A DNA stretch of 64,000 nt from the NCBI RefSeq assembly GCF_025822765.1, contig NZ_JACKUK010000009.1:186973-250972 (forward strand), given 5' to 3'. Shown here piece after piece: positions 1 through 64,000 of the stretch. Source of the stretch: Mycobacterium barrassiae. GTDB lineage: Bacteria; Actinomycetota; Actinomycetes; Mycobacteriales; Mycobacteriaceae. Both the position numbers and the translations under genes were made by a program. The stretch's first letter is position 1. Each line of letters begins with the position of its first letter. The notes beneath the pieces are model-generated. The model was not told where the DNA came from and ran no database searches. It saw only the letters and a program-made list of their open reading frames with translations.

Positions 1-55
1 GCAGTTGTGACTCGCAGCATGGCCTTTTCATCGGCCGCCGGCCTGCAGGCGTTAC

Positions 56-937
56 TCAGTAATAGCGGTCCGGGCCGCGGCCGGCCATCGCCTCCAGCCG
101 TGCGATGCGCTCTTCCATCGGCGGATGCGTCGAGAAGAGCTTGCCGATCCGCTCCCCCGCCCGGAACGGGTTGGCGATCATCAGGTGCGCCTGGTCGGCC
201 AGCTGCGGCTCTGGCGGCAGCGGTGCCTGCTGCACGCCCGCGCTGATCTTGCGCAGCGCGCTCGCCAACGCCAGTGGATCGCCCGTCAACTCCGCGCCCG
301 ACTGGTCGGCCTGGTACTCACGCGACCGGGAGACCGCCAGCTTGATCACCGTCGCGGCGATCGGCCCGAGAAGCGCAACCAGAAGCATCGCAAAGGGATT
401 GGAGCCACCCTCGCGGCTGCCGCCGAACATCCCCGCGAACTGCGCGACCATCGCGAGCGCGGTCACGACCGACGCCATCGCCCCGGCCACACACGAGATG
501 AGGATGTCGCGGTTGTACACGTGGCTCAGCTCGTGGCCGAGGACCGCCCGCAGCTCCCGTTCGTTGAGGATGCCCAGGATGCCCGTCGTACAGCACACCG
601 CCGCGTTGCGCGGATTACGCCCCGTCGCGAATGCGTTGGGGGCCGCGGTGTCGCTGATGTAGAGCCGCGGCATCGGCTGGCGCGCGGTGGTCGCCAGCTC
701 ACGGACGATCTTGTACATCACCGGCGCCTGCATCTCGTTCACCGGCTGCGCGTGCATCGCCCGAAGCGCCAGCTTGTCGCTGTTGAAGTACACGTAGACG
801 TTCATGCCGACGGCGAACAGCACGGCCAGATACATGATGTTCCGGCCGAACAGCGCCCCGATGAAGACGATCAGCGCCGAAAAGCCCGCAAGCAGCAAGA
901 ACGTCTTGGCGGTGTTGGCGTGCGGATGCCAGGTCAT
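56..937 (-). CDS. htpX: Membrane zinc metalloprotease HtpX
   Basis: M48-family integral membrane protease for quality control of misfolded membrane proteins. The 293-residue product has the zinc motif HELSH (His135, Glu136, His139), a downstream Glu near residue 207 in REYQAD as probable third zinc ligand, and about four hydrophobic segments (about 13-30, 35-52, 148-170 and 182-203). Length and layout match mycobacterial HtpX (Rv0563 type). It starts with ATG. It lies 91 nt downstream of grcC1 on the same strand, with a hairpin between them, so it may have its own promoter. The family assignment is secure; substrates cannot be inferred. Confidence 0.95.
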
Positions 938-1001
938 CGCGGCTGTCTCCTTCCGGGCCGAATACTCACACCGAGACGTATCACAGCAGAATTAACGCAT
1001 A

Positions 1002-1030
1002 GACAGGCTCGACAAGTTCCGCAGCCTGTC
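1002..1030 (-). terminator. Hairpin at the 3' end of grcC1
   Basis: Perfect 8-nt arms (GACAGGCT and AGCCTGTC) with a 13-nt loop overlap the grcC1 stop codon and precede htpX. There is no U-tract, as is common for mycobacterial terminators. Function is inferred from position only. Confidence 0.4.
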
Positions 1031-2036
1031 AGCCGTGGCGGTTGGCGGTGTAGTCCGCCAGCGTCGCCAGCGCCTGCCGGCCGGGGCCCTCGGGCAGATT
1101 CGCCAGTTCCTCGCGCGCCCGCGCGGCGTACTCGGCGACCGTCTCCTTGGCCCGGACCATGCCCTGCGAGGCGCGCAGCAGCGCGAGAGCCTCCGCCAGG
1201 TCGTCGTCGTTCTCGATCGGGCCGGTGAGCAGCTCGCGAAGCCGGTCGGCGTCCGGGCCGGTATCCCGCAGCGCGTAGAGCACCGGCAGCGTGTGCACAC
1301 CCTCGCGCAGATCGGTGCCGGGCAGCTTGCCGGATTCGTCTGGGTCGCTGTCGATGTCGATGATGTCGTCGGAGATCTGGAACGCCGTGCCGACGATGCC
1401 GCCGAGGCGGCTCAGCCGTTCGATCTGCTCTTCGTCGGCACCCGAGAACGTCGCCCCGAACCGGCCCGATGCCGCGATCAGGCAGGCGGTCTTCTCGTAC
1501 ACCACCTTGAGGTAGTGCTCGACGGAGTCGACGTGGTCGGCCGCCCCGCGGGTTTCGCGCATCTGGCCCGTGACCAGCTGGGCGAAGGTGTCGGCGATGA
1601 CGCGCACTGCCTCCGGCCCCAGCCGCGAGACCAGCCGCGACGCCGTCGCGAAGAGGTAGTCACCGGCCAGGATCGCGATGTTGTTGCTCCAGCGCGCGTT
1701 CGCACTGGGCGCACCGCGACGCATCTGCGCCTCATCCATCACGTCGTCGTGGTACAGCGTCGCCAGGTGAACCAGCTCGATGACGGCGCCTGCCACGTCG
1801 ACCTGCCACGCATCGGGTTCGGGGCCCAACCGGGCCGCCAACACCGTGAACAAGGGACGGAACCGCTTCCCGCCGGCCTGGAACAGGTGCTGGACCGCCT
1901 CGGACATCAGTTCGTCGGCTTTGCCCAGCTCAGTGGCCATGAGATCTTCGATGCGGGCGACGGCCTCGCGAACGTCCTGCGCAAACACGGGGTCCCCGAA
2001 GTCGACCCCTGCCACCACACTCGCGGGCGTTCTCAC
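1029..2036 (-). CDS. grcC1: Polyprenyl diphosphate synthase (GrcC1-like)
   Basis: Trans-isoprenyl diphosphate synthase, 335 aa, which condenses isopentenyl diphosphate onto an allylic primer. The two Mg-binding aspartate-rich motifs are present: DDVMD at 97-101 and DDIID at 223-227. The lipid-substrate motif GGKRFRP is at about 55-61. The position beside menJ and htpX equals M. tuberculosis Rv0562 (grcC1), so the probable role is making the polyprenyl chain for menaquinone; chain length cannot be read from the sequence. The start is GTG at 2036. It is divergent from menJ with a very short shared intergenic region, so the two are probably co-regulated. Confidence 0.93.
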   Translation of the reverse strand: MRTPASVVAGVDFGDPVFAQDVREAVARIEDLMATELGKADELMSEAVQHLFQAGGKRFRPLFTVLAARLGPEPDAWQVDVAGAVIELVHLATLYHDDVMDEAQMRRGAPSANARWSNNIAILAGDYLFATASRLVSRLGPEAVRVIADTFAQLVTGQMRETRGAADHVDSVEHYLKVVYEKTACLIAASGRFGATFSGADEEQIERLSRLGGIVGTAFQISDDIIDIDSDPDESGKLPGTDLREGVHTLPVLYALRDTGPDADRLRELLTGPIENDDDLAEALALLRASQGMVRAKETVAEYAARAREELANLPEGPGRQALATLADYTANRHG

Positions 2037-2099
2037 CCTGCCAACATACTGGGAACCATGGACTTACCGGCGGGCAGGAGCGGAGCGACCGGGGGATCG

Positions 2100-3314
2100 A
2101 TGAAGGCCGACGTGGTCGTGGTGGGGGCTGGACCCGCCGGTTCGGCCGCCGCGGCGTGGGCCTGCCGCGCCGGGCGCGACGTGCTCGTGATCGACTCCGC
2201 GCAATTCCCCCGCGACAAGGCGTGCGGTGACGGGCTGACCCCGCGGGCGGTCCAGGAGATGGAGCGCCTCGGGCTCGGGGAGTGGCTGGACGGCCGCGTG
2301 CGGCACCGCGGGCTGCGGATGTCGGGGTTCGGCTCCGACGTGGAAATCGAGTGGCCGGGACCGTCGTTTCCGTCGACCTCCAGCGCGGTGCCACGCACCG
2401 AACTCGACGACCGCATCCGCATGGTCGCCGTCGACGAAGGCGCCAAGATGCTGCTCGGCGCCAAAGCCGTTGATGTACACCATGATTCGTCTGGACGCGT
2501 GTCGTCGGTGATCCTTGACTCGGGTGCGGAGATCGGATGCGGTGAGCTCATCGTCGCCGACGGCGCACGCTCGACGCTCGGCCGGGTGCTGGGCCGCGAG
2601 TGGCACAAGCAGACGGTGTACGGGGTGGCGATCCGCGGGTACATCGCCACGCCTCGGGCGAGCGAGCCGTGGATCACGTCGCACCTGGAGCTGCGCTCGC
2701 CGCAACGTGAGGTGCTGCCGGGCTACGGCTGGATCTTCCCGTTGGGCAACGGCGAGGTGAACATAGGCGTCGGGGCGCTGGCGACCTCGAAGCGTCCCGC
2801 TGACGCCGCGTTACGGCCGCTGATGTCGTATTACACCGACCTGCGCCGCGAGGAATGGGGCTTCGACGGTCAGCCACGCGCGGGTCTGTCGGCGCTGCTG
2901 CCGATGGGCGGCGCGGTTTCCGGGGTCTCCGGGCCGAACTGGATGCTGATCGGCGACGCCGCGGCCTGCGTCAACCCGCTGAACGGCGAGGGCATCGACT
3001 ACGGGCTGGAGACCGGCAGGCTGGCGGCCGAGCTGCTGGGCACCGGCGATCTGACGGCGGCGTGGCCTGCGGTCCTGTCCGAGCATTACGCGCAGGGCTT
3101 CTCCGTGGCCCGCCGGCTGGGTCTGCTGCTGACGATTCCGCGGTTCCTGCCCGCGACGGGGCCGCTGGCGATGCGGTCGACCTTCTTGATGACGATCGCG
3201 GTCCGTGTGATGGGCAACTTCGTCACCGACGAGGACGCGGATTGGGTTGCGCGGGTGTGGCGCCGAGCGGGCGTGCTGTCGCGAAGGATCGACGAACGAC
3301 CGCCGTTCCGCTAG
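2100..3314 (+). CDS. menJ: Menaquinone isoprenyl reductase MenJ (FAD, geranylgeranyl reductase family)
   Basis: FAD-dependent reductase of the geranylgeranyl reductase family, the Rv0561c type shown to saturate one isoprene unit of mycobacterial menaquinone-9. The Rossmann motif GAGPAG is at residues 9-14, the family CGDG element is at 42-45, and the FAD-ribityl segment GDAAACVNPLNGEG lies near 284-297. ATG 2100 gives 404 aa. An in-frame upstream ATG at 2058 would add 14 residues of low family resemblance, so 2100 is preferred but not proven. It is divergent from grcC1. Its 3' end overlaps by 4 nt the stop of the convergent small membrane-protein gene. Confidence 0.9.
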   Translation: MKADVVVVGAGPAGSAAAAWACRAGRDVLVIDSAQFPRDKACGDGLTPRAVQEMERLGLGEWLDGRVRHRGLRMSGFGSDVEIEWPGPSFPSTSSAVPRTELDDRIRMVAVDEGAKMLLGAKAVDVHHDSSGRVSSVILDSGAEIGCGELIVADGARSTLGRVLGREWHKQTVYGVAIRGYIATPRASEPWITSHLELRSPQREVLPGYGWIFPLGNGEVNIGVGALATSKRPADAALRPLMSYYTDLRREEWGFDGQPRAGLSALLPMGGAVSGVSGPNWMLIGDAAACVNPLNGEGIDYGLETGRLAAELLGTGDLTAAWPAVLSEHYAQGFSVARRLGLLLTIPRFLPATGPLAMRSTFLMTIAVRVMGNFVTDEDADWVARVWRRAGVLSRRIDERPPFR

Positions 3315-3574
3315 TCGTCATCGCCGCGGAGCATCCGCTTCTGCAACGCCATCGCGATGCTCACGTCCGCGGGTGTCTTGTTTTCCGCGCTTGAAGCGGT
3401 GAGCCCCAACGCAATCAAGATGTCTGCCGCGGTGATGAACAGACCCCACCAGTACGCCCAGCGGATCGTGGGATCAGGTTGCGTCGCGAAGTAGATGATG
3501 AGGAAAAGCGGGCCGACGATGCCGAAGACGAACGTCATCGCCTGAAACATCAGATACCGCTTGAACGTAGCCAT
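3311..3574 (-). CDS. Small two-helix membrane protein, unknown function
   Basis: An 87-residue hydrophobic protein with two predicted transmembrane segments (about 9-30 and 39-60) and a charged C-terminus ending in three Asp. The open frame extends further upstream, but the part before Met at 3574 overlaps the divergent gene at 3596 and is not hydrophobic, so I take ATG 3574. Only 21 nt separate it from that divergent gene. I do not recognise a family with known function. Coding status is supported by membrane-protein composition and tight packing between neighbours. Confidence 0.65.
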   Translation of the reverse strand: MATFKRYLMFQAMTFVFGIVGPLFLIIYFATQPDPTIRWAYWWGLFITAADILIALGLTASSAENKTPADVSIAMALQKRMLRGDDD

Positions 3575-3595
3575 CTCGCGTGCAGAATAGCGCGG

Positions 3596-4036
3596 GTGGC
3601 CCAGCGGATGGTCGATGTGTACCGCGCTCCGATGCGGTCCCGCAGCGACGACTTCGACTTGCAACCGACCATCGATCGCGCGCTGGCGATGGGCCTCGTC
3701 GGCTTCGGCGACGCGGGGGCCGACGAACGGCTGGACCGTCGAGTCACCCGGTTCGGCGCCGTCGCCGACGGTTCGTTCGTATGGACGCGCGACGCCGATG
3801 GGCTGTACTGGCTCGGGCGCATCGAGGGTCCGCTTTTTCATGACGATGACGGCGCCGCGGTCGACCTCGTCCACGTTCGACCCTGTCGGTGGGTCACCGA
3901 TCCGGTGCTCGAGCCTGACGTACCCGCCTCGGTGCTGGCGACCTTCGCGCGAGGCGGACGCAATTTCCAACAGACCCACGATCCGAATGTCGGCGAGCAA
4001 ACAGAAGCGATTTGGCGTAAGCGTCACGGGATTTGA
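3596..4036 (+). CDS. Conserved-looking hypothetical protein
   Basis: A 146-residue soluble protein without signal peptide or membrane segment. It contains a compact aromatic core (FVWTRDADGLYWLGRI, near 60-75) followed by a WVTDPVLEPDVPA segment and a glycine-rich GGRNFQQ motif near the C-terminus. It resembles small actinobacterial proteins of unassigned function; a PUA/EVE-like nucleic-acid fold is a guess I would not assert. The start is GTG 3596, with ATG 3608 as an in-frame alternative. It is divergent from the small membrane protein and is followed by a 142-nt gap before the next gene. Confidence 0.6.
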   Translation: MAQRMVDVYRAPMRSRSDDFDLQPTIDRALAMGLVGFGDAGADERLDRRVTRFGAVADGSFVWTRDADGLYWLGRIEGPLFHDDDGAAVDLVHVRPCRWVTDPVLEPDVPASVLATFARGGRNFQQTHDPNVGEQTEAIWRKRHGI

Positions 4037-4178
4037 GCGCGAAACCGTCGTAAAACGCCGGCGAATTTGACAGCCAGACTAAATATAAGCCCTGCTAGAG
4101 GACCTATTGTCGACGGCTCAGCTGGATTATTCTTGAACACACGAGCGTTCCACTAGGCATCGGCGGAAGGAATGCACG

Positions 4179-4409
4179 ATGCAAAGGCTGATAGTTCGAT
4201 CGGCGTTCGCAGCAATAGCTATTGCTGCCGCTGCGTTGGGCTCCGTCACGGTTGCGAGCGCCGCCCCCAGTGGACCGTGTGAAGAAGTCACGTACGTCGG
4301 TGTGTGCGGGCCCGTCCGCGAGCAGCAGCAGAACCGCACCCCGTCGCAGCAGGGCATGGACGACGTGATTCTCCCCGGACTCGGGAGCGACCCGATCGCG
4401 TTCGGCTAA
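4179..4409 (+). CDS. Small secreted mycobacterial protein, unknown function
   Basis: A 76-aa protein with a clear Sec signal peptide: basic start, alanine-rich hydrophobic core and cleavage after SAA at about residue 29. The mature part is about 47 residues, contains two cysteines (CEEVTYVGVC) that could form one disulfide, and is rich in Gln and Gly. Such short secreted proteins with a Cys pair are common in mycobacteria and mostly uncharacterised. A ribosome site (GGAAGGA) lies just upstream of the ATG. It is followed by a convergent hairpin before the esterase gene. Confidence 0.7.
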   Translation: MQRLIVRSAFAAIAIAAAALGSVTVASAAPSGPCEEVTYVGVCGPVREQQQNRTPSQQGMDDVILPGLGSDPIAFG

Positions 4410-4422
4410 CCGAACTGCGATA

Positions 4423-4480
4423 GCGCGCTTAGCGGGTTGATCACCTGCACCAGATGCGTGCGATCAACCCCTTAGTGCGC
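4423..4480. terminator. Hairpin between convergent genes
   Basis: Imperfect inverted repeat of about 19 nt per arm (4423-4442 and 4462-4480), with core GGTTGATC paired to GATCAACC. It sits between the secreted-protein gene and the convergent esterase gene, so a bidirectional terminator is likely. Confidence 0.5.
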
Positions 4481-4487
4481 CCGCCGG

Positions 4488-5546
4488 CTAGCCGAGCGAC
4501 TTCGCGAACCCGCTGACGTCGCGAATGCTGGCGTCGAAGACATCTGGCATCGCGTGCACCATGATGAGGTCGCCGCCGTGGCAGGTGCCGGGAATCAGGC
4601 GCCCCACCGTGGGTACGCCCGCCTGCACGAGGCGTCGGTAGTACTCCAGTCCTTCGTCGCGCAGCGGATCCAGTTCGTTGACCGAAATGACGTGCGGCGG
4701 CATGCCCGCGAGGTCTTCATCCGTGGCGAGCCCGGCCCAGCAGGTGACGTCGTCGGAGTGGCTGTTGGTCGGGTCGTAGAGCGAGCCGAGCAGCGCCAGT
4801 TGCTGGCATGAGATGAAGTAGTCGTCGTTCTCGGTGAGCGAGGGCAGATCCTCACACTCCTCGAGCCAGCGGTTCGAGATGTACGGGCACTGCGCGTAGA
4901 ACCCGGCGATCTCGTGCAGCCACCCTTCCCGTTTCGCCTTGTGCGACACGGTGAGTGTGAGGTTCCCGCCGCCGGATTCGCCGTTCACGATCAGGTGCGT
5001 GATGCCGAGTTCGGCGCGATTGGCGGCGGTCCATCGGACACCGGCTGCGCAGTCGTTCAGACCTGCGGGGAACGGGTGCGGGCCGAGCTTGCCCGCCGAA
5101 TTGCGGAACTCCACGCCGACGACGACAACTCCTGTCGCGGCGAGGGATTCGCGCAGTCTGATGTAGGCAGTGTCGGCGGCACTGCTGATCGCCATGCCGC
5201 CGCCGTGCAGATGCACCACCGCCGGCAGCGGTCCGGCCGCGGCGTCGGGCCGGCTGATGTACAGCGTGATCTCGTTGCCATCCACGCCGGTGATCGTGGT
5301 GGTCGTCGTGGTGACACCGGCGACCTCGGCAGCACGCGAGGCGAACAGGTCGAAGATCGCGCCCATGCCTTCCTCGCTCATTGCGGCGAAGGCCAGCCGC
5401 TCCTCGAGCGGCGCGTCGACTGAGAGCGGTATCGGCGGCTGTCTGCCGTCGAGCCCGAACTCGGCGAACGCCTTGACCATTCGCGGATCCGAGCGCGGGT
5501 CGGTGCCGAGTGTCATGTCCGGGTCGGCGTGACGTCCGTATGCCAT
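4488..5546 (-). CDS. HSL-family alpha/beta hydrolase (esterase/lipase)
   Basis: A 352-aa carboxylesterase of the hormone-sensitive-lipase family. Seen are the oxyanion-hole motif HGGG (about residue 114), the nucleophile elbow GESGG (about 187-191, a variant of GDSAG), the Asp-containing DPLRDEG motif and a C-terminal HGGD that supplies the His. There is no signal peptide, so it is probably cytosolic. ATG 5546 is chosen; an in-frame GTG at 5570 would add 8 residues. It is 51 nt downstream of the dioxygenase gene in the same direction and may be the last gene of the sulfonate operon. The natural ester substrate is unknown. Confidence 0.85.
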   Translation of the reverse strand: MAYGRHADPDMTLGTDPRSDPRMVKAFAEFGLDGRQPPIPLSVDAPLEERLAFAAMSEEGMGAIFDLFASRAAEVAGVTTTTTTITGVDGNEITLYISRPDAAAGPLPAVVHLHGGGMAISSAADTAYIRLRESLAATGVVVVGVEFRNSAGKLGPHPFPAGLNDCAAGVRWTAANRAELGITHLIVNGESGGGNLTLTVSHKAKREGWLHEIAGFYAQCPYISNRWLEECEDLPSLTENDDYFISCQQLALLGSLYDPTNSHSDDVTCWAGLATDEDLAGMPPHVISVNELDPLRDEGLEYYRRLVQAGVPTVGRLIPGTCHGGDLIMVHAMPDVFDASIRDVSGFAKSLG

Positions 5547-5597
5547 GGCGCGACCGTACAACGGAGCCACGCCGCCCGACCCGGTTTCGGGTCTCCT

Positions 5598-6515
5598 CTA
5601 ATCGATTGCCTCGAACGGCTCCCCGTCCAGTGCGACGGACGCCCTGCCGTCCGGTCCGACCGGCACGTCGCCGACAAGAGTCACCCGGTACAGCCGCCGA
5701 TCGTGGTCAAGGGTCAGGTCCGACGGCGCGAGGTGCACGGTGGAGCGGTTGTCCCAGAACGCGACGCTGCCCGGCTCCCACTTGAAGCGCACCGTGTATT
5801 CGGTCCGGGCCAGCTCGTCGTAGAACAGGCCGAGCAGGCGGCGGCTCTCGTGCGGCGACACGTCGACGAGGTGGCTGGTGAATCCGGGGTTGACGTACAG
5901 CGCCTTCTCGCCGGTTTCCGGATGCACACGCACGACCGGATGTTCGGCGAGCAGTGGCCGATTCGTCACGCGGCGCTCGTAGTCGTCGGTGGCCGTGGCG
6001 CCGTCAGGCGGTGAGAAACGGTGCACCGCACGCAGCCCGTCGGCGAGCCGACGCAGCGGCTCCGAGAGTCCCTCGTAGGCGGCTACGGTGTTAGACCACT
6101 GCGTATCGCCACCGTAGGGCGGGATGACCTCGGCACGCAGAATCGAGGCGGCAGGCGGATTCACCGCCGCGGTCACGTCGGCATGCCAGTTCGGCTTGTC
6201 GAATCCCGAACCCTTGAAACGCGCCTTGAACCGGTCGCGGAAGATCGGGTAGATGGTCGGATAGTCCGGGTCCGGGATGGCGTCGAACAACGGGTGCGCC
6301 GGCGTCGGCGCGCCGAATGCCCGCGCGAATCGCAGGTGGTCGTCGTGCGAGATGAACTGGTCGCGGAAGAACACCACCTTCCACGTCAGCAGAGCCTGGC
6401 GGATCGCGGCGACCTGCTCGTCGTGTAGCGGCGCGGTGAGGTCGACGCCGTGGATCTCGGCTCCCGTCCAGCCCGATTGCGGGCGGATGTCCAGTGTCGG
6501 TGTTGCCAGTGTCAT
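5598..6515 (-). CDS. Fe(II)/2-oxoglutarate dioxygenase, TauD/AtsK family (copy 1)
   Basis: A 305-aa dioxygenase predicted to oxidise a sulfonate or alkyl sulfate ester next to sulfur, releasing sulfite or sulfate. The iron ligands are His111 and Asp113 (WHADVT) plus distal His261 (TVHLAP), and the 2-oxoglutarate-binding Arg lies in RRLYR (273-277). It resembles AtsK/Rv3406-type sulfatases as much as taurine dioxygenase, so the substrate is open. It is the last clear member of an operon with ssuA, ssuB and ssuC, and a second paralogue is the first gene. The start is ATG 6515 with an AGGGA ribosome site. Confidence 0.9.
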   Translation of the reverse strand: MTLATPTLDIRPQSGWTGAEIHGVDLTAPLHDEQVAAIRQALLTWKVVFFRDQFISHDDHLRFARAFGAPTPAHPLFDAIPDPDYPTIYPIFRDRFKARFKGSGFDKPNWHADVTAAVNPPAASILRAEVIPPYGGDTQWSNTVAAYEGLSEPLRRLADGLRAVHRFSPPDGATATDDYERRVTNRPLLAEHPVVRVHPETGEKALYVNPGFTSHLVDVSPHESRRLLGLFYDELARTEYTVRFKWEPGSVAFWDNRSTVHLAPSDLTLDHDRRLYRVTLVGDVPVGPDGRASVALDGEPFEAID

Positions 6516-6542
6516 CGTCTTTTCCCTTTCTGGTGCAGCGGA

Positions 6543-7607
6543 TTACGAGTTGATCGGTTTGGGTTGCACGTCGTCGAGTTCGTTCTGCGCCGTCACGATC
6601 GAGTTGTAGCGGCCGTCGACGTAGGGCTTGAGGTCCACGTGCGTCTTGGTGACGCCCGTTTCGAACAGGCCGTCGGCGACGTCCTGGAACAGCGCGGTGG
6701 ACTCGGCGTCGATCGGGTAGTAGGAGGCGAGACCATCCTCCTCGTAGAGTTTCTTGCCCTGATCGAAGGTGATGCCCTGCTGATCGACGTAGTAGGCGTT
6801 GATCCATTCGTCGGGGTGGGTGTCCTTCCAGTTGTTGGCCGCGACGGCGCGGCCGACGTAATCGCCGATCGCCGCGGCCTTGACCGGGTCGTCGAGTATG
6901 TCGCGACGCACGATCAGCGTCTGGATGCCGGTGTTGATACCGGTGCCGTCGCCGAGGATCGGGGGTTCGCCCAGTTGGTAGTACTGGTTTCCGAGCACGA
7001 TCGCCGCATCGACGGCGCCGGACGCGAACGTCGGAACCACCTCTGCCCCAGCGAGTTCCACCGGCTGCACGTCGGTGTGCAGGTCCAACCCGTGCTTCTT
7101 GAGCAACGCGGCCGTGATCATGTGCCGACCAGACCCCGGCGGGTACGCGACCTTCTTGCCGCGCAGCTGCTCGATGCTGGTGATCCCGCTGTTGGGCCGG
7201 CCGACGAGGTAGTAGCCGCCGCTGGAGCCCGGGTTGGCCTGCAAACCGATCGTGACCAGATCGGTGACACCGCTGTCGACGGCGATCGGCACCGGTGCCT
7301 CACCGATGGAGCCGACGTCGGCGGCGCCCGAACGCAGCGCTTCGATCACCGCGGCCCCGCCGCTGAAGTCGGCGAATTCCACGCCATACGGCGCATCCTT
7401 GCCGGCATTCGCGAGGTTCCACGGTAGCGATTGGGTGGAATTCTGCTCGGCGACCACGAGTTTGGTGCCCGGCGGTACCTCCACGGTGTTCGCGATGCGT
7501 ACGGTGTCGATGGCGGCGTTCCCGCCATCGCCGTCAGAGAGACCGCATGCGGCCGCCAACAACGAAACCGCAAGCGCCATTGATAGTTTCCAGCGTGAAG
7601 GGAACAC
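6543..7607 (-). CDS. ssuA: Sulfonate ABC transporter substrate-binding lipoprotein
   Basis: A 354-aa periplasmic binding protein of the NitT/TauT/SsuA type. The N-terminus is a lipoprotein signal with lipobox AAAC (Cys at residue 21), so the protein is probably anchored outside the cytoplasmic membrane. The body has the SsuA-like pattern, including an NSTQSLPWN segment, a DVGSIGEAP pocket element and an LRGKKVAYP motif. The start is GTG 7607, preceded by an AAAGGA ribosome site; a later ATG at 7580 would damage the signal peptide. It lies 24 nt after ssuB. The neighbouring dioxygenases indicate organosulfur uptake. Confidence 0.9.
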   Translation of the reverse strand: MFPSRWKLSMALAVSLLAAACGLSDGDGGNAAIDTVRIANTVEVPPGTKLVVAEQNSTQSLPWNLANAGKDAPYGVEFADFSGGAAVIEALRSGAADVGSIGEAPVPIAVDSGVTDLVTIGLQANPGSSGGYYLVGRPNSGITSIEQLRGKKVAYPPGSGRHMITAALLKKHGLDLHTDVQPVELAGAEVVPTFASGAVDAAIVLGNQYYQLGEPPILGDGTGINTGIQTLIVRRDILDDPVKAAAIGDYVGRAVAANNWKDTHPDEWINAYYVDQQGITFDQGKKLYEEDGLASYYPIDAESTALFQDVADGLFETGVTKTHVDLKPYVDGRYNSIVTAQNELDDVQPKPINS

Positions 7608-7631
7608 GTGTCGTCCTTTACTGTTTTGGCT

Positions 7632-8363
7632 TCAGATCTGTGGGCCGTCGGTGACGCCGAGTTCGGTAAGCAACCTGCGTCTCAGCGCGGCGAACTCCGC
7701 GGACTCCGCCCTTCGCGGCGCGGGCACCGTCACCTCGGCGTCGAGCGAGATGGCGCCGTCGGTCAGCACCACCACCCGGTCGGCGAGCAGGATGGCCTCG
7801 TCGACATCGTGCGTGACGAGCAGCACCGCGGGCGTGTGGCGGCGACACAGCGCCTGCAAGAGCCCGTGCATCTTGTTGCGGGTGAGCGCGTCAAGCGCAC
7901 CGAAAGGCTCGTCCAGGAGCAGCAATTCGGGCTCACGGACCAGCGCGCGAGCCAGCGCCACCCGCTGGGCTTCGCCGCCGGACAACGTGCGGGGCCACGC
8001 CCTGGCCTTCGCCGCCAGGTTCACCTCCCCCAGCGCATCGATGGCCTGTCTGCGCACCGCGGCGGTGGCGGGCAACCCGACTGTGACGTTCGTGAGGACG
8101 CGCTGCCACGGCAGCAGCCGCGGATCCTGGAAGACGATGGCTCGGCGTTCGGGTACCCGGAGGTGGCCGTCGACGTCGCTGTCCAGTGCGCCGAGTGCGC
8201 GTAGAAAGGTGCTCTTGCCCGAGCCGCTTCGTCCCAGCAGCGCAACGAACTCGCCGCCGCGGATCTCCAGATCGAGCCCGTCAAGAATGACGTTGTCGCC
8301 GAACACCTTCCGCAGGTTGCGAACCAGGACGACGGTGTCTGTCGACGTGTCAGTCGCCGTCAT
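7632..8363 (-). CDS. ssuB: Sulfonate ABC transporter ATP-binding protein
   Basis: A 243-aa ATPase energising the importer. The Walker A motif GRSGSGKS is at 44-51, the ABC signature LSGGE at 127-131, Walker B LLLLDE at 147-152, and the switch His lies in VTHDVDEA. It overlaps the 3' end of the permease gene by 14 nt, which indicates translational coupling, and ssuA follows. Function depends on a permease that appears frameshifted here, so if the frameshifts are real this subunit has lost its cognate channel. Confidence 0.92.
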   Translation of the reverse strand: MTATDTSTDTVVLVRNLRKVFGDNVILDGLDLEIRGGEFVALLGRSGSGKSTFLRALGALDSDVDGHLRVPERRAIVFQDPRLLPWQRVLTNVTVGLPATAAVRRQAIDALGEVNLAAKARAWPRTLSGGEAQRVALARALVREPELLLLDEPFGALDALTRNKMHGLLQALCRRHTPAVLLVTHDVDEAILLADRVVVLTDGAISLDAEVTVPAPRRAESAEFAALRRRLLTELGVTDGPQI

Positions 8364-9199
8364 AGGCTCGCCTCCACGTCAGCAGTCGGGCCTCGAGGAA
8401 GCGGACGATGAGGATCGACAGCAGACCCAGTGCGGCGTACACGGCGATCAGCACGAAGACCACGTCGACCTGGAAGACTCGCGCGCGTCGGTCATCATGC
8501 GCCCGAGGCCCTTCTTCGCGTTGATGGTTTCGGCGAAGATCAGCGCCAGCCAGGATGCGGTGAGCCCCAACCGCAACCCCACCAGAAACCCGGGTAGCGA
8601 CCCGGCAGGATCACGCGGTAGATCATCTCGGCCCGCCCCGCGCCGAAGGATCGCGCGGCCTCCACAAGACCGGAGTCGACGCTGCGGATCGCGCTGAAGG
8701 TGTTGATGTAGATCGACACCGCGACCGCGATGGTGATCAGCAGGATCTTCGGTACCTCGCTGATGCCGAACCACACGATCAGAAGCGGCACCAGGGCGAA
8801 GTTCGGGATCGCGTTGAGCACTTCCATGTTCGCGTCCACAAAGTTCTCGCCCACCCGCGACAGGCCGGCGATCAAGGCCAGCCCCAGCCCCAGCGCGATG
8901 CCGAACGCCAACCCGTAACCGACCCGCAGCAGGCTGGTGGAGATGTGCTCCTGTAGCGATCCGTCGGCGATCAGCTGGTAGGCCGCACGCACGACGCGGC
9001 TCGGCGGCGGGACGGTGCGCTCGTTGAACGCACCGGTCATCGACAGGAGCTGCCACAGACCGATGAGCAGGATCGGTCCCAACATGCGCTGTGCCTGACG
9101 CGGAATACGTTGTCCGCGCTGGCTTCTCTTGACTACCGCTCTCGGGTCGACGAGGCCGGCAGCGGCCTCGGTAGGCGGACGCGAGATGACGGTGGCCAT
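8350..9199 (-). pseudogene. ssuC: Sulfonate ABC transporter permease, two frameshifts
   Basis: SsuC-type permease of about 283 residues if repaired. The frame starting at ATG 9199 reads well through the transmembrane region and the coupling-helix segment (EAARSFGAGRAEMIYRVILPG). It breaks near 8600, continues in a second frame (PGFLVGLRLGLTASWLALIF), breaks again near 8477, and finishes in a third frame that ends at 8350 beside the ssuB start. Each break is explained by loss of one base from a two-base run (AA to A on the + strand). Either two real deletions or two sequencing indels are possible. It starts 1 nt after the dioxygenase stop. Confidence 0.85.
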
Positions 9200-9200
9200 G

Positions 9201-10139
9201 TCACGCTGCCCCGAAGAACTCGCCTGAGAGGGATTCGGAAGCGACACCGTCGACGCCCACCGGTACGTCACCCACCAGCGTGATCCGATGCAGCACCCGA
9301 TCGCCCGGTACGTGCTCGAAGTCGCGGGGCGCGAGATGCAGTGCGGCGCGGTTGTCCCAGAACGCGACGCTGCCCGGCTCCCATTTGAACCGAACGGCGT
9401 ACTCGGGACGTGCGATCTCCTCGAACAGCAGGTCGAGCACATGCCTGCTCTCCCGCGGCGAGAGGTTGACGATCTCCCGCGTGAAGGACGGGTTGACGTA
9501 GACGACGCGCTCGTTGGTCTCGGGGTGCACCCGAACGACGGGATGAATGGACGCAAGCGGATTGGTGCGCACAAGGTCGCCGATCTTCTCGCTGCTGCGT
9601 TCGGCGTTTTCCGTCGACCCGAAGCGGTGCTCGGCCCGCAACCCCTCGATGAAGGCGCGCACCGCCGGCGCCAGGCCCTGGTAGACCGCCGCGACGTTGA
9701 CGAACTGCGTGTCTCCGCCATATGGCGGAACCTGCTCGGCGCGCAGGATCGAGTGCGACGGCGGATTGATCAGTGGCGTGACGTCGGCGTGCCAGCCCGG
9801 GCCGTTCGGGCTTTGCCTCTTTCGGTATCGGGTGCCGTACCGGTGGTCATAGGCCGCCGGCGACACGGTGTGAATTTGCGGAAAACCCGCTGGCGCCGAA
9901 TCACCTTCGTACGGATGGCCCGGCGTCACCTCACCGAACTGCGCGCCGAACGCGATCTGCGCCGCGTGGTCGAGTGTCTGGTCGCGGAAAAAGACGACCT
10001 TCCATTTCCACAGCGCACCACGGATTGCCGCGACCTCATCGGCGGACAACGGTGACGACAGATCGACTCCAGTGATCAGCGCTCCGGTCCAACCGGACAG
10101 CGGCGTCACCTCGAGACGCGTATCCGTTGCAGCAGTCAT
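9201..10139 (-). CDS. Fe(II)/2-oxoglutarate dioxygenase, TauD/AtsK family (copy 2)
   Basis: A 312-aa paralogue of the dioxygenase at 5598-6515. Iron ligands are His117 and Asp119 (WHADVT) and distal His268 (ALHLAP), with a conserved VLHR arginine element nearby. It carries an extra segment around residues 96-112 (YDHRYGTRYRKRQSPNG) that copy 1 partly lacks, so substrate preference may differ. ATG 10139 is preferred over an upstream in-frame start at 10166. It is the first gene of the ssuCBA operon and faces a 101-nt upstream gap that should hold the promoter; I recognise no named operator there. Confidence 0.9.
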   Translation of the reverse strand: MTAATDTRLEVTPLSGWTGALITGVDLSSPLSADEVAAIRGALWKWKVVFFRDQTLDHAAQIAFGAQFGEVTPGHPYEGDSAPAGFPQIHTVSPAAYDHRYGTRYRKRQSPNGPGWHADVTPLINPPSHSILRAEQVPPYGGDTQFVNVAAVYQGLAPAVRAFIEGLRAEHRFGSTENAERSSEKIGDLVRTNPLASIHPVVRVHPETNERVVYVNPSFTREIVNLSPRESRHVLDLLFEEIARPEYAVRFKWEPGSVAFWDNRAALHLAPRDFEHVPGDRVLHRITLVGDVPVGVDGVASESLSGEFFGAA

Positions 10140-10240
10140 CACAAGCCCCCTCGAAAGCGATTGCAAATATCGACTTCTCGAACGTAACGAGATCGAGTGG
10201 CCTAGTAATCAGTTGAAATCGACGTGAAGGTATTCCACTT

Positions 10241-12021
10241 TCACCGCGGCCAGCGCGTGTCGAGGATGTCGAGAATGTGTGGCAGACGTGAGCGGTACCG
10301 CGCCTTGTCGAGCTGTTTGAACGGGATCCACCACGGCGCCTGGAACAACTCGACGATCTTGACCATGTCGCCGTTGTAGCCCGACGCCTGCAGCACACCG
10401 TTGGCGGCGTAGCGGCCACCTTCGTTGGCGCCCTCCATCGTCGTGACGTTCTGGTCTGTCTTGATCCATTCGCCCGCGAGAAACAGGTTGTCGATCCCGG
10501 TGACCGCCGACGGGCGACGATTCCACGACCCGGGATCCTGGATGAACAACGGCTCGTCGTTCCTCACATCGGGCGTGCCCGAGTCGATGATCGCCGGGTC
10601 GAGAAACCACGAGTGCAGCATGCTGTCGGTGACGACGGTGTCGGTGTCGTTGAGGTGGGCCTTGATCTGCCTCCACGCCTCGGCCGCGATCTCGTCGGGG
10701 GTGCAGTCCCTGGCGCTCTTGCGGTTGAAGTTCCCAGGAGTGGTCCAGTCGGAGATGATCGCCGACATGCAGTCCCTCACGGCGCCGTCGCCGAAGTTGG
10801 TCAAACTCTTCTTCCAGAACTGCTCTTCGCTGATCGACGTGATCGCCCACCCCGAGTCGACGTAGTTGACGTGACCCTTCGTCACGTCGACCCGCTTCTT
10901 GAGGTAGAACATCAGGCCGTTCATCCATTCGGTGCGCAGCAGGGCGATGTTCGCCAATTGCGGATCCGCCGCGATCAGATCGGGCGTCAGCACCGCTGCC
11001 ATCTTCTCGCACGGAATCGCCGACACATACCAGTCGGCGGTGACCTGCTGCGGCACGCCACCGGGGCCGACGACGGTCGCGGACTTGATGTGCTTACCGT
11101 CCGGGTTGAGACGGGCCAACGCCTGGCCGACGTGGAATGTCACGCCCTGGTCGCGCAGGTGTTCCACCCACGGGTCGAGCCACTGCGAGCTCGTGGGCCC
11201 GTTCAGCACCCGGTCGAAACCCTTGAAGTCGATGTCGTTGCCGAACAGCAGGATCGACCAGACCGATGCCTCACCCACCAGTCCGATCGAATGTGCGCTG
11301 GCATCACGGGATTTCGATGCGGCGAGGTTGCGAATGATGCCGTCGGCCAGATAGCGGTTGTACTCGGGAGACAGCCGGTTCGCACCGATGTAGTCCTCCC
11401 ACGTCATGTTCTCCCACTGGCCCAGCTTGCGTTCGTCGCAGCTGGTGACGTACACCGCGAGCTTCTGCGCCGCATAGGCGGCCTCCCACAGCGGCAACCG
11501 GAACAGAGTCCGAACACCGTCGTCACGGATTCAATGAATGCCTTCGGCGTGATCGGATTGGGGATCGTCGGCAGCGGAAACGGCAGTGGCACAGTGAGGT
11601 CCGAGCGTCCAAGTCCGGAATGCAGATACGACGTCGCCCGTGTCAGGTTCTCCCATGCACCGTTTCGGTTGCCGGGGAACGGAACTCGTCGCATCGTGTC
11701 GGTGACGTTGCGGTAGAAACCAGGGAAGAAGCGGAATCCGTGTTCGGCGGGCAGCGGTGTCGCACCGGAGTTCGGCACCGGGATCGAGCGGGCCTTGCCG
11801 CCGAGCGCTTTCCGTTCGTACACGGTGACGCTGTAGCCGCGGTCGACCAGTTCGTGGGCCGCCGTCAGCCCCGCGATGCCTGCGCCGAACACCGCCACCG
11901 ACTTGCCGGGCGCCGCCCGAGCGGCCGGCGGCAAAGCCGTCAACGCCGCCGCGGTCGCCGTCCCCACCAAGAACGACCGCCGAGTCACCCGCGGCCGCGA
12001 GCCCCCACCCCGCATGGCCAT
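10241..12021 (-). pseudogene. Tat-exported FAD amine-oxidase-like protein, one frameshift
   Basis: Flavoprotein of the amine oxidase/phytoene desaturase superfamily, about 592 aa if repaired. The N-terminus has a twin-arginine signal (TRRSFLVG followed by an alanine-rich stretch), then the FAD motif GAGIAGLTAA and the second-strand acidic residue in VTVYER. The C-terminal FAD-binding signature LFLAGEWIKT and an EGANEGGRYAANG segment are intact. The frame changes near 11516, between TTVFGL and RLPLWEAAY, consistent with loss of one G from a GG pair. It resembles mycobacterial oxidoreductases with a Tat signal, and the substrate is unknown. Real decay and a sequence error cannot be separated here. 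Confidence 0.8.
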
Positions 12022-12028
12022 AAGTTAA

Positions 12029-12046
12029 TAGTGATTCTCATCACTA
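12029..12046. promoter_or_regulatory. 18-bp palindrome upstream of the Tat flavoprotein gene
   Basis: Perfect 7-nt arms TAGTGAT and ATCACTA are separated by TCTC, placed 7 nt upstream of the flavoprotein start codon. Position and symmetry suggest a repressor operator. The AT-rich composition recalls Fur/Zur-type sites, but it does not match a consensus I can assert. Confidence 0.4.
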
Positions 12047-12085
12047 CGGGTGCGACACGCCGTCGTGGCCTGCTGCAGAGTTTGC

Positions 12086-12778
12086 TCAGTGTGACGGCTT
12101 GATCGCGGCGTGCAGCGCCACGATCCCGCCCGTGAGGTTGCGCCAGCGGACCGCCGACCAGCCCGCGTCGGCGATGTCGCGCGCCAGGTCCGGCTGGTCG
12201 GGCCAGGCGCGGATGGACTCGGCGAGATAGACGTAGGCATCGGGGTTCGACGACACCGCGCGCGCCATCCGCGGCAGCGCCTGCATCAGGTACTCCTTGT
12301 AGAGCGTCGCGAACGCACGGTTCGTCGGCGTCGAGAACTCGCACACCACCAGCCGCCCGCCGGGCTTGGTCACGCGGGCCATCTCCCGCAGCGCCGCGGA
12401 GTGGTCGACGATGTTGCGCAACCCGAAACTAATGGTCACGCCGTCGAATACCCCGTCTGCGAACGGCAGTTTCGTGCCGTCCGCGGCGACCTTCGGCACG
12501 GTGCGCGAATGACCGGCGGCGAGCATGCCGACCGAGAAGTCCGCGGCCACACACCAGGCACCCGACGTCTGCAGCTCGACCGTCGACACCGCGGTACCCG
12601 CCGCGAGGTCGAGCACCGTGTCGCCGGGCCCGATGCGCAGCGCCGAACGCGTCGCCCGTCGCCAGAACCGGTCCTGACCGAGGGACAACACGGTGTTGGT
12701 GAGGTCGTAGCGGCGTGCCACCGCGTCGAACATCGACGCGACCTCGTGGGGGTCCTTGTCCAGCGTCGCTCGGCTCAC
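12086..12778 (-). CDS. menG: Demethylmenaquinone methyltransferase MenG
   Basis: SAM-dependent C-methyltransferase of the UbiE/MenG family, which converts demethylmenaquinone to menaquinone. The 230-aa product shows SAM motif I (VLDLAAGTA, about 48-56), the family motif [17 protein letters not shown] and the C-terminal [18 protein letters not shown]. It starts at GTG 12778 with SRATLDKDP, like Rv0558. Longer upstream frames overlap the divergent SDR gene and lack family similarity. It lies downstream of no clear operon partner: the divergent SDR gene begins 70 nt upstream. Confidence 0.95.
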
Positions 12779-12848
12779 AGCGCCGACGCTACCTGCCGAC
12801 TTAGTGACAACGGGAATGCCCAGCGCCATTCCGGGCATTCTGTGCAAT

Positions 12849-13673
12849 GTGACGGAAAAAGTTTGGTTCATCACCGGGACATCAAGGGGCTTCGGGCGCG
12901 AGTGGGCGATCGCTGCCCTGGAGCGCGGCGACAAGGTGGCGGGCACCGCCCGCAACACGTCGACCATGGACGATCTCGTCGAGAAGTACGGCGACGCGTT
13001 ATTACCCCTTCAGCTGGACGTGACCGACCGCGAGGCGGACTTCGCCGCGGTGAAGCAGGCGCACGACCACTTCGGGCGGCTCGACATCGTCGTGAACAAT
13101 GCCGGCTACGGCCACTTCGGCTTCATCGAGGAGGTGACCGAGCAGGAGGCGCGCGACCAGATCGAGACGAACGTCTTCGGCGCGCTGTGGGTCACCCAGG
13201 CGGCGCTGCCGTATCTGCGGGCGCAGCGCAGCGGGCACATCATCCAGGTGTCGTCGATTGGCGGGATCGTCGCGTTCCAGAACGTCGGCATCTATCACGC
13301 GTCGAAGTGGGCCTTGGAAGGGTTCTCGCAGGCGCTGGCGCAGGAGGTCGCGCCATTCGGGGTGCATGTCACGTTGATCGAGCCGGGCGGCTTCTCGACC
13401 GACTGGGCGGGCTCGTCGTCGCGCCGCTCGAAGCCGCTGCCCGACTACAAAGAGGTGCACGAGGAAGCCGACCGGATCCGCAGCCGGCGGGTGGCCGATC
13501 CGGGTGATCCGCAGGCGTCGGCGCGGGCGCTGCTCAAGGTCGTCGACGCCGAAAACCCGCCGCTGCGGGTCTTTTTCGGTGAGCTGCCGTTGCAGTTGGT
13601 CAAGGCCGACTACGAGAGCCGGTTGGCGACGTGGGAGGAATGGCAGCCGGTCGCCGTCCTGGCACAGGGGTAG
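12849..13673 (+). CDS. Short-chain dehydrogenase/reductase
   Basis: A 274-aa classical SDR. Seen are the cofactor motif TGTSRGFG (about 8-15, with Arg favouring NADP), NNAGYG for the NAG motif, and the catalytic Ser in VSSIGG with YHASK as the YxxxK. The C-terminal substrate region is long and ends with LATWEEWQP, typical of many actinobacterial oxidoreductases. The GTG start at 12849 gives the usual [12 protein letters not shown] opening. It is divergent from menG with 70 nt between, and convergent with mgtA across a palindromic repeat. The substrate is unknown. Confidence 0.88.
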
Positions 13674-13683
13674 CGCTCCGTTC

Positions 13684-13743
13684 GCGAGCAGACGCAAAAG
13701 TCCCCGACACGCCGGGGTTTTGGTGCTATTTGTGTCTGCTCGC
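13684..13743. repeat. Palindromic repeat family A, copy 1
   Basis: 60-bp near-perfect inverted repeat with 15-nt arms matching at 14 of 15 positions (13684-13698 and 13729-13743; core CGAGCAGACGCAAA). It lies between convergent SDR and mgtA genes. A 29-nt part (13685-13713) is the exact reverse complement of 32948-32976 in copy 3. Confidence 0.8.
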
Positions 13744-13753
13744 CGAGAAGGGG

Positions 13754-14875
13754 TTAGGCGGCTTTGCGACGGCGCAGACCGATGACGTCGTCGTAGTGAC
13801 CGAGTAACTCGTCGCAGATCGCAGGCCACGTTCGACTGAGCACGCTGCGACGGGCCGCGACCGAATAACGCTGCCGTTCGCCGATCAGGTGGTCGACGGC
13901 GTCGGGCAGCCTGGCTTCGAATTCGTCGACGGGCAGCAGCAGCCCGGTGCGGTACGGCGCGACGAGGTCACGCGGGCCACCGGCATCCGGGGCGATCACC
14001 GGCAGGCCCGACGCCATCGCTTCCTGGACCGCCTGGCAGAAGGTCTCGTGCTCGCCGGGGTGGACGAAGACGTCCATGCTGGCATAGGCGGCGGCCAGCT
14101 CTCGCCCATAGAGCGCTCCGGTGAAAACTGCTGAGGGTAGGCGACTTCCGAGCTTCCGGCGGTCCACACCGTCACCGACTACGACCACTTGCAGGCGCTC
14201 CGACAGCACCGCCAGCCGCTCGACGTGCTTCTCAGGGGCGAGGCGGCCGACAAAGCCGACAATCGGCTTGCCCTCCGGCGACCACATGCGGCGCAGCCCG
14301 TCGTCGCGCGCCGACGGCGCGAAACCGGTGATGTCGACGCCGCGTGCCCACTTGTAAACCCGCGGGATACGGTGGGTCATCAGGTTTTCCATCGCCGCGG
14401 TGGACGGGGCCAGCGTGCGGTCGGCCCGACTGTGTAGGTGCCTTGTCCACGCCCACGCGGCTCTGGCGGCGAAGCCCACACCGTAGCTTTCGGCGAAACC
14501 GGCGACGTCGGTTTGGAATACCGCGACCGTCGGCACGCCGAGGTAACGCGCGGCGTGCAACCCGCCGTACCCGAGCAGCGCCGGGGAGGCCAGATGCACG
14601 ACGTCGGGCTCGAAGCCACGCAGCACGCCCACCATTCGCGGGCGAGGCACGCCGAGGGGCAGCGAGTTGATCTTCGGGAACATCCGCGACGGCACCCGAT
14701 GGACGCGGACGCCGTCGTGGATCCGCTCCGCGGGCGGTGCGCCTCGCGGCGTGTCCGGCGCGATGACGAGGGCCTCGTGGCCGGTGCGGCGCAGATGCTC
14801 GATCACCCGGAGCACCGAGTTGGTGACGCCGTTGACATTCGGGAGGAACGACTCTGCGACGATGGCAACCCGCAC
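13754..14875 (-). CDS. mgtA: GDP-mannose-dependent alpha-mannosyltransferase MgtA
   Basis: GT4-family (GT-B fold) glycosyltransferase of 373 aa, equivalent in position and sequence style to Rv0557 (MgtA, formerly PimB). The N-terminal motif is [14 protein letters not shown], the nucleotide-sugar domain has [15 protein letters not shown], and the donor-binding EX7E motif is in [16 protein letters not shown]. In the family it mannosylates a glucuronic-acid diacylglycerol acceptor on the cytoplasmic side during envelope glycolipid synthesis. GTG 14875 is the start; a longer frame to 15031 would overlap the divergent lipoprotein gene. It is convergent with the SDR gene across repeat A1. Confidence 0.9.
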
Positions 14876-15009
14876 GCCCCGAGAGTCGCATCGGCGCCTG
14901 TCGCCGAGGTTGCCTCCAGGGATATGTCGCGCGAACAGCTGGTGCCGGTGAACGTCCGCCTCTGCGATCCGATTTTCAAGTATCGTGCGCACAGAGAAAG
15001 GCGGTTGAC

Positions 15010-15687
15010 ATGCGGAGATCCCGGGCGGCATTGCTACTGGCCATCACCCTGGTGCTGGCCGTTGCGGGCTGCACCACGAAGGTGGCGGGCACGGCGACAC
15101 GGGATCCCGCGCAGCCTCCGCTCAAAGTGAGCGAGGACGGCTACGGAATCGAGGCGGGCTTCGACGACGCGCCCACCCGCATCGAGATCTTCACCGAGCC
15201 GCAGTGTGGCCATTGCGCGGATCTGCAGACCGATTTCGGCGATCAGTTCGCCTACTACATCGGCGTCGGCGCCCTGAAGATCACCTACCGCCCGTTGACA
15301 TTCCTCGACGACGCCCCGGGCGGGTATTCGGCGCATGTGAGTAACGCGCTGTTCCTCACCGCCGAGGGCGACGCGAACGGGGCCCAGTTCCAGCGGTTCG
15401 TCAAAGAGTTGTATGCCCACCAGCAACGGACCAAGGGCGGGTCGGGGCCCAGTGACGACGAGATGGCGGAGATGGCACAGACCGCGGGCATGCCGGGCAC
15501 GGTTGTCGACCGGATCGCCGACGGCGGGTCCGCGGTCGATGTGGCGGATATGGACACGATGAACTTCGAGTATCTCTATACGATCGACAACCTAAGCACC
15601 GGTACGCCAACGGTTTACGACCCGGAGAACGACGAGAAGCTCGACATCTACGACAACGACTGGCTGACCAAGCTGATGCAGACCTGA
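15010..15687 (+). CDS. Thioredoxin-fold (DsbA-like) lipoprotein
   Basis: A 225-aa exported lipoprotein with signal peptide and lipobox VAGC (Cys21). The mature domain has a thioredoxin fold of the DsbA/DsbG kind: [15 protein letters not shown] places a CGHC redox pair at 66 and 69, and a cis-Pro-like TPTVYDP element lies near the C-terminus (about 203-209). It may act in extracytoplasmic disulfide formation or isomerisation. It is inserted between mgtA and the DUF3592 gene, which are neighbours in M. tuberculosis, so it is an accessory gene. Only 4 nt separate it from the convergent DUF3592 gene. Confidence 0.85.
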
Positions 15688-15691
15688 CGGT

Positions 15692-16180
15692 CTAGGTTCG
15701 GCCGCGTCGGCGTTCAATGAACGCGAGGCCTCCGAGCGCCGCCCCGGCGATCAGCCAACCGACGACGGCGATCGAGCCGGCCGGGATGATCGCCAGCGAC
15801 GCGTTGCGGTCGCGAACCCGCACGAGATCCGGGTTGTTCGTGTCGTATTCGACGTAGATCCGCATGCCCGTCTCGAGTTCGGACGGGTAGAGCACACCGA
15901 GTTCGGGACGATAGGTCACGCGGTCCGGTGTGACGAACTCGATCGTCGAGCGGCGCGGTCCAGCGCTGAGTACCTCGGCAGCAGCGACGCCCATATGCCG
16001 CTCGATCTGCCGGTCGTTGCGCCACGCCCCCACCACCATCAGCACCGACTGCAGCGTCACCAGACACGCCGCGAGCACGATCCCGATGCGGATCCGCCGG
16101 AAGATGCGCTGCGACCGTGTCTCGCCCCTGCGCGGCGTCAACCGCGGAATCAGCTTGCGCCTGAGCGCGATAACGCTCAC
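15692..16180 (-). CDS. DUF3592-type membrane protein (Rv0556-like)
   Basis: A 162-aa protein with two transmembrane helices (about 33-52 and 131-152) flanking an extracytoplasmic beta-rich domain with VTYRPELGVLYPSELETGMR and VEYDTNNPDLVRVRD, typical of DUF3592. Position matches Rv0556. GTG 16180 gives a start with VSVIALRRKLIPRL; an alternative at 16228 overlaps menD by 26 nt and looks less natural. It probably belongs to a transcript with bpoC-like gene and menD. Function is unknown. Confidence 0.8.
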   Translation of the reverse strand: MSVIALRRKLIPRLTPRRGETRSQRIFRRIRIGIVLAACLVTLQSVLMVVGAWRNDRQIERHMGVAAAEVLSAGPRRSTIEFVTPDRVTYRPELGVLYPSELETGMRIYVEYDTNNPDLVRVRDRNASLAIIPAGSIAVVGWLIAGAALGGLAFIERRRGRT

Positions 16181-16202
16181 AGTGTGATCTCGTTCGCTCG
16201 GC

Positions 16203-17858
16203 TCACAGGGCAGCCTTGATCGACGCATGCAACGCCCGCAGCGACGATCGATCGGCCTTCACCTCCAGCACCCGCATCCCCTCGAACGGCTCGTTCAGCG
16301 CATCCACCAGAGCGTCTACCTCGATCTGCCGACTCTCGATGTGGTACGCGCGGCACAGCGCGCCGACATCCACGTCATGCGGTGTGCCGAAAATACGCGA
16401 CGACACATCGGAGAACCGCGGATCGCCCTGCTCGAGCAGCTCGAAGATGCCGCCGCCGTTGTCGTTGGACACCACGATGGTGAGGTTGCGCGGTGTCGGC
16501 TCCGTCGGGCCGATCAACAACCCGGAACTGTCGTGGACGAACGTCAGGTCACCGATCAGCGCGATGGTGCGACGGGGGTCGCTCCCATCGCCGGTCCGAT
16601 CGTGGGCCAGCGCCGCGCCGATCGCCGTCGACACCGTCCCGTCGATACCGGCGACGCCGCGGTTCGATCGCACCTTCACACCGTGCGTGTCCAGGCCGAC
16701 GAGCGCGGCGTCCCGCACCGGGTTGGACGCGCCGAGCACCAGCTGATCGCCGGGTCGGACCGCATCGGCGACCGCGGCCGCGACGTGCAGCCCGGTCTTG
16801 AGCGGATGCGCCTCGAGCTGGGCCCGCACCGCCTCGACGGCATGCTTGTTGACCTCGGCGCAGCGCTTCAACCAGGCCGGATCGGGCTCGCCGGTGGTCA
16901 CCGCGCGGGTGCCGGTGGCCGCCGAGTTCCCCGACACGTCGGGCCAGCGCGGCCCCGTGGTCAGCGCGTAGACCGGGACCGCCGGATCGGCCAGCAGCGC
17001 GGACACCGGGCGGTGCAGCGTCGGGCGGCCGAGCATGATCACCTGCTTCGGGTGGACCAGCCGCAGCGCGAACGGATGCAGCGGGTTCTCGGCGGGCGGG
17101 GCGGTCGGCTCGGCGACCGTCGGGAGCGCGGCCAGATTGGGGTGCACACCGGCACCGTGCCCGGCGATGACGACGGTGTCGGGCGTCAGATCGATGTCGA
17201 GGGGTTGATCGAAGGTGACCGGTGGGGTGTAGGTCCACGGCTTGCCGCCGGGACGCCCCTCCGGCGCGTAGACCGTTGCGGGTTCTTCGACACTAGGAAC
17301 GAGCGGTTCGCGCAGCGGAATGTCGAACTGCACCGGACCCGCATTCGCCGACCGAGATCCCGTGGCGGCCACCAACACTCGGCATGTCGCCGAACGCCAC
17401 TGCGCGTTCAACGCGTCGATCCGATCGGGGGCATCCTCGGCGAGTCCGAGGCTGATGTTGGCGCGCACCTGCGTGCCGAAGTAGCCCAGTTGCTCGAAGG
17501 TCTGATTGGCGCCGGTGCCGAGCAATTCGTAGGGCCGGTTGGCGCTCAGCACGATCAGCGGCACCCGCGCGTAGTTGGCCTCCACTACCGCGGGGCCGAG
17601 GTTGGCCACCGCGGTGCCCGACGTCATCGCCACACACACCGGCGCGCGTTCGGCGACCGCGAGGCCGATCGCCAGGAAGCCGGCGGTGCGCTCGTCGATG
17701 CGGACGTGCAGCCGCAGCCGGCCCGCGCGGTCGGCGTCCTGCAGCGCGAAAGCCAGCGGAGCATTGCGCGAACCCGGGCACAGCACGACGTCCCGCACAC
17801 CGCCGCGGATCAGTTCGTCGACAACCACGCGGGCCTGCGCAGTCGAGGGGTTCACCAC
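16203..17858 (-). CDS. menD: 2-succinyl-5-enolpyruvyl-6-hydroxy-3-cyclohexene-1-carboxylate synthase MenD
   Basis: Thiamine-diphosphate enzyme joining isochorismate and 2-oxoglutarate, the first committed step of menaquinone synthesis. The 551-aa product has the N-terminal [13 protein letters not shown] motif, the catalytic Glu segment [11 protein letters not shown], and a C-terminal ThDP/Mg site with [12 protein letters not shown] and [10 protein letters not shown]. Length agrees with Rv0555. The start is GTG 17858, which overlaps the stop codon of the upstream hydrolase gene by one base, a sign of translational coupling. Confidence 0.97.
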
Positions 17859-18640
17859 TACAGACTATCGGCGAAGAATTTCAGCACCTCGGAGTTGACC
17901 TCCTGGGGCTTCTCGATTAACCCGAGATGGCCGGTGTCGGCAATCTCCAGGTAGCGGCCGTTCGGCAGTGCATCGGCGACCTCACGGCCGAGGTGCGGCG
18001 GCAGGGCGACGTCGTCGCTGAACCCGATGACGAGCACCGGCGTCGTAATACTTCGGTAAGCGGGCAACCGGTTCGTGGTCGGCGCGACATCGAGCTGGGC
18101 CCGCATGCCGGGAGTCGACTTGTTGGGCCACATGGTGAACATGTCGATCCAGTCGCGCACGGCGTTGTCGTCGTTGAGGGTTTTCGGCGAGAAGCTCTCC
18201 AAGAGGCGGGTTTTCGCGTCGTAGGTGGCCGGCAGCTCGATGCCGGCGTCGGCGAGCTCGCGTTCGGCCGAACGGAAGAACTGGCGCGTGCGGTCCTCGC
18301 GGCCCCTAGTGGCCATCAACGCCGCCGATCGGACGAGTTCCGGGTGGGCCAGCATCAGCTCCTGCGCGATGAACGAGCCCAGCGACACCGACACGATGCG
18401 CACCGGCGCGGCGTCGAGCTTCTCGATCAGCGCCGCGGTGTCGGCCACCATCTGCTCGATGCCGAAGTCGCTCGCATTCTCGGTGGCTCCGACTCCGCGA
18501 TTGTCGAAGGTGATGCAGCGGTAGCCGGCGCGCTGGAACTCGGGTACCTGATGCAGGTGCCAGGTGCGGCCCGCGCCGCCCCGACCTGCGATGAACAGCA
18601 CCGGATCGCCTTTTCCACGGTCGTCGAACGCCAAATTCAC
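17858..18640 (-). CDS. bpoC: Alpha/beta hydrolase, BpoC-like (possible MenH function)
   Basis: A 260-aa alpha/beta hydrolase closely resembling Rv0554 (annotated bpoC). Seen are the oxyanion segment [24 protein letters not shown], the nucleophile elbow VSVSLGSF (Ser near 90) and the terminal His in [11 protein letters not shown]. Its coupling to menD makes a role as the menaquinone (SHCHC-forming) hydrolase MenH plausible, but that is inference; the peroxidase name is historical and no haem motif is present. GTG 18640 is chosen because the family starts here; the open frame continues upstream to 18703 without similarity. Confidence 0.85.
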
Positions 18641-18658
18641 GCCGACGACGCTACTGGA

Positions 18659-18713
18659 AGCGATTTGTGTGCGTTCAGGAGCGCTGGCCGCTCTCGAACG
18701 CACACAAGTCGCT
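18659..18713 (-). terminator. Hairpin after the nitroreductase-family gene
   Basis: 18-nt arms matching at 17 of 18 positions (18659-18676 and 18696-18713; core TTGTGTGCGTTC) with a 19-nt loop. It overlaps the stop of the DUF385 gene and precedes the bpoC-like start on the same strand. A strong stem without a U-tract. Confidence 0.55.
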
Positions 18714-19212
18714 AGGAAACTTCGGTGAAGGCCACCACCGGGATCTGACGGCCTTGCGTCGTCTTCTGGTATCCGGCGTAGTTGGGCATGTATTGGGTGG
18801 CCAGCGCGAACAACCGGTCACGTTCTTCGCCGACCATCTCCTCGGCGATGTAGGTGCCGCTGTGGCCGCGCGACGAGAGCGTGACGCGGGGATTGGCCTT
18901 GACGTTGTGATACCAGGCGGGATGACGAACGTCGCCGTAGTTCGACGCGATGACGATGACGCGGCCGCCGTCGGTGAAGTACGTCAGCGGCGTGCTGCGC
19001 TGCTTCCCCGACTTCGCGCCGGTGTGGGTCAGCAGAACCTCCGGCAGGACCATCGACAGCGACACGTGGCCGTTGGACAGCTTGATCATCGCGCGGTCCA
19101 GACGCCAGCCGACTCGGCGTAGAAATGTCTTGGCGGGACCGGTCGCCATGAAGCGTGCACCCGCCTGGACGAATCGTGACGGCGGATTGGGCGGATTCTC
19201 GGGGATTCCCAC
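18712..19212 (-). CDS. Deazaflavin (F420)-dependent nitroreductase family protein
   Basis: A 166-aa protein of the DUF385/Ddn family, split-barrel proteins that use F420H2 to reduce quinones or nitro compounds. It shows LTHTGAKSGKQRSTPLTYF, the family phosphate-binding segment, followed by VIVIASNYGDVRHPAWYHNVKA and a TYIAEEM strand. GTG 19212 gives the natural opening; the frame extends to 19350 through non-conserved residues that would cross repeat B3. It is divergent from the FAD monooxygenase. The substrate is unknown; mycobacterial relatives act in quinone redox protection. Confidence 0.85.
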   Translation of the reverse strand: MGIPENPPNPPSRFVQAGARFMATGPAKTFLRRVGWRLDRAMIKLSNGHVSLSMVLPEVLLTHTGAKSGKQRSTPLTYFTDGGRVIVIASNYGDVRHPAWYHNVKANPRVTLSSRGHSGTYIAEEMVGEERDRLFALATQYMPNYAGYQKTTQGRQIPVVAFTEVS

Positions 19213-19245
19213 GGTTACGACGGTACTGGAGCGGGTTTTCGGCGG

Positions 19246-19290
19246 TTTCGGCGTGTTCAGTCTCGCTGAGCGATACCCAGCACGCCCAAA
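19246..19290. repeat. Palindromic repeat family B, copy 3
   Basis: 45-bp copy starting TTTCGGCGTG and ending CACGCCCAAA, clearly related to the copies at 21055-21099 and 36806-36850. It lies between divergent genes, so it is not downstream of any reading frame. Confidence 0.7.
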
Positions 19291-19314
19291 TCGCAAGTTT
19301 CCAATCTGCATATT

Positions 19315-19331
19315 GTGCGGTTCGCACGAAC
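19315..19331. promoter_or_regulatory. Overlapping palindromes upstream of the FAD monooxygenase
   Basis: GTGCG-GTT-CGCAC (19315-19327) overlaps GTTCG-CA-CGAAC (19320-19331). The site is 61 nt upstream of the monooxygenase start, in an operon that encodes a MarR regulator, so it is a candidate autoregulatory operator. Inferred from symmetry and position only. Confidence 0.3.
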
Positions 19332-19391
19332 TGCGTAGCGTGGAAACCAAGGCACAACCACGTCACGAATGACAAGTGGAGGGAGCCTCAT

Positions 19392-20570
19392 GTGAAAGTC
19401 GCAATCAGCGGCGCCGGCGTTGCCGGGCCTGCCTTCGCCCATTGGATGTTGCGCGGCGGACACGACGTGACGTTGATCGAGACGGCGCCGCGTTTTCGCA
19501 CCGGCGGTTACGTCATCGATTTCTGGGGACTCGGTTATCGCATCGCCCAGAAAATGGGCATCGAGAAGGAGGTTCGCGAAGCGGGCTACCAGGTGCAGAA
19601 ACTCCGCTCGGTGGATGGGAAGGGCCGCGCCGCAGCGAGCCTCACTGTCGAGCCCATTCGAGAGGTGACAGGCGGTCTCTACACCAGCGTCGCCCGCGGC
19701 GATCTGGCGGCGGCCATCTATCGGACCGTCGAGAACGACATTGAAACGATCTACTCGGACAGCATCACCGCGATAGAAGACAAAACCGACTGCCTGGCAG
19801 TGACATTCGAGAATTCCGCACCGCGCGAGTTCGATATGGTGGTCGGCGCGGACGGCCTGCATTCCAACGTCAGAAACCTTGTCTTCGGGCCAGAGTCGAG
19901 TTTCGAACACTATCTCGGCTGCCAGGTCGCCGCGTGCGTTCTCGACGGCTATCGACCGCGTGACGAGCTCACCTATGTGACCCACAACCTGCCGGGCCGG
20001 CAGATCGGCAGGTTCGCCCTCGACGGCGACCGGACGCTGGTGCTGTTCATCTTCCGCTCCCCGACGCCCGAGATTCCCGACACCCCGGAGTTGTATAAGA
20101 AGCTGCTGCGGGACCAATTCGGCAACGGCGACTGGGAGTGCGCGCAGATCCTCGATGCGCTCGACGACGTCGACGATTTGTACTTCGACGTCGTCAGCCA
20201 GATTCGACTCGAACGGTGGACGTCTGGACGCGTCGCACTCATCGGCGACGCCGCCGCGTGCGTGTCCCTGTTGGCCGGCGAGGGCACTGGCCTGGCGATG
20301 GTCGAGGCGTATGTGCTCGCAGGTGAGCTCGCACGCGCGAACGGAAATATCAGCGAAGCGTGCGTGGCTTACGACAGCCTGCTCCATGAGTTTCTCGAGG
20401 AGAAGCAGAGGGGCGCAACGCGATTCATTTCGTTCTTCGCCGCCAGGACCAACCTGGGCATCTGGCTACGCAACCAAGCGATGCGTGCATTCAATATCGG
20501 GCCGGTCGGACGTTGGGTGCTCACACGAACACTGCGCGACGACATCGAGCTGCCCGAGTACGACCTGTGA
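19392..20570 (+). CDS. FAD-dependent monooxygenase (aromatic hydroxylase type)
   Basis: A 392-aa class A flavoprotein monooxygenase. The FAD/NAD motif GAGVAGPAFA (about 7-16) is followed by an acidic LIETAPRFR, the DG motif VVGADGLHSNVR, and the ribityl-binding GDAAACVSLLAGEGTGLA. It resembles TetX/RemO-like hydroxylases acting on aromatic or polyketide-like compounds. GTG 19392 follows a strong GGAGGGA ribosome site; the ATG one base out of frame meets a stop at once. The MarR gene begins 16 nt downstream, suggesting a detoxification operon under its own regulator. Confidence 0.88.
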   Translation: MKVAISGAGVAGPAFAHWMLRGGHDVTLIETAPRFRTGGYVIDFWGLGYRIAQKMGIEKEVREAGYQVQKLRSVDGKGRAAASLTVEPIREVTGGLYTSVARGDLAAAIYRTVENDIETIYSDSITAIEDKTDCLAVTFENSAPREFDMVVGADGLHSNVRNLVFGPESSFEHYLGCQVAACVLDGYRPRDELTYVTHNLPGRQIGRFALDGDRTLVLFIFRSPTPEIPDTPELYKKLLRDQFGNGDWECAQILDALDDVDDLYFDVVSQIRLERWTSGRVALIGDAAACVSLLAGEGTGLAMVEAYVLAGELARANGNISEACVAYDSLLHEFLEEKQRGATRFISFFAARTNLGIWLRNQAMRAFNIGPVGRWVLTRTLRDDIELPEYDL

Positions 20571-20586
20571 GCGGCAAGGAGCCTGG

Positions 20587-21054
20587 ATGACATCGACAAG
20601 TCCGAGTGCTTCCAAAGAGCTGCCCTCCGACCTCCTGCTTCAGCTCGAGCAGGCGACCCGAGGACTGCTCGCGCTCAACGTGTCAGTTCTGGAGCAGATG
20701 GAGAAGCAGATCGGCCTCGCACCGCTGCGCGCACTGCAGGCGCTTGACCGACTCGGACCGAGTCTGGTCACTGAGCTGGGGGCCGATCTGGATCTGCTGC
20801 CGTCCACCGCCAGCAGACTCAGCGACCGGTTGGCCGACGCCGGCTACATCACCCGCCGCGTCTCGCCGAGCAACCGTCGCGCAACTCTGCTCGAGCTGAC
20901 CTATGCTGGGCGGGCGATCCTCGACGAGTTGATTGCGCTGCGCGTCAACGCTTTCGGCGAAGTCGTCCGTCACATGAGCGAAGCGGACCGCACCGCGCTC
21001 ATAAGAGGTACGCGCGCCTTCACCGAGGCATACCGCAACCACGTCTCCGAGTGA
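20587..21054 (+). CDS. MarR-family transcriptional regulator
   Basis: A 155-aa winged-helix regulator. The recognition segment LDLLPSTASRLSDRLADAGYI is followed by the wing ITRRVSPSNRRATLLELT, and dimerisation helices form both ends. It lies directly downstream of the FAD monooxygenase with an AAGGA ribosome site, the usual arrangement in which a small phenolic ligand releases the repressor. Probable targets are its own operon and possibly the divergent F420-type nitroreductase gene. The ATG at 20587 is clear. It is convergent with a DJ-1 family gene over repeat B1. Confidence 0.9.
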   Translation: MTSTSPSASKELPSDLLLQLEQATRGLLALNVSVLEQMEKQIGLAPLRALQALDRLGPSLVTELGADLDLLPSTASRLSDRLADAGYITRRVSPSNRRATLLELTYAGRAILDELIALRVNAFGEVVRHMSEADRTALIRGTRAFTEAYRNHVSE

Positions 21055-21100
21055 TTTCGGCGTGCTCAGTCTCGCTGAGCGTGACCAATCACGCCGAAAT
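21054..21100. repeat. Palindromic repeat family B, copy 1
   Basis: Perfect 11-nt outer arms (ATTTCGGCGTG and CACGCCGAAAT) enclose an inner CTCAG/CTGAG stem. It overlaps the last codons of the convergent MarR and DJ-1 genes, where it could stop transcription from both sides. About 40 of 45 core bases match the reverse complement of copy 2. Confidence 0.8.
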
Positions 21101-21844
21101 CGCCTCCCGATCGCGCTTCCTGCGATCCTTGCGCCCGCTGCGCACCCGCCGGATGGCGGCGTCCCACATCAGCTGCACCGTCGGCACCAACTGCCCCTCC
21201 TTGATGGTGTCGAGGGTGAGCAGCGCCGAGGCGCTCGCCTTGGTGGCGGCCGACGCCTTCGACATGTGGCCGGAGTCGTACGGCGGCTGCGGGTCGTATT
21301 CGATCACCAGCTGCACAGCCTTGGCCTTCGCGTCGCCACAGATCTGACCCATCAGCCAAATCCCGAGGTCGATGCCCGCGGACACTCCCGCCGCGGTAAC
21401 GATCTTGCCTTCGTGCACGATCCGCTCGTCGCCGACGGCCTCCACACCGAACGGCTTCAGCATCGGCAGGCACATCCAGTGCGACGTGGCTCGGCGCCCC
21501 TCCAGCACGCCGGCGGCGGCGAGGATCATCGAGCCCGAGCACACCGACGTCGTCCACGCCGACGTCTCATGCGCCCTACGCACCCAGTCGAGCACCTTCT
21601 CGTCGCGCGCATGCTCGAACGTCCCCGCGCCGCCAGGCACCAGAATGATGTCGGGCGACGGCGTTTCGTCAAAGGAGTGCGTCGCGCCGATCAACAGCAC
21701 ACCCGAGTCGGCGGTGATCGGGCCCGGCTCGTGCCAGACGAACCGCACCTCGGCATCGGGCAGATTCCGCAGCACCTCATACGGGCCGATGAAGTCCAGG
21801 GCGGTGAACCCGGGATACACCATGATCGCGATCTGCATTACCAT
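21089..21844 (-). CDS. DJ-1/PfpI family protein
   Basis: A 251-aa protein of the class I glutamine-amidotransferase-like DJ-1/PfpI superfamily. The nucleophile elbow is in SVCSGSMILAAAG (Cys about residue 100), preceded by the acidic DFIGPYEVL segment and LVPGGAGTF. This pattern is shared with isonitrile hydratases and ThiJ-like proteins, so a hydratase or glyoxalase-type activity is possible. The C-terminus is rich in Arg and Lys. It is 9 nt downstream of an AraC-type gene whose N-terminus has the same fold, and the two are probably co-transcribed. ATG 21844 has an AGGAGAT ribosome site. Confidence 0.87.
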   Translation of the reverse strand: MVMQIAIMVYPGFTALDFIGPYEVLRNLPDAEVRFVWHEPGPITADSGVLLIGATHSFDETPSPDIILVPGGAGTFEHARDEKVLDWVRRAHETSAWTTSVCSGSMILAAAGVLEGRRATSHWMCLPMLKPFGVEAVGDERIVHEGKIVTAAGVSAGIDLGIWLMGQICGDAKAKAVQLVIEYDPQPPYDSGHMSKASAATKASASALLTLDTIKEGQLVPTVQLMWDAAIRRVRSGRKDRRKRDREAISA

Positions 21845-21853
21845 CTCCTTTGG

Positions 21854-22819
21854 TTAGGCGAACGTCTTACGGTATTGATCGGGCGAGATGCCCAGTCTCC
21901 GAACGAAATTGCGGCGCAACGTCTCGGCGCTCCCGAAGCCGCACCGCGCCGCGATCACCGTCACGGTGTCGTCGGTCTCCTCGAGCTGACGACGGGCGGC
22001 CTCGGTGCGGATCCGCTCGACGTAGGCTCCCGGCGCCTCGCCCACCTCCTCGGTGAACACCCGCGTGAAGTGCCGCGGACTCATCGAGGCGCGGCGGGCG
22101 AGTTCGGGAATGCTGTGCGCGCCACCGGGTTCGGACTCGATGGCGTCCTGCACCTCACGTATCGGCGCCCGCTTGGCACGCGGCATCCACACCGGAGCGG
22201 CGAACTGCGTCTGGCCGCCCGGCCGCCGTAGATACATCACCATCCAGCGGGCCACCGTCTGCGCGACTTCGGTGCCGTAGTCGTCCTCGACGAGCGACAG
22301 CGCCAGGTCGATGCCTGCGGTGACGCCCGCCGCCGTCCAGACCTGCGCGGAACTGCGGACGAAAATGGGCTCGGGGTCGACGGTGACCGACGGGAATTCG
22401 CAAGCCATCCGGTCCGCGAAGGCCCAGTGGGTGGTCGCGACGCAGCCGTCGATCAGCCCCGTCTGTGCGACGAGGAAGGCACCGGTGCACACGCTGACGA
22501 CGCGACGTGTCTGCTCGGCGACGATCTTCACCCAGCCGAGCGTGTCCGGATCCCGCCGCGCATCGTCGACACCGGCGCCGCCGGGCAGCACCAGGGTGTC
22601 GATGGGCTCCCGCGGGTCGGGCAGCGGGTCGGCGACCAAAGCGAGGCCCGTCAGCGTCGTCGCCGGTTCGCCGCCACGGGAAACCACGCGAACGGAGTAG
22701 CCCTCATCGGAGCGACCCTGACCGGCGAGGCAGAGGGTGGCGCCGGTGAACACCTCGAACGGACCGACCAGGTCGAGAGCCTGGACACCCGGAAATCCGA
22801 GGATGAGCACCGATCGCAC
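21854..22819 (-). CDS. AraC-family regulator with DJ-1-like sensor domain
   Basis: A 321-aa GATase1-like/AraC fusion (FtrA type). Residues 1-about 190 carry a DJ-1-like domain (PGVQALDLVGPFEVF, LVLPGGAGVDD, and SVCTGAFLVAQTG with the Cys). Residues about 215-321 hold two helix-turn-helix units (IPELARRASMSPRHFTRVF and VTVIAARCGFGSAETLRRNF). It likely senses a metabolite through the sensor domain and controls the downstream DJ-1 gene. GTG 22819 is chosen; the frame continues upstream into menC. It lies 53 nt downstream of menC on the same strand. Confidence 0.88.
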   Translation of the reverse strand: MRSVLILGFPGVQALDLVGPFEVFTGATLCLAGQGRSDEGYSVRVVSRGGEPATTLTGLALVADPLPDPREPIDTLVLPGGAGVDDARRDPDTLGWVKIVAEQTRRVVSVCTGAFLVAQTGLIDGCVATTHWAFADRMACEFPSVTVDPEPIFVRSSAQVWTAAGVTAGIDLALSLVEDDYGTEVAQTVARWMVMYLRRPGGQTQFAAPVWMPRAKRAPIREVQDAIESEPGGAHSIPELARRASMSPRHFTRVFTEEVGEAPGAYVERIRTEAARRQLEETDDTVTVIAARCGFGSAETLRRNFVRRLGISPDQYRKTFA

Positions 22820-22872
22820 GTATTCAGTGTTGGGGACCGCTGTCGTGGCGTCTAGGCCATGGTCCCCACAAA

Positions 22873-23841
22873 TTAGGACATCAGCGGGTGGCAGGCCCTT
22901 ATCCGGTCGATCCACCACCGGCGACGCTCCGGCGAGGCAGCCAGCGCGGCCAGCCGCGCCCGGTCCGGCGTCACCGTCGTGACGGGCAGATTGCCGTCGA
23001 CGGGCACCGCCAGTTCGGCGACGTCGTCGACGAAGAGTCCGCCCGTGCCCAGGCCGCAGGCATACGGCAGGTGGGGCAACGCGGCGGCGGCGAGCAGTCC
23101 GCGGCCGATGCCCACCGCCGAGTCGAGCGCGCTGGACACCACGATCGGGATGTCGATCTGGTCGGCGATCTCCAGCATCCGGGTAACGCCACCCAAAGGT
23201 GCAACCTTGAGGACGGCGACGTCGGCAGCGCCCTCACGCACGACGCGCAGCGGGTCGTCGGCCTTGCGGATGCTCTCGTCGGCGGCGATCAGCACGTCGA
23301 CGCGGCGCCGCACCGCAGCCAGCTCGGGCACCGTCGCGCACGGCTGCTCGACGTACTCGAGCGCGCCGTCGGCGGTCAATGCGGCGACGGCCGCGACCGC
23401 ATCGTCGACCGTCCACCCGCCGTTGGCGTCGACCCGCACAGAAGGCACAAACGCGCGAACGGCGTTGACGCGGGCCACGTCGTCGGCCAGGGTCTGCCCA
23501 GGCTCGGCCACCTTGACCTTGGCGGTGCGTGCACCGGGAAATCGGTTGAGCACCTCGGGCACCTGGTCGGCGGCGACGGCGGGCACGGTCGCGTTGATGG
23601 GGATGCGGTCACGGTGGACGACCGGCGCGGGCTGGTAGGCCGCCTCGACGGCCGATGCCAGCCAGAAAGCGGCCTCGGGCGGCTCGTATTCGACGAATGC
23701 GCCGAACTCCCCCCAGCCCACCGGCCCCTCGACGAGTGCAACCTCGCGAACGGTGATGCCGCGGAACCGAACTCGCATCGGCAGCGCGACGACGTGCAGC
23801 CGATCCAGCAGGTCGTCGAGCGGCGGCGTCACGGTGCTCAT
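22873..23841 (-). CDS. menC: o-Succinylbenzoate synthase MenC
   Basis: Enolase-superfamily dehydratase of menaquinone synthesis, 322 aa. Seen are the KxK catalytic lysine motif (Lys108, Lys110), metal ligands Asp138, Glu165 and Asp188, and the second catalytic Lys212 in VAVLKVAPLGG. Length and position agree with Rv0553. ATG 23841. It is divergent from the tspO-like gene (68 nt between) and is followed on the same strand by the AraC/DJ-1 pair. Confidence 0.95.
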   Translation of the reverse strand: MSTVTPPLDDLLDRLHVVALPMRVRFRGITVREVALVEGPVGWGEFGAFVEYEPPEAAFWLASAVEAAYQPAPVVHRDRIPINATVPAVAADQVPEVLNRFPGARTAKVKVAEPGQTLADDVARVNAVRAFVPSVRVDANGGWTVDDAVAAVAALTADGALEYVEQPCATVPELAAVRRRVDVLIAADESIRKADDPLRVVREGAADVAVLKVAPLGGVTRMLEIADQIDIPIVVSSALDSAVGIGRGLLAAAALPHLPYACGLGTGGLFVDDVAELAVPVDGNLPVTTVTPDRARLAALAASPERRRWWIDRIRACHPLMS

Positions 23842-23909
23842 AGTGCCAGGTTTGACCCCTCGTCGAGCTGGGTAATGGTTCAGTTACTTAACTATCGCAG
23901 GAGGACCCC

Positions 23910-24392
23910 ATGCAATTGCGCACGCTCGCCCCGACCGCCCTCGCCGTGGCAACCACGGGATTTCTCGGTGGGCTGGCGAGCCGGCCGGCGCAGTCGGCGT
24001 GGTTCGCGAAGCTGAAGAAGCCGCCCTATCAACCGCCGCGACTGGCCTTTCCGATCGTATGGAACGTGCTGTATGCGAACATCGCCGCCACCTCGGCCGC
24101 CACACTGGATCAGCTCGAAGAGCGTGGCCAGGATCGCGAGCGACGCGCCTACATCGCCGCACTGGCGTCGAACCTGGTCCTCAACGGCAGCTGGTCGTGG
24201 CTGTTCTTCACACAGCGGCGGCTGGGCACCGCGGCGATCGCGGCCGGAGTGCTGGCAGTCAGCAGTGCAGACCTGACCAGGCGCTCGGTCGCCGTCCAAG
24301 GCGCCAAGGCCGCCCCGTTGGCCGCCTATCCCGCGTGGTGCGCGTTCGCCACCGTCCTGTCCACCCACATCTGGGCCCTGAACCGTCGCTGA
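23910..24392 (+). CDS. TspO/MBR family tryptophan-rich sensory protein
   Basis: A 160-aa membrane protein with five predicted helices. The family hallmark WFAKLKKPPYQPP (about 31-43) is followed by PIVWNVLYANIA and the aromatic NGSWSWLFF segment. TspO proteins bind porphyrins and cholesterol-like ligands and take part in tetrapyrrole control and stress responses. The ATG at 23910 has an excellent AGGAGG ribosome site. It is followed after 6 nt by a SOUL haem-binding protein gene, which supports a tetrapyrrole role. It is divergent from menC. Confidence 0.9.
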   Translation: MQLRTLAPTALAVATTGFLGGLASRPAQSAWFAKLKKPPYQPPRLAFPIVWNVLYANIAATSAATLDQLEERGQDRERRAYIAALASNLVLNGSWSWLFFTQRRLGTAAIAAGVLAVSSADLTRRSVAVQGAKAAPLAAYPAWCAFATVLSTHIWALNRR

Positions 24393-24398
24393 GGAACC

Positions 24399-25022
24399 AT
24401 GCAAATCATCAAGATCCCCGGTCAGATCGTCGAAGGGATGCTGTCCATCGTCGGCATCCGGATCGGCACCGAAGAACCGCACCACCTGCGTGAACCGCTG
24501 ACCGGCAACATCGAAATCCGACGGTACGGCCCGCGCATCGCCGCCGAGACCACCGTCGACGGCGACGAGGACCGCGCCCGCAACATCGGCTTCCGCCGGC
24601 TGGCGAACTACATCTTCGGGGGCAACCATCACGACGAGACGATCTCGATGACGGCGCCCGTCGGCCAGCAGTCCGCCTCCGATGAGATCGCGATGACCGC
24701 ACCCGTCGCGCAATCGCGGACCGACAACGACCAGTGGGTGATCCGGTTCTTCATGCCGTCGAAGTGGACGATGGACACTCTCCCCGATCCCGACGACGAC
24801 AAGGTCCGACTCGTCTCGGTGCCCGGCGAGACCTTCGCGGTGCTACGCTTCAGCGGCGACCGCAGCCCCAAAGCCGTCGCCGACCGCACGGACGAGCTAC
24901 GAAAGACCCTGCACGACAAAGGCATCGAACCAGTCGGCGATGCGGTCGCGTGGTTCTACGATCCGCCGTGGACGTTGCCGTTCCTGCGGCGCAACGAGGT
25001 TGCGATCCCGGTGTCCCGTTAG
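24399..25022 (+). CDS. SOUL family haem-binding protein
   Basis: A 207-aa protein of the SOUL/HBP family. Family segments seen are NIEIRRYGPRIAAETTV, the GFRRLANYIFGGNH helix, the repeated MTAPV motif (ISMTAPV and IAMTAPV), FFMPSKWTM and FAVLRFSGD. No signal peptide; it is probably cytosolic. It is translationally close to the tspO-like gene and probably co-transcribed, so the pair may bind or sequester porphyrins. The final 4 nt overlap the convergent acyl-CoA ligase stop codon. Confidence 0.88.
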   Translation: MQIIKIPGQIVEGMLSIVGIRIGTEEPHHLREPLTGNIEIRRYGPRIAAETTVDGDEDRARNIGFRRLANYIFGGNHHDETISMTAPVGQQSASDEIAMTAPVAQSRTDNDQWVIRFFMPSKWTMDTLPDPDDDKVRLVSVPGETFAVLRFSGDRSPKAVADRTDELRKTLHDKGIEPVGDAVAWFYDPPWTLPFLRRNEVAIPVSR

Positions 25023-26587
25023 ACCGTCGCGCGGTCGCGTCCCTCCCAGTACTGCTTGCGCAGATCCTTCTTGAGGATCTTTCCGGTCGGGTTGCGCGGC
25101 AACTCGTCGCGAACGTCGACCGACTTCGGGCACTTGTAGGCGGCCAACCGTTCCCGGGCGAACGCGATGAGCTCCTCCTCGGTGGCCTCACCCTCAAGCT
25201 GCACAACGGCTTTGACGACCTCGCCCCACTTCTCGTCGGGTATACCGATGATCGCGACGTCGACGACCGCCGGATGCTCGGCCAGCACTCGCTCCACTTC
25301 GATCGAGTAGATGTTCTCGCCGCCGGAGATGATCATGTCCTTGAGCCGGTCCTCGACGAAGATGAAGCCCTCCTCGTCGATACGGCCGATGTCGCCGGTG
25401 CGGAACCAGCCGTCCTCGGTGATCGCCTCCGCCGTCGCCTCCGGCTTGTTGTGGTAGCCCGTCATCAACTGCGGTGTGCGGAACCACAATTCGCCCTGCT
25501 CGCCCTGTGGTACATCCTCCAGCGTGTCGGGATCGACCGCCCGTACCTCGGCATTGGGAACCAGCGTGCCCGCACTGGTGAGCCGCTCCTCCTTGCCGGG
25601 ATCGCGGTGCACCTCGGGAAGCAGATGACTGATGACGCCGCACACTTCGGTCAATCCGTACACCTGCATGAATTCCGTGTCCGGCCATGCCTCCAGCGCC
25701 CGGCGCAGCAACGGAAGCGGCATCGGCGACGCGCCGTACGCGAACGTCTTCAGCGCGCCGAACAGCTTGACGGCGTCCTCGCCGGAGTCGAGCACCTTGG
25801 CCAGCACCGCGGGAACCAGGAAGGTCCTGTTGGCGCCCTTGAGGATTGCGCCGGCCAGCGACATCCCGTCGACCTCGCGCGTCATGACGCTGGGGACTCC
25901 GTCGTGAATTCCGAACTGCACGTAGGACGACCCGCCGACATGGAACAGTGGCATCGCCACCATGCTCTTGTCGCCGGGGTCGAAGTTGAAGCCCTCGTGC
26001 GCGTTGATCGTGTGGGCGACGATGTTGGCCTGCGTCAGCTCCACACCCTTGGGACGGCCGGTGGTGCCCGACGAGTACATGATGATCGCGACGTCGCCAG
26101 GGTCAACGTCGTCGCCGCGATTCACAGGTGTGGCGGCGGCCAACAGGGCCTCGTACTCATCGCCGTCCTCGCCCTCCGGCGTGACCTCGATGACGTGCTC
26201 GATGTTCGTCAGCTTGTCGCGGATCCTGTCGACGTTGCCCCGCAGTTCCTTGCCGACGATCAGCAGCTTGGCGTCGGAGTCGTTGAGCACGTAGTCGAGT
26301 TCGTCGGCGGCCAGCCGGAAGTTGATGATCGCATTGGCCGCGCCCAGCGATGCAGCGGCGAGGGTGAGCTCCACACAGGCGGGGTGGTTCTTGTCGAGGA
26401 ACGCCACCACGTCGCCGCGCTTGATACCGCGGTCCTTCAGGGCTCCTGCGAGTCGGCGGACACGGTCGTTCCACTCCGTCCATGTCCAGGTTCGTTCGAG
26501 GTATGTCAACGCCTCGCCGTCGGGCGTGGTCTGGGCCCAGTGGGCGATTCGTTCGTCGAGAAAGCGGGGATCAGCCAGGTCAGACAT
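25019..26587 (-). CDS. Fatty-acyl-CoA ligase (FadD type)
   Basis: A 522-aa ANL-superfamily adenylating enzyme. The P-loop YSSGTTGRPKG lies near residue 165, the adenine motif YGASP and the Thr-Glu motif VYGLTEVCG follow, then the hinge region GDIGRIDEEGFIFVEDRLKDMI, and the catalytic Lys is in NPTGKILKKDLR. The product is probably an acyl-CoA of a fatty or carboxylic acid used in lipid or sterol metabolism. The open frame runs far upstream antisense to the amidohydrolase gene; ATG 26587 (MSDLADPRF) is the natural start. It follows the amidohydrolase by 29 nt and is probably in its operon. Confidence 0.92.
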   Translation of the reverse strand: MSDLADPRFLDERIAHWAQTTPDGEALTYLERTWTWTEWNDRVRRLAGALKDRGIKRGDVVAFLDKNHPACVELTLAAASLGAANAIINFRLAADELDYVLNDSDAKLLIVGKELRGNVDRIRDKLTNIEHVIEVTPEGEDGDEYEALLAAATPVNRGDDVDPGDVAIIMYSSGTTGRPKGVELTQANIVAHTINAHEGFNFDPGDKSMVAMPLFHVGGSSYVQFGIHDGVPSVMTREVDGMSLAGAILKGANRTFLVPAVLAKVLDSGEDAVKLFGALKTFAYGASPMPLPLLRRALEAWPDTEFMQVYGLTEVCGVISHLLPEVHRDPGKEERLTSAGTLVPNAEVRAVDPDTLEDVPQGEQGELWFRTPQLMTGYHNKPEATAEAITEDGWFRTGDIGRIDEEGFIFVEDRLKDMIISGGENIYSIEVERVLAEHPAVVDVAIIGIPDEKWGEVVKAVVQLEGEATEEELIAFARERLAAYKCPKSVDVRDELPRNPTGKILKKDLRKQYWEGRDRATV

Positions 26588-26616
26588 GCCAGAAGCGTGC
26601 CACGTCCGCCTGTGCG

Positions 26617-28227
26617 TCAGTTGAGTTTCGGATAAACCTGCCGACCGGCCAGGTACGTGGCGCGGACCTCCAGGTCGGCGATCGTCTCGGTCGGCACCGA
26701 GCGGGGGTCGGCGGACAACACCACCATGTCGGCGTACTTGCCCACCTCGAGCGAACCGATCACATCGTCGGAGTGCAGCTGCCAGGCCGCATCGATGGTC
26801 TGGGCGCGAATGGCCTGGTCCACCGTGATCCGCTGCTCCGGCCCGATCACCCGGCCGCTCGGCGCGGTGCGGGTGGCGGCGACGCTGATGTTGCGCAGCG
26901 GCTCCTCGGGCGTGACCGGAGGGTCGTTGTGCAGCGAGATCCGCATCCCGGTAGCCACCGCCGAACCGCATGGCATCCAGCGGTTTCCGCGTTCGGGCCC
27001 GAACAGGTCGTCGACGACGACGTCGCCCCAGTAGTGGATCTGATCGACGAAGATGCTGCAGGTGACGCCTAGATCGTGGGCCCGTTGCAGCTGGTCGTCG
27101 CGGATGGCGCCGACGTGTTCGAGCCGCAGCCGGTGGTCGTCGCGGGGCCAGCGCCGCAGGGCGTCCTCGTAGACATCGAGGATCGTGTCGGCGCCCGCGT
27201 CGCCCTGGACGTGGCACGCCATCTGCCACCCATTCGGGAAGTAGGCGCCGACGATCTCGGTCAGCTGTTCGCGGGTGTAGTTCGCGCAGCCGCACGAGCC
27301 TTTCGGAATGCCGACGGAGCGGGTCGCCTCGGTATCCAGATACGGGAACGACAGGTCGATGTTGCCGATCCACGGCGAGCCGTCGACCCAGATCTTGATG
27401 CCGGCCTGGCGGACCATGTCGTCGCCGTTGTCGGGCACCGCCTCGGTGGTCATCGCGGCGGTGGACATCTCGTAGACGCGTAGCCGCACCGTGAGGTCGT
27501 TGCGCATCTGGTCGATGACCGGGCGGAACACCGGGTCGAAAGCCATCTCCGAGCACGTCGTCAACCCGGCGCGGTTCAGCCGGCCGAGTTCGGCGTGCAG
27601 CATCGCGGGATAGTCGCTGGGCTGGATCGCGCCTTGCAGCAACGGGAACACCGCCTGGATCTCCTGGGCGATGCCGTCGAGGTCGCCGTTCGCATCGCGT
27701 CCGTAGCTGGCGCCCTTCGGGTCCGGGGTGTCGCGCGTGAGCCCGACGCGGGCCGCCGCCGCTGTGTTGAAGTAGGCCTTGTGCCCGGAGTTGTGCACGA
27801 TCACCAGCGGATGGTCCGGTGCGATGCCGTCGAGCCACGCGAGCGTCGGGTTGGGTAACCCGTTCTGCAACAACGCGTCCCACCCGTTGAGGTAGGCGCC
27901 GTCGGCCCCGCGCTTGGCGACCTCCGCCTCGACTGCGGCGACGACGTCGGCAGCGTTCGGCAGCGTGACCGGACGGATGTCGACCATCCGGTCCGACAGC
28001 ACGATCGCCTCCATCAGCGGATGGCCGTGCGCCTCGACCATGCCGGGCATGACACATCCGTCGCCGAGGTCCACTGTCTCCGTCTCGGGCCCGATCCAGG
28101 TCTGGATGTCCGACCGGTCGCCGACCGCGACGATGCGGCCATCGGCCACGGCGATCGCTTCCGCGGTGGGTTGGTGTTCGTTGACGGTGAGGACGGTTCC
28201 CTGAATGACCAGGTCAGCGACGGGCAT
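26617..28227 (-). CDS. Amidohydrolase, YtcJ-like (Rv0552-like)
   Basis: A 536-aa metal-dependent hydrolase of the amidohydrolase-3 family. Metal ligands appear as HGH (His67, His69) after the strand end CVMPGMVEA; other signatures are HVQGDAGADTILD, RLEHVG and SLHNDPPVTPEEPL. Such enzymes cleave N-acyl or imide bonds of small molecules; the actual substrate is unknown. Position agrees with Rv0552. ATG 28227 is chosen over an upstream in-frame start at 28338 that lacks similarity. It is divergent from the YCII gene across 156 nt. Confidence 0.88.
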   Translation of the reverse strand: MPVADLVIQGTVLTVNEHQPTAEAIAVADGRIVAVGDRSDIQTWIGPETETVDLGDGCVMPGMVEAHGHPLMEAIVLSDRMVDIRPVTLPNAADVVAAVEAEVAKRGADGAYLNGWDALLQNGLPNPTLAWLDGIAPDHPLVIVHNSGHKAYFNTAAAARVGLTRDTPDPKGASYGRDANGDLDGIAQEIQAVFPLLQGAIQPSDYPAMLHAELGRLNRAGLTTCSEMAFDPVFRPVIDQMRNDLTVRLRVYEMSTAAMTTEAVPDNGDDMVRQAGIKIWVDGSPWIGNIDLSFPYLDTEATRSVGIPKGSCGCANYTREQLTEIVGAYFPNGWQMACHVQGDAGADTILDVYEDALRRWPRDDHRLRLEHVGAIRDDQLQRAHDLGVTCSIFVDQIHYWGDVVVDDLFGPERGNRWMPCGSAVATGMRISLHNDPPVTPEEPLRNISVAATRTAPSGRVIGPEQRITVDQAIRAQTIDAAWQLHSDDVIGSLEVGKYADMVVLSADPRSVPTETIADLEVRATYLAGRQVYPKLN

Positions 28228-28383
28228 GCGGACAATAGTCTCAGTCGTGGGCGAGATGCTCGAGAAGATGCGATGAAAAACCTTCGGCGGACGTGTCGAT
28301 TTCTGTGGGTTGCCATTCGACGTAGAGACGAGGGGCACCTAGAACAGAATGAGCGAGCCCTTCCCGACTAGAAGGAGACACCA

Positions 28384-28854
28384 ATGTCGCGCTACATGAT
28401 GATCATGCGAGTGACCCCCGAGGGGGAGGCGGCCTTCGCCGAGGCCGATATCGACTTCAACGAGGTCATCGAGTCGATGGGCCGCTACAACGAGGAGCTC
28501 ATCAAGGCCGGCGTTTTGCTCGACGGCGAGGGCCTCACCGGTCCCGAGGAGGGCTTCGTCGTCGACTTCGACAACGACCCGCCGGTGGTCACCGACGGGC
28601 CGTACACCGAGGCCAAGGAGCTGTTCAACGGCTTCTGGATCATCGACGTGTCGTCGAAGGAAGAGGCCAAGCAGTGGGCGCAGAAGTGCCCGCTGGGGCC
28701 GGGCGTCCGGCTCGAGGTGCGCCGGGTGTCGGATACCGACGAGTTCCCCGCCGACAATCCGTGGGTCCAGAAGGAGATCCAGTGGAAGGCCGAGCTGGCG
28801 GAGAAGATCGCGGCCCAGGCCCGGGCGGACGTCGACAAGTTCGCCCGCCGCTAG
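28384..28854 (+). CDS. YCII/DGPF domain protein
   Basis: A 156-aa protein with a YCII-related alpha/beta barrel domain. The hallmark DGPYTEAKE is at residues 71-79, preceded by MIMRVTPEGE and followed by FWIIDVSSKEEAKQWAQKCP. DGPF-type proteins are the standard genomic partners of ECF42 sigma factors, and such a sigma factor is encoded 4.1 kb away at 32990. The C-terminal about 40 residues are charged and helical. The ATG at 28384 has a GAAGGAG ribosome site. Enzymatic activity is not established for the family. Confidence 0.88.
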   Translation: MSRYMMIMRVTPEGEAAFAEADIDFNEVIESMGRYNEELIKAGVLLDGEGLTGPEEGFVVDFDNDPPVVTDGPYTEAKELFNGFWIIDVSSKEEAKQWAQKCPLGPGVRLEVRRVSDTDEFPADNPWVQKEIQWKAELAEKIAAQARADVDKFARR

Positions 28855-28860
28855 TCACCG

Positions 28861-29112
28861 CTACTTGGCGCGGATCCGTACGGGTCCGCGCCAAGTGGCG
28901 TCCGGGTCGAGAATCTCGCCCTTCTGAGTGATCTCGACTTCGCCTTCGCGGGCCAGGTCGCGCGCCGTCTCGCGGGCGTCGTCCATCAGGTCACGCCAGT
29001 CGTCACCGCCGACCGCACGGGCGGCGTCGGACGGACAGATCGTCTTGTCCGGGCCGCGTTCGCGCGCCAGCACGAGGATCGTCTGGCGCAGGCGCCGCTC
29101 GACGTCCTTCAC
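28861..29112 (-). CDS. DUF3253 small protein
   Basis: An 83-aa protein with a winged-helix-like DUF3253 pattern: VERRLRQTILVLARERG, TICPSDAARAVGGDDWRDLMDDARETARDL and a short beta hairpin VEITQKGEILDP. It may bind nucleic acid, but that is inference. GTG 29112 is chosen; longer frames overlap the KstR-like site upstream of fadD8. Its last codons form part of a perfect hairpin shared with the convergent YCII gene. Confidence 0.7.
   Translation of the reverse strand: MKDVERRLRQTILVLARERGPDKTICPSDAARAVGGDDWRDLMDDARETARDLAREGEVEITQKGEILDPDATWRGPVRIRAK
28864..28895. terminator. Hairpin in the 3' end of the DUF3253 gene
   Basis: Perfect 11-nt arms CTTGGCGCGGA and TCCGCGCCAAG with a 10-nt loop. 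It lies just after the convergent YCII stop and inside the last DUF3253 codons. Probably a terminator for YCII, possibly in both directions. Confidence 0.5.
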
Positions 29113-29155
29113 CCCACCGAGTGAAGCCGAATCCGACGACCCGTGCCACCAAATT

Positions 29156-29169
29156 TGGAACACGTTCTA
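29156..29169. promoter_or_regulatory. KstR-type operator upstream of fadD8
   Basis: TGGAACACGTTCTA fits every fixed position of the published KstR consensus TnnAACnnGTTnnA. It lies 11 nt upstream of the fadD8 start codon and 43 nt from the divergent DUF3253 start. KstR represses sterol and fatty acid catabolism genes in mycobacteria. Confidence 0.6.
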
Positions 29170-29180
29170 GTCTGGTCGTC

Positions 29181-30782
29181 ATGACGGACGACCTGTTGCG
29201 CCATCCCCTGCATTCCGGCCACCTCACGGTGGGCGCGCTGAAGCGGAACAAGGACAAGCCGGTCCTGTTCCTCGGCGACACCACCCTGACCGGCGGCCAG
29301 CTCGCCGAGCGCATCAGCCAGTACATTCAGGCCTTCGAGGCGCTGGGCGCCGGGTCGGGTGTCGCGACCGGTCTGCTGTCGCTCAACCGTCCCGAGGTGC
29401 TGATGATCCTCGGCGCGGGCCAGACGCAGGGCTACCGCCGCACGGCACTACACCCTCTCGGTTCGTTGGACGACCACGCCTACGTCCTCAACGACGCGGG
29501 TGTCACGTCGCTGATCATCGACCCGAACCCGATGTTCGTGGAGCGGGCGAAGGGTCTGTTGGAGAAGGTGCCCGGGCTCAAGCAGGTGCTGACAATCGGA
29601 CCGGTGCCCGAGGAGCTCGCGGACGTCGCCGTCGACCTCACCGCCGAGGCCGCGAAGTACACGCCCAAGCCTCTGGTGGCCGCTGATCTGCCGCCCGACC
29701 ACATCGGCGGCATGGCCTACACCGGCGGGACGACCGGCAAGCCCAAGGGCGTGATCGGCACCGTGCAGTCGATCACCTCGATGACGACGATTCAGCTCGC
29801 AGAGTGGGAATGGCCGGAGAACCCCAAGTTCCTGATGTGTACCCCGCTGTCGCATGCGGGGGCGGCGTTCTTCGTGCCGACGATCATCAAGGGCGGGCAG
29901 CTGTTCGTGCTGACGAAGTTCGATCCGGCCGAGGTGCTGAAAACCATTGAGGAGCAGAAGATCACGGCAACCATGCTGGTGCCGTCGATGATCTATGCAC
30001 TGATGGACCATCCGGACTCGCACACGCGCGACCTGTCGTCGCTCGAGACGGTGTACTACGGCGCCTCGGCGATGAACCCGGTGCGGTTGCGCGAGGCGAT
30101 CGATCGGTTCGGCCCGATCTTCGCCCAGTACTACGGCCAGTCCGAGGCGCCGATGGTGATCACCTACCTGGCCAAGAACGACCACGACGAGAAGAGGCTG
30201 ACGTCGTGCGGGCGCCCGACCGTGTTCGCCCGGGTGGCGTTGCTCGACGCCGACGGAAACCAGGTGCCGCAGGGCGAGGTCGGCGAGATCTGCGTGTCCG
30301 GCCCGCTGGTGTCCGGCGGCTACTGGAACAAGCCGGAGGCGACGGCGGAGACGTTCCGCGACGGCTGGATGCACACCGGCGACCTGGCCCGCGAGGACGA
30401 GGACGGCTTCTACTACATCGTCGACCGCACCAAGGACATGATCGTCACCGGCGGGTTCAATGTGTTCCCGCGTGAGGTGGAAGACGTTGTCGCAGAGCAT
30501 CCTTCGGTCGCCCAGGTGTGCGTGATCGGCACGCCCGACGAGAAGTGGGGCGAGGCGGTGACGGCGGTGGTCGTGCTGCGGCCCGACGCCGACAGCTCCG
30601 AGGAGGCCGTCGCCCGCATGACCGCCGAGATCCAGGCCGCGGTCAAGGAGCGCAAGGGATCGGTGCAGTCGCCGAAGCAGGTGATCGTCGTCGACTCGGT
30701 GCCCGTGACCGCGCTGGGTAAGCCCGACAAGAAGGCGGTGCGTGCGCAGTTCTGGGAGGGCGCGGACCGCGCCATCGGCTGA
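29181..30782 (+). CDS. fadD8: Fatty-acyl-CoA ligase FadD8
   Basis: A 533-aa ANL-family acyl-CoA ligase matching Rv0551c in position. Seen are the P-loop YTGGTTGKPKG (from about residue 179), YYGASAMN, the QYYGQSEAPM acid motif, GDLAREDEDGFYYIVDRTKDMIV and the catalytic Lys in TALGKPDKK. It activates a carboxylic acid with ATP and CoA. ATG 29181 is immediately preceded by a KstR-like operator, which suggests induction during sterol or lipid catabolism and very short or no leader RNA. Repeat A2 follows the stop. Confidence 0.93.
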   Translation: MTDDLLRHPLHSGHLTVGALKRNKDKPVLFLGDTTLTGGQLAERISQYIQAFEALGAGSGVATGLLSLNRPEVLMILGAGQTQGYRRTALHPLGSLDDHAYVLNDAGVTSLIIDPNPMFVERAKGLLEKVPGLKQVLTIGPVPEELADVAVDLTAEAAKYTPKPLVAADLPPDHIGGMAYTGGTTGKPKGVIGTVQSITSMTTIQLAEWEWPENPKFLMCTPLSHAGAAFFVPTIIKGGQLFVLTKFDPAEVLKTIEEQKITATMLVPSMIYALMDHPDSHTRDLSSLETVYYGASAMNPVRLREAIDRFGPIFAQYYGQSEAPMVITYLAKNDHDEKRLTSCGRPTVFARVALLDADGNQVPQGEVGEICVSGPLVSGGYWNKPEATAETFRDGWMHTGDLAREDEDGFYYIVDRTKDMIVTGGFNVFPREVEDVVAEHPSVAQVCVIGTPDEKWGEAVTAVVVLRPDADSSEEAVARMTAEIQAAVKERKGSVQSPKQVIVVDSVPVTALGKPDKKAVRAQFWEGADRAIG

Positions 30783-30790
30783 TTTCCCTG

Positions 30791-30852
30791 CGCGAGCAGA
30801 CACATAGTGTCCACACGGGTCGGCGTGTCGGGTGCATTTGCGTCTGCTCGCG
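30791..30852. repeat. Palindromic repeat family A, copy 2
   Basis: 14-nt arms (CGCGAGCAGACACA at 30791-30804 and its near complement at 30839-30852, 13 of 14). It lies between fadD8 and the next gene on the same strand. Positions 30822-30850 match the 29-nt core shared by copies 1 and 3 at 26 of 29 bases. Confidence 0.75.
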
Positions 30853-30865
30853 ATAGAAAGTCTCG

Positions 30866-32122
30866 ATGAACAGCTGGGTGCGGGGTGACTATTTCGGCCT
30901 CGACATGCCCGCCCATGCCGACGCGCTGCGCAGCGGCGGCCCGCGCTTTCTCACCGAGGCGTTCCGCGCCAGCGGCGCGTTGGGGCCCGACGACAGCGTC
31001 ACCGCTATCACCGAGCTGACGGAGTTCCGCGGCGGCAGCACCGGCCGCAAGGCGCTGCTGTCGGTCGCCTACGACCGCGTCGACCAACCGACCGAGCTCT
31101 TCGCGAAGTTCTCCCGCGATTTCGACGACCCCGCCCGCGACAACGGGCGTACCCAGATGGAATTCGAAGTCCGGTTCGCGTTGCTGTCCCGCACGCCGGA
31201 ATTTCCGATCGCCGTCCCGACGTGTCTGTTCGCCGACTACCACGCGTCGTCGGGCACCGGACTGCTGATCACCGAGCGTATTCCCTATGGAGACAACGGT
31301 ATCGAGCCGCAGTATCACAAGTGCATGGACTATGCGATGCCCGATCCCGTCGGTCACTACGACGCCCTGCTCGGAGCGCTCGGCCGTCTCGCGGGCACGC
31401 ACAAATCGGGTCGGCTGCCCACCGAACTGGTCGAGCACTTCCCCGTCGACATGAAGCAGCTGTCGGTCGGTGAACGCGTCCCCTACACGGCGGAACAACT
31501 CCAGCGGCGGGTAGACCGCCTCGCCGAGTTCGCATCCGCCCAGCCCGGACTGCTGCCCGCGAGCCTCCGCTCCCCCGCGTTCCTGTCCCGGCTGCGGGAC
31601 GAGGTGGTGCGGTTCCCCGCGAAGGAAGACGCGATCTGGGACCGGCTTGCAGCAGACGCCGACTACGTGGCGCTGTGTCACTGGAATGCCAACGTGGACA
31701 ACGCATGGTTCTGGCGTCGCGACGGGAACCTCGAATGCGGCCTGATGGACTGGGGCTGCGCCGGACAGATGAACGTGGCCATGGCGATCTGGGGTGCGAT
31801 GTGCAGCGCGGAGACCGAGCTGTGGGACAGGCACCTCGACGACCTGCTCGACGTGTTCCGCAAGGAGTTCAGCGCCGCGGGTGGGCCCGCACTCGCGTCG
31901 GACGTGATGAAGCAGCACCTGATGCTGTACGTCGCGATCATGGGGCTGGCCTGGCTGCTCGACGTACCGTCCTACCTTTTGCGGCTACTGCCGGAGCGGG
32001 TCAACGATCGCTTCGACCCGCGGATCGCTGACAACGAGCAGGCCCGCAGCCGGCTGCTGATGATGACGAACTTTCTGAACCTCTGGGAGACAAACGATTT
32101 CGTCGGTGCGCTAGACGACTAG
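30866..32122 (+). CDS. Phosphotransferase-fold protein with altered catalytic loop
   Basis: A 418-aa protein of the aminoglycoside-phosphotransferase/choline-kinase-like superfamily. The N-lobe has FRGGSTGRKALLSVAY and ELFAKFSRDF (ATP lysine). The catalytic-loop equivalent reads CHWNANVDN (about 271-279) where HGDxxxxN is expected, so the usual catalytic Asp is replaced by Asn; the metal-binding region LMDWGCAGQMN (about 292) keeps its Asp. It may bind substrate without phosphotransfer or use another residue. Related mycobacterial proteins are uncharacterised. It overlaps the convergent kinase gene by 12 nt. Confidence 0.75.
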   Translation: MNSWVRGDYFGLDMPAHADALRSGGPRFLTEAFRASGALGPDDSVTAITELTEFRGGSTGRKALLSVAYDRVDQPTELFAKFSRDFDDPARDNGRTQMEFEVRFALLSRTPEFPIAVPTCLFADYHASSGTGLLITERIPYGDNGIEPQYHKCMDYAMPDPVGHYDALLGALGRLAGTHKSGRLPTELVEHFPVDMKQLSVGERVPYTAEQLQRRVDRLAEFASAQPGLLPASLRSPAFLSRLRDEVVRFPAKEDAIWDRLAADADYVALCHWNANVDNAWFWRRDGNLECGLMDWGCAGQMNVAMAIWGAMCSAETELWDRHLDDLLDVFRKEFSAAGGPALASDVMKQHLMLYVAIMGLAWLLDVPSYLLRLLPERVNDRFDPRIADNEQARSRLLMMTNFLNLWETNDFVGALDD

Positions 32123-32707
32123 GTCGGCCTTGTGCCGGACGCGCTCGATCCGCTCGGCGTTCGGCTCGTCGACGTCGCGCACCCAGGCCTCCGCCTGCTC
32201 GGGTGACTTGCCGAACTCGACATGGCGAGCGACGAGCCGGCGCCGACGTTCGTCCGAAGCACAGTCGATGAACCACACTTCGTCCAGCGCACTCCGCACC
32301 TGCGGCCACGGTTCGTCGTCGTCGAGCAGATAGTTGCCTTCGGTGACGACCAACCGCGCGTCGGGCCCGATCGGGATGCTGCCCGCGACGGGCTGTTCGA
32401 TATCGCGGTCGAACGCCGGTGCGTAGACGACCTCGGTGTGCCGACTCCTAACCCGTTGCAGCAGCGCGAGATACCCGTAACCGTCGAACGTGTCGATGGC
32501 CCCCTTGCGGCCGAGCCGCCCCAGCCGTCGCAGTTCCACGTCGGCGAGGTGAAAGCCGTCCATGGGAACGTGAACTGCACCGTCGACCGTCGACGCGATC
32601 TGCGCAGCCATGGCCGTCTTCCCTGCACCGGGCGGCCCGGTGACGCCGAGGATGACGCGGGGCTGCCGGGTGAGCAGAGCCTCCAGTCGGCTAGTCCAGG
32701 AGTTCAT
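32111..32707 (-). CDS. P-loop nucleoside/uridine kinase-like protein
   Basis: A 198-aa member of the uridine kinase/pantothenate kinase-like P-loop group. Walker A is GPPGAGKT (about 24-31), the substrate segment is VPMDGFHLADVELRRLGRLGRKGAIDTFD, and TEGNYLLDD resembles Walker B, followed by an arginine-rich lid (DERRRRLVARHVEFGKSPEQAEAWV). It probably phosphorylates a small sugar- or nucleoside-like compound. ATG 32707 overlaps the end of the upstream 69-aa gene, so the two are coupled. It is convergent with the phosphotransferase-fold gene. Confidence 0.85.
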   Translation of the reverse strand: MNSWTSRLEALLTRQPRVILGVTGPPGAGKTAMAAQIASTVDGAVHVPMDGFHLADVELRRLGRLGRKGAIDTFDGYGYLALLQRVRSRHTEVVYAPAFDRDIEQPVAGSIPIGPDARLVVTEGNYLLDDDEPWPQVRSALDEVWFIDCASDERRRRLVARHVEFGKSPEQAEAWVRDVDEPNAERIERVRHKADLVV

Positions 32708-32900
32708 CGATCTCGGCGGCGAGCCGAGCGATGCGCTCTTCTTCGCTGGGGATCACGTGGCTGTTGTCGGCGGCGCGCTGCCATCCGAGCCGCCACATCC
32801 GCGCCACGGTGCGATCGCCGATGCCTGCGTACGGGTTCGCGATCGTCTTGGGGTAGGCCTTGTGGCCTTCCCAGTACGCCGTCACGAACCGGTGCGTCAT
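32691..32900 (-). CDS. Small hypothetical protein (69 aa)
   Basis: A 69-residue acidic, mostly helical protein (MTHRFVTAYWEGHKAYP start, IPSEEERIARLAAEIDELLD end). The open frame continues upstream to 33107, but that part is low-complexity, Arg/Pro-rich, and crosses repeat A3 and the divergent sigma gene, so ATG 32900 is taken. It overlaps the start of the downstream kinase gene by 17 nt, which favours a real, coupled gene. No known function. Confidence 0.6.
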   Translation of the reverse strand: MTHRFVTAYWEGHKAYPKTIANPYAGIGDRTVARMWRLGWQRAADNSHVIPSEEERIARLAAEIDELLD

Positions 32901-32915
32901 CACCCTCAACTCTCT

Positions 32916-32977
32916 GCGCGAACAGTCGCAAAGTGCGCCATTTCCGCGGCGTGTCGGGGACTTTTGCGTCTGCTCGG
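32916..32977. repeat. Palindromic repeat family A, copy 3
   Basis: Imperfect palindrome (GCGAACAGTCGCAAAGT on the left, ACTTTTGCGTCTGCTCG on the right). Positions 32948-32976 are identical over 29 nt to the reverse complement of 13685-13713. It lies between divergent genes, so it cannot be an ordinary 3'-end terminator of either. Confidence 0.75.
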
Positions 32978-32989
32978 CAGAATGGAGGC

Positions 32990-34237
32990 GTGCCGGGCAG
33001 CGAGATCCAGCAGACCGTCGATGCGGTGTGGCGGATGGAGGCTGCGAAGATCGTCGCGACGTTGACGCGGGCGGTCGGCGATGTCGGTTTCGCCGAGGAT
33101 CTGGCACAGGAAGCGCTCGTCGACGCGCTCACCCAGTGGCCCAAAAGCGGGGTGCCGCGAAACGCCGGCGCGTGGTTGACCACCGTCGCCAAGCGCAAGG
33201 CGATCGACCAGTGGCGCCGCCAGGAAAACCTCGACAGCAAGTACGCCGTGCTGGCCCACGAACTCGAGACGCAGGTCGACGCACCATGGGACCCCGACCG
33301 CATCGACGACGACGTGCTGCGGCTGATCTTCATCTCCGCGCATCCGGTGTTGTCACGGGAGGGGCAGATCGCGCTGACGCTGCGCGTGGTCGGCGGCCTC
33401 ACGACCGAGGAGATCGCGCGCGCCTTCCTGACGTCCAAGGCGACGATCGCCGCACGCATCACCCGCGCGAAGAAGACGCTGTCCGACGCCGACGTGCCGT
33501 TCGAGGTACCGGACCGCTCCGAGTACCCGCAGCGGTTGTCGGCCGTCCTCTCCGTGATCTACCTCGTCTACAACGAGGGATACTCGGCGTCGTTCGGCCA
33601 GCGCTGGATCCGTGACGAACTCTGCAGCGAGGCACTGCGATTGGGCCGAATACTCGCGGCGCTCGTGCCCGACGAACCGGAAGTGCACGGCCTCGTCTCG
33701 CTGATGGAGTTCCAGTCGTCGCGTTTCGCCGCCCGCACCGACAGCGAGGGCAACCCGATCCTGCTGGAGGACCAGAACCGCGCCAAGTGGGACCGGGCGC
33801 AGATTCAGCGTGGGGTGGCCGCGCTGGAGCGGTCCGCGGAAGCATTGCAGCGCAAGGGTGTTGGCTGGGGGCCGTACGCGCTGCAGGCGGCGATCGCCGA
33901 ATGTCACGCCACAGCACCAACCGCCGCCGACACCGACTGGAAGCGCATCGTGATGCTGTACGACGGGCTGACACAGATCACGCCGTCGCCTGTCGTGCAG
34001 CTCAACCGCGCGGTGGCGGTCGCGATGGCCGACGGGCCGGCGGCCGCCCTGGACATCGTCGACGGCCTGACGGGTCTCGACGACTCCTACCTGCTCCCGA
34101 GCGTGCGCGGCGAGCTGCTGGCCCGGCCGGGCCGTCAGGCCGAGGCCGCCGACGAGTTCGACCGCGCCGCGGCACTGACCGATAACGAGCGCGAGCGGGA
34201 CGTGTTGGCGGGCAAGGCGGCCCGGTCGCGGAGCTGA
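32990..34237 (+). CDS. ECF42-type RNA polymerase sigma factor with C-terminal extension
   Basis: A 415-aa sigma factor. Region 2 contains FAEDLAQEALVDALTQWP and WLTTVAKRKAIDQWRR; region 4 contains LTTEEIARAFLTSKATIAARITRAKKTL (the helix-turn-helix). Beyond about residue 190 is the long tetratricopeptide-like extension typical of ECF42 (YLVYNEGYSASFG, RLGRILAALVPDEPEVHGL, VQLNRAVAVAMADGP). The family has no anti-sigma factor; the extension itself is thought to control activity, and DGPF/YCII proteins are its usual partners, one being at 28384. GTG 32990 follows a GGAGG ribosome site. Confidence 0.92.
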   Translation: MPGSEIQQTVDAVWRMEAAKIVATLTRAVGDVGFAEDLAQEALVDALTQWPKSGVPRNAGAWLTTVAKRKAIDQWRRQENLDSKYAVLAHELETQVDAPWDPDRIDDDVLRLIFISAHPVLSREGQIALTLRVVGGLTTEEIARAFLTSKATIAARITRAKKTLSDADVPFEVPDRSEYPQRLSAVLSVIYLVYNEGYSASFGQRWIRDELCSEALRLGRILAALVPDEPEVHGLVSLMEFQSSRFAARTDSEGNPILLEDQNRAKWDRAQIQRGVAALERSAEALQRKGVGWGPYALQAAIAECHATAPTAADTDWKRIVMLYDGLTQITPSPVVQLNRAVAVAMADGPAAALDIVDGLTGLDDSYLLPSVRGELLARPGRQAEAADEFDRAAALTDNERERDVLAGKAARSRS

Positions 34238-34280
34238 GGCACCGTTTCCGCCGGGTGAGCGTCCTGGCAGCATGGGGTGG

Positions 34281-34964
34281 ATGAGCGTCGAAGCCGTCCT
34301 GTTCGACTTCTCCGGCACACTGTTCCGCCTGGAGGAGGACGACAGTTGGTTCGACGGCATCGAGGTCGACGAACAGCAGATCGACGGCCACGTGCAGGCC
34401 GAGCTGATGCGCAGGATGACGGCGCCGACCGGTCGGCACGTCGAGATGACCGACCAGGCACTGCACGCCTGGGAGAACCGTGACCTCGAACCACACCTGC
34501 ACCGCGAGGCCTACCTGCACGTCCTTCGCGAATCCGGGGTGGCCGATCACCATGCCGAGTCGCTGTACCGCCTGCTGACGGACCCCTTGAACTGGACGCC
34601 GTACCCCGACACCGCCGACGTCTTGGCGGGCCTGCACCGGAAGGGCATCAAGACTGCGGTGGTCTCGAACATCGCGTTCGACGTGCGGCCGGCGTTCGAA
34701 TCGCTCGGAGCGGCCGAGTTCGTCGACGAGTTCGTGCTATCGTTCGAGGTCGGCGCCATCAAGCCCGACCCGGCGATCTTCCAGACCGCGCTGAGTCGGC
34801 TCGGGGTGGAGCCCGCTCACGCGGTGATGGTCGGCGACAGCGACGAGGCCGACGGCGGCGCGCGCGCCATCGGCTGCGGTTTCGTGCTGGTGGATCCGCT
34901 ACCGACGGCCCAGCGTCGCGACGGGCTGCGCAGCGGGCTGACCGAGTTTGGTCTGGCGCTGTGA
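34281..34964 (+). CDS. HAD-superfamily hydrolase
   Basis: A 227-aa phosphatase-like HAD protein. Motif I is DFSGTLF (the usual second Asp of DxD is Ser here), motif II is VSNIA, motif III is the Lys in IKPDP, and motif IV is VGDSDEADG. The helical cap lies between motifs I and II. The Asp-to-Ser change in motif I could lower phosphatase activity or change specificity. ATG 34281 is preferred to ATG 34272. The stop overlaps the GTG of the DUF385 gene, so the genes are coupled. Confidence 0.85.
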   Translation: MSVEAVLFDFSGTLFRLEEDDSWFDGIEVDEQQIDGHVQAELMRRMTAPTGRHVEMTDQALHAWENRDLEPHLHREAYLHVLRESGVADHHAESLYRLLTDPLNWTPYPDTADVLAGLHRKGIKTAVVSNIAFDVRPAFESLGAAEFVDEFVLSFEVGAIKPDPAIFQTALSRLGVEPAHAVMVGDSDEADGGARAIGCGFVLVDPLPTAQRRDGLRSGLTEFGLAL

Positions 34965-35422
34965 GCGGGCTCGAGCCGATCCGTCCGCCGCGGTGGCTCA
35001 AGTACGCGAACAAGGTTTTCGCGGTGTTGCTGCGACTCGGGGTGCCGGTCTCGCGGCACGAGAAGCCCGTCGTGCTGACGGCTCCGGGCCGCAAGACGGG
35101 CAAGCCGCGCTCGACGCCCGTCACTCCGATGCACCTGGACGGCAAACGCTATGTGGTCAACGGATTTCCCGGCGCGGAGTGGGTCCGCAACGTACGCGCC
35201 GCCGACCAGGTGACGATCACCGAGGGCAAGCGCAGCGAGACGGTACGGATGGTCGAACTGAGCGCCGAGGACGCCCGCCCCGTCCTGCGTCAGTTCCCGG
35301 TGCTGGTGTAGGCGGGTGTCGACATCATGAAACGCGCAGGCGTCCTGACGACGGGCACGCCCGAGGAGTTGGAGGGGTTGGCCGGACGACTGCCCGTGTT
35401 TCGGATCGACCCCGTCGCGTAG
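34961..35422 (+). pseudogene. DUF385 (F420-dependent nitroreductase family) gene with in-frame stop
   Basis: Reads as a 153-codon DUF385 gene with one internal TAG at 35309-35311. Before the stop it has VVLTAPGRKTGKPRSTPVTPM and GKRYVVNGFPGAEWVRNVRA. After the stop the same frame continues with AGVDIMKRAGVLTTGTPEEL and RLPVFRIDPVA, aligning end to end with the intact paralogue just downstream. So 116 residues are made and the C-terminal about 37 are lost unless there is readthrough. GTG 34961 overlaps the HAD stop codon. Recent point mutation or a sequence error are both possible. Confidence 0.85.
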
Positions 35423-35432
35423 CGTTTCAGGC

Positions 35433-35894
35433 ATGTCCGACAGCGCGCGCATTCGGCCGCCCTGGTGGCTGAAATACGTCAATAAAGTCATGATCGGGAT
35501 GCAGAAACTCGGCGTTCGCATGGGCGACAACGGGCCGGTGGTGCTCACGGTCGTCGGCCGCAAGACGGGCAAACCGCGCTCGACACCCGTCACGCCGATG
35601 ACCGTCGACGGCAAGCGCTACATCGTGGCCGGCCTTCCGGGCGCCGACTGGTCCGCGAACGCCCGCGCCGCCGGTGAGGCGACGCTGCATCAAGGCCGCC
35701 GCGCGCAGAAAGTCCGCATGGTGGAGATGTCAGTCGAAGAGGCGCGGCCGTTGCTGAGAGCGTTCCCCATCGAGGTGCCGACCGGCGTCGGCTTCATGAA
35801 AAGCGCCGGACTGGTCACCGGACCCAACCCCGACGAGTTCGAGACCCTCGCCGGCCGCTGTCCCGTTTTCCGATTGGATCCCGTAAGCGCATGA
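35433..35894 (+). CDS. Deazaflavin (F420)-dependent nitroreductase family protein
   Basis: A 153-aa intact paralogue of the preceding gene. The family segment VVLTVVGRKTGKPRSTPVTPM binds the F420 phosphate side chain in relatives, followed by GKRYIVAGLPGADWSANARA. The C-terminus has FPIEVPTGVGFMKSAGLV and PVFRLDPVSA, which shows what the neighbour has lost. Members reduce quinones or nitro compounds with F420H2. ATG 35433. Its stop overlaps the menB start (ATGA), so it is translationally coupled to menaquinone synthesis, which fits a quinone-related role. Confidence 0.88.
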   Translation: MSDSARIRPPWWLKYVNKVMIGMQKLGVRMGDNGPVVLTVVGRKTGKPRSTPVTPMTVDGKRYIVAGLPGADWSANARAAGEATLHQGRRAQKVRMVEMSVEEARPLLRAFPIEVPTGVGFMKSAGLVTGPNPDEFETLAGRCPVFRLDPVSA

Positions 35895-36802
35895 GCGACA
35901 ACCCTTTTGACCCGTCACTGTGGCAACCGGTCGACGGTTTCGACCTGACCGACATCACCTACCACCGGCACGTCGTCGACGGGAAACCGCAACCCACGGT
36001 GCGGGTGGCGTTCGACCGCCCCGACGTACGCAACGCGTTCCGCCCGCACACCGTCGACGAGCTCTACCGGGTGCTCGACCACGCCCGCATGTGGCCCGAG
36101 GTCGGCGTCATTCTGCTCACCGGCAACGGGCCCAGCCCGAAGGACGGCGGCTGGGCGTTCTGCTCGGGCGGCGACCAGCGCATCCGTGGCCGCAGCGGTT
36201 ACCAGTACGCGGCGGGTGAGACGGCCGAGACGGTAGACCCCGCGCGTGCCGGCCGGTTGCACATCCTCGAGGTGCAGCGGCTGATCCGCTTCATGCCGAA
36301 GGTCGTCATCTGTCTGGTCAACGGCTGGGCTGCGGGCGGCGGGCACAGCCTGCACGTCACCTGCGACCTGACGCTGGCCAGCCGCGAGCACGCCCGCTTC
36401 AAGCAGACCGACGCCGACGTGGGCAGCTTCGACGGTGGCTACGGCAGCGCCTACCTGGCCAAGCAGGTCGGCCAGAAGTTCGCCCGGGAGATCTTCTTCC
36501 TCGGCAGGCCGTACACCGCGGAGCAGATGCACGCGATGGGTGCGGTCAACGAAGTGGTGGACCACGCGTCGCTGGAGACCGTCGGGCTGGAATGGGCGGC
36601 GGCCATCAACGGCAAGTCGCCGCAGGCTATCCGGATGCTCAAGTACGCCTTCAACCTGACCGACGACGGGCTTGTCGGACAGCAGCTGTTCGCAGGTGAG
36701 GCGACGCGGTTGGCGTACATGACCGACGAGGCCGTCGAGGGCCGTGACGCGTTCCTGGAGAAGCGCGACCCCGACTGGAGCCAGTTCCCGCGCTACTTCT
36801 AG
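35891..36802 (+). CDS. menB: 1,4-Dihydroxy-2-naphthoyl-CoA synthase MenB
   Basis: Crotonase-family enzyme closing the naphthoate ring in menaquinone synthesis; 303 aa against 314 in Rv0548c. Seen are FDRPDVRNAFRP, the oxyanion-hole segments WAFCSGGDQRIRG and NGWAAGGGHSLHV, and the catalytic Asp loop QTDADVGSFDGGYGS. The C-terminus DPDWSQFPRYF is characteristic of MenB. It starts 4 nt inside the preceding DUF385 gene. Repeat B2 follows the stop. Confidence 0.96.
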   Translation: MSDNPFDPSLWQPVDGFDLTDITYHRHVVDGKPQPTVRVAFDRPDVRNAFRPHTVDELYRVLDHARMWPEVGVILLTGNGPSPKDGGWAFCSGGDQRIRGRSGYQYAAGETAETVDPARAGRLHILEVQRLIRFMPKVVICLVNGWAAGGGHSLHVTCDLTLASREHARFKQTDADVGSFDGGYGSAYLAKQVGQKFAREIFFLGRPYTAEQMHAMGAVNEVVDHASLETVGLEWAAAINGKSPQAIRMLKYAFNLTDDGLVGQQLFAGEATRLAYMTDEAVEGRDAFLEKRDPDWSQFPRYF

Positions 36803-36805
36803 CGG

Positions 36806-36850
36806 TTTCGGCGTGGCTGGTCACGCTGAGCGTGACTCAGCACGCCGAAA
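36806..36850. repeat. Palindromic repeat family B, copy 2
   Basis: Perfect 10-nt outer arms TTTCGGCGTG and CACGCCGAAA enclose an inner TCACGC/GCGTGA palindrome. It lies between menB and the next gene on the same strand. The whole unit matches the reverse complement of copy 1 at about 40 of 45 bases. Confidence 0.8.
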
Positions 36851-36873
36851 TCGCCCGAATAGACTCGCCGACT

Positions 36874-37755
36874 GTGAGTAAGAACCCGCTGCGCTGGCTC
36901 TCCGACCAGGTGATGCTGGCAGGCATGCGACCGCCGCTGGCCCCGCAACTACTGCCGCGCCCCGACCGCGACCTCGTCGACCTCAGGGGCAAGCGGATCC
37001 TGCTGACCGGAGCGTCCTCGGGCATCGGCGAGGCGGCCGCGGCGAAGTTCGCCCGCCGAGGCGCGGTCGTGGCGGTCGCCGCCCGCCGCCAGGAACTCCT
37101 CGATGAGTTGGTCGACCGGATCAGCGCCGACGGCGGGATCGCGCAGGCCCACGCCTGCGACCTGTCCGATCTGGATGCCGTCGACGAGCTGGTCGCCACG
37201 CTCGAGCGAGACCTCGGGGGCATCGACATCCTGATCAACAACGCCGGCCGCTCGATCCGCAGGCCGCTGGCCGAGTCGCTCGACCGCTGGCACGATGTCG
37301 AGCGGACGATGGCGCTGAACTACTACTCGCCGCTGCGGCTCATCCGCGGGTTGGCGCCGGGAATGCGGAAGCGCGGTGACGGCCACATCATCAACGTGTC
37401 GACGTGGGGTGTGCTCAACGAGTCGTCGCCGCTGTTCTCGGTGTACAACGCGTCGAAAGCCGCGCTCACGTCGGTCAGCCGGATCATCGAGACCGAATGG
37501 GGCGAGGAGGGGGTGCACTCGACGACGCTCTTCTATCCGCTCGTGCTCACGCCGATGATCGCACCGACCCGCGCGTACGACGGCCTGCCGGGGCTGAGCG
37601 CCGACGAGGCAGCCGACTGGATGATCACCGCCGCGCGTGAGCGCCCCGTGCGCATCGCCCCGCGGATGGCCGTCACCGCCCAGGCGATCAACACCCTCGC
37701 GCCGAGTGCGGTCAACGCCGTGATGAAACGTCAACGCATACAACCCAGCAGCTGA
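36874..37755 (+). CDS. Short-chain dehydrogenase/reductase (Rv0547c-like)
   Basis: A 293-aa SDR. It has TGASSGIGEAAA for cofactor binding, NNAGRS, the catalytic Ser in INVSTWGVLN, and YNASK as the YxxxK. The N-terminal about 35 residues (LSDQVMLAGMRPPLAPQLLPRP) form an extra leader, and the C-terminus is extended as in fatty-acyl-reductase-like SDRs. GTG 36874 is chosen because an upstream in-frame start at 36832 lies inside repeat B2. Position matches Rv0547c. The acyl-CoA ligase gene begins 3 nt after its stop. Confidence 0.85.
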   Translation: MSKNPLRWLSDQVMLAGMRPPLAPQLLPRPDRDLVDLRGKRILLTGASSGIGEAAAAKFARRGAVVAVAARRQELLDELVDRISADGGIAQAHACDLSDLDAVDELVATLERDLGGIDILINNAGRSIRRPLAESLDRWHDVERTMALNYYSPLRLIRGLAPGMRKRGDGHIINVSTWGVLNESSPLFSVYNASKAALTSVSRIIETEWGEEGVHSTTLFYPLVLTPMIAPTRAYDGLPGLSADEAADWMITAARERPVRIAPRMAVTAQAINTLAPSAVNAVMKRQRIQPSS

Positions 37756-37758
37756 TCC

Positions 37759-39312
37759 ATGGCCGACATCACGACGATTGCCGACATCGTCCGCGTCCAC
37801 GCGCGGAATCGGCCTGACGCCACGGCGCTGATCGTCGGCGACAGGACCATCAGCTTCGCCGAGCTCGACGCGCGGTCCAGCCAAGCCGCCCAGGCGTTCC
37901 GCGCGGCGGGCATCGGTTTCGGCGATCGTGTCGCCTTCATCGAGAAGAACGGCGCGGAGTTCTTCGAAGTCGCCTTCGGCCTGTTCAAGCTGGGCGCCGT
38001 TGGCATGCCGGTGAATTGGCGCCTCGCTCCCCCGGAGATGCTGCACATCCTCGAGGATTCGGGCGCGACGGTCGTCGTCGTCGGATCCGAGTTCTTCGAC
38101 CATCTCGAGGCGGTCGAAGGTCAGCTGACGACGGTACGCACCATCGTCGCCGTCGGAGCGCACGGCCGCTGGCCCGATTTCGACGACTGGATCGCCGAAT
38201 ATCCCTACGAAGATCCCGGTGTCACAACGGAATCCGACGATATCGCCTTCCTGATGTACACGTCGGGCACGACCGGACTGCCCAAGGGCGTCATGCTCTC
38301 CAGCGGCAACTATCTCTGCAAGGCCACCGGGATCGCCAAGGAGTGGCGGTTCAGCGCCGACAGCGTCAGCCTGGCAGTGATGCCGATGTTCCACATGGCA
38401 GGCTCGGGATGGGTGCTGGTCGGGCTCTACGAGGGCGCGACGACCGTGGTGCTGCGCGATGTCGATCCGGTCGCGATTCTGGATTCCATTGTCCGGCACC
38501 GGATCACGAATCTGCTGCTGGTGCCCGCGGTGATCCAGATGATGCTGGCCGCGCCGGGTGTCGAGGATGCCGATTTCTCCAGTGTCCGAGCGATCGTCTA
38601 CGGCGCCTCGCCGATCACCGACGACGTGCTCGTCAGAGGTCTCGAACGCTTCAAGTGCGAGCTCCTCCAGGTATACGGCATGACCGAAACCACCGGCTCC
38701 GTAACGCAACTCGACGAGCACGACCCGATAGGACGGCCGCACCTGCTGCGCTCGTGCGGTAAGCCTTTCCCGTGGGTCGAGGTGCGCATCGTCGACGACC
38801 AAGGCCGCGACGTACCCGTCGGCACCATCGGCGAGGTGTGGACACGCTCGGCGCAGAACATGCTCGGCTACTGGAACAACCCGGCGGCCACGGCTGCGAC
38901 GATCACCGACGACGGCTGGCTCAAGACCGGCGACGCCGGCTACGTCGACCGCGACGGCTTCATCTATCTGCACGACCGGAAGAAAGACATGATCGTCTCC
39001 GGCGGCGAGAACGTGTACCCCATCGAGGTCGAGAACGCCCTGATGACGCACCCCGGCGTCGATGACGTCGCCGTCGTCGGCGTGCCCGACGACAAGTGGG
39101 GTGAGGCGGTGAAGGCCATCGTCGTAGCTGCCGCCGGCAATGCACCCACGGAAGCGGAACTCATCGCCTACGCACGCGAGCGCCTGGCGGGGTTCAAGCT
39201 GCCCAAGTCGGTCGATTTCGTCGAGGTGTTGCCCCGCAACCCCAGCGGCAAGCTGCTGAAACGAGAGCTGCGCGAGCCGTACTGGGCGGGCGTCGATCGG
39301 CGTATCGGCTGA
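37759..39312 (+). CDS. Acyl-CoA synthetase (FadD type)
   Basis: A 517-aa ANL-family ligase. The P-loop is YTSGTTGLPKG (about 171-181), followed by YGASPITDD, VYGMTETTGSV, the hinge segment GDAGYVDRDGFIYLHDRKKDMI and the catalytic Lys in NPSGKLLKREL. It is adjacent (3 nt) to the SDR and followed by a VOC gene, which suggests an operon acting on a carboxylic acid. The acyl specificity is unknown. ATG 37759. Confidence 0.93.
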   Translation: MADITTIADIVRVHARNRPDATALIVGDRTISFAELDARSSQAAQAFRAAGIGFGDRVAFIEKNGAEFFEVAFGLFKLGAVGMPVNWRLAPPEMLHILEDSGATVVVVGSEFFDHLEAVEGQLTTVRTIVAVGAHGRWPDFDDWIAEYPYEDPGVTTESDDIAFLMYTSGTTGLPKGVMLSSGNYLCKATGIAKEWRFSADSVSLAVMPMFHMAGSGWVLVGLYEGATTVVLRDVDPVAILDSIVRHRITNLLLVPAVIQMMLAAPGVEDADFSSVRAIVYGASPITDDVLVRGLERFKCELLQVYGMTETTGSVTQLDEHDPIGRPHLLRSCGKPFPWVEVRIVDDQGRDVPVGTIGEVWTRSAQNMLGYWNNPAATAATITDDGWLKTGDAGYVDRDGFIYLHDRKKDMIVSGGENVYPIEVENALMTHPGVDDVAVVGVPDDKWGEAVKAIVVAAAGNAPTEAELIAYARERLAGFKLPKSVDFVEVLPRNPSGKLLKRELREPYWAGVDRRIG

Positions 39313-39335
39313 GCAGCCGTGATAGACACGTTCGT

Positions 39336-39707
39336 ATGGAGATCCTGGCCAGCCGCATGCTCATCCGGCCGGCGGACTATCAACGCTCGCTGACGTTCTA
39401 CCGCGACGAGATCGGGTTGGCGATCGCCCGTGACTACGGTGCGGGGACGGTGTTCTACGCCGGTCAGTCGCTGATCGAACTCGCCGGCCATGGCACGCCG
39501 AGCGCGGGCGGCACGATGTGGCTACAGGTCCGCGATGTGTACGCCACCGAGGAGGAACTGAAAAGCCGCGGCGTGCCGATCACCCGTGAGGCCCGTCAGG
39601 AGCCGTGGGGGCTGCACGAGCTGCACGTCACCGATCCCGACGGCGTACTGCTGATCTTCGTGCAGGTCCCCGAGAACCATCCGCTGCGGCGCGACAACCG
39701 CCAGTAG
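39336..39707 (+). CDS. VOC/glyoxalase-family protein (Rv0546c-like)
   Basis: A 123-aa protein with two beta-alpha-beta-beta-beta units of the vicinal oxygen chelate fold: SRMLIRPADYQRSLTFYRDEIGL in the first half and MWLQVRDVYATEEELKSRGVP with LHVTDPDGVLLIFVQ in the second. Metal-ligand positions are partly present (Glu in LIELAG, His in ELHVTD). The reaction is unknown. It is convergent with a DUF3349 gene with 1 nt between. Confidence 0.85.
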   Translation: MEILASRMLIRPADYQRSLTFYRDEIGLAIARDYGAGTVFYAGQSLIELAGHGTPSAGGTMWLQVRDVYATEEELKSRGVPITREARQEPWGLHELHVTDPDGVLLIFVQVPENHPLRRDNRQ

Positions 39708-39708
39708 C

Positions 39709-40011
39709 TCAGCGGGCAATGGCCAGCGGCCAGCCGACGGAGGCCAGCCGCGCGGCCACCTGGTGGATTTCCTCGGGATTCGGTTCCTGGTCGGTGACCG
39801 TATGGATCGCGGCCCGGATCTCCTGCTCGCTGACCGTGTCCGACGAGGCGCCCTTGAGCACGGCCTGCGCGGCCTTGACGACCTCTTCCTCGGTGAGCGA
39901 TCGCTTCAGCAGCGCGAGCAGCGCGAAGTAGTCCTTCGGCGGCACACCCTCCGGATAGCCCCGGTGCAGCCACCCGAGCACGGTGTCCAGAACGCCCTGA
40001 TTCGCAGTCAT
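39709..40011 (-). CDS. DUF3349 protein
   Basis: A 100-aa helical DUF3349 protein (Rv0543c family). The hallmark is LGWLHRGYPEGVPPKDYFALLALLKRSLTEEEV, then a C-terminal helical part with NPEEIHQVAARLASVGWPL. Structures exist for the family but no defined function. A paralogue sits at 41784 on the other side of pitA. ATG 40011 is preferred to 40026. It is probably the last gene of a pitA, small membrane protein, DUF3349 operon. Confidence 0.85.
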   Translation of the reverse strand: MTANQGVLDTVLGWLHRGYPEGVPPKDYFALLALLKRSLTEEEVVKAAQAVLKGASSDTVSEQEIRAAIHTVTDQEPNPEEIHQVAARLASVGWPLAIAR

Positions 40012-40022
40012 GTTGTGCCAGC

Positions 40023-40307
40023 TCACTTCTTGGGCAGGAAGGGGAACAGGTCGATACCGGTGTGATGGATGATCGTCGCCCGCGTGATCCAGAGGACCGC
40101 GGTGAGAATCACCCAGCCGACGAACACGAACAGCGCGATCCCCGCGAACCTCTTCACCGGATTGGGTGCGACCGTCGTGCCGTCGGCGTCGTGGCCGCCG
40201 GCGCCGCTGGAGAACGCCACCAGTCCAGCGGCGAACACCGCGGGCAGCCCTGCGCCGAGGAGCAGTCCCACCGCGAGCACCTTGAGGATGCTCTCGAAAT
40301 GCGTCAT
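40023..40307 (-). CDS. Small membrane protein (Rv0544c-like)
   Basis: A 94-aa protein with two transmembrane helices (about 10-32 and 53-75). Between them is a Gly/Asp-rich loop (SSGAGGHDADGT). Position next to pitA and DUF3349 matches Rv0544c. It starts 9 nt after the pitA stop and lies 11 nt before the DUF3349 start, so it is co-transcribed with them; it may assist the phosphate transporter, but that is inference. Confidence 0.8.
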   Translation of the reverse strand: MTHFESILKVLAVGLLLGAGLPAVFAAGLVAFSSGAGGHDADGTTVAPNPVKRFAGIALFVFVGWVILTAVLWITRATIIHHTGIDLFPFLPKK

Positions 40308-40316
40308 CGATGTTCC

Positions 40317-41567
40317 TTAGACCGTGACCGGTGCCTTGAGTTGCTTGGCCTCACGGACTTCCGCAGGCACCACGGAGTTCGTGGCGCTGTCCCATTCCGC
40401 GTTGACGTTGGTGCTGTCGACCTTCTGCTGCTGGGCGCGCCACCACATGTAGAAGGACAAGCCGACCAGGACACCGAAGATCAGGCCGTCGCCGGCCAAC
40501 GCCGAGCCGGTCAGTGTCTTGACGGCGTCGGACAGCCAGTACGACAGCGCGCCGACGAGTCCTGCGGCGGGCAGCGTGATGAGCCATGCGACGGCCATCC
40601 GGCCCGCCACCGCCCAGCGCACCGCGGCACCGGGCTTGCCGACGCCGCTGCCCAGGATCGATCCCGTGGCGACGTGGGTGGTGGACAGTGCCATGCCCGC
40701 GGCGCTGGAGCTCAAGATGATTGCGGCCGAGGATGCTTCGGCGGCGAAGCCCTGCGGCGAGTCGATCTCGACGAGGCCCTTGCCCAGCGTGCGGATGACG
40801 CGCCAGCCGCCGAGGTAGGTGCCGAGGCCGATGGCCACCGCGCAGCTGAAGATGATCCAGAACGGCAGACCCTGTTCCTTCACATCGCCCGACAGATGAC
40901 CGGTGGTGATGAGCGCGAGCGCGATGACGCCCATGGTCTTCTGCGCATCGTTGGTGCCGTGGGACAGCGCCACCAGGGACGCGGTCGCGATCTGGCCCCA
41001 GCGGAAGCCTTCTCGGCGCCGACTCTCGGCGATCCTGCGGGTGAGCCGGTACACCAGCCAGGTGCCGCATCCGGCGACCAGGCACGCGATGATGGGCGCG
41101 GCGACGGCGGGGATCAGCACCTTGCCGGTGACGCCGGACCAGTTGACGCCTGCCATGCCGAGTGCGGCGAGGCCCGCGCCGATGAGACCGCCGAAGAGGG
41201 CGTGCGATGAGCTGGACGGGATGCCGAAAAGCCAGGTGAGCAGGTTCCAGAGGATGCCGCCGATGAGGCCGGCGAAGATGATCGTCAGACCGGCGGACGC
41301 ATCGATGTTCGGGATGAGCGCGCCGGTCTTGCCGTCCTGGACCTTCAGGACCGAGGTGGTGACGGTTACCGCGACTTCGACCGAGAGGAAGGCGCCGACG
41401 AGGTTGAGGATGCCTGCCAGCAGCACTGCCGTCCTCGGCTTCAACGCTCCGGTGGCGATCGACGTGGCCATCGCGTTACCGGTGTCGTGGAATCCGTTGG
41501 TGAAGTCGAATGCCAGGGCGGTAGCGATCAGCAGCACGAGGATGATCAGCTCTGCGCTCACGGCCAT
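40317..41567 (-). CDS. pitA: Low-affinity inorganic phosphate transporter PitA
   Basis: A 416-aa PiT-family phosphate:cation symporter with about ten membrane helices. The two family signatures are present: DFTNGFHDTGNAMATSI near the N-terminus and LSHGTNDAQKTMGV in the middle. A cytoplasmic loop with RRIAESRRREGFRWG separates the halves. It corresponds to Rv0545c. ATG 41567. The 216-nt region shared with the divergent DUF3349 gene contains PHO-box-like direct repeats, which suggests control by phosphate limitation. Confidence 0.95.
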   Translation of the reverse strand: MAVSAELIILVLLIATALAFDFTNGFHDTGNAMATSIATGALKPRTAVLLAGILNLVGAFLSVEVAVTVTTSVLKVQDGKTGALIPNIDASAGLTIIFAGLIGGILWNLLTWLFGIPSSSSHALFGGLIGAGLAALGMAGVNWSGVTGKVLIPAVAAPIIACLVAGCGTWLVYRLTRRIAESRRREGFRWGQIATASLVALSHGTNDAQKTMGVIALALITTGHLSGDVKEQGLPFWIIFSCAVAIGLGTYLGGWRVIRTLGKGLVEIDSPQGFAAEASSAAIILSSSAAGMALSTTHVATGSILGSGVGKPGAAVRWAVAGRMAVAWLITLPAAGLVGALSYWLSDAVKTLTGSALAGDGLIFGVLVGLSFYMWWRAQQQKVDSTNVNAEWDSATNSVVPAEVREAKQLKAPVTV

Positions 41568-41655
41568 ATTCTGCGGCCTGGCGAGGCGATTTGCCTAACT
41601 CATGACCACCTATGAAGGGTGTGTCGAACAGGCAGTTCATCTGACCAGGGCATGT

Positions 41656-41699
41656 GTTCACCCATTGTTCAACTTGTGGGCAGGAAGTGTTCGCCTATT
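41656..41699 (+). promoter_or_regulatory. PHO-box-like 11-bp direct repeats
   Basis: Units GTTCACCCATT (41656-41666), GTTCAACTTGT (41667-41677) and GTTCGCCTATT (41689-41699) sit in one 11-bp register; the 41678-41688 position is degenerate. A further GTTCATCTGAC lies at 41635, one base out of register. The pattern is that of actinobacterial PhoP/RegX3 PHO boxes, between divergent pitA and a DUF3349 gene. Confidence 0.6.
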
Positions 41700-41783
41700 G
41701 CGACGCCGACCCGTCGTCTGGAGCCGCATTAGCATCGGTCTTTGATGGCGCGCGCGACGATTCGGAGGGAGGGGAAGGCAACA

Positions 41784-42083
41784 GTGACCTTTCTGGCCAA
41801 AATCGTCGCGTGGATCACATCCGGCTATCCGGAGGGGGTGCCGGGCCCCGACCGGGTGCCGCTGTTCGCCCTTCTCAAGCGCCGCCTGTCCGACGATGAG
41901 GTGAAGGCCGTCGCGCGGGAGCTGAAGGATCTCGGGGACTTCGACAGCGCCGACATCGGGGTGCTGATCACCCAGATCACCGATGAGCTCCCGACGCCCG
42001 ACGACATCGAACGGGTGCGGCAGCGGTTGGCCGCCAAGGGCTGGCCGCTCGACGACCCGCGCGATCCGGAGGAGGACGCATAG
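41784..42083 (+). CDS. DUF3349 protein (Rv0543c-like)
   Basis: A 99-aa DUF3349 protein, paralogous to the one at 39709. It has VAWITSGYPEGVPGPDRVPLFALLKRRLSDDEV and PTPDDIERVRQRLAAKGWPLDD, with a very acidic tail (DPRDPEEDA). GTG 41784 follows a purine-rich GGAGGGAGGGGAAGG stretch, a strong ribosome site; an upstream in-frame start at 41742 is less likely. It is divergent from pitA and lies 20 nt before menE, so a PHO-type promoter could also affect menE. Confidence 0.85.
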   Translation: MTFLAKIVAWITSGYPEGVPGPDRVPLFALLKRRLSDDEVKAVARELKDLGDFDSADIGVLITQITDELPTPDDIERVRQRLAAKGWPLDDPRDPEEDA

Positions 42084-42103
42084 CCGTCCTACGCCCCGTC
42101 GCC

Positions 42104-43222
42104 GTGCCGTCCGGAGCTTCGGCGTTGTCGGTGTTGCCGGTTGTCGAGGACGTGCTGGGCGGGCGCGCGACGGTATTGCCGGTGCCGGCTGGCGATGATC
42201 GCGAAACCTCTTTGCTCACAACGTCATTGCGGGCAGGTTCGGAGATCGATGACGATGTGGCTGTTGTCATATCGACCTCCGGCACGACGGGTACGCCGAA
42301 GGGCGCCTTGCTGACCGCCTCGGCATTGATGGCAAGTGCGACGGCGACACACGATCGGCTTGGCGGTGCCGGGCAGTGGTTGCTGGCGTTGCCCGCGCAT
42401 CACATCGCCGGGTTTCAAGTGTTGGTACGCAGCGTGGTCGCGGGCGTTGCGCCGGTGGCGATCTCGGCAGGCTTCTCGGCGGAGGAACTGGTGTCGGCGG
42501 TGGCCTCGCTTGGCTCGGGGCGACGTTACGTGTCATTGGTCGCGGCACAGCTGGACAAGTCTCTGGGCGATCCCGGGGCCTCCGAGGCGTTGGCGTCGAT
42601 GGATGCGGTGCTGATCGGCGGGGGACCGATGCCCGCGGGTGTCGCCGAGAGAGCGGCGGCCGCGGGAATTCGCGTGGTGCGGACATACGGCATGAGCGAG
42701 ACCGCGGGCGGCTGCGTGTACGACGGGGTGCCGCTCGAGGCTGTGCGGATGCGGATCGACGATGGCCGGGTGGTGCTGGGCGGTGCGACGCTCGCGAAGC
42801 GGTACCGCAATCCTGTCGATCCGGATCCGTTCGTCGAGCCCGGTTGGTTCCGCACGGATGATGTTGGCGCCGTTGATGACTCAGGTGTGTTGACGGTTCT
42901 CGGTCGAGTGGACGATGCGATCAGCACCGGCGGGTTGACCGTGTTGCCGCAATTGGTGGAGGCAGCGGTGGCGACGCATGCCGGGGTGGCCGAATGTGTG
43001 GTGTTCGGCGTCGACGATGAACGGCTCGGACAGCGCGTCGTCGCGGCGATCGTGGTGTCTCCGGGCAGCACCACACCTACTCTTGCTGCGATACGAGCCC
43101 ACGTCGCAACGACTTTGGACATCACGGCTGCACCACGGGAGATCCACGTCGTCGACGAGATCCCACGCCGCGGTATCGGCAAGGTGGACCGTCGGGCGTT
43201 GGCGAGCCGCTTCGGCTCGTAA
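42104..43222 (+). CDS. menE: o-Succinylbenzoate-CoA ligase MenE
   Basis: A 372-aa ANL-superfamily enzyme that forms OSB-CoA for MenB. It has a short N-terminal domain, as in Rv0542c (about 362 aa). Seen are the P-loop STSGTTGTPKG, the LPAHHIAGFQVLVRS substrate segment, VRTYGMSETAGGCVYDG, GWFRTDDVGAVDDSGVLTVLGRVDDAISTGG, and the catalytic Lys in PRRGIGKVDR. The start is GTG 42104, the only initiation codon near the family start. It is preceded by the DUF3349 gene and convergent with the 13E12-type gene. Confidence 0.94.
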   Translation: MPSGASALSVLPVVEDVLGGRATVLPVPAGDDRETSLLTTSLRAGSEIDDDVAVVISTSGTTGTPKGALLTASALMASATATHDRLGGAGQWLLALPAHHIAGFQVLVRSVVAGVAPVAISAGFSAEELVSAVASLGSGRRYVSLVAAQLDKSLGDPGASEALASMDAVLIGGGPMPAGVAERAAAAGIRVVRTYGMSETAGGCVYDGVPLEAVRMRIDDGRVVLGGATLAKRYRNPVDPDPFVEPGWFRTDDVGAVDDSGVLTVLGRVDDAISTGGLTVLPQLVEAAVATHAGVAECVVFGVDDERLGQRVVAAIVVSPGSTTPTLAAIRAHVATTLDITAAPREIHVVDEIPRRGIGKVDRRALASRFGS

Positions 43223-43241
43223 CTCTTTTCGCCGCAGGCTC

Positions 43242-44648
43242 TTACGGTCCGCGTTCGGGGTTTTCGTCGCCGTTCTCTGGTGGGCGCAGGAGTAGTTCGG
43301 GGCGGTGGTAGTAGTTGATGCGGGTTTGGCCGGTGTCGAGGTCGGGTGGGGGGATCCATTCGACGTCGCCGTGGTCGTTGATGGTGGTGGTCCAGCCGCC
43401 GTGTTTGTCGACGAGGCGGTTGTCGGGTCCGCACGCCAGGGCCAGGTCGTTGACGTTGGTGTTGCCGCCGTCGGCCCAGTCTTGGCGGGCGTGGTGGACC
43501 TGGGTGCCGTAGGCCGGGATGGGGCAGGAGGGTTTGGTGCAGCCGCCGTCGCGGCCGATGAGCATGATCCGTTGCGCGGCGGTAGCGCTGCGTTTGGCGC
43601 GGAACAGGTCGAGGGCTTGGCCGGTGGCGCCATCGAAGACGGCCAGCCACTGGTGGGACCGCCCGGCCAGGCGGATGACGTCGGTGATGGGCAGGGTGGT
43701 GCCGCCGCCGGTGGTGCCCACTCCGGCGCGGGATTCGAGGTCTTGCAGGGTGGTGCGGATGATGATCGAAGTCGGTAGCCCGTTGTGTTGACCCAGATCC
43801 CCGGAGGACAGGACGTGGCGGCCGAGGGCGAGCAGGGCGTCGTGGCGGCGTTGGGCCAGGGTGCGCTGATCGCGCTCGATCTGGTCTTGGGTGGGGGTGG
43901 CGGTCAGGCAGGGTTGGTCGTCGTCGGGGTTGCACATCCCGGGGGCCGACCATTTGGCCAGGATGGGTTCATAGATCGCCCAGCCTTCGGGGGTGAAGGT
44001 GCCTTGGAAGGAGACGGTGCCGTCGCGGTGTTGGGGGCCGATCTGCAAGCCGCGTTTGCGGGCGCGTTCTTTGTCGTCGGGTTCGGGGCCGTCCTGGTCG
44101 AGCAGGAACAGCAGTTTGTCGGCGACCTTTTTCAGTTCGGTGGGTCCGACGCCGGTGGCGGTGGCCACCAGGTGGGCTTCGATCTGTTCGCGGGTGAGGG
44201 TGTCGACGAAGGTGGGCAGGTGGCCCATGGCGTCGCGGATCTTGTCGACGTGTTCGGTGTTGATGCGGCCGGCGGCTTGGGCGGCGGCGGTGGCGGGCAG
44301 CACCGGGGCCAGGGGTTGGCCGGTCAGGGCTTGTCGGGGTCCGAGTTCGGCGGCGGCGCTCAGGCGGCGGCCGGCGTCGCTGGTGGTGATGCGCCAGCGG
44401 ATGGCCAGCACTTCTTTCCACGATTTGGCGCCCAGTTCTTTGGGGGTGGTTTCGGTCTGCAGCCGCGCCAGGGCGCGATGCCATTGGGTGGGCAGTTGGC
44501 AGGTCAGGGTTTCCAGCTCGTCGAGCACACCCAGTAGTTCGCGGTGGGTCAGGGAGTCGAGGTCGCAGCCGGCCAGGGTGTCGTGGGCGTCGCGCAGCGC
44601 GGTCAGGGCTACCTGCACCGGCGTCGCCAACATGATTCGAACGTACAT
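43242..44648 (-). CDS. 13E12-family HNH endonuclease-like protein (DUF222)
   Basis: A 468-aa DUF222/HNH protein of the mycobacterial 13E12 repeat family, whose members are multicopy and associated with mobile or phage-integration loci. The DUF222 domain covers about 10-330; the HNH part includes DGGCTKPSCPIPAYGTQVHHARQDWADGGNTNVNDLALACGPDN with two cysteines and the HH pair. Nuclease activity is inferred. ATG 44648 (MYVRIMLATP) is chosen over an in-frame start at 44723. Its upstream region has strong inverted repeats. It marks the boundary of the accessory block after menE. Confidence 0.88.
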   Translation of the reverse strand: MYVRIMLATPVQVALTALRDAHDTLAGCDLDSLTHRELLGVLDELETLTCQLPTQWHRALARLQTETTPKELGAKSWKEVLAIRWRITTSDAGRRLSAAAELGPRQALTGQPLAPVLPATAAAQAAGRINTEHVDKIRDAMGHLPTFVDTLTREQIEAHLVATATGVGPTELKKVADKLLFLLDQDGPEPDDKERARKRGLQIGPQHRDGTVSFQGTFTPEGWAIYEPILAKWSAPGMCNPDDDQPCLTATPTQDQIERDQRTLAQRRHDALLALGRHVLSSGDLGQHNGLPTSIIIRTTLQDLESRAGVGTTGGGTTLPITDVIRLAGRSHQWLAVFDGATGQALDLFRAKRSATAAQRIMLIGRDGGCTKPSCPIPAYGTQVHHARQDWADGGNTNVNDLALACGPDNRLVDKHGGWTTTINDHGDVEWIPPPDLDTGQTRINYYHRPELLLRPPENGDENPERGP

Positions 44649-44715
44649 TCGACCACCGACAAGCCCACCGCGAATGTGACAGCTGAAACCAAAGTGACAC
44701 AACGGATTTACGGCG

Positions 44716-44793
44716 AGCGACATTGTCGCTACGAGGCTGGCACATCGATATATCGCTTACAGGGTTATGTCCCGTCACATATGTGTAAGCGAT
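44716..44793. repeat. Inverted repeats upstream of the 13E12-type gene
   Basis: Two palindromes: AGCGACA-T-TGTCGCT (44716-44730, perfect), and 10-nt arms ATCGCTTACA (44752-44761) and TGTAAGCGAT (44784-44793), perfect, 22 nt apart. They may be regulatory sites or part of the repeated element carrying the 13E12 gene. Confidence 0.5.
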
Positions 44794-44842
44794 GTCCCGA
44801 GACATGGCCCTGTTGGCACTCCCGGTGCCGATCCCCGAAGGA

Positions 44843-47527
44843 TCAGCTGCTCGCGAGCGCCCGCCTGGCGTAGGCACGCACATCCGCGTCCCCGTCATCG
44901 AGTGCGCCGGCCAACGCTTCTCGTGCGGCATCCTCCGACGCTGCCCATCGCGTGAGGCTCAGCACCGCGGCCTTTCGCACATCGAGATGCGGGTCGGACA
45001 GCGCCCGCGACAACGGCGGCACGGCGGCGAGCGGCGACGGCGCCCCGGCCAGCGCACGGGCGGCGCCCTGCCGAATCTGCCATGCGGACGCGGCGAGTGC
45101 GCCCTCGACGGTCGTCACGTCGACGTCGTCCCAGCCGATGGATCCCATCGCGGCAAGCGCGGCGGCCCGCACCAGCGGATCGGGATCCTCGATCAGTTCG
45201 CGGATCGTGTCGGCGCCAGTGCCCAGCGTGCCGAGGCCGTTCGCGACGCTGATCCGCACTTCCCGGTTCGCATCGCTGTACGCGGCGGCCACACCCTCGG
45301 CGTCGTCCACCGACACCAGCGCGCGGACAGCCTCGATCCGCACCCGGTGATCCTCGTCGGCAAGCGCATGCCGGAACTGCGAGGCGTTCCCGGCCCGTCG
45401 CGAACTCAGCACATAGACAGCAGCACCCCGAACAACAGGGTCCGCTGACGTCAGGAGGGTTCGCACGGCACCAGGGTCCGGCAGAACTTCGACGAGTTCG
45501 CGGATGCCATCCGCCGCGACGCGCCGCACCGAAGCATTGCCGTCATTCAGCGCCGCGAGCAGAGCCGGTGCGTAGCCGTCCGGCAGGTGTTCGGTGAGCA
45601 CATCGACGGCCGTACGACGGACTCCCGCATCGCCATCGGCCAGGAACGGCGCAAGCTGTTCCATCGTCGGCTCGTCGAGCGCCAGCACAGCGGCGATGCG
45701 CGGCGATGGCGGGGGTGCACCCGCACCGTCGCGCACCCGGGACACCTCCGACGCGGGGGCCTGTCCACCGACCAGATCGGGCTGCCGCACGGCGATGGGT
45801 TCCGTTTCGCCGCTGGGCAATTCGTCGAGCCCCGGCACAGGGACGAAGTACGGTGCGACGGGTCGCTTGAGGAACTCGATGTCACCGTCGACCGTCTTGC
45901 GAAGGTTGAGGTGGTAGCGCCACTCGACGTCGTCGCGATCGGGAGTGTCGCTGCGGTCGTGGTAAAGCCCCCAGCGCGACTCCGTGCGGGTGAGCGACGA
46001 GCGCGCAGCCATTTCGGCGCAATCGCGGATGAACGACACCTCAACCGCGCGCATCAGTTCGTGCGGTGTCCTCGCGCCGATGCCCGCAACCTCGTCGCGC
46101 ATCCGGTCGAAGGTCTGCACGGCGATCGACAGTTTGGCGGCCGTCTTGGGCGGAGCGACATAGTCGTTGACGAAACGGCGCAACTTGTACTCCACCTGCG
46201 GTTGCGGCGGACCGTCGGGATTGCGCAGCGGCCGGTAGATCAGTTCGTGTGCCTCGGCGATCTGATCATCGGGAAGCTGTTGTGGCGCTGTGACGTCAGC
46301 CAGGGTGGACGCTGCGTGGCTGCCTGCCAGATCTCCGTAGACGAACGCACCGATCATGTAATTGTGTGGCACGCAGGCAAGGTCGCCTGCCGCGTAAAGA
46401 CCAGGAACCGTGGTGCGGGCATTCTCGTCGACCCACACACCCGAAGCGGAATGACCGCTGCACAGACCGATTTCGGAGATGTGCATCTCGATGTCGTGGG
46501 TGCGGTAGTCGTGGCCGCGATTGGCGTGGAACGTGCCGCGGGTCGGCCGCTCGGTGGTGTGCAGAATCCCCTCGAGCGTGCTCAGCGTCTCATCGGGCAG
46601 GTGGCTGACCTTGAGATAGATCGGTCCGCGCGCCGACTCGATCTCGTTCTTGACCTCCGACATCATCTGTCCCGACCAGTAGTCGGAGTCGACGAACCGC
46701 TCCCCCTTGGCGTTGACCTGATAACCGCCGAACGGATTGGCGACGTACGCGCAGGCCGGCCCGTTGTAATCCTTGATCAACGGATTGATCTGGAAGCACT
46801 CGATTCCCGAGAGTTCGGCGCCCGCGTGGAACGCCATCGAGTAGCCATCGCCCGCGTTGGTCGGATTCTCGTATGTGCCATACAGATAACCCGACGCGGG
46901 CAGTCCCAGCCGTCCGCACGGGCCAGTCGCGAGAATGACAGCCTTGGCGCCCACGATGACGAACTCGCCGGTCCGGCTGTTCAATGCCGCGGCACCGACT
47001 GCCCGCCCACCGGAGGTCAGCACGCGGACAGGAACGAAGCGGTTCTCGATTCGGATCTTCTCGCGCATCGAACGTTGCCGGAGCACGCGGTACAGCGCCT
47101 TCTTGACGTCCTTGCCCTCGGGCATCGGTAACACGTACGAGCCGGACCGATGGACGCGCCGCACGGCGTACTCGCCGTGCTCGTCCTTCTCGAACTTGAC
47201 GCCGTAGCGTTCCAGCCGCTGGACCATGGTGAATCCGCGGGTGGCAGTCTGATAAATGGTGCGCTGGTTGACGATTCCGTCGTTGGCGCGGGTGATCTCG
47301 GCGACGTAGTCCTCGGGTGTGGCCTTGCCGGGGATGACCGCGTTGTTGACGCCGTCCATACCCATGGCCAGCGCGCCGGAATGACGTACGTGCGCCTTCT
47401 CCAGCAACAGAACCTGCGCGCCGTTCTCCGCGGCGGTCAGCGCGGCCATTGTTCCGGCCGTGCCACCACCGATGACAAGAACGTCGCAGTCGAGGCGGAT
47501 GGCGTCGTCGAGTGCGGGTACTTCCAC
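44843..47527 (-). CDS. AprA-like FAD oxidoreductase fused to a HEAT-repeat domain
   Basis: An 894-aa cytosolic protein. Residues about 13-560 form a fumarate reductase/APS reductase-type flavoprotein: GGGTAGTMAAL (20-30), LLLEKAHVRHSG, ILATGPCGRLGL, a INPLIKDYNGPACAYV segment that recalls AprA, and GLYAAGDLACVPHNYM. After a Pro-rich linker (about 570-610) come about seven HEAT repeats to the C-terminus (repeated DPxVRxxA pattern). HEAT fusion to this enzyme class is unusual. The gene ends an operon with an ABC importer and an AprB-like ferredoxin, so it probably reduces or oxidises the imported compound using the ferredoxin. Substrate unknown. ATG 47527 overlaps the ATPase stop. Confidence 0.85.
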   Translation of the reverse strand: MEVPALDDAIRLDCDVLVIGGGTAGTMAALTAAENGAQVLLLEKAHVRHSGALAMGMDGVNNAVIPGKATPEDYVAEITRANDGIVNQRTIYQTATRGFTMVQRLERYGVKFEKDEHGEYAVRRVHRSGSYVLPMPEGKDVKKALYRVLRQRSMREKIRIENRFVPVRVLTSGGRAVGAAALNSRTGEFVIVGAKAVILATGPCGRLGLPASGYLYGTYENPTNAGDGYSMAFHAGAELSGIECFQINPLIKDYNGPACAYVANPFGGYQVNAKGERFVDSDYWSGQMMSEVKNEIESARGPIYLKVSHLPDETLSTLEGILHTTERPTRGTFHANRGHDYRTHDIEMHISEIGLCSGHSASGVWVDENARTTVPGLYAAGDLACVPHNYMIGAFVYGDLAGSHAASTLADVTAPQQLPDDQIAEAHELIYRPLRNPDGPPQPQVEYKLRRFVNDYVAPPKTAAKLSIAVQTFDRMRDEVAGIGARTPHELMRAVEVSFIRDCAEMAARSSLTRTESRWGLYHDRSDTPDRDDVEWRYHLNLRKTVDGDIEFLKRPVAPYFVPVPGLDELPSGETEPIAVRQPDLVGGQAPASEVSRVRDGAGAPPPSPRIAAVLALDEPTMEQLAPFLADGDAGVRRTAVDVLTEHLPDGYAPALLAALNDGNASVRRVAADGIRELVEVLPDPGAVRTLLTSADPVVRGAAVYVLSSRRAGNASQFRHALADEDHRVRIEAVRALVSVDDAEGVAAAYSDANREVRISVANGLGTLGTGADTIRELIEDPDPLVRAAALAAMGSIGWDDVDVTTVEGALAASAWQIRQGAARALAGAPSPLAAVPPLSRALSDPHLDVRKAAVLSLTRWAASEDAAREALAGALDDGDADVRAYARRALASS

Positions 47528-48270
47528 TAGCTGACCAACTCCGAATGATCGAGGGCGGCAATCACTTCAGCCCGCAATGCGGTGCGGGCGACGGTGGTGT
47601 CGCGGGGTGAGGGAACGTCGAGCAGGGCACGCAGCGGTTGGCCCGCCCGGCCGAGCACGGCGATGCGATCGCCGATGAGCAGCGCCTCGTCCACGTCGTG
47701 GGTGACGAAGACGACGGTCGTCGGGTGCGCACGCCAGGTGTCGATGAGCAGACGCTGCATGGTGGCGCGCGTCTGGGTATCGAGGGCACCGAACGGCTCG
47801 TCCATCATGACCGCGCGAGGCGCACCGGCCAGGCCGCGGGCGAGTTGCACCCGCTGGCGCATCCCGCCGGACAAGCTCTTGGGCAGGTACCTCTCGAAGC
47901 CGGTCAGCCCGACGTCGGCGATCCAGCGCAACGCCTCCTCGCGACGGCCTTGCCGCGGCCGGCCCGCCAGCTTGAGCGCAAGCTCCACGTTGGATTGCAC
48001 TGTGCGCCAAGGCAACAGCGCGTTGTCCTGGAACACCATCGCGCGGTCGCGCGACGTGGTGGCGACCCGGACCCCATCGCCGAGCACCTCACCCCTGTCG
48101 GGAGACAGCAGACCGGCGAGCGCGCGCAACACGGTTGACTTGCCGCAGCCCGACGGCCCGGTCAGCACCAGGATCTCGCCCGGTGCGACGTCGAGGTCCA
48201 GTCCGTCGACGACGGGTGCGCCGCCGTAGCTGAGCACGATGTCGCGCAGCGTCAACGACATTCCGGTCAT
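47527..48270 (-). CDS. ABC transporter ATP-binding protein (NitT/TauT type)
   Basis: A 247-aa ATPase. Walker A GPSGCGKST (about 38-46), ABC signature LSGGMRQRVQ, Walker B VMMDEPFGALD and switch His in VTHDVDEA are all present. The subfamily imports nitrate, sulfonates, taurine or related small anions. It is part of the same operon as the permease, with overlapping stop and start codons on both sides (4 nt with the permease, 1 nt with the flavoprotein). It is a separate system from the ssuABC operon at 6.5-9.2 kb. Confidence 0.92.
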   Translation of the reverse strand: MTGMSLTLRDIVLSYGGAPVVDGLDLDVAPGEILVLTGPSGCGKSTVLRALAGLLSPDRGEVLGDGVRVATTSRDRAMVFQDNALLPWRTVQSNVELALKLAGRPRQGRREEALRWIADVGLTGFERYLPKSLSGGMRQRVQLARGLAGAPRAVMMDEPFGALDTQTRATMQRLLIDTWRAHPTTVVFVTHDVDEALLIGDRIAVLGRAGQPLRALLDVPSPRDTTVARTALRAEVIAALDHSELVS

Positions 48271-49130
48271 CGCGCGTTCTCCTCACCGCGGGGCAGCCAG
48301 CGCGTCACGCGGCGGCCGATCAGTTCGACGGCGGCCGACGTCGCGAAACCCAGCACGCCGATCGTGATGATGCCGACGAACACGTCGGGGTAGGCCAGCA
48401 CCGTGTACGCCTGCCAGGTGCGGTAGCCCACGCCCAGGCGACCGGAGATCATCTCGGCGGAGATCACGCAGATCCATGCGACGCCGATGCCGACCGACAG
48501 TCCGCCGAAGACGCCGGGAAGGATGCCGGGCAACACAACTCGCGTAATCACGTCCCAGCGACTGCCGCCGAGTGTGCGCACCGAGTCCTCCCACAGCGTG
48601 GGCAGCGCCCGCACCGCGTGGCGGGTGCTCACCATGATCGGGAAGTAGGCGGCGAGGAACGTGATGAAGACGATTCCGGCCTCGTCGGTGGGGAACAGCA
48701 GGATCGCGACGGGCACGATCGCGATCGCGGGGATGGGCCTGGCCAGTTCGGTGAGCGGACCGAACACGTTCGCGAACCTCGGAGACCGACCGAGCAGGAT
48801 GCCCGTGACGACTCCGGCAACCGCGGCGAGCGCGAAGCCGGTGAGGATACGAACCAGCGACTGGCCGAGGTCGAGCCAGTAGTTCTGCGTGCCGATGCGG
48901 GCGCCGAATGCCGAGACGATCTCGGTAACGGTCGGCAGCGTATCGAAGCGCAGCCACAGCCGAACATCGTTGGCCGTCAACACCTGCCACAACAGGATCG
49001 CCACCGCCACCGAGGCAATGCGCACCGGCCACGCCGTCCAGCTTCTCCGCCTCGGCGCACTGGCAGCGGATGTGCTCGGAACGCCGACGGCGGGCTCGTC
49101 GGCCGTCAGTACCGCGGGCGGAGCGGTCAT
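48267..49130 (-). CDS. ABC transporter permease (NitT/TauT type)
   Basis: A 287-aa inner membrane subunit with about six transmembrane helices. The EAA-like coupling segment is LWEDSVRTLGGSRWDVITRVVLPGILPGVFGGL (about 175-205). The N-terminal 25 residues are cytoplasmic and low in complexity. ATG 49130 overlaps the binding-protein stop (ATGA), and its own stop overlaps the ATPase start, so the three subunits are made in a tightly coupled order. Intact, in contrast to ssuC. Confidence 0.92.
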   Translation of the reverse strand: MTAPPAVLTADEPAVGVPSTSAASAPRRRSWTAWPVRIASVAVAILLWQVLTANDVRLWLRFDTLPTVTEIVSAFGARIGTQNYWLDLGQSLVRILTGFALAAVAGVVTGILLGRSPRFANVFGPLTELARPIPAIAIVPVAILLFPTDEAGIVFITFLAAYFPIMVSTRHAVRALPTLWEDSVRTLGGSRWDVITRVVLPGILPGVFGGLSVGIGVAWICVISAEMISGRLGVGYRTWQAYTVLAYPDVFVGIITIGVLGFATSAAVELIGRRVTRWLPRGEENAR

Positions 49131-50548
49131 ACCGCACCCACCAGTGCCGCTTGGTAGTCGACGACCGTCGCGCCGGGATGGCCGCCGATGTAGCGCTGCG
49201 CACCCGCCGGTGTGCCGAAGGGCAGGTAGTTCGGACCGTCCTTCACCCAGACGGACTTGTCGGCGAACCAGCGGGTGCCGAACTCGGTGTCGGGGACATA
49301 GGCGGCACGGATCTGCTCACCGCGTCCGTTGGCCTCGCGGATGGCCCGCAACAGGCAACCGGGGTTGGCGGCGGGTTGGGTGGTGTCAGCGCCGTCGATC
49401 CAGAGTTCGCCTGCCAGTTTGGGAACGGTGACCGCGATGTTGCAGACAGGGTCCTGACCGCTGAGTTCTGACGGGTTCTTGGCCGAGTTCAGCGCGGCGT
49501 CGTAGTCCTGGCCACGCTCGGCGAACGCCTTGCGGATCGCGGTGTCGTCGACGAACTCGTCGATGTTCAGGTCGGCGAAGTCGCCGATCGACTTGAGGTA
49601 GGGCACGTCACCCTTGAATGCCTCGATCAGTGACGGCTTCAGCGTGGTGTCGAAGCTGGTGCCGCCGGGACCGTTGTAGAGGTAGACGACCTCCTGGGGC
49701 AGGCCACTGCCCTCGGCGACGAGCCTGGCCGATTCCAGCGGATGCTGGTTGAGGAAGTCGGTGGCGTCGAGCTGAGCCTGCAGGAACGCGTCGAGCACCT
49801 CGGGGTGCTGGCCGGCGTAGTCACGGCGGACGACGACGCCGTGGAAGGTCGGGTAGTCACCCTCCGCGCCGTCGTACAACAGCTGCGCCTTGTCCTGGAA
49901 GACGAGCAGACCGGGCCAGGCGACGAACTGCGAAAGCGCCTCCACCTGACCTGATTCCAGTGCCGACGCCCCGACCTGCGGCTGCTGGTTGAGCACCTCG
50001 ACACCGGACTTCGGGTCGATGCCCGCGTTGTCGAGTGCGCGGACCAACGTGCCATGCCCCGCGGAGCCCACGCTTGCCGAGACCTTCTTACCCGCGAGGT
50101 CGGAGACCGAGCGGGCGGACGAGTTCGGCGGAACAACAATCATATTGAGAGAACCGGTGGGGCTGTATCCGGTGACCGAGACGAACTCCGTGCGGGCGCG
50201 TTCGTTGGCCTGGGTCTTGGAACCGTTGATCAGCAGGGGGTAGTCGCCCATGGAGCCGATGTCGATCTTCTCGGCCACCATCTGTGCGGTGATGGGAGCG
50301 CCCGTGTCGTAGTCCTGCCACTGCACGTTGTACTTCTTGCCGGAGGTGGTGGAGGCGTCATTGAGGCGTTGCTCGAGAAAGCCCTTGGCCCTCAACAGGG
50401 TTCCAGCGGTGACGGTGTTGATGGTCTTCGACTGATATCCGACGACGACGTTGACGGTGTCGTCGGACTGGGTCTGCGAGTCCAGTGAGCAACCGGCGAG
50501 AGCGGTGGCGCTGACGGCGGTGAGCAGTGCGGCGAGTGTGCGTTTCAT
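49127..50548 (-). CDS. ABC substrate-binding lipoprotein with C-terminal NosL-like domain
   Basis: A 473-aa exported lipoprotein, much longer than the usual about 320. The signal peptide ends in lipobox LAGC (Cys20). Residues about 30-355 are a NitT/TauT-type binding protein (SMGDYPLLINGS, LAGKKVSASVGSAGHGTL, ESGQVEALSQFVAWPG). Residues about 365-473 match the NosL pattern: DPVCNIAVTV, a GCLLRAIRE helix, IRAAYVPDTEFGTRWFADKSVWV, and FGTPAGAQRYIGGHPGATVVDY. In NosL the first motif (CxM) helps bind Cu(I); here the Met is Ile. The fusion suggests capture of a metal-linked or thiol-reactive ligand. ATG 50548 is chosen over a start at 50623. Confidence 0.85.
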   Translation of the reverse strand: MKRTLAALLTAVSATALAGCSLDSQTQSDDTVNVVVGYQSKTINTVTAGTLLRAKGFLEQRLNDASTTSGKKYNVQWQDYDTGAPITAQMVAEKIDIGSMGDYPLLINGSKTQANERARTEFVSVTGYSPTGSLNMIVVPPNSSARSVSDLAGKKVSASVGSAGHGTLVRALDNAGIDPKSGVEVLNQQPQVGASALESGQVEALSQFVAWPGLLVFQDKAQLLYDGAEGDYPTFHGVVVRRDYAGQHPEVLDAFLQAQLDATDFLNQHPLESARLVAEGSGLPQEVVYLYNGPGGTSFDTTLKPSLIEAFKGDVPYLKSIGDFADLNIDEFVDDTAIRKAFAERGQDYDAALNSAKNPSELSGQDPVCNIAVTVPKLAGELWIDGADTTQPAANPGCLLRAIREANGRGEQIRAAYVPDTEFGTRWFADKSVWVKDGPNYLPFGTPAGAQRYIGGHPGATVVDYQAALVGAV

Positions 50549-50564
50549 GGTGTGTCCTGGGGTG

Positions 50565-50792
50565 TTATCGGATGAGGTAGGGCATGTTGACGGTGACGGC
50601 GCCGGTGGGACAGCGCGCAGCACATGGGCCGCAGTACCAACACTCGTCGACGTGCATGAACGCCTTGCCGTTCTCGGGGTTGATGGCCAACGAGTCGAGC
50701 GGACAGATCTCGACGCACAACGTGCAGCCCTCGATACAGAGCGATTCGTCGATGGTCACCGGCACGTCGACGCGCTGATTGACCTGGGCCAT
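50565..50792 (-). CDS. AprB-like 2x[4Fe-4S] ferredoxin
   Basis: A 75-aa ferredoxin with eight cysteines in two clusters: Cys19, 23, 26, 30 (CIEGCTLCVEICP) and Cys51, 54, 57, 61 (CWYCGPCAARCP). The layout is that of AprB and of dicluster ferredoxins that serve flavoprotein reductases. With the AprA-like gene at the other end of the operon it likely forms the electron-transfer partner. ATG 50792 overlaps the GntR stop by one base (TGATG), so the two are coupled. Confidence 0.9.
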   Translation of the reverse strand: MAQVNQRVDVPVTIDESLCIEGCTLCVEICPLDSLAINPENGKAFMHVDECWYCGPCAARCPTGAVTVNMPYLIR

Positions 50793-51553
50793 CAAACTCC
50801 CCTAACCAGATTGCTGCGCAGGGTGATTCGATCCCCGCGCATTCGGATGTACTCGAGGTCGACGGGTCGGCCGTCGTCCAGATGGGTGAGGCGCTCCAAC
50901 AACAGGACGGGAGCGCCGTCGGGTACCTGCAGAATCGCCGCCGAATGCGGATCGGCGGCGACGGATTCGACTGCCAGGGACGCGCCGCCGAGGCGCTGAC
51001 CCGTGACCTTTTCGATGAGTGCGAAGACGTCGTTGCCCTCGAGCGAATGCTCGATGACCTCGCGACCGATGTCAGGGGCGAGGTAGGTCATGTCCAGCGA
51101 GAGTGGCAGATCGCCGAGGTAGCGCAGTCGCTCGATGAATACGACCGGTTCGGAAGATTCGAGTTGCAACCGGTGAGCGACCGCCGGCGGCGCGGCGAGG
51201 TTCATGGTCGCGCGCACCTCGTTGCGAATCTCGCCGTAGCCCTTGAACGTCTCCTTCAACCCGACGAGCGCGTCCAGACCATGGTCGTACTTGCGGATGG
51301 CGACGTGGGTGCCGGTACGGGGTCCGCGGTCGATGAGCCCTTCGTCCTTGAGCGCCGCGAGCGCCTCGCGAACGGTGTTTCGGGAGACGAAGAACTCGCT
51401 GGCGAGGTCCTGCTCCCCCGGTAGTCCATCCGAGTAGCCGCCCGCGTGGATTTGATGCCTGAGCACATCGGCGACAAGGCGTGCCTGGTCGGCGCGCGGA
51501 CGCCGGAGCGGCGTCGGCTCCACATGCTGCTCATAGGCTTCTTGGCCGGCCAT
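50792..51553 (-). CDS. GntR-family regulator, HutC type (UTRA domain)
   Basis: A 253-aa regulator. The N-terminal winged helix (about 15-85) includes GLPGEQDLASEFFVSRNTVREALAALKDEGLI and the wing RGPRTGTHVAIRKY. The C-terminal UTRA ligand-binding domain (about 100-250) has EPVVFIERLRYLGDLPLSLDMTYLAPDIG and PVLLLERLTHLDDGRPVDLEYIRMRGDR. It heads the operon and most likely represses it until a transported metabolite binds. ATG 51553 with a GGGGGAGGTG ribosome site; the frame continues to 51649 without similarity. Confidence 0.92.
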   Translation of the reverse strand: MAGQEAYEQHVEPTPLRRPRADQARLVADVLRHQIHAGGYSDGLPGEQDLASEFFVSRNTVREALAALKDEGLIDRGPRTGTHVAIRKYDHGLDALVGLKETFKGYGEIRNEVRATMNLAAPPAVAHRLQLESSEPVVFIERLRYLGDLPLSLDMTYLAPDIGREVIEHSLEGNDVFALIEKVTGQRLGGASLAVESVAADPHSAAILQVPDGAPVLLLERLTHLDDGRPVDLEYIRMRGDRITLRSNLVRGV

Positions 51554-51816
51554 GGTCACCTCCCCCGGGGCTGATCGACGTGTGACGGACCTGGTCAGTG
51601 ACGCTATCGGCGGATCCTCCCCTCGCCGAACAACCGCGGTTCGAGGCATGCAGGCGTGACGTCAATGCGCCGGTTCGTCGGGGAGCCGACCTGCTGTTAG
51701 GCGCCATTCGGCCACCATTGCGCCAGTTATGTACGGCCGAGCGATGTTCAAATCGCGGTGAGCAGAACACCCAGTCGTGGTTCCTCGGTGGATTCACGAG
51801 CGAGCATGATGTAGCC

Positions 51817-52431
51817 ATGCGCCACGAAGTCACCACCGTCGATGAGCTGCGCGCGCTCGTCGGTGAGCCGCAGCAGGCCGTCGCCAACAAGGTGAAGGAT
51901 CGGCTGTCCCCGGTTCAGCGCGACTGGCTGGCCCACTCGCCGCTCGGCTTCGTCGCGACAACTGATGCACACGGCCGCGTCGATGTGTCTCCCAAAGGCG
52001 ATCCGCCCGGCTTCGTCCACGTCATCGACGACACCACGATCGCCATCCCGGAACGGCCTGGCAACAAGCGCGTCGACGGCTACCGCAACGTCCTGCAGCG
52101 CCCCCAGGTCGGTACGGTGTTCCTCATCCCCGGCCGCGGCGACACGCTACGGATCAACGGGCGCGCCCGAATCCTTTCCGACGCGGACTATTTCGACGCG
52201 ATGGTGGTGCAGGGCAAGCGCCCCATCCTCGCGCTGGAGATCGACATCGAAGAGGTGTTCTTCCACTGCGCGAAGGCCTTCATGCGATCGGACACCTGGG
52301 ATCCGTCGACGTGGAATCCGACGGCTGTTCCCAGCGCCGCGCAGCTGGCCAAGGCCATCCGCACGGATTGGACGCAGGCGCAGCTCGACGAGTACTACAG
52401 CGAGGACAATTACCGCAAGATGCTCTACTGA
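51817..52431 (+). CDS. Pyridoxamine 5'-phosphate oxidase-fold flavin protein
   Basis: A 204-aa split-barrel protein of the PPOX-like class found in mycobacteria. Seen are LGFVATTDAHGRVDVSPKGDPPGFVHV, TTIAIPERPGNKRVDGYRNVLQRPQVGTVFLIPGRGDTLRINGRARI (flavin phosphate-binding) and a C-terminal DEYYSEDNYRKMLY tail. It may use FMN or F420; true pyridoxal oxidase activity is unlikely. ATG 51817 is chosen since earlier codons in the frame show no family features. It is divergent from the GntR operon with 263 nt between. Confidence 0.85.
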   Translation: MRHEVTTVDELRALVGEPQQAVANKVKDRLSPVQRDWLAHSPLGFVATTDAHGRVDVSPKGDPPGFVHVIDDTTIAIPERPGNKRVDGYRNVLQRPQVGTVFLIPGRGDTLRINGRARILSDADYFDAMVVQGKRPILALEIDIEEVFFHCAKAFMRSDTWDPSTWNPTAVPSAAQLAKAIRTDWTQAQLDEYYSEDNYRKMLY

Positions 52432-52434
52432 GCG

Positions 52435-52469
52435 CGAAACTAGGCCCCCGCCAAGGGAACCCAGTTTCG
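52435..52469. terminator. Hairpin between convergent PPOX and SDR genes
   Basis: 10-nt arms CGAAACTAGG (52435-52444) and CCCAGTTTCG (52460-52469) match at 9 of 10 positions with a 15-nt loop. It lies between convergent stop codons. Probably a bidirectional terminator. Confidence 0.5.
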
Positions 52470-52477
52470 GCGACTTC

Positions 52478-53239
52478 TTAGAACTGGTTGATGCCTCCGT
52501 CGACGGGGATGTCGGCGCCCGTCGTGAAGCTGCTGAGGTCCGACGCCAGGAACAGCACCGCGTTCGCAACTTCCTCAACGGTGCCGTAGCGGCCCATCGG
52601 CACGCCGGCGATCTGGTACTCCTCGAACCTCGCCGCGGATCCCGGTCCAGGGAACAACACTTCAGCGAGCCCGTCCATACCGGGTGTCGCGGTCGCGCCG
52701 GGGCTGACAACATTGACGCGAATCTTTCGATCGCGCAACTCACTTGCCCACGTGCGTGCGAGCGAGCGGATCGCTGCCTTGATCGCCGCATAAATGCCGA
52801 TGCCGTCCGACGCCTTCGCGTTGGTGTTCGACGAGTTGAGGATGATCGATCCACCGTCGTTCAGCAGCGGCAGCGCCTTCTGGACGGTGAACACCACACC
52901 CTTGAAGTCGACGTCCAGTTGGCGGTCGAGATGCTCCTCGGTGATGTCGCCGATCCGCGCCACGTCGATGATGGCGGCGTTGGCGAACAGCACGTCGATA
53001 CGCCGTCCACTCTCGGCCACCACGTCGTACAGCCGGTCGAGATCCTCGGACTTGCTGACATCACCTTGTACGCCGGTGGCGTTATCGCCGAGTTCCTTGA
53101 CCGCCGCGTCGAGCTCGGCCTGCCTGCGGCCGGTGATGAAGACGTAGGCGCCCTCGTCGACGAATCGCTTCGCCGTCGCGAACCCGATGCCGACCGAGCC
53201 GCCGGTGATTACCGCTGTCTTGCCGTCGAGCAATGTCAT
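52478..53239 (-). CDS. Short-chain dehydrogenase/reductase under TetR control
   Basis: A 253-aa SDR with TGGSVGIGFATAK for cofactor binding, FANAAI in place of NNAG, the catalytic Ser in LNSSNTNAKA, and YAAIK as the YxxxK. The end GADIPVDGGINQF is typical of the classical SDR subfamily. It lies downstream of a TetR gene on the same strand. A 26-bp palindrome starts 18 nt upstream of its ATG and matches one at the TetR start, so it is the likely main target of that repressor. The substrate is probably the inducer or a related carbonyl or alcohol compound. Confidence 0.92.
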   Translation of the reverse strand: MTLLDGKTAVITGGSVGIGFATAKRFVDEGAYVFITGRRQAELDAAVKELGDNATGVQGDVSKSEDLDRLYDVVAESGRRIDVLFANAAIIDVARIGDITEEHLDRQLDVDFKGVVFTVQKALPLLNDGGSIILNSSNTNAKASDGIGIYAAIKAAIRSLARTWASELRDRKIRVNVVSPGATATPGMDGLAEVLFPGPGSAARFEEYQIAGVPMGRYGTVEEVANAVLFLASDLSSFTTGADIPVDGGINQF

Positions 53240-53256
53240 TTATCACGCCTCTCGCT

Positions 53257-53282
53257 AGTTATGTACCGTTCGGTCAATAACT
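53257..53282. promoter_or_regulatory. TetR operator at the SDR gene
   Basis: 26-bp palindrome: arms AGTTATGTAC and GTCAATAACT (8 of 10 complementary) around CGTTCG. Same 10-6-10 layout and similar bases as 53936-53961. It lies 18 nt upstream of the SDR start codon. Confidence 0.65.
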
Positions 53283-53328
53283 ACGACGCCACAGGAAGCC
53301 GAGATATTCCGAGATATTTGGTGCCGGC

Positions 53329-53919
53329 TCAGCCGGCCGGAATCAGGGCGATCATCGCCTCGGCCGCGCTCTCCAGCTCGGCCGGTTCTGTACCGCCCAC
53401 GTGCAGCGCTTCGACGCCGCGCATGAACGACAGCAGGGTGCCTGCCAGCGCCTGGGGGTCGACCTTCTTGTCGATGTCGCCGTCGCGCTGCGCCTCGGCG
53501 ATGGTTCCGGCGAGCTCGTCGCGCCATACCGCGTACACCCGTGCGATCTTGTCCTCGACCGCGTCGTCGGAGGATCCGAGTTCTGCGGCCGTCCTGGCCA
53601 CCATGCAGCCGCGCCTGGCCTTGTCGGCGGCGACGGAACTCGCCTGCCAGCGGATGTGGCGGGTGAGCCGCTCGTAGGCCCTGTACTCGGGATCGGTCAA
53701 TTGCGCGCGGACGGTGCCGAGCGTGGTGTCGATGTAGTCATCGAGCGCACGGAGGAACAGGCCGTGCTTGTCGCCGAACGCACCGTAGAGGCTGCCCTTG
53801 CCGAGGCCGGTCGCGGCCGTGAGGTCGTCGACCGAGGTCGCGCCGTAGCCTCGCGTCCAGAACTCCTCACGCGCGGCCGCGACGACGTCGGATTCGTCGA
53901 ACTTGCGGGGGCGGGCCAT
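53329..53919 (-). CDS. TetR-family transcriptional repressor
   Basis: A 196-aa regulator. The N-terminal DNA-binding domain covers about 8-55, with ATSVDDLTAATGLGKGSLYGAFGDKHGLFLRALD as the helix-turn-helix. The C-terminal ligand domain contains a single Cys in ARRGCMVARTAAELG. It is of the type often controlling oxidoreductases or efflux of reactive electrophiles. A 26-bp palindrome 16 nt upstream of its start and a matching one before the SDR suggest autoregulation and control of the SDR. ATG 53919. Confidence 0.92.
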   Translation of the reverse strand: MARPRKFDESDVVAAAREEFWTRGYGATSVDDLTAATGLGKGSLYGAFGDKHGLFLRALDDYIDTTLGTVRAQLTDPEYRAYERLTRHIRWQASSVAADKARRGCMVARTAAELGSSDDAVEDKIARVYAVWRDELAGTIAEAQRDGDIDKKVDPQALAGTLLSFMRGVEALHVGGTEPAELESAAEAMIALIPAG

Positions 53920-53935
53920 GTCTCCATCGTACGCC

Positions 53936-53961
53936 CGTTATGGACCGAACAGTCCGTAACG
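53936..53961. promoter_or_regulatory. TetR operator at the tetR gene
   Basis: 26-bp palindrome: arms CGTTATGGAC and GTCCGTAACG (9 of 10 complementary) around CGAACA. It starts 16 nt upstream of the TetR start codon and also lies in the upstream region of the divergent membrane-protein gene. Confidence 0.7.
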
Positions 53962-54019
53962 CCCGTTTGGGTATGGTCGACGGCGTGACGGCGACGGCTA
54001 TGAGGGTGAACTAGTCTTC

Positions 54020-55375
54020 GTGCGGAGTGCGCTGAAGGAGACGACGGCGGTGGCCGTCGGGGTGATCCTCGTCGTCGCAGCGTTCGTCGTCCCGCATCTC
54101 GATCTGGGAATCGTCACACCGTTGATCAACGCGACGCCCGCTCGCATCGCGTCCTTCGCCGAGACCGCACCGATCTTCGGCTGGTGGAATGCCCATGTCG
54201 GATGGGGCACCATCCCCGCGATCGCCATCGGCGCCGCGGCGGTGCTGTGGGGACAATCCGTGGCGCAACGCCTGCCGTGGCGGTGGATGCCGTGGACCGT
54301 CTGGGCGACGGCGTGCGCGTGGGCGTTCTCGCTGGCGATGATCGACGGTTGGCAACGCGGCTTCGCAGGCAGACTGACCGCCCGCCACGAGTATCTGCGG
54401 CAGGTCCCGAGCATCACCGACATCCCCGAGATGCTCAGCACGTTCTCCCGCAGAATCCTGGATTACCAACCGGATTCGTGGATCACGCACGTCTCGGGTC
54501 ATCCGCCTGGTGCGCTGCTGTCGTTCGTCTGGCTCGATCGCATCGGGCTGGGTGGCGGCGCGTGGGCGGGGCTGCTCTGTCTGCTCGTCGGCTCCAGCGC
54601 GGCGGCCGCGATCGTGGTGACCGTCCGCACCCTGGCCGATGAGAACACCGCACGGATGGCGGCCCCCTTCGTCGCGTTGGCACCGACGGCGATCTGGATC
54701 GCGGTGTCCGCCGACGGCTACTTCGCCGGTGTCGCCGCCTGGGGTATCGCCCTGCTGGCGTTGGCCGTTCGGGGTGCGACGCGCTGGCCGCTGCTGACGG
54801 CGTCGGCCTCGGGACTGGTGCTGGGGTGGGGCATCTTCCTGAACTACGGGCTCGCGCTGATGGCGCTTCCCGCCCTGGCCGTATTGCTCGCCGCGGTGGA
54901 TTGGCGCGCGGCGATGCGGGCGTTCATCCCAGCGGTGTTGGCGGCGCTGGTGGTGGTTGGGGTGTTCGCCGCCGCGGGCTTCTGGTGGTTCGACGGTTAC
55001 ACCCTTGTGCAGGAACGCTATTGGCAGGGCATCGCGAACGACCGTCCGTTCCAGTACTGGGTGTGGGCCAATCTGGCATCGGTGGTGTGTGCGATCGGTC
55101 TCGGCAGCGTGGCGGGAATCGGACGCGTCTTCGACCGCGCTGCGATCAGGCTCCGGCCAGGCCTGCACCTGGTGGTGCTGGGAGCGCTTATCGCGATCGT
55201 CTTCGCGGACCTGTCCATGCTCAGTAAGGCCGAGACCGAGCGCATCTGGCTGCCGTTCACGGTCTGGCTGCCTGCCGCCGCGGCACTGCTCCCACCACGC
55301 TCGCAACGGTGGTGGCTGGCGGTCAACGTCGCCGGCGCGCTGCTGCTGAACCACCTGATCCTGACGAATTGGTAA
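54020..55375 (+). CDS. Polytopic membrane protein (Rv0541c-like)
   Basis: A 451-aa protein with about ten to twelve hydrophobic helices. A conserved-looking extracytoplasmic segment has WITHVSGHPPGALLSF (about residue 155), and long helices follow. Length and the position near menE and Rv0540/Rv0539 homologues match Rv0541c (449 aa). The layout, with large loops near the N-terminal helices, is compatible with a GT-C-type lipid-linked glycosyltransferase, but no catalytic DD/DE motif is clear, so function is left open. GTG 54020. Confidence 0.8.
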   Translation: MRSALKETTAVAVGVILVVAAFVVPHLDLGIVTPLINATPARIASFAETAPIFGWWNAHVGWGTIPAIAIGAAAVLWGQSVAQRLPWRWMPWTVWATACAWAFSLAMIDGWQRGFAGRLTARHEYLRQVPSITDIPEMLSTFSRRILDYQPDSWITHVSGHPPGALLSFVWLDRIGLGGGAWAGLLCLLVGSSAAAAIVVTVRTLADENTARMAAPFVALAPTAIWIAVSADGYFAGVAAWGIALLALAVRGATRWPLLTASASGLVLGWGIFLNYGLALMALPALAVLLAAVDWRAAMRAFIPAVLAALVVVGVFAAAGFWWFDGYTLVQERYWQGIANDRPFQYWVWANLASVVCAIGLGSVAGIGRVFDRAAIRLRPGLHLVVLGALIAIVFADLSMLSKAETERIWLPFTVWLPAAAALLPPRSQRWWLAVNVAGALLLNHLILTNW

Positions 55376-55427
55376 CGGAAGGTCCCCAACCGCACACCAT
55401 ATGGTCATGAGACGTGACTCTGGAGTC

Positions 55428-56699
55428 ATGGCCGACGGTGTTCGACCCGATACGCCGCCGAGACCCGCACCGCGTTGGCGCAGCCCGCTGCGAGGTCTAT
55501 GGCTGACGTCTGTCCTCGGTTCGGTGCTGCTGGTCACGCTCCCGATCGTGACGATCACCGGGCTGCTGTCGTACATCGCGTACGGACCGCAGTTCGGCCA
55601 GGCGATCCCCGGCGACGTCGGCTGGCTCAAGCTGCCGACGTTCGACTGGCCGACCGACCCGTCGTGGCTGTACCGGCTCAATCAAGGTGTGCATGTCGGA
55701 CTGGGGCTCATCCTGATCCCCATCGTGTTGGCCAAACTCTGGTCGGTGATCCCGCGGCTGTTCGCGTGGCCGCCTGCACGGTCGCCGGCACAGCTGCTGG
55801 AACGCGTCTCGCTGGTGATGCTCGTCGGCGGCATCCTGTTCGAGATCATCACCGGCGTCCTGAACATCCAGTACGACTACATCTTCGGCTTCAGCTTCTA
55901 CACCGCCCACTACTTCGGCGCGTGGGTCTTCATCGCGGGCTTCGTGATCCACCTCGCGATCAAACTCCCTCGGATGTGGACGGGCCTTCGGTCGATGTCG
56001 ATGCGAGACGTGTTGCGCACCAACAGGAAGGACACCCGACCCGAGCCGTACGAGTCCGAGGGGCTGGTCGCTGCCAATCCGGATCCCGCGACGATCAGCC
56101 GTCGTGGTGCGCTCGCTCTGGTCGGCGGCGGCGCGCTGTTCGTCGCCGTGATCACCGCGGGCCAGACCATCGGAGGTATCACCCGGCAGGCGGCGCTCCT
56201 GCTGCCCCGTGGGCTGAGCCGCGGCACGGGACCCAACGACTTCGCCGTCAACCGAACGGCGGCCGCAGCCCGGATCACCCCCGAACTCACCGGCGAAAAG
56301 TGGCGACTCACGCTGACCGGCGGACCGAAACCCGTTGTGCTCGACCGTGCCATGCTGACCGACATGACGCAGCACACCGCGCGTCTGCCGATCGCCTGCG
56401 TCGAGGGTTGGTCCACCACCGAGACGTGGACCGGGGTACCGCTGCGGGAGCTGGCCCGACTTGCGGGCGTGCCCGAGCCGAAATCCGCGTTCGTGCGGTC
56501 GGTGGAACCGCGCGGCGCGTTCAACCGCGCCACTCTGCAGGCCAACCAGGTGATGCACCCGGATTCGCTTCTCGCGCTGCGGGTCAACGACGCCGCCCTC
56601 TCGCCGGATCACGGCTTCCCTGCGCGGATCATCGTCCCGGCGTTGCCCGGTGTCCACAACACCAAATGGGTCGGCTCGATCGACTTCCGGAGCCGGTGA
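55428..56699 (+). CDS. Membrane-anchored molybdopterin oxidoreductase (sulfite-oxidase/YedY fold)
   Basis: A 423-aa protein with an N-terminal membrane domain of four to five helices (about 20-185) that includes His residues in GVHVGLGLILIPI and TAHYFGAWVFIAGFVIHLAI, as in di-haem cytochrome b. It is followed by another helix and a C-terminal SUOX-fold molybdenum domain (about 270-423). The Mo-ligand Cys is Cys324 in LPIACVEGWSTTETW. Fusion of haem and Mo domains suggests electron exchange with the quinone pool, such as in periplasmic methionine-sulfoxide or similar reduction. ATG 55428 or 55401. The next gene starts 1 nt after the stop. Confidence 0.85.
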   Translation: MADGVRPDTPPRPAPRWRSPLRGLWLTSVLGSVLLVTLPIVTITGLLSYIAYGPQFGQAIPGDVGWLKLPTFDWPTDPSWLYRLNQGVHVGLGLILIPIVLAKLWSVIPRLFAWPPARSPAQLLERVSLVMLVGGILFEIITGVLNIQYDYIFGFSFYTAHYFGAWVFIAGFVIHLAIKLPRMWTGLRSMSMRDVLRTNRKDTRPEPYESEGLVAANPDPATISRRGALALVGGGALFVAVITAGQTIGGITRQAALLLPRGLSRGTGPNDFAVNRTAAAARITPELTGEKWRLTLTGGPKPVVLDRAMLTDMTQHTARLPIACVEGWSTTETWTGVPLRELARLAGVPEPKSAFVRSVEPRGAFNRATLQANQVMHPDSLLALRVNDAALSPDHGFPARIIVPALPGVHNTKWVGSIDFRSR

Positions 56700-56700
56700 C

Positions 56701-57165
56701 ATGCTGGCCCGATTCCGCGCGGCGTACGGATCGCATCCGCTGCATCTGCTGTCCCTGATCGCCGGCTTTGCGCTGTTCGGCTATGTGGTGGTCACGATCA
56801 CGCCGGCCGCGCTGTGGAACCACCGCACGTGGTGGCAGTCGATCCTGGTGTGGTTCGCCGTCGCGATCATCGCGCACGATCTGGTGCTGTTTCCGCTCTA
56901 CGCGCTCGCCGATCGGATCCTGCTCGCCAGCAACAGGTTCCGGCTGCGGGTTCCGGTGGTGAACTACATCCGTATCCCCGCACTGGGCTCCGGGTTGACA
57001 CTTCTGATATTCCTGCCCGGCATCATCAAGCAGGGCGCGCCGACTTTCCACGCTGCCACCGGCCTGACACAGGACGTGTTCCTGGGCCGTTGGCTGCTGC
57101 TCACCGCGGTCATTTTCGGCGTGAGTGCCGTCGTCTACGCCGTCCGGTCGGTGATGCGCGGGTAA
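56701..57165 (+). CDS. Membrane protein associated with the Mo oxidoreductase
   Basis: A 154-aa integral membrane protein with about four helices (about 12-34, 40-62, 85-108 and 125-150). It begins 1 nt after the molybdopterin oxidoreductase stop and so is its operon partner; it may help anchor or assemble that enzyme. No known domain with certain function. Its last 31 nt overlap the convergent P450 gene, an unusual coding overlap. ATG 56701. Confidence 0.8.
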   Translation: MLARFRAAYGSHPLHLLSLIAGFALFGYVVVTITPAALWNHRTWWQSILVWFAVAIIAHDLVLFPLYALADRILLASNRFRLRVPVVNYIRIPALGSGLTLLIFLPGIIKQGAPTFHAATGLTQDVFLGRWLLLTAVIFGVSAVVYAVRSVMRG

Positions 57166-58343
57166 GCGCGCAACGTCACGGGTAGCGCCTGCAGGCCCCG
57201 CATCAACGTGCTCGGACGGTACGTCAGTGGTGCGTCGGCAGCCAGGCGAATGTCGCCGAATCGGGTGAGAAGACGATCGAGTGCCACCTCGCCCTCCACC
57301 CGGGCCAGTGGAGCGCCGACGCAGAAGTGGATACCGTGGCCGAAGGCGATGTGCCGGTTGTTCTTTCGAAAGATGTCGAAGCGGTCGGCGTTGACGAACC
57401 TCCGCTCGTCGCGATTGGCCGCTTGCAGCGCGATCAACACGAGTTGTCCGGCGGGGATGACGACATCACCCACGTCGACGGGCTCTGCGGTGAACCGGAC
57501 CGTCGCTGTGTTCAAAGGGCTCTCGAAGCGCAGGATCTCCTCGACCGCGGCCGGCAGCAGCGTTCGGTCCGCGCGCACGGCGTCCAATTGGTCCGGGTGT
57601 TGCAGCAGCGCCAGCACCCCGTTGCCGATGAGATTCACCGTGGTTTCGTATCCGGCGACGATGAGCAGGAACGCCGTGCCGAGCAGCTCCTCCTCGGATA
57701 GCTGGTCCCCTTCGTCGCGAAGATGCACCAGACGGCTGAATATGTCGTCGCCCGGCTGAGACCGTTTGGCCGCGATGATCGAACGCAGCAGATCGGTCAA
57801 TTCGATTTGTGCAGCGCGTAATTCCCGCGGATCGGTACTCGTGAAGATCGGGATCACGAGAGACATGAAAGTGTGCTGTTTGGCGGCATGGACCCCGAGC
57901 AGTTCGCCGATTACGCGTACAGGCAGTGGCTGGGCCAACGCCTGCATCAGATCCACCGTCCCGTGCGCGCGGGCGACCGCGTCGAGCAGCTCTTCGGTTG
58001 TCCTTTCGATCGTCGGGCGCAACCGCTTTACCGCGTGGGCGGTGAACGCTGCGGTGACGAAGCGGCGCAACCTCGTATGGTCCGGCGGATCCTTGAAGAG
58101 CATGTTGTCGCCGAGCACCCCACCGATCGAGCCGTCGGTTCCGAGCGGATAGAGAGTGCTCGCCGTCGGACCGTCCTTGCTGACCCTCGGGTCGGTGAGC
58201 AGCGCTCGCGCCTCGTCGTATCGCGTGATCAACCAGACACGCACACCGCCCCACATCGTCACAGGGTGGGCCGGTCCTTCCCGCCGCAGCTGCTCGTACA
58301 GCGAGTGCGGATTCTGGATGAACGAATTGCCGAGACGCAGCAT
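57135..58343 (-). CDS. Cytochrome P450
   Basis: A 402-aa bacterial class I P450. The I-helix oxygen-binding motif AGYETT is at about 228-233, the ExxR motif EEILR at about 268-272, and the haem loop FGHGIHFCVG carries axial Cys341. N-terminal regions resemble CYP107-type polyketide or macrolide hydroxylases, but the family number is not asserted. It lacks an adjacent ferredoxin. It lies 134 nt downstream of an XRE/MmyB-type regulator on the same strand. ATG 58343 has only a weak ribosome site. Confidence 0.94.
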   Translation of the reverse strand: MLRLGNSFIQNPHSLYEQLRREGPAHPVTMWGGVRVWLITRYDEARALLTDPRVSKDGPTASTLYPLGTDGSIGGVLGDNMLFKDPPDHTRLRRFVTAAFTAHAVKRLRPTIERTTEELLDAVARAHGTVDLMQALAQPLPVRVIGELLGVHAAKQHTFMSLVIPIFTSTDPRELRAAQIELTDLLRSIIAAKRSQPGDDIFSRLVHLRDEGDQLSEEELLGTAFLLIVAGYETTVNLIGNGVLALLQHPDQLDAVRADRTLLPAAVEEILRFESPLNTATVRFTAEPVDVGDVVIPAGQLVLIALQAANRDERRFVNADRFDIFRKNNRHIAFGHGIHFCVGAPLARVEGEVALDRLLTRFGDIRLAADAPLTYRPSTLMRGLQALPVTLRAYPRITDRTA

Positions 58344-58477
58344 GATTTTGGACCTACTTCAGTGATTGGGATTGATGTGTGGCGCGACCGCGGTGCGCCA
58401 ACCCCATCGTGAGTTGATCGCCCCATCACAACCAGGCAGAGCTGTTCCTAGCACTGGCTCTCCCAGTCTCAGATGCG

Positions 58478-59287
58478 TCAGGACTTTTCGGCCAACCGGC
58501 GCAGCGCGTCGTCCGACGGGGAGCCGGGCGTGGCCCAGTAGATCACCAGAATGTTCTCGCTACCCCGCAGGGACAGGTGTTGAAAGTGCAGGTCGAGGGG
58601 GCCGACGAGCGGATGGTTCAGGAGCAGCAGACCACTGGCATGGCCCTTGACGTCATATGACGCCCACAGCGTGCGAAACCGGGCGCTCTCGGTGTTCAAC
58701 TCCTCGACCAATGCGTGCAGTCCGGGATCGGGATGATCGCCGACGAAGGAACGCAACCACCGAACCGCCCATGCGGTCAGGCCGTCCCAGTTGCGGTACA
58801 GCTCGTGGCTGGCCGGGTCGAGGAACAGACTGCGCAATGGGTTGCCGCCCCGGGCGAATGTCGGAGAGAGCGCCCCGGCCAGGTCGTTGGCCAGAATGAC
58901 GGTAGCCGTGACGTCGTGGATGTGAGCGGGGGACAGCGGCCAGCTGTCGAGAAGATCCTGCAGGGCCGGATGCAGCGGTCGATTGGGCCTGGGCAACCGC
59001 TCGCGGGCGCTGTTGCCGGACGCCAGATTGCGCATGTAGGACGCGGCGTCTGGACTGAGCCGCAACGCGCGGGCCAGGGCAGCGAGCACCTGATCCGACG
59101 GCCGTTCCCGGCCCTGTTCTATCCGGTGGTAGTAATCGGTGCTGATCCCGGCCAGCATCGCCACCTCTTCGCGGCGGAGCCCGGTCACGCGACGGCGACT
59201 TCCTCGCGGCAACCCGACGTCGTCGGGCTGAACCTTGCTGCGGGACGTGCGAAGGAACTCCGCGAGCGGATCGTTCCCCTTCGCCAC
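58478..59287 (-). CDS. XRE-family regulator with MmyB-like ligand domain
   Basis: A 269-aa regulator. The N-terminal helix-turn-helix region has RVTGLRREEVAMLAGISTDYYHRIEQGRERPSDQVLAALARAL. The C-terminal MmyB-like domain (about 100-269) shows LLDSWPLSPAHIHDVTATVILANDLA, LFLDPASHELYRNWD and LLLNHPLVGPLDLHFQHLSLRG, which in relatives binds a small hydrophobic ligand. GTG 59287 gives a common family start (VAKGNDPLAEFLR); upstream starts at 59353 and 59359 are possible. It likely controls itself and perhaps the P450. Confidence 0.9.
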   Translation of the reverse strand: MAKGNDPLAEFLRTSRSKVQPDDVGLPRGSRRRVTGLRREEVAMLAGISTDYYHRIEQGRERPSDQVLAALARALRLSPDAASYMRNLASGNSARERLPRPNRPLHPALQDLLDSWPLSPAHIHDVTATVILANDLAGALSPTFARGGNPLRSLFLDPASHELYRNWDGLTAWAVRWLRSFVGDHPDPGLHALVEELNTESARFRTLWASYDVKGHASGLLLLNHPLVGPLDLHFQHLSLRGSENILVIYWATPGSPSDDALRRLAEKS

Positions 59288-59465
59288 GTCCGCAGTGTAT
59301 TCAGGAATCGCAAACTTGGTCTGCCGGTTGGGTCGATGCGTCGTGGGGTTCATTCTCAAGGTGGCCCAATCACTCCTATGAAAGCTGCTGCCTTCCGATC
59401 TCGACGTGCGGTGCGTTGACTGTGGTGAGCCCGAACGAAAGCCAGTCCGTCCAGAGGAGATTCAC

Positions 59466-59933
59466 GTGTCGAGTCGGCGCGCCGTCGTCCCAATACCGCT
59501 CGATGTCCCCGACCTCAGCCGCGGGGCCTCATTGCGCATCCGCCTCACGGCGTTCGTCTTCGGCGCACGCCTGGACCACCTGCTTGCGGTCGGTGGCGTT
59601 GCGGCCGAGGGAACTGCCCTCGGTGTCCGTGCCGCGCGTCTGACGTCCGAACGTGAACGGCACAGCGTCGCGAGGACATTGCGGCGTGCGCTTCACGAGG
59701 CCCGCCTCGGCCACTCGTCCGGTGTGGCGAGGGTAGCCGTGCACCGCGCCAAGGTCGTTGCCGTTGCGGACGTGATCGACACGATCACGCTGCGTCTACA
59801 CTCGCCGCGTCCGGTCCGCGCGATGGGCATGGCCCGGTTGCGCCGACTGATCTCCGACGGTGCCGGACCGATGTATGCCCGCAGGAAAGGCGATCTCGAC
59901 GGTCGGCTGCGGGCGGCGCTGGCCGCGCTCTGA
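59466..59933 (+). CDS. Hypothetical basic protein (155 aa)
   Basis: A 155-residue Arg- and Ala-rich soluble protein with no signal peptide or membrane helix. It contains regular helices (ERHSVARTLRRALHEARLG and RPVRAMGMARLRRLISDGAG). I do not recognise a family. GTG 59466 follows an AGAGGAGA ribosome site, which supports it as a real start. It is divergent from the XRE gene and convergent with the methyltransferase gene with 3 nt between. Confidence 0.6.
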   Translation: MSSRRAVVPIPLDVPDLSRGASLRIRLTAFVFGARLDHLLAVGGVAAEGTALGVRAARLTSERERHSVARTLRRALHEARLGHSSGVARVAVHRAKVVAVADVIDTITLRLHSPRPVRAMGMARLRRLISDGAGPMYARRKGDLDGRLRAALAAL

Positions 59934-59936
59934 ACG

Positions 59937-60563
59937 CTAGGCCTTCAGCGTCGCGACGACGCGACTGCCGATCGGGTGGATCCGCGTCAGCGCCAGCCCG
60001 GCCTCACGCGCGATTTCGGCCGCAGAGTCGATACCCACCGACGCCCACGGAAACCAGGGGCCGACCGTGCGCGACGACTCCAGCCGTACCCAGCCGGTGT
60101 ACACACCCGTTGCCGCCGCCTCGAATTCGGCGATGCACCGGCCGCCACGGTTCAACAGCTCCGCCGATCGACGCAGCACCCGCAACGGGTCACCGCCCAA
60201 CCCGATGTTGCCGTCGGCCAGTAACACCGTGTGCCATCGACCGGTGGCGGGCAGCGCGTCGAACATGTTGCGCCGCAGGACCGGTGCGCCGCGTCGCCGC
60301 GCCAACCCGACAGCCTTGGCGGACTGGTCGACACCGAGGGCGGGCACACCGCGGCGCATGAGCTCGGTCACCAACCGGCCTGGGCCGCAACCCAGGTCGA
60401 TGGTCGGCCCGCTGCACAGCCCCACCACGGCACGGTCGAAGTGGTCGTCGGCGTCGCGTCCACCGAGCCACCGTCGCACCGGCAGATGACTGACCTCGCC
60501 GTCATCCCGTCTGATCCAACACTGTTCGCCGTCCAGCGCGCGGTCATACAGATGTCCCTGCAT
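59937..60563 (-). CDS. Class I SAM-dependent methyltransferase
   Basis: A 208-aa methyltransferase with motif I IDLGCGPGR (about 55-63), the acidic loop GVDQSAKAVGLA and the LLADGNIGLGGDPLRVLRR segment. It is the third gene of an operon after the glycosyltransferase and the Rv0540-like gene, with 1 nt spacing. It may methylate a sugar or lipid made by the upstream enzymes, but this is inference. ATG 60563. Confidence 0.88.
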   Translation of the reverse strand: MQGHLYDRALDGEQCWIRRDDGEVSHLPVRRWLGGRDADDHFDRAVVGLCSGPTIDLGCGPGRLVTELMRRGVPALGVDQSAKAVGLARRRGAPVLRRNMFDALPATGRWHTVLLADGNIGLGGDPLRVLRRSAELLNRGGRCIAEFEAAATGVYTGWVRLESSRTVGPWFPWASVGIDSAAEIAREAGLALTRIHPIGSRVVATLKA

Positions 60564-60564
60564 G

Positions 60565-61224
60565 TCAGCACCGCACCGCGCGAGCGAAACGACTGTCCGG
60601 CGCGCACATCCGTCGCACCGGCTCGATGTCGTCCACTAGGTCGACGTCCGCCAGTTCGGCCATCAGCTCCACGCGAAACCCCTTGCTGTACAGCGCTGCC
60701 AGCGTCAGCGCTCCGGTATCGGACCGCGACATCGGCACCTCCCTGAGACAGTCGGCCATCGACGCATCGGACACTCCCAACACCCACCAGCCGCCGTCGG
60801 CGGCCAGCCCGAGCACCGCATCGGTACGGGACAGTTGTTGTGCGCATTCGACGAGCATCTCGGCCGACACCTGCGGGGTGTCCATGCCGATCTGAACCAC
60901 CGGGCGAGCACCCGCCGCCGCTGCCGCGTCGAGATGCGCATTGGCAAGTCGCTCAGCGAAACCGTCGCCGCGCTGCGGCACGACCGTGAATGCGTCGAGG
61001 CGGCTGCGGATCTCCGCTGACGCGCTTGCGGCGTCGAGATCCCCCGTCATCGCGACCACGCGCGCCGCAACGGGTGCGGCCGCAACCGCGTCGAGCGTGT
61101 CCAATAGCGCCGCCGCGGCGATGTCGGCGGCCGCCCGGTCCCCGATCGCGGCGGCCAAGCGCGTCTTGGCCTGCCCCGGCACCGGCGCCTTGGCGACGAC
61201 GAGCGCGACCACCGGCTCCGTCAC
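60565..61224 (-). CDS. DUF2064 glycosyltransferase-like protein (Rv0540-like)
   Basis: A 219-aa protein of the DUF2064/TIGR04282 family, nucleotidyl- or glycosyltransferase-A-like folds. Seen are VVAKAPVPGQAKTRLAAAIGD, QIGMDTPQVSAEML (with the metal-site Asp) and LGLAADGGWWVLGV. The open frame runs far upstream antisense, but GTG 61224 overlapping the glycosyltransferase stop is the natural start and gives the length of Rv0540. It is usually found next to family-2 glycosyltransferases, as here. Confidence 0.88.
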   Translation of the reverse strand: MTEPVVALVVAKAPVPGQAKTRLAAAIGDRAAADIAAAALLDTLDAVAAAPVAARVVAMTGDLDAASASAEIRSRLDAFTVVPQRGDGFAERLANAHLDAAAAAGARPVVQIGMDTPQVSAEMLVECAQQLSRTDAVLGLAADGGWWVLGVSDASMADCLREVPMSRSDTGALTLAALYSKGFRVELMAELADVDLVDDIEPVRRMCAPDSRFARAVRC

Positions 61225-61877
61225 GAGATCACCCGCCAGAAGTCGACGGCCGCGATCACACTTCCGCGCAGTGAACCGCTGACCTTCGAGCGTCCACCCG
61301 TGCGCGGGCCGTAATCCACGTCGCGTTCGACGACGCGCCAACCGGCCGCGGCCGCGCGCACCAGGAGTTCGAGCGGATACCCCGACCTTCGGTCCTGCAC
61401 GCCGAGATCGAGCAGGGCATCGCGACGTGCGACCCGCATCGGCGCGATGTCGTGCACCGGCAGGCCGTGCTTGCGACGCAGCCGCCAGCACACGGCCGCC
61501 GTCCCGAGCCGGGCATGCCACGGCCAGCGCAGTCCCTTGACCGGCCGACGGCGTCCGGTCGCCATATCCGCGCCGCGCTCGAGTTCGTCGACCAGTTCCG
61601 GCAGGTCGCCGGGGTCCAGGGAGCCGTCGGCGTCGATGACCGCCACGATCGGCGTCGTCGCCGCGACCACGCCGGCGTGCACCGCCGAACCGTAGCCGGG
61701 CCGGGACTCGGTGACCACGTCCGCGCCGTGGCGACGCGCCACCTCGGCGGTGTCGTCGCTGCTGTTGTTGTCGACCACCAGGGGTCGGTAACCCGCAGGG
61801 ATCGCCGCCAGTACCCCCGGGAGTGAGGCGGCCTCGTTGAGGCAGGGCAGCACCACCGTGACGGGAGAGCCGGGCAT
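61221..61877 (-). CDS. Family 2 glycosyltransferase (Rv0539-like)
   Basis: A 218-aa GT2 enzyme of the dolichyl-phosphate-sugar-synthase type. It shows the nucleotide motif VVLPCLNEAASL, VVDNNSSDDTA, the metal-binding DADGSLDP (82-89) and a GSVIAAVDFWRVI end. It probably moves a sugar from a nucleotide donor to a polyprenyl-phosphate or lipid acceptor at the membrane. It is the first gene of a three-gene operon (with the Rv0540-like protein and a methyltransferase). ATG 61877. The response regulator gene diverges upstream. Confidence 0.9.
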   Translation of the reverse strand: MPGSPVTVVLPCLNEAASLPGVLAAIPAGYRPLVVDNNSSDDTAEVARRHGADVVTESRPGYGSAVHAGVVAATTPIVAVIDADGSLDPGDLPELVDELERGADMATGRRRPVKGLRWPWHARLGTAAVCWRLRRKHGLPVHDIAPMRVARRDALLDLGVQDRRSGYPLELLVRAAAAGWRVVERDVDYGPRTGGRSKVSGSLRGSVIAAVDFWRVIS

Positions 61878-61977
61878 GACCTGAGGCTAACCAGTTCAGC
61901 GGGCACCCAACAGGACGATTCGTGACGAATCTCTGACATCCGCGCAGGTAGTAGCGATGCGCGACTAGCCTCGGGGT

Positions 61978-62658
61978 GTGACGCGGGTGCTGATCGCCGA
62001 CGACGACACCGTCGTGCGCGATGTCGTGCGTCGATATCTGGAGCGCGATGGCCTCGAGGTGTCGATCGCGCACGACGGCAAAGAGGCGTTGCGGCTGCTC
62101 GGTTCGCAGCGCATCGACGTCGCGGTGCTCGACGTGATGATGCCCGGCCAGGACGGCCTGACGCTGTGCCGCACCCTGCGGCAACGCGGCGACTACTCGA
62201 TTCCGGTGATCCTGCTGACCGCGCTCGGCGAGGAGGACGACCGGATCGCGGGTTTGGAGGCCGGCGCCGACGACTACCTGACGAAACCATTCAGTCCCCG
62301 CGAGTTGGCGCTGCGGGTGCGGTCGGTGCTGCGTCGCGCACCCACACCGACTGGCCCGATGGCTCTGGACATCACGGTTGGCGACCTGACCGTGTCAACG
62401 GCCGCGCGATCGGTGACCATTGCCGGAACACCGGTTTCGCTGACCAACCGTGAATTCGACCTGTTGCTGTTCTTTCTGACCCACACCGACACGGTGTTCT
62501 CCCGTGAGGAACTGCTCAAGCAGGTGTGGCGCTGGGACTTCGGTGATCTGTCGACGGTCACGGTCCATGTGAAGCGGTTGCGCTCCAAGCTCGGTGCCGA
62601 CCATCGACTGCAGACGGTGTGGGGGCGCGGCTACCTGTGGAGCAGTAGTGCCCACTGA
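61978..62658 (+). CDS. OmpR/PhoB-family response regulator
   Basis: A 226-aa two-component response regulator. The receiver domain has the acidic pair in IADDD, phosphoacceptor Asp52 in VAVLDVMMPG, and the Lys of LTKPF (about 101-105). The C-terminal winged helix includes LTNREFDLLLFFLTHTDTVFSREELLKQVW and TVTVHVKRLRSKLG. GTG 61978. Its stop overlaps the start region of the histidine kinase gene, so they form a cognate pair. The stimulus is unknown. Confidence 0.94.
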   Translation: MTRVLIADDDTVVRDVVRRYLERDGLEVSIAHDGKEALRLLGSQRIDVAVLDVMMPGQDGLTLCRTLRQRGDYSIPVILLTALGEEDDRIAGLEAGADDYLTKPFSPRELALRVRSVLRRAPTPTGPMALDITVGDLTVSTAARSVTIAGTPVSLTNREFDLLLFFLTHTDTVFSREELLKQVWRWDFGDLSTVTVHVKRLRSKLGADHRLQTVWGRGYLWSSSAH

Positions 62659-63673
62659 TCTGTGGGAGATCGCCTGGTGGGCCTTGGCCTGTTCGGTGCC
62701 GGTGGTGCTCGCCGGGGCGCTCATCATCCGGCTGGCCAGGTCCTGGTCGCTGGCGGTCAGCATGGTGGCGCTGGTGTTGATCCCCGTGTTGGCGACGTTC
62801 ACTGGTGTCCTCGGGGCCAGCGGGTTCATGATCACCGAGACGTTCGAGCGGACCGCTGTCGTGCTGGTCATCGTTTCGGTGGTGACGATTCCCGCGGCGG
62901 TGATGCTGGCGCGGTATCAGGCCCGTCGCACCGTGTGGGAACAGGAGATTCGCGAGGCCGAACGGGCCGCCGAACAGTCGCGGCGACGCCTGGTCGCGTT
63001 CGTGAGCCACGACCTGCGTACGCCGCTGGCCGGCATCCGTGCGGTGTCCGAGGCGATCGCCGACGGAGTGGTGCCCGAGTCCGAGGTGCAGGTACACGCC
63101 AAAACGATTGAGCAGGAATCGATTCGGCTCGCCGAGATGGTCGACGATCTGTTCGAGATGTCGAAAATCAACGCAGGGGCCGTGCAACCGGCGTTCGACA
63201 GGGTGGCTCTCGACGAGGTCGTCGACGATGTGCTGGCCGCACACCGGATCGCGGCCGAACGCGCGGGGGTGCACCTGGTGGCCGAGTTGCCATCGAGGCC
63301 GGTGCGGGTGGTCGGCAGCGACCGGGCACTGGTGCGGGTGCTGTCGAATTTGGTGGCCAACGCGATCGCGCACACGCCGGAGGGCGGTCAGGTCTCGTTG
63401 GCGGTCGGTGCAGACGAGAACGGCGCGTGGGCACGGGTGGACGACACCGGAGTCGGGATCTCGGAGGCGGATCTACCGCGGGTCTTCGACGTCGCGTATC
63501 GCGGGTCCAAAGACCGTGTACCGCGAGCGGATTCGTCGCTCCCGAGCGGGTCGGGCCTGGGGCTGGCCATCGCGGCGGGCTTGGTGCAGGCTCACCGTGG
63601 CACGCTGACGGCGCACAACCTCGACACCGGCGCACGGTTCGAGGTGCGATTGCCGTTGGCGCCAGGCGACTAG
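62648..63673 (+). CDS. Sensor histidine kinase
   Basis: A 341-aa kinase. Two or three N-terminal transmembrane segments (about 8-28, 36-57 and 68-88) leave almost no extracytoplasmic domain, so sensing may be in the membrane. A coiled linker follows, then the DHp domain with the phosphoacceptor His121 in FVSHDLRTPLAGI. ATPase motifs are N box LVANAIAHTPEGG, G1 DDTGVGI and G2 GSGLGLAI. It overlaps the response regulator gene by 11 nt. GTG 62648 is chosen. Confidence 0.93.
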   Translation: MPTDLWEIAWWALACSVPVVLAGALIIRLARSWSLAVSMVALVLIPVLATFTGVLGASGFMITETFERTAVVLVIVSVVTIPAAVMLARYQARRTVWEQEIREAERAAEQSRRRLVAFVSHDLRTPLAGIRAVSEAIADGVVPESEVQVHAKTIEQESIRLAEMVDDLFEMSKINAGAVQPAFDRVALDEVVDDVLAAHRIAAERAGVHLVAELPSRPVRVVGSDRALVRVLSNLVANAIAHTPEGGQVSLAVGADENGAWARVDDTGVGISEADLPRVFDVAYRGSKDRVPRADSSLPSGSGLGLAIAAGLVQAHRGTLTAHNLDTGARFEVRLPLAPGD

Positions 63674-63675
63674 CT

Positions 63676-63735
63676 CGCCGAAATAGCATTCCAGGCTGCG
63701 AATGCCGCAGATGGACGACCCGGAATGCTATTTCG
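63676..63735 (+). terminator. Hairpin after the histidine kinase gene
   Basis: Long arms CGAAATAGCATTCC (63679-63692) and GGAATGCTATTTCG (63722-63735) are perfectly complementary over 14 nt around a 29-nt loop. It starts a few bases after the kinase stop. Likely terminator of the two-component operon. Confidence 0.6.
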
Positions 63736-63819
63736 CGGCAACTGGTGGGGGTAGCCCTACCTTCGATCGGGCGGCGTACTGGATGGGTGCAGAGCCGACC
63801 CTTGCCTAGGGTGAGACTC

Positions 63820-64000
63820 ATGACGTCCGGAGCAACGCAGCCCGAGCGCCATCGGCTACTTCGACAACTCGCCGTCGACACCGGCTACCTCCTGGCCGGA
63901 TTCCCTCTCGCCACCGCAGGCTTCGTCGTCATCGTGACGGGTCTGTCCACCGGCATCGGGCTCTTGCTCGTAGTCGTCGGTTTGCCCGTCCTCACCGGTA
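63820..64000 (+). CDS. Putative sensor-domain membrane protein (partial, runs off the window)
   Basis: The ATG at 63820 opens a frame that stays open to the window end (60 codons). It reads MTSGATQPERHRLLRQL, then hydrophobic segments TGYLLAGFPLATAGFVVIV and GLSTGIGLLLVVVGLPVLTG. This two-helix pattern matches the N-terminus of actinobacterial proteins with the putative 'Sensor' domain, often found ahead of histidine kinase domains. What follows is not visible. Confidence 0.65.
   Translation, partial: MTSGATQPERHRLLRQLAVDTGYLLAGFPLATAGFVVIVTGLSTGIGLLLVVVGLPVLTG

What the first reader, a model, noticed from the sequence alone, without database searches (positions are those of the whole stretch)
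44843..51553. Undescribed-looking import-and-redox operon: GntR, AprB-like ferredoxin, SBP-NosL, permease, ATPase, AprA-like-HEAT
Six genes with overlapping or closely spaced stops and starts encode a HutC-type regulator, a two-cluster ferredoxin, a NitT/TauT ABC importer and a flavoprotein resembling the APS reductase alpha subunit. An AprAB-like pair bound to a dedicated importer in an aerobic mycobacterium, away from sulfate-assimilation genes, suggests a pathway that reduces or oxidises an imported small (maybe organosulfur) molecule. I do not know a characterised system with this exact architecture.
Basis: partly seen in the sequence, partly recalled or inferred. Interest (0 to 1): 0.8.

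Follow-up and report, generated by a model that had tools for sequence, protein, structure and literature searches.

The report
Importer-linked sulfonate-reductase-like operon
A mycobacterium carries a conserved, uncharacterised six-gene unit that looks built to import an organic sulfur compound and act on it with a relative of APS reductase, an enzyme of sulfate respiration, probably to scavenge sulfur.

Summary
The six-gene operon exists as described (44843-51553, minus strand). All six genes in the same order are in 75 of 80 fetched actinobacterial loci; the other five lack genes and have contig ends close by. Relatives in proteobacteria and cyanobacteria, and one actinobacterial genome, have rearranged sets with HEAT as a separate gene. 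The flavoprotein family (NCBIfam PRK13800/PRK08275) is sister to APS/PAPS reductase alpha subunits (bootstrap 100), not grouped with fumarate reductases or aspartate oxidases; AprA Arg265 and the APS loop are not kept. Among solved structures the binding protein's four sequence matches are taurine or sulfonate binders. Some relatives' clusters hold exporter-type sulfur genes, Fe-S factors and, in two, ferredoxin plus ferredoxin-NADP reductase, which suggests reduction. Best explanation: import of an organosulfonate and reductive release of sulfite by an AprBA-like complex; substrate and chemistry are inferred. No functional description was recognised in the papers searched. New variant of a known kind.

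The parts
50792..51553 (-). GntR/HutC-type regulator (GntR HTH + UTRA), 253 aa; first gene
   Evidence: found in 75 of 80 loci
50565..50792 (-). 75-aa ferredoxin with two [4Fe-4S] motifs, AprB-like partner; overlaps the GntR stop
   Evidence: matches APS reductase beta 3gyx_B 1.7e-8 and PAPS reductase beta 8a8o_C 6.8e-8, behind ten other ferredoxin-type chains that score better
49127..50548 (-). Lipoprotein-type ABC substrate-binding protein of SsuA/TauA fold
   Evidence: SsuA_fam 4e-38 (below that model's cut-off); AlphaFold pLDDT 84.7; best folds SsuA/TauA; the 4 PDB sequences matched at E <= 0.01 are taurine or sulfonate binders
49127..49411 (-). C-terminal NosL-like extension of the binding protein (about residues 380-473)
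   Evidence: by homology to relatives that hit NosL; pLDDT high; cysteines not conserved
48267..49130 (-). ABC permease (NtrB/TauC/SsuC class)
47527..48270 (-). ABC ATPase (TauB/SsuB/NrtD class)
44843..47527 (-). AprA-like FAD protein fused to HEAT repeats, 894 aa, GTG start
   Evidence: NF010374/PRK13800 1722.5 bits; tree
44843..45715 (-). HEAT-repeat domain of the flavoprotein (about residues 605-894); a separate gene in relatives
51747..51767 (-). Upstream dyad-like element, pattern TTNNNNTCACCNNGATTNNAA
   Evidence: one exact match in the genome, this one
51717..51724 (-). Upstream repeat GGCGCAAT, copy 1
51664..51671 (-). Upstream repeat GGCGCATT, copy 2, 53 nt from copy 1
51601..51606 (-). 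TAGCGT, -10-like hexamer (TANNNT), inferred
   Evidence: reading of the alignment

Best explanation
An inducible uptake-and-reduction system for an organic sulfonate (or closely related organosulfur oxyanion) that feeds sulfite into sulfur assimilation. Inferred steps: the SsuA/TauA-fold lipoprotein binds the compound outside; permease and ATPase import it; the HutC-type regulator senses a ligand and controls the operon; inside, the dicluster ferredoxin passes electrons to FAD in the AprA-like subunit, whose N5 attacks the sulfo group, as proposed for APS/PAPS reductases, releasing the organic part and then sulfite. The HEAT part, with DUF971 or Mrp proteins in other phyla, most likely serves Fe-S maturation or assembly of the ferredoxin-flavoprotein complex. 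Shown here: the gene set, its conservation, the phylogenetic placement, the sulfonate-type binding-protein fold and the genome context. Not shown: substrate, direction, product.
For: Gene set conserved in 75 of 80 actinobacterial loci. In 16 plasmid-collection loci fetched of 48 close hits listed: flavoprotein and ferredoxin in 16, HEAT as its own gene in 15 and fused in 1, SBP+permease+ATPase in 13. Sister clade of AprA/PAPS reductase alpha, bootstrap 100. Best solved relative: PAPS reductase alpha 8a8o, 7.4e-60, for which N5-flavin attack on sulfur is proposed (PMC10322725, section 9 read). The Asn74 position of AprA is kept (Asn61). Binding protein: SsuA/TauA by fold and sequence. Sulfur context in some relatives, by annotation: TauE/SafE- or TSUP-type genes in L099, L102, L104, L124; YeiH/sulfate-exporter type in L099, L102; LLM oxygenases, 3-mercaptopropionate dioxygenase, rhodanese, DmoA-type monooxygenase in L101, L125, L127. 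FdxA plus ferredoxin-NADP reductase in L129 (annotated) and L123 (tblastn 60% and 66%) suggest electron input.
Against: AprA Arg265 is Leu250 and the APS-recognition loop is replaced, so the mechanism may not carry over. In the 80 actinobacterial loci tblastn at 1e-12 found no TauE, Mrp, DUF971 or FNR homologue, and one distant YeiH-like and one FdxA-like hit (short DUF971 could be missed at that threshold). Exporter names are annotations, not tested activities. The sulfur links come from other phyla and from part of the clusters (TauE/TSUP type in 4 of 16). The catalytic domain's AlphaFold model is unreliable (353 residues under pLDDT 50, all before residue 606), so no pocket could be examined.
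Confidence: 0.43

Rival explanations
1. Asf-like electron supply, possibly asf itself under another regulator: flavoprotein and ferredoxin only deliver electrons to a separate monooxygenase such as SsuD that cleaves the imported (aromatic) sulfonate.
For: Published reading of asfAB (PMC4267179 passages). The make-up and, in Cupriavidus pinatubonensis, the order flavoprotein-ferredoxin-binding protein resemble asfABC. The own genome has an SsuD-like gene beside an SsuA-like gene. 28 of 33 operon-bearing Mycobacteriales genomes have an SsuD-like protein at E < 1e-100 (my threshold; only 1 of 298 genomes passes the family's own cut-off, and the own genome's does not); in the window's family 25 of 30 with the operon against 13 of 25 without (Fisher p 0.019, phylogeny not corrected).
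Against: 5 of 33 operon-bearing genomes have no close SsuD (best E 3e-16 to 2e-23). In 80 loci SsuD-like hits occur in 5, all 7 kb or more past the flavoprotein. The CH34 replicon said to hold AsfA has no close relative of this flavoprotein. That an AprA-type subunit carries its own substrate site is general knowledge, not tested.
Confidence: 0.25
2. Oxidative direction: the complex oxidises an imported or internally released sulfur compound (for example sulfite), passing electrons to a ferredoxin.
For: Dissimilatory APS reductases work reversibly (PMC10322725 section 9); an Acidithiobacillus caldus plasmid carries the genes.
Against: FdxA plus ferredoxin-NADP reductase in L123 and L129 suggest electron input; APS-binding features are not kept.
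Confidence: 0.13
3. A non-sulfur substrate (aromatic acid, nitrogen compound, phosphonate) imported by a NitT/TauT-class transporter and acted on by the flavoprotein.
For: The fold hits also include nitrate, bicarbonate, thiamine-type and terephthalate binders; the regulator's best NCBIfam hit is PhnF, below its cut-off (100.2 against 156.8 bits); the permease's best is NtrB, below cut-off.
Against: The four PDB sequence matches of the binding protein are taurine or sulfonate binders; sulfur genes recur in relatives' clusters.
Confidence: 0.2

Closest known systems
asfRABC arylsulfonate desulfonation cluster (Pseudomonas putida S-313; asfA reported in Cupriavidus, Variovorax, Rhodococcus and others)
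   Same: Binding protein, ABC transporter, reductase plus ferredoxin and a regulator, for sulfonate sulfur (PMC4267179 passages).
   Different: GntR/UTRA regulator instead of LysR; HEAT domain; NosL-like extension. The AsfA sequence of S-313 was not available. C. metallidurans CHR2, where AsfA/AsfB are said to lie (Rmet_4334/5), has three distant matches to the window protein, 30-31% identity: a TcuA-type protein with TcuB, one with a NuoF-like neighbour, and a 549-aa FAD protein with a 111-aa ferredoxin. Which of them is Rmet_4334 I could not settle (record without annotation).
Dissimilatory APS reductase AprBA and the PAPS reductase of Methanothermococcus thermolithotrophicus
   Same: FAD alpha plus two-cluster ferredoxin beta; sister clade, bootstrap 100; shares the (E/S)(S/T)RW motif near the C-terminus and the PH...G.F region.
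   Different: Arg265 position is Leu, APS/PAPS loop replaced, HEAT added, tied to an importer.
NCBIfam NF010374 (PRK13800) and NF006131 (PRK08275)
   Same: The window protein is a full-length match to PRK13800 (1722.5 bits, cut-off 1196); the two unfused relatives scanned pass PRK08275.
   Different: Both models are named 'fumarate reductase/succinate dehydrogenase flavoprotein subunit'; the placement argues against that name.
Second FAD protein/ferredoxin family with NitT/TauT transporter genes (C. metallidurans 927881-929862, Azospirillum L134, Paenibacillus L135); perhaps AsfAB
   Same: Flavoprotein-ferredoxin pair beside the same transporter class; in Sinorhizobium americanum one such pair lies just upstream of this family's genes, a DUF971 gene between.
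   Different: 26% identity over the aligned part, separate clade outside AprA; 106-111-aa ferredoxin in the two read.
SsuEADCB / TauABCD sulfonate systems
   Same: Same importer class and binding-protein fold.
   Different: No monooxygenase or dioxygenase among the six genes; the genome has a separate ssu-like locus.

Membership tests
NCBIfam PRK13800 (NF010374) | Score above the curated cut-off of 1196 bits over the full length | tested here: met
   1722.5 bits, residues 1-893 of 894
Dissimilatory APS reductase (AprBA) | Alpha subunit inside the AprA clade / above the AprA model cut-off | tested here: not met
   Sister to, not inside, the clade of AfAprA (partial sequence), MtPAPSR and DIST_L113; TIGR02061 138.2 bits against a cut-off of 641.75
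Dissimilatory APS reductase (AprBA) | APS-binding residues: Arg265 (role recalled) and the loop with Gln145 (PMC10322725 section 9) | tested here: not met
   Leu250 at the Arg265 position, invariant in 32 aligned actinobacterial proteins and Leu in the 5 relatives of other phyla aligned; loop replaced. By sequence alignment only
Dissimilatory APS reductase (AprBA) | Two-[4Fe-4S] ferredoxin-like beta subunit | tested here: met
   8 cysteines in two motifs; matches 3gyx_B and 8a8o_C, but other ferredoxin chains score better
asfRABC | AsfA-type flavoprotein | tested here: inconclusive
   No close relative on the CH34 replicon said to carry AsfA; the reference AsfA of P. putida S-313 was not available and the CH34 gene could not be pinned
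asfRABC | Growth on aromatic sulfonates as sulfur source depends on it | not testable with these tools
   needs mutants and growth tests
asfRABC | LysR-type regulator | tested here: not met
   GntR/UTRA here; a LysR substrate-binding-domain protein is annotated beside the cyanobacterial relatives L099 and L102
Succinate dehydrogenase/fumarate reductase/L-aspartate oxidase | Active-site Arg in HG(A/S)NRLxxNSL (role recalled) | tested here: not met
   window has PHNYMIGAF; 4 of the own genome's 5 related proteins aligned have the motif
SsuA/TauA binding proteins | Overall fold | tested here: met
SsuA/TauA binding proteins | Score above the SsuA_fam cut-off | tested here: not met
   131.3 bits against 163.5, E 4e-38
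NosL | NosL domain | tested here: inconclusive
   Pfam hit in 3 relatives (one over, one just under, one well under cut-off); none in the window copy
NosL | Copper binding | not tested
   only noted: cysteines are not conserved in the 24-sequence alignment

The most novel reading that the evidence does not exclude
A third, uncharacterised branch of AprBA-type enzymes that cuts the carbon-sulfur bond of imported sulfonates reductively, using ferredoxin electrons and flavin N5 chemistry and no oxygen, in actinobacteria, proteobacteria and cyanobacteria.
Probability: 0.28. Interest if true: 0.85.

Novelty: new variant of a known kind. Interest (0 to 1): 0.6.

Why it matters
Most soil sulfur is organic, and bacterial release of sulfur from sulfonates is described as the work of a monooxygenase system (PMC4267179 and PMC10441942, passages). 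A conserved AprBA-like pair with its own sulfonate-type importer, found in three phyla, would mean another route. The asfA marker PCR uses primers named asfAF1all and asfBtoA (PMC9694294 passages), which by their names need asfB next to asfA (my inference); in the mycobacterial layout the ferredoxin gene lies about 3 kb upstream of the flavoprotein, so such a survey would probably miss it. The generic annotation as 'fumarate reductase' hides the family in genomes.

Tried and rejected
Rejected: fumarate reductase/succinate dehydrogenase (the NCBI name) and L-aspartate oxidase, by tree and motif. Not kept as a claim: that it simply is AsfA, my first idea from memory (note); C. metallidurans CHR2, where AsfA/AsfB are reported, has only 30-31% matches, and the own genome has no closer relative of the CH34 549-aa FAD protein than this operon's own flavoprotein (44.8 bits).

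Led nowhere: AlphaFold of the flavoprotein-HEAT (mean pLDDT 63.0; catalytic part poor, HEAT good). A two-repeat pattern written too strictly gave 0 matches, missing even the window's own site; the dyad pattern gave one exact match, the operon itself, and one with a mismatch, so no wider regulon was seen. A strict regular expression for the dyad matched 8 of 76 upstream regions. A simple LysR motif scan around the candidate AsfA genes printed nothing. Rfam: nothing at gathering level in 51400-51950. NosL is not among the 50 fold rows shown, where the larger domain fills the list. Recurrent-neighbour clustering by longest ORFs was too crude in GC-rich DNA. Literature on the family: listings only (20 of 38 shown; 6; 2; 15 of 32; 3); passages (the one paper holding PRK13800 uses it as a HEAT domain label in fungi). 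Vermeij 1999 and two Schmalenberger papers are not held. The R. qingshengii IGTS8 paper has no hit for flavoprotein, NitT or fumarate in its main text.
Full report
Observation. The operon is real and the coordinates are exact. On the minus strand, in order of transcription, come a HutC-type GntR regulator (50792-51553), a 75-aa two-cluster ferredoxin (50565-50792), a lipoprotein-type binding protein with an extra C-terminal domain (49127-50548), a permease (48267-49130), an ATPase (47527-48270) and an 894-aa flavoprotein ending in HEAT repeats (44843-47527). The C-terminal piece of the binding protein is NosL-like by homology: the window copy has no Pfam hit, but the same piece of the Bradyrhizobium relative passes the NosL cut-off (25.0 bits against 24), Acinetobacter just misses it (23.9) and Cupriavidus is weak (17.8).

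Conservation. Of 80 fetched actinobacterial loci, 75 have all six genes in the same order and strand (recounted in 104); the other five lack genes and have contig ends close by (L012, L014, L026, L028, L054). Three of the 75 carry extra DNA inside (L042, L052, L088). In L014, a 4.3-kb contig, the ferredoxin lies directly before the flavoprotein, which deviates. The 80 are the best of 552 relatives found, so they are biased to close ones. PRK13800 is over its cut-off in 33 of 298 Mycobacteriales genomes and in 7 of 198 genomes drawn over the phylum, some of which were also in the first draw: it is patchy. Genome G214 has the order GntR, flavoprotein, separate HEAT gene, ferredoxin, binding protein, permease, ATPase; G074 keeps broken flavoprotein pieces, and no other operon gene was found in the 16-kb stretch taken.

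Other phyla. In the plasmid collection 232 records match, 60 are listed, and 48 of these (H1-H48) carry a relative at 55.9% identity or more over at least 93% of the query. I fetched 16 of the 48 (L099-L106, L123-L129, L133). Flavoprotein and ferredoxin are in 16 of 16; a separate HEAT gene is in 15 and the fusion in 1 (Tsukamurella); binding protein, permease and ATPase are all within the stretch in 13; DUF971 in 8; an Mrp-type Fe-S carrier in 3, the three cyanobacteria. DUF971 and Mrp occur together in the plant Fe-S factor HCF101 (recalled); I take them and HEAT as maturation factors (inference). By annotation, TauE/SafE- or TSUP-type genes occur in L099, L102, L104 and L124, YeiH or sulfate-exporter type in L099 and L102. 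FdxA with a ferredoxin-NADP reductase occurs in L129 and L123, FdxA alone in L105. Genes annotated for organosulfur use lie close in L101, L125, L126 and L127. In L133 (Sinorhizobium americanum) a second flavoprotein-ferredoxin pair of another family lies just upstream, a DUF971 gene between. In the 80 actinobacterial loci, tblastn at 1e-12 found no TauE, Mrp, DUF971 or FNR homologue and one distant hit each for YeiH and FdxA.

What the flavoprotein is. NCBIfam: PRK13800 1722.5 bits, PRK08275 870.9, then an APS-reductase-alpha model 271.1, SdhA/FrdA 154.6, AprA 138.2. The best solved relative is the PAPS reductase alpha of M. thermolithotrophicus (7.4e-60). A tree of 33 sequences (538 columns, LG+R4, 1000 ultrafast bootstraps) gives the family 100 and the group family + AprA/PAPS reductase 100, and places the second FAD/ferredoxin family and the SDH/NadB-type proteins of the own genome outside. 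It was rooted on a long-branch protein of the own genome; the 1jnr row was partial. The motif HG(A/S)NRLxxNSL, present in 4 of the 5 own-genome proteins aligned, is absent; AprA Asn74 is kept (Asn61), the histidine of GGHGQAG in the PAPS reductase is kept (His359), AprA Trp234 is Tyr219, Arg265 is Leu250, and the loop that carries APS/PAPS specificity (PMC10322725, section 9) is replaced by a family sequence (numbering with the GTG-coded residue as 1). So it looks like an AprA-type flavin enzyme for another substrate. Catalytic roles of Asn74, Arg265 and His398 are recalled, not from a call.

What the binding protein is. SsuA family 4e-38, below that model's own cut-off; AlphaFold pLDDT 84.7; the best folds are SsuA (with sulfonate buffers) and TauA; the four PDB sequences matched at E 0.01 are taurine or sulfonate binders, one of them carrying the molecule name nitrate transport protein. 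The fold class also includes nitrate, bicarbonate and thiamine-type proteins, so this favours but does not prove a sulfonate.

Relation to asf. Reviews describe asfRABC as binding protein, ABC transporter, reductase/ferredoxin and LysR regulator needed beside ssu for aromatic sulfonates (PMC4267179 and PMC10441942, passages). The C. metallidurans genome paper names AsfA/AsfB Rmet_4334/5 on replicon CHR2 (PMC2864759, passages). On that replicon the window protein has three distant matches at 30-31% identity, none close: a TcuA-type protein followed by TcuB (793.5-796.2 kb), one beside a NuoF-like gene, and a 549-aa FAD protein with a 111-aa ferredoxin (927881-929862). I could not settle which is Rmet_4334/5. 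So the AsfA of that strain is not a close relative of the window protein if it lies on CHR2 as stated, but the reference AsfA of P. putida S-313 was not available, and identity with asf stays open.

SsuD. Among 33 operon-bearing Mycobacteriales genomes 28 have an SsuD-like protein at E < 1e-100 and 5 do not (counted by hand from the listings; the threshold is mine, and only 1 of 298 genomes passes TIGR03565's own cut-off). In the window's family it is 25 of 30 with and 13 of 25 without the operon (Fisher p 0.019, no correction for phylogeny). This is mild support for a shared sulfonate role, and evidence against strict dependence on SsuD.

Promoter region. Upstream of the regulator a block pattern is conserved over genera. 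GGCGYAWT occurs in 68 of 76 upstream regions (75 loci plus the window), against means of 1.6 of 76 in shuffled sequence and 2.1 of 76 in random windows of the same loci; two or more copies in 46 of 76 (means 0.02 and 0.7), with a spacing of 53 or 54 nt in 43 of these 46. Related sequences inflate such counts. A dyad-like element lies about 43 nt further up; its exact pattern occurs once in the genome. I read these as local operator sites, probably of the operon's own regulator (inference).

Verdict. Real, conserved, and not recognised as characterised in the searches made (listings). Most likely an organosulfur scavenging system with an AprBA-like reductase. New variant of a known kind; substrate and reaction remain to be shown.

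Noticed in passing
window 51664-51767 (minus strand): Repeats GGCGYAWT, mostly 53-54 nt apart, plus a dyad-like element upstream of the regulator, conserved over several genera; no Rfam family at gathering level.
   Followed up: partly
L133:8262-13567 (Sinorhizobium americanum plasmid): Two different flavoprotein-ferredoxin pairs, one of a second family and one of the PRK08275 type with HEAT, lie side by side with a DUF971 gene between; S. fredii L127 has a piece of the second family (6642-7331) upstream too.
   Followed up: partly
L064:21639-22679 (Nocardia brevicatena): A relative (57%) of the second FAD family lies about 9 kb past the operon at the end of the locus.
   Followed up: no
L135:7977-12947 (Paenibacillus plasmid): Two FAD protein/ferredoxin pairs in tandem with a binding-protein gene between and other ABC genes before them.
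   Followed up: no
L126:8899-15054 (Nostoc plasmid): Five genes (two HAD hydrolases, methyltransferase, GNAT, VOC protein) sit between flavoprotein and ferredoxin.
   Followed up: no
L138:7806-8982 (genome G074): Broken flavoprotein remnant; no other operon gene found in the 16-kb stretch.
   Followed up: partly
window 43242-44723 (minus strand): A 493-aa ORF just downstream of the operon that looks like an HNH-endonuclease/13E12-repeat protein (recalled resemblance).
   Followed up: no
L105:10102-14035 (Acidithiobacillus caldus pTcM1): The cluster is followed by FdxA and a large FAD-dependent oxidoreductase (10574-14035), a possible alternative electron entry.
   Followed up: no
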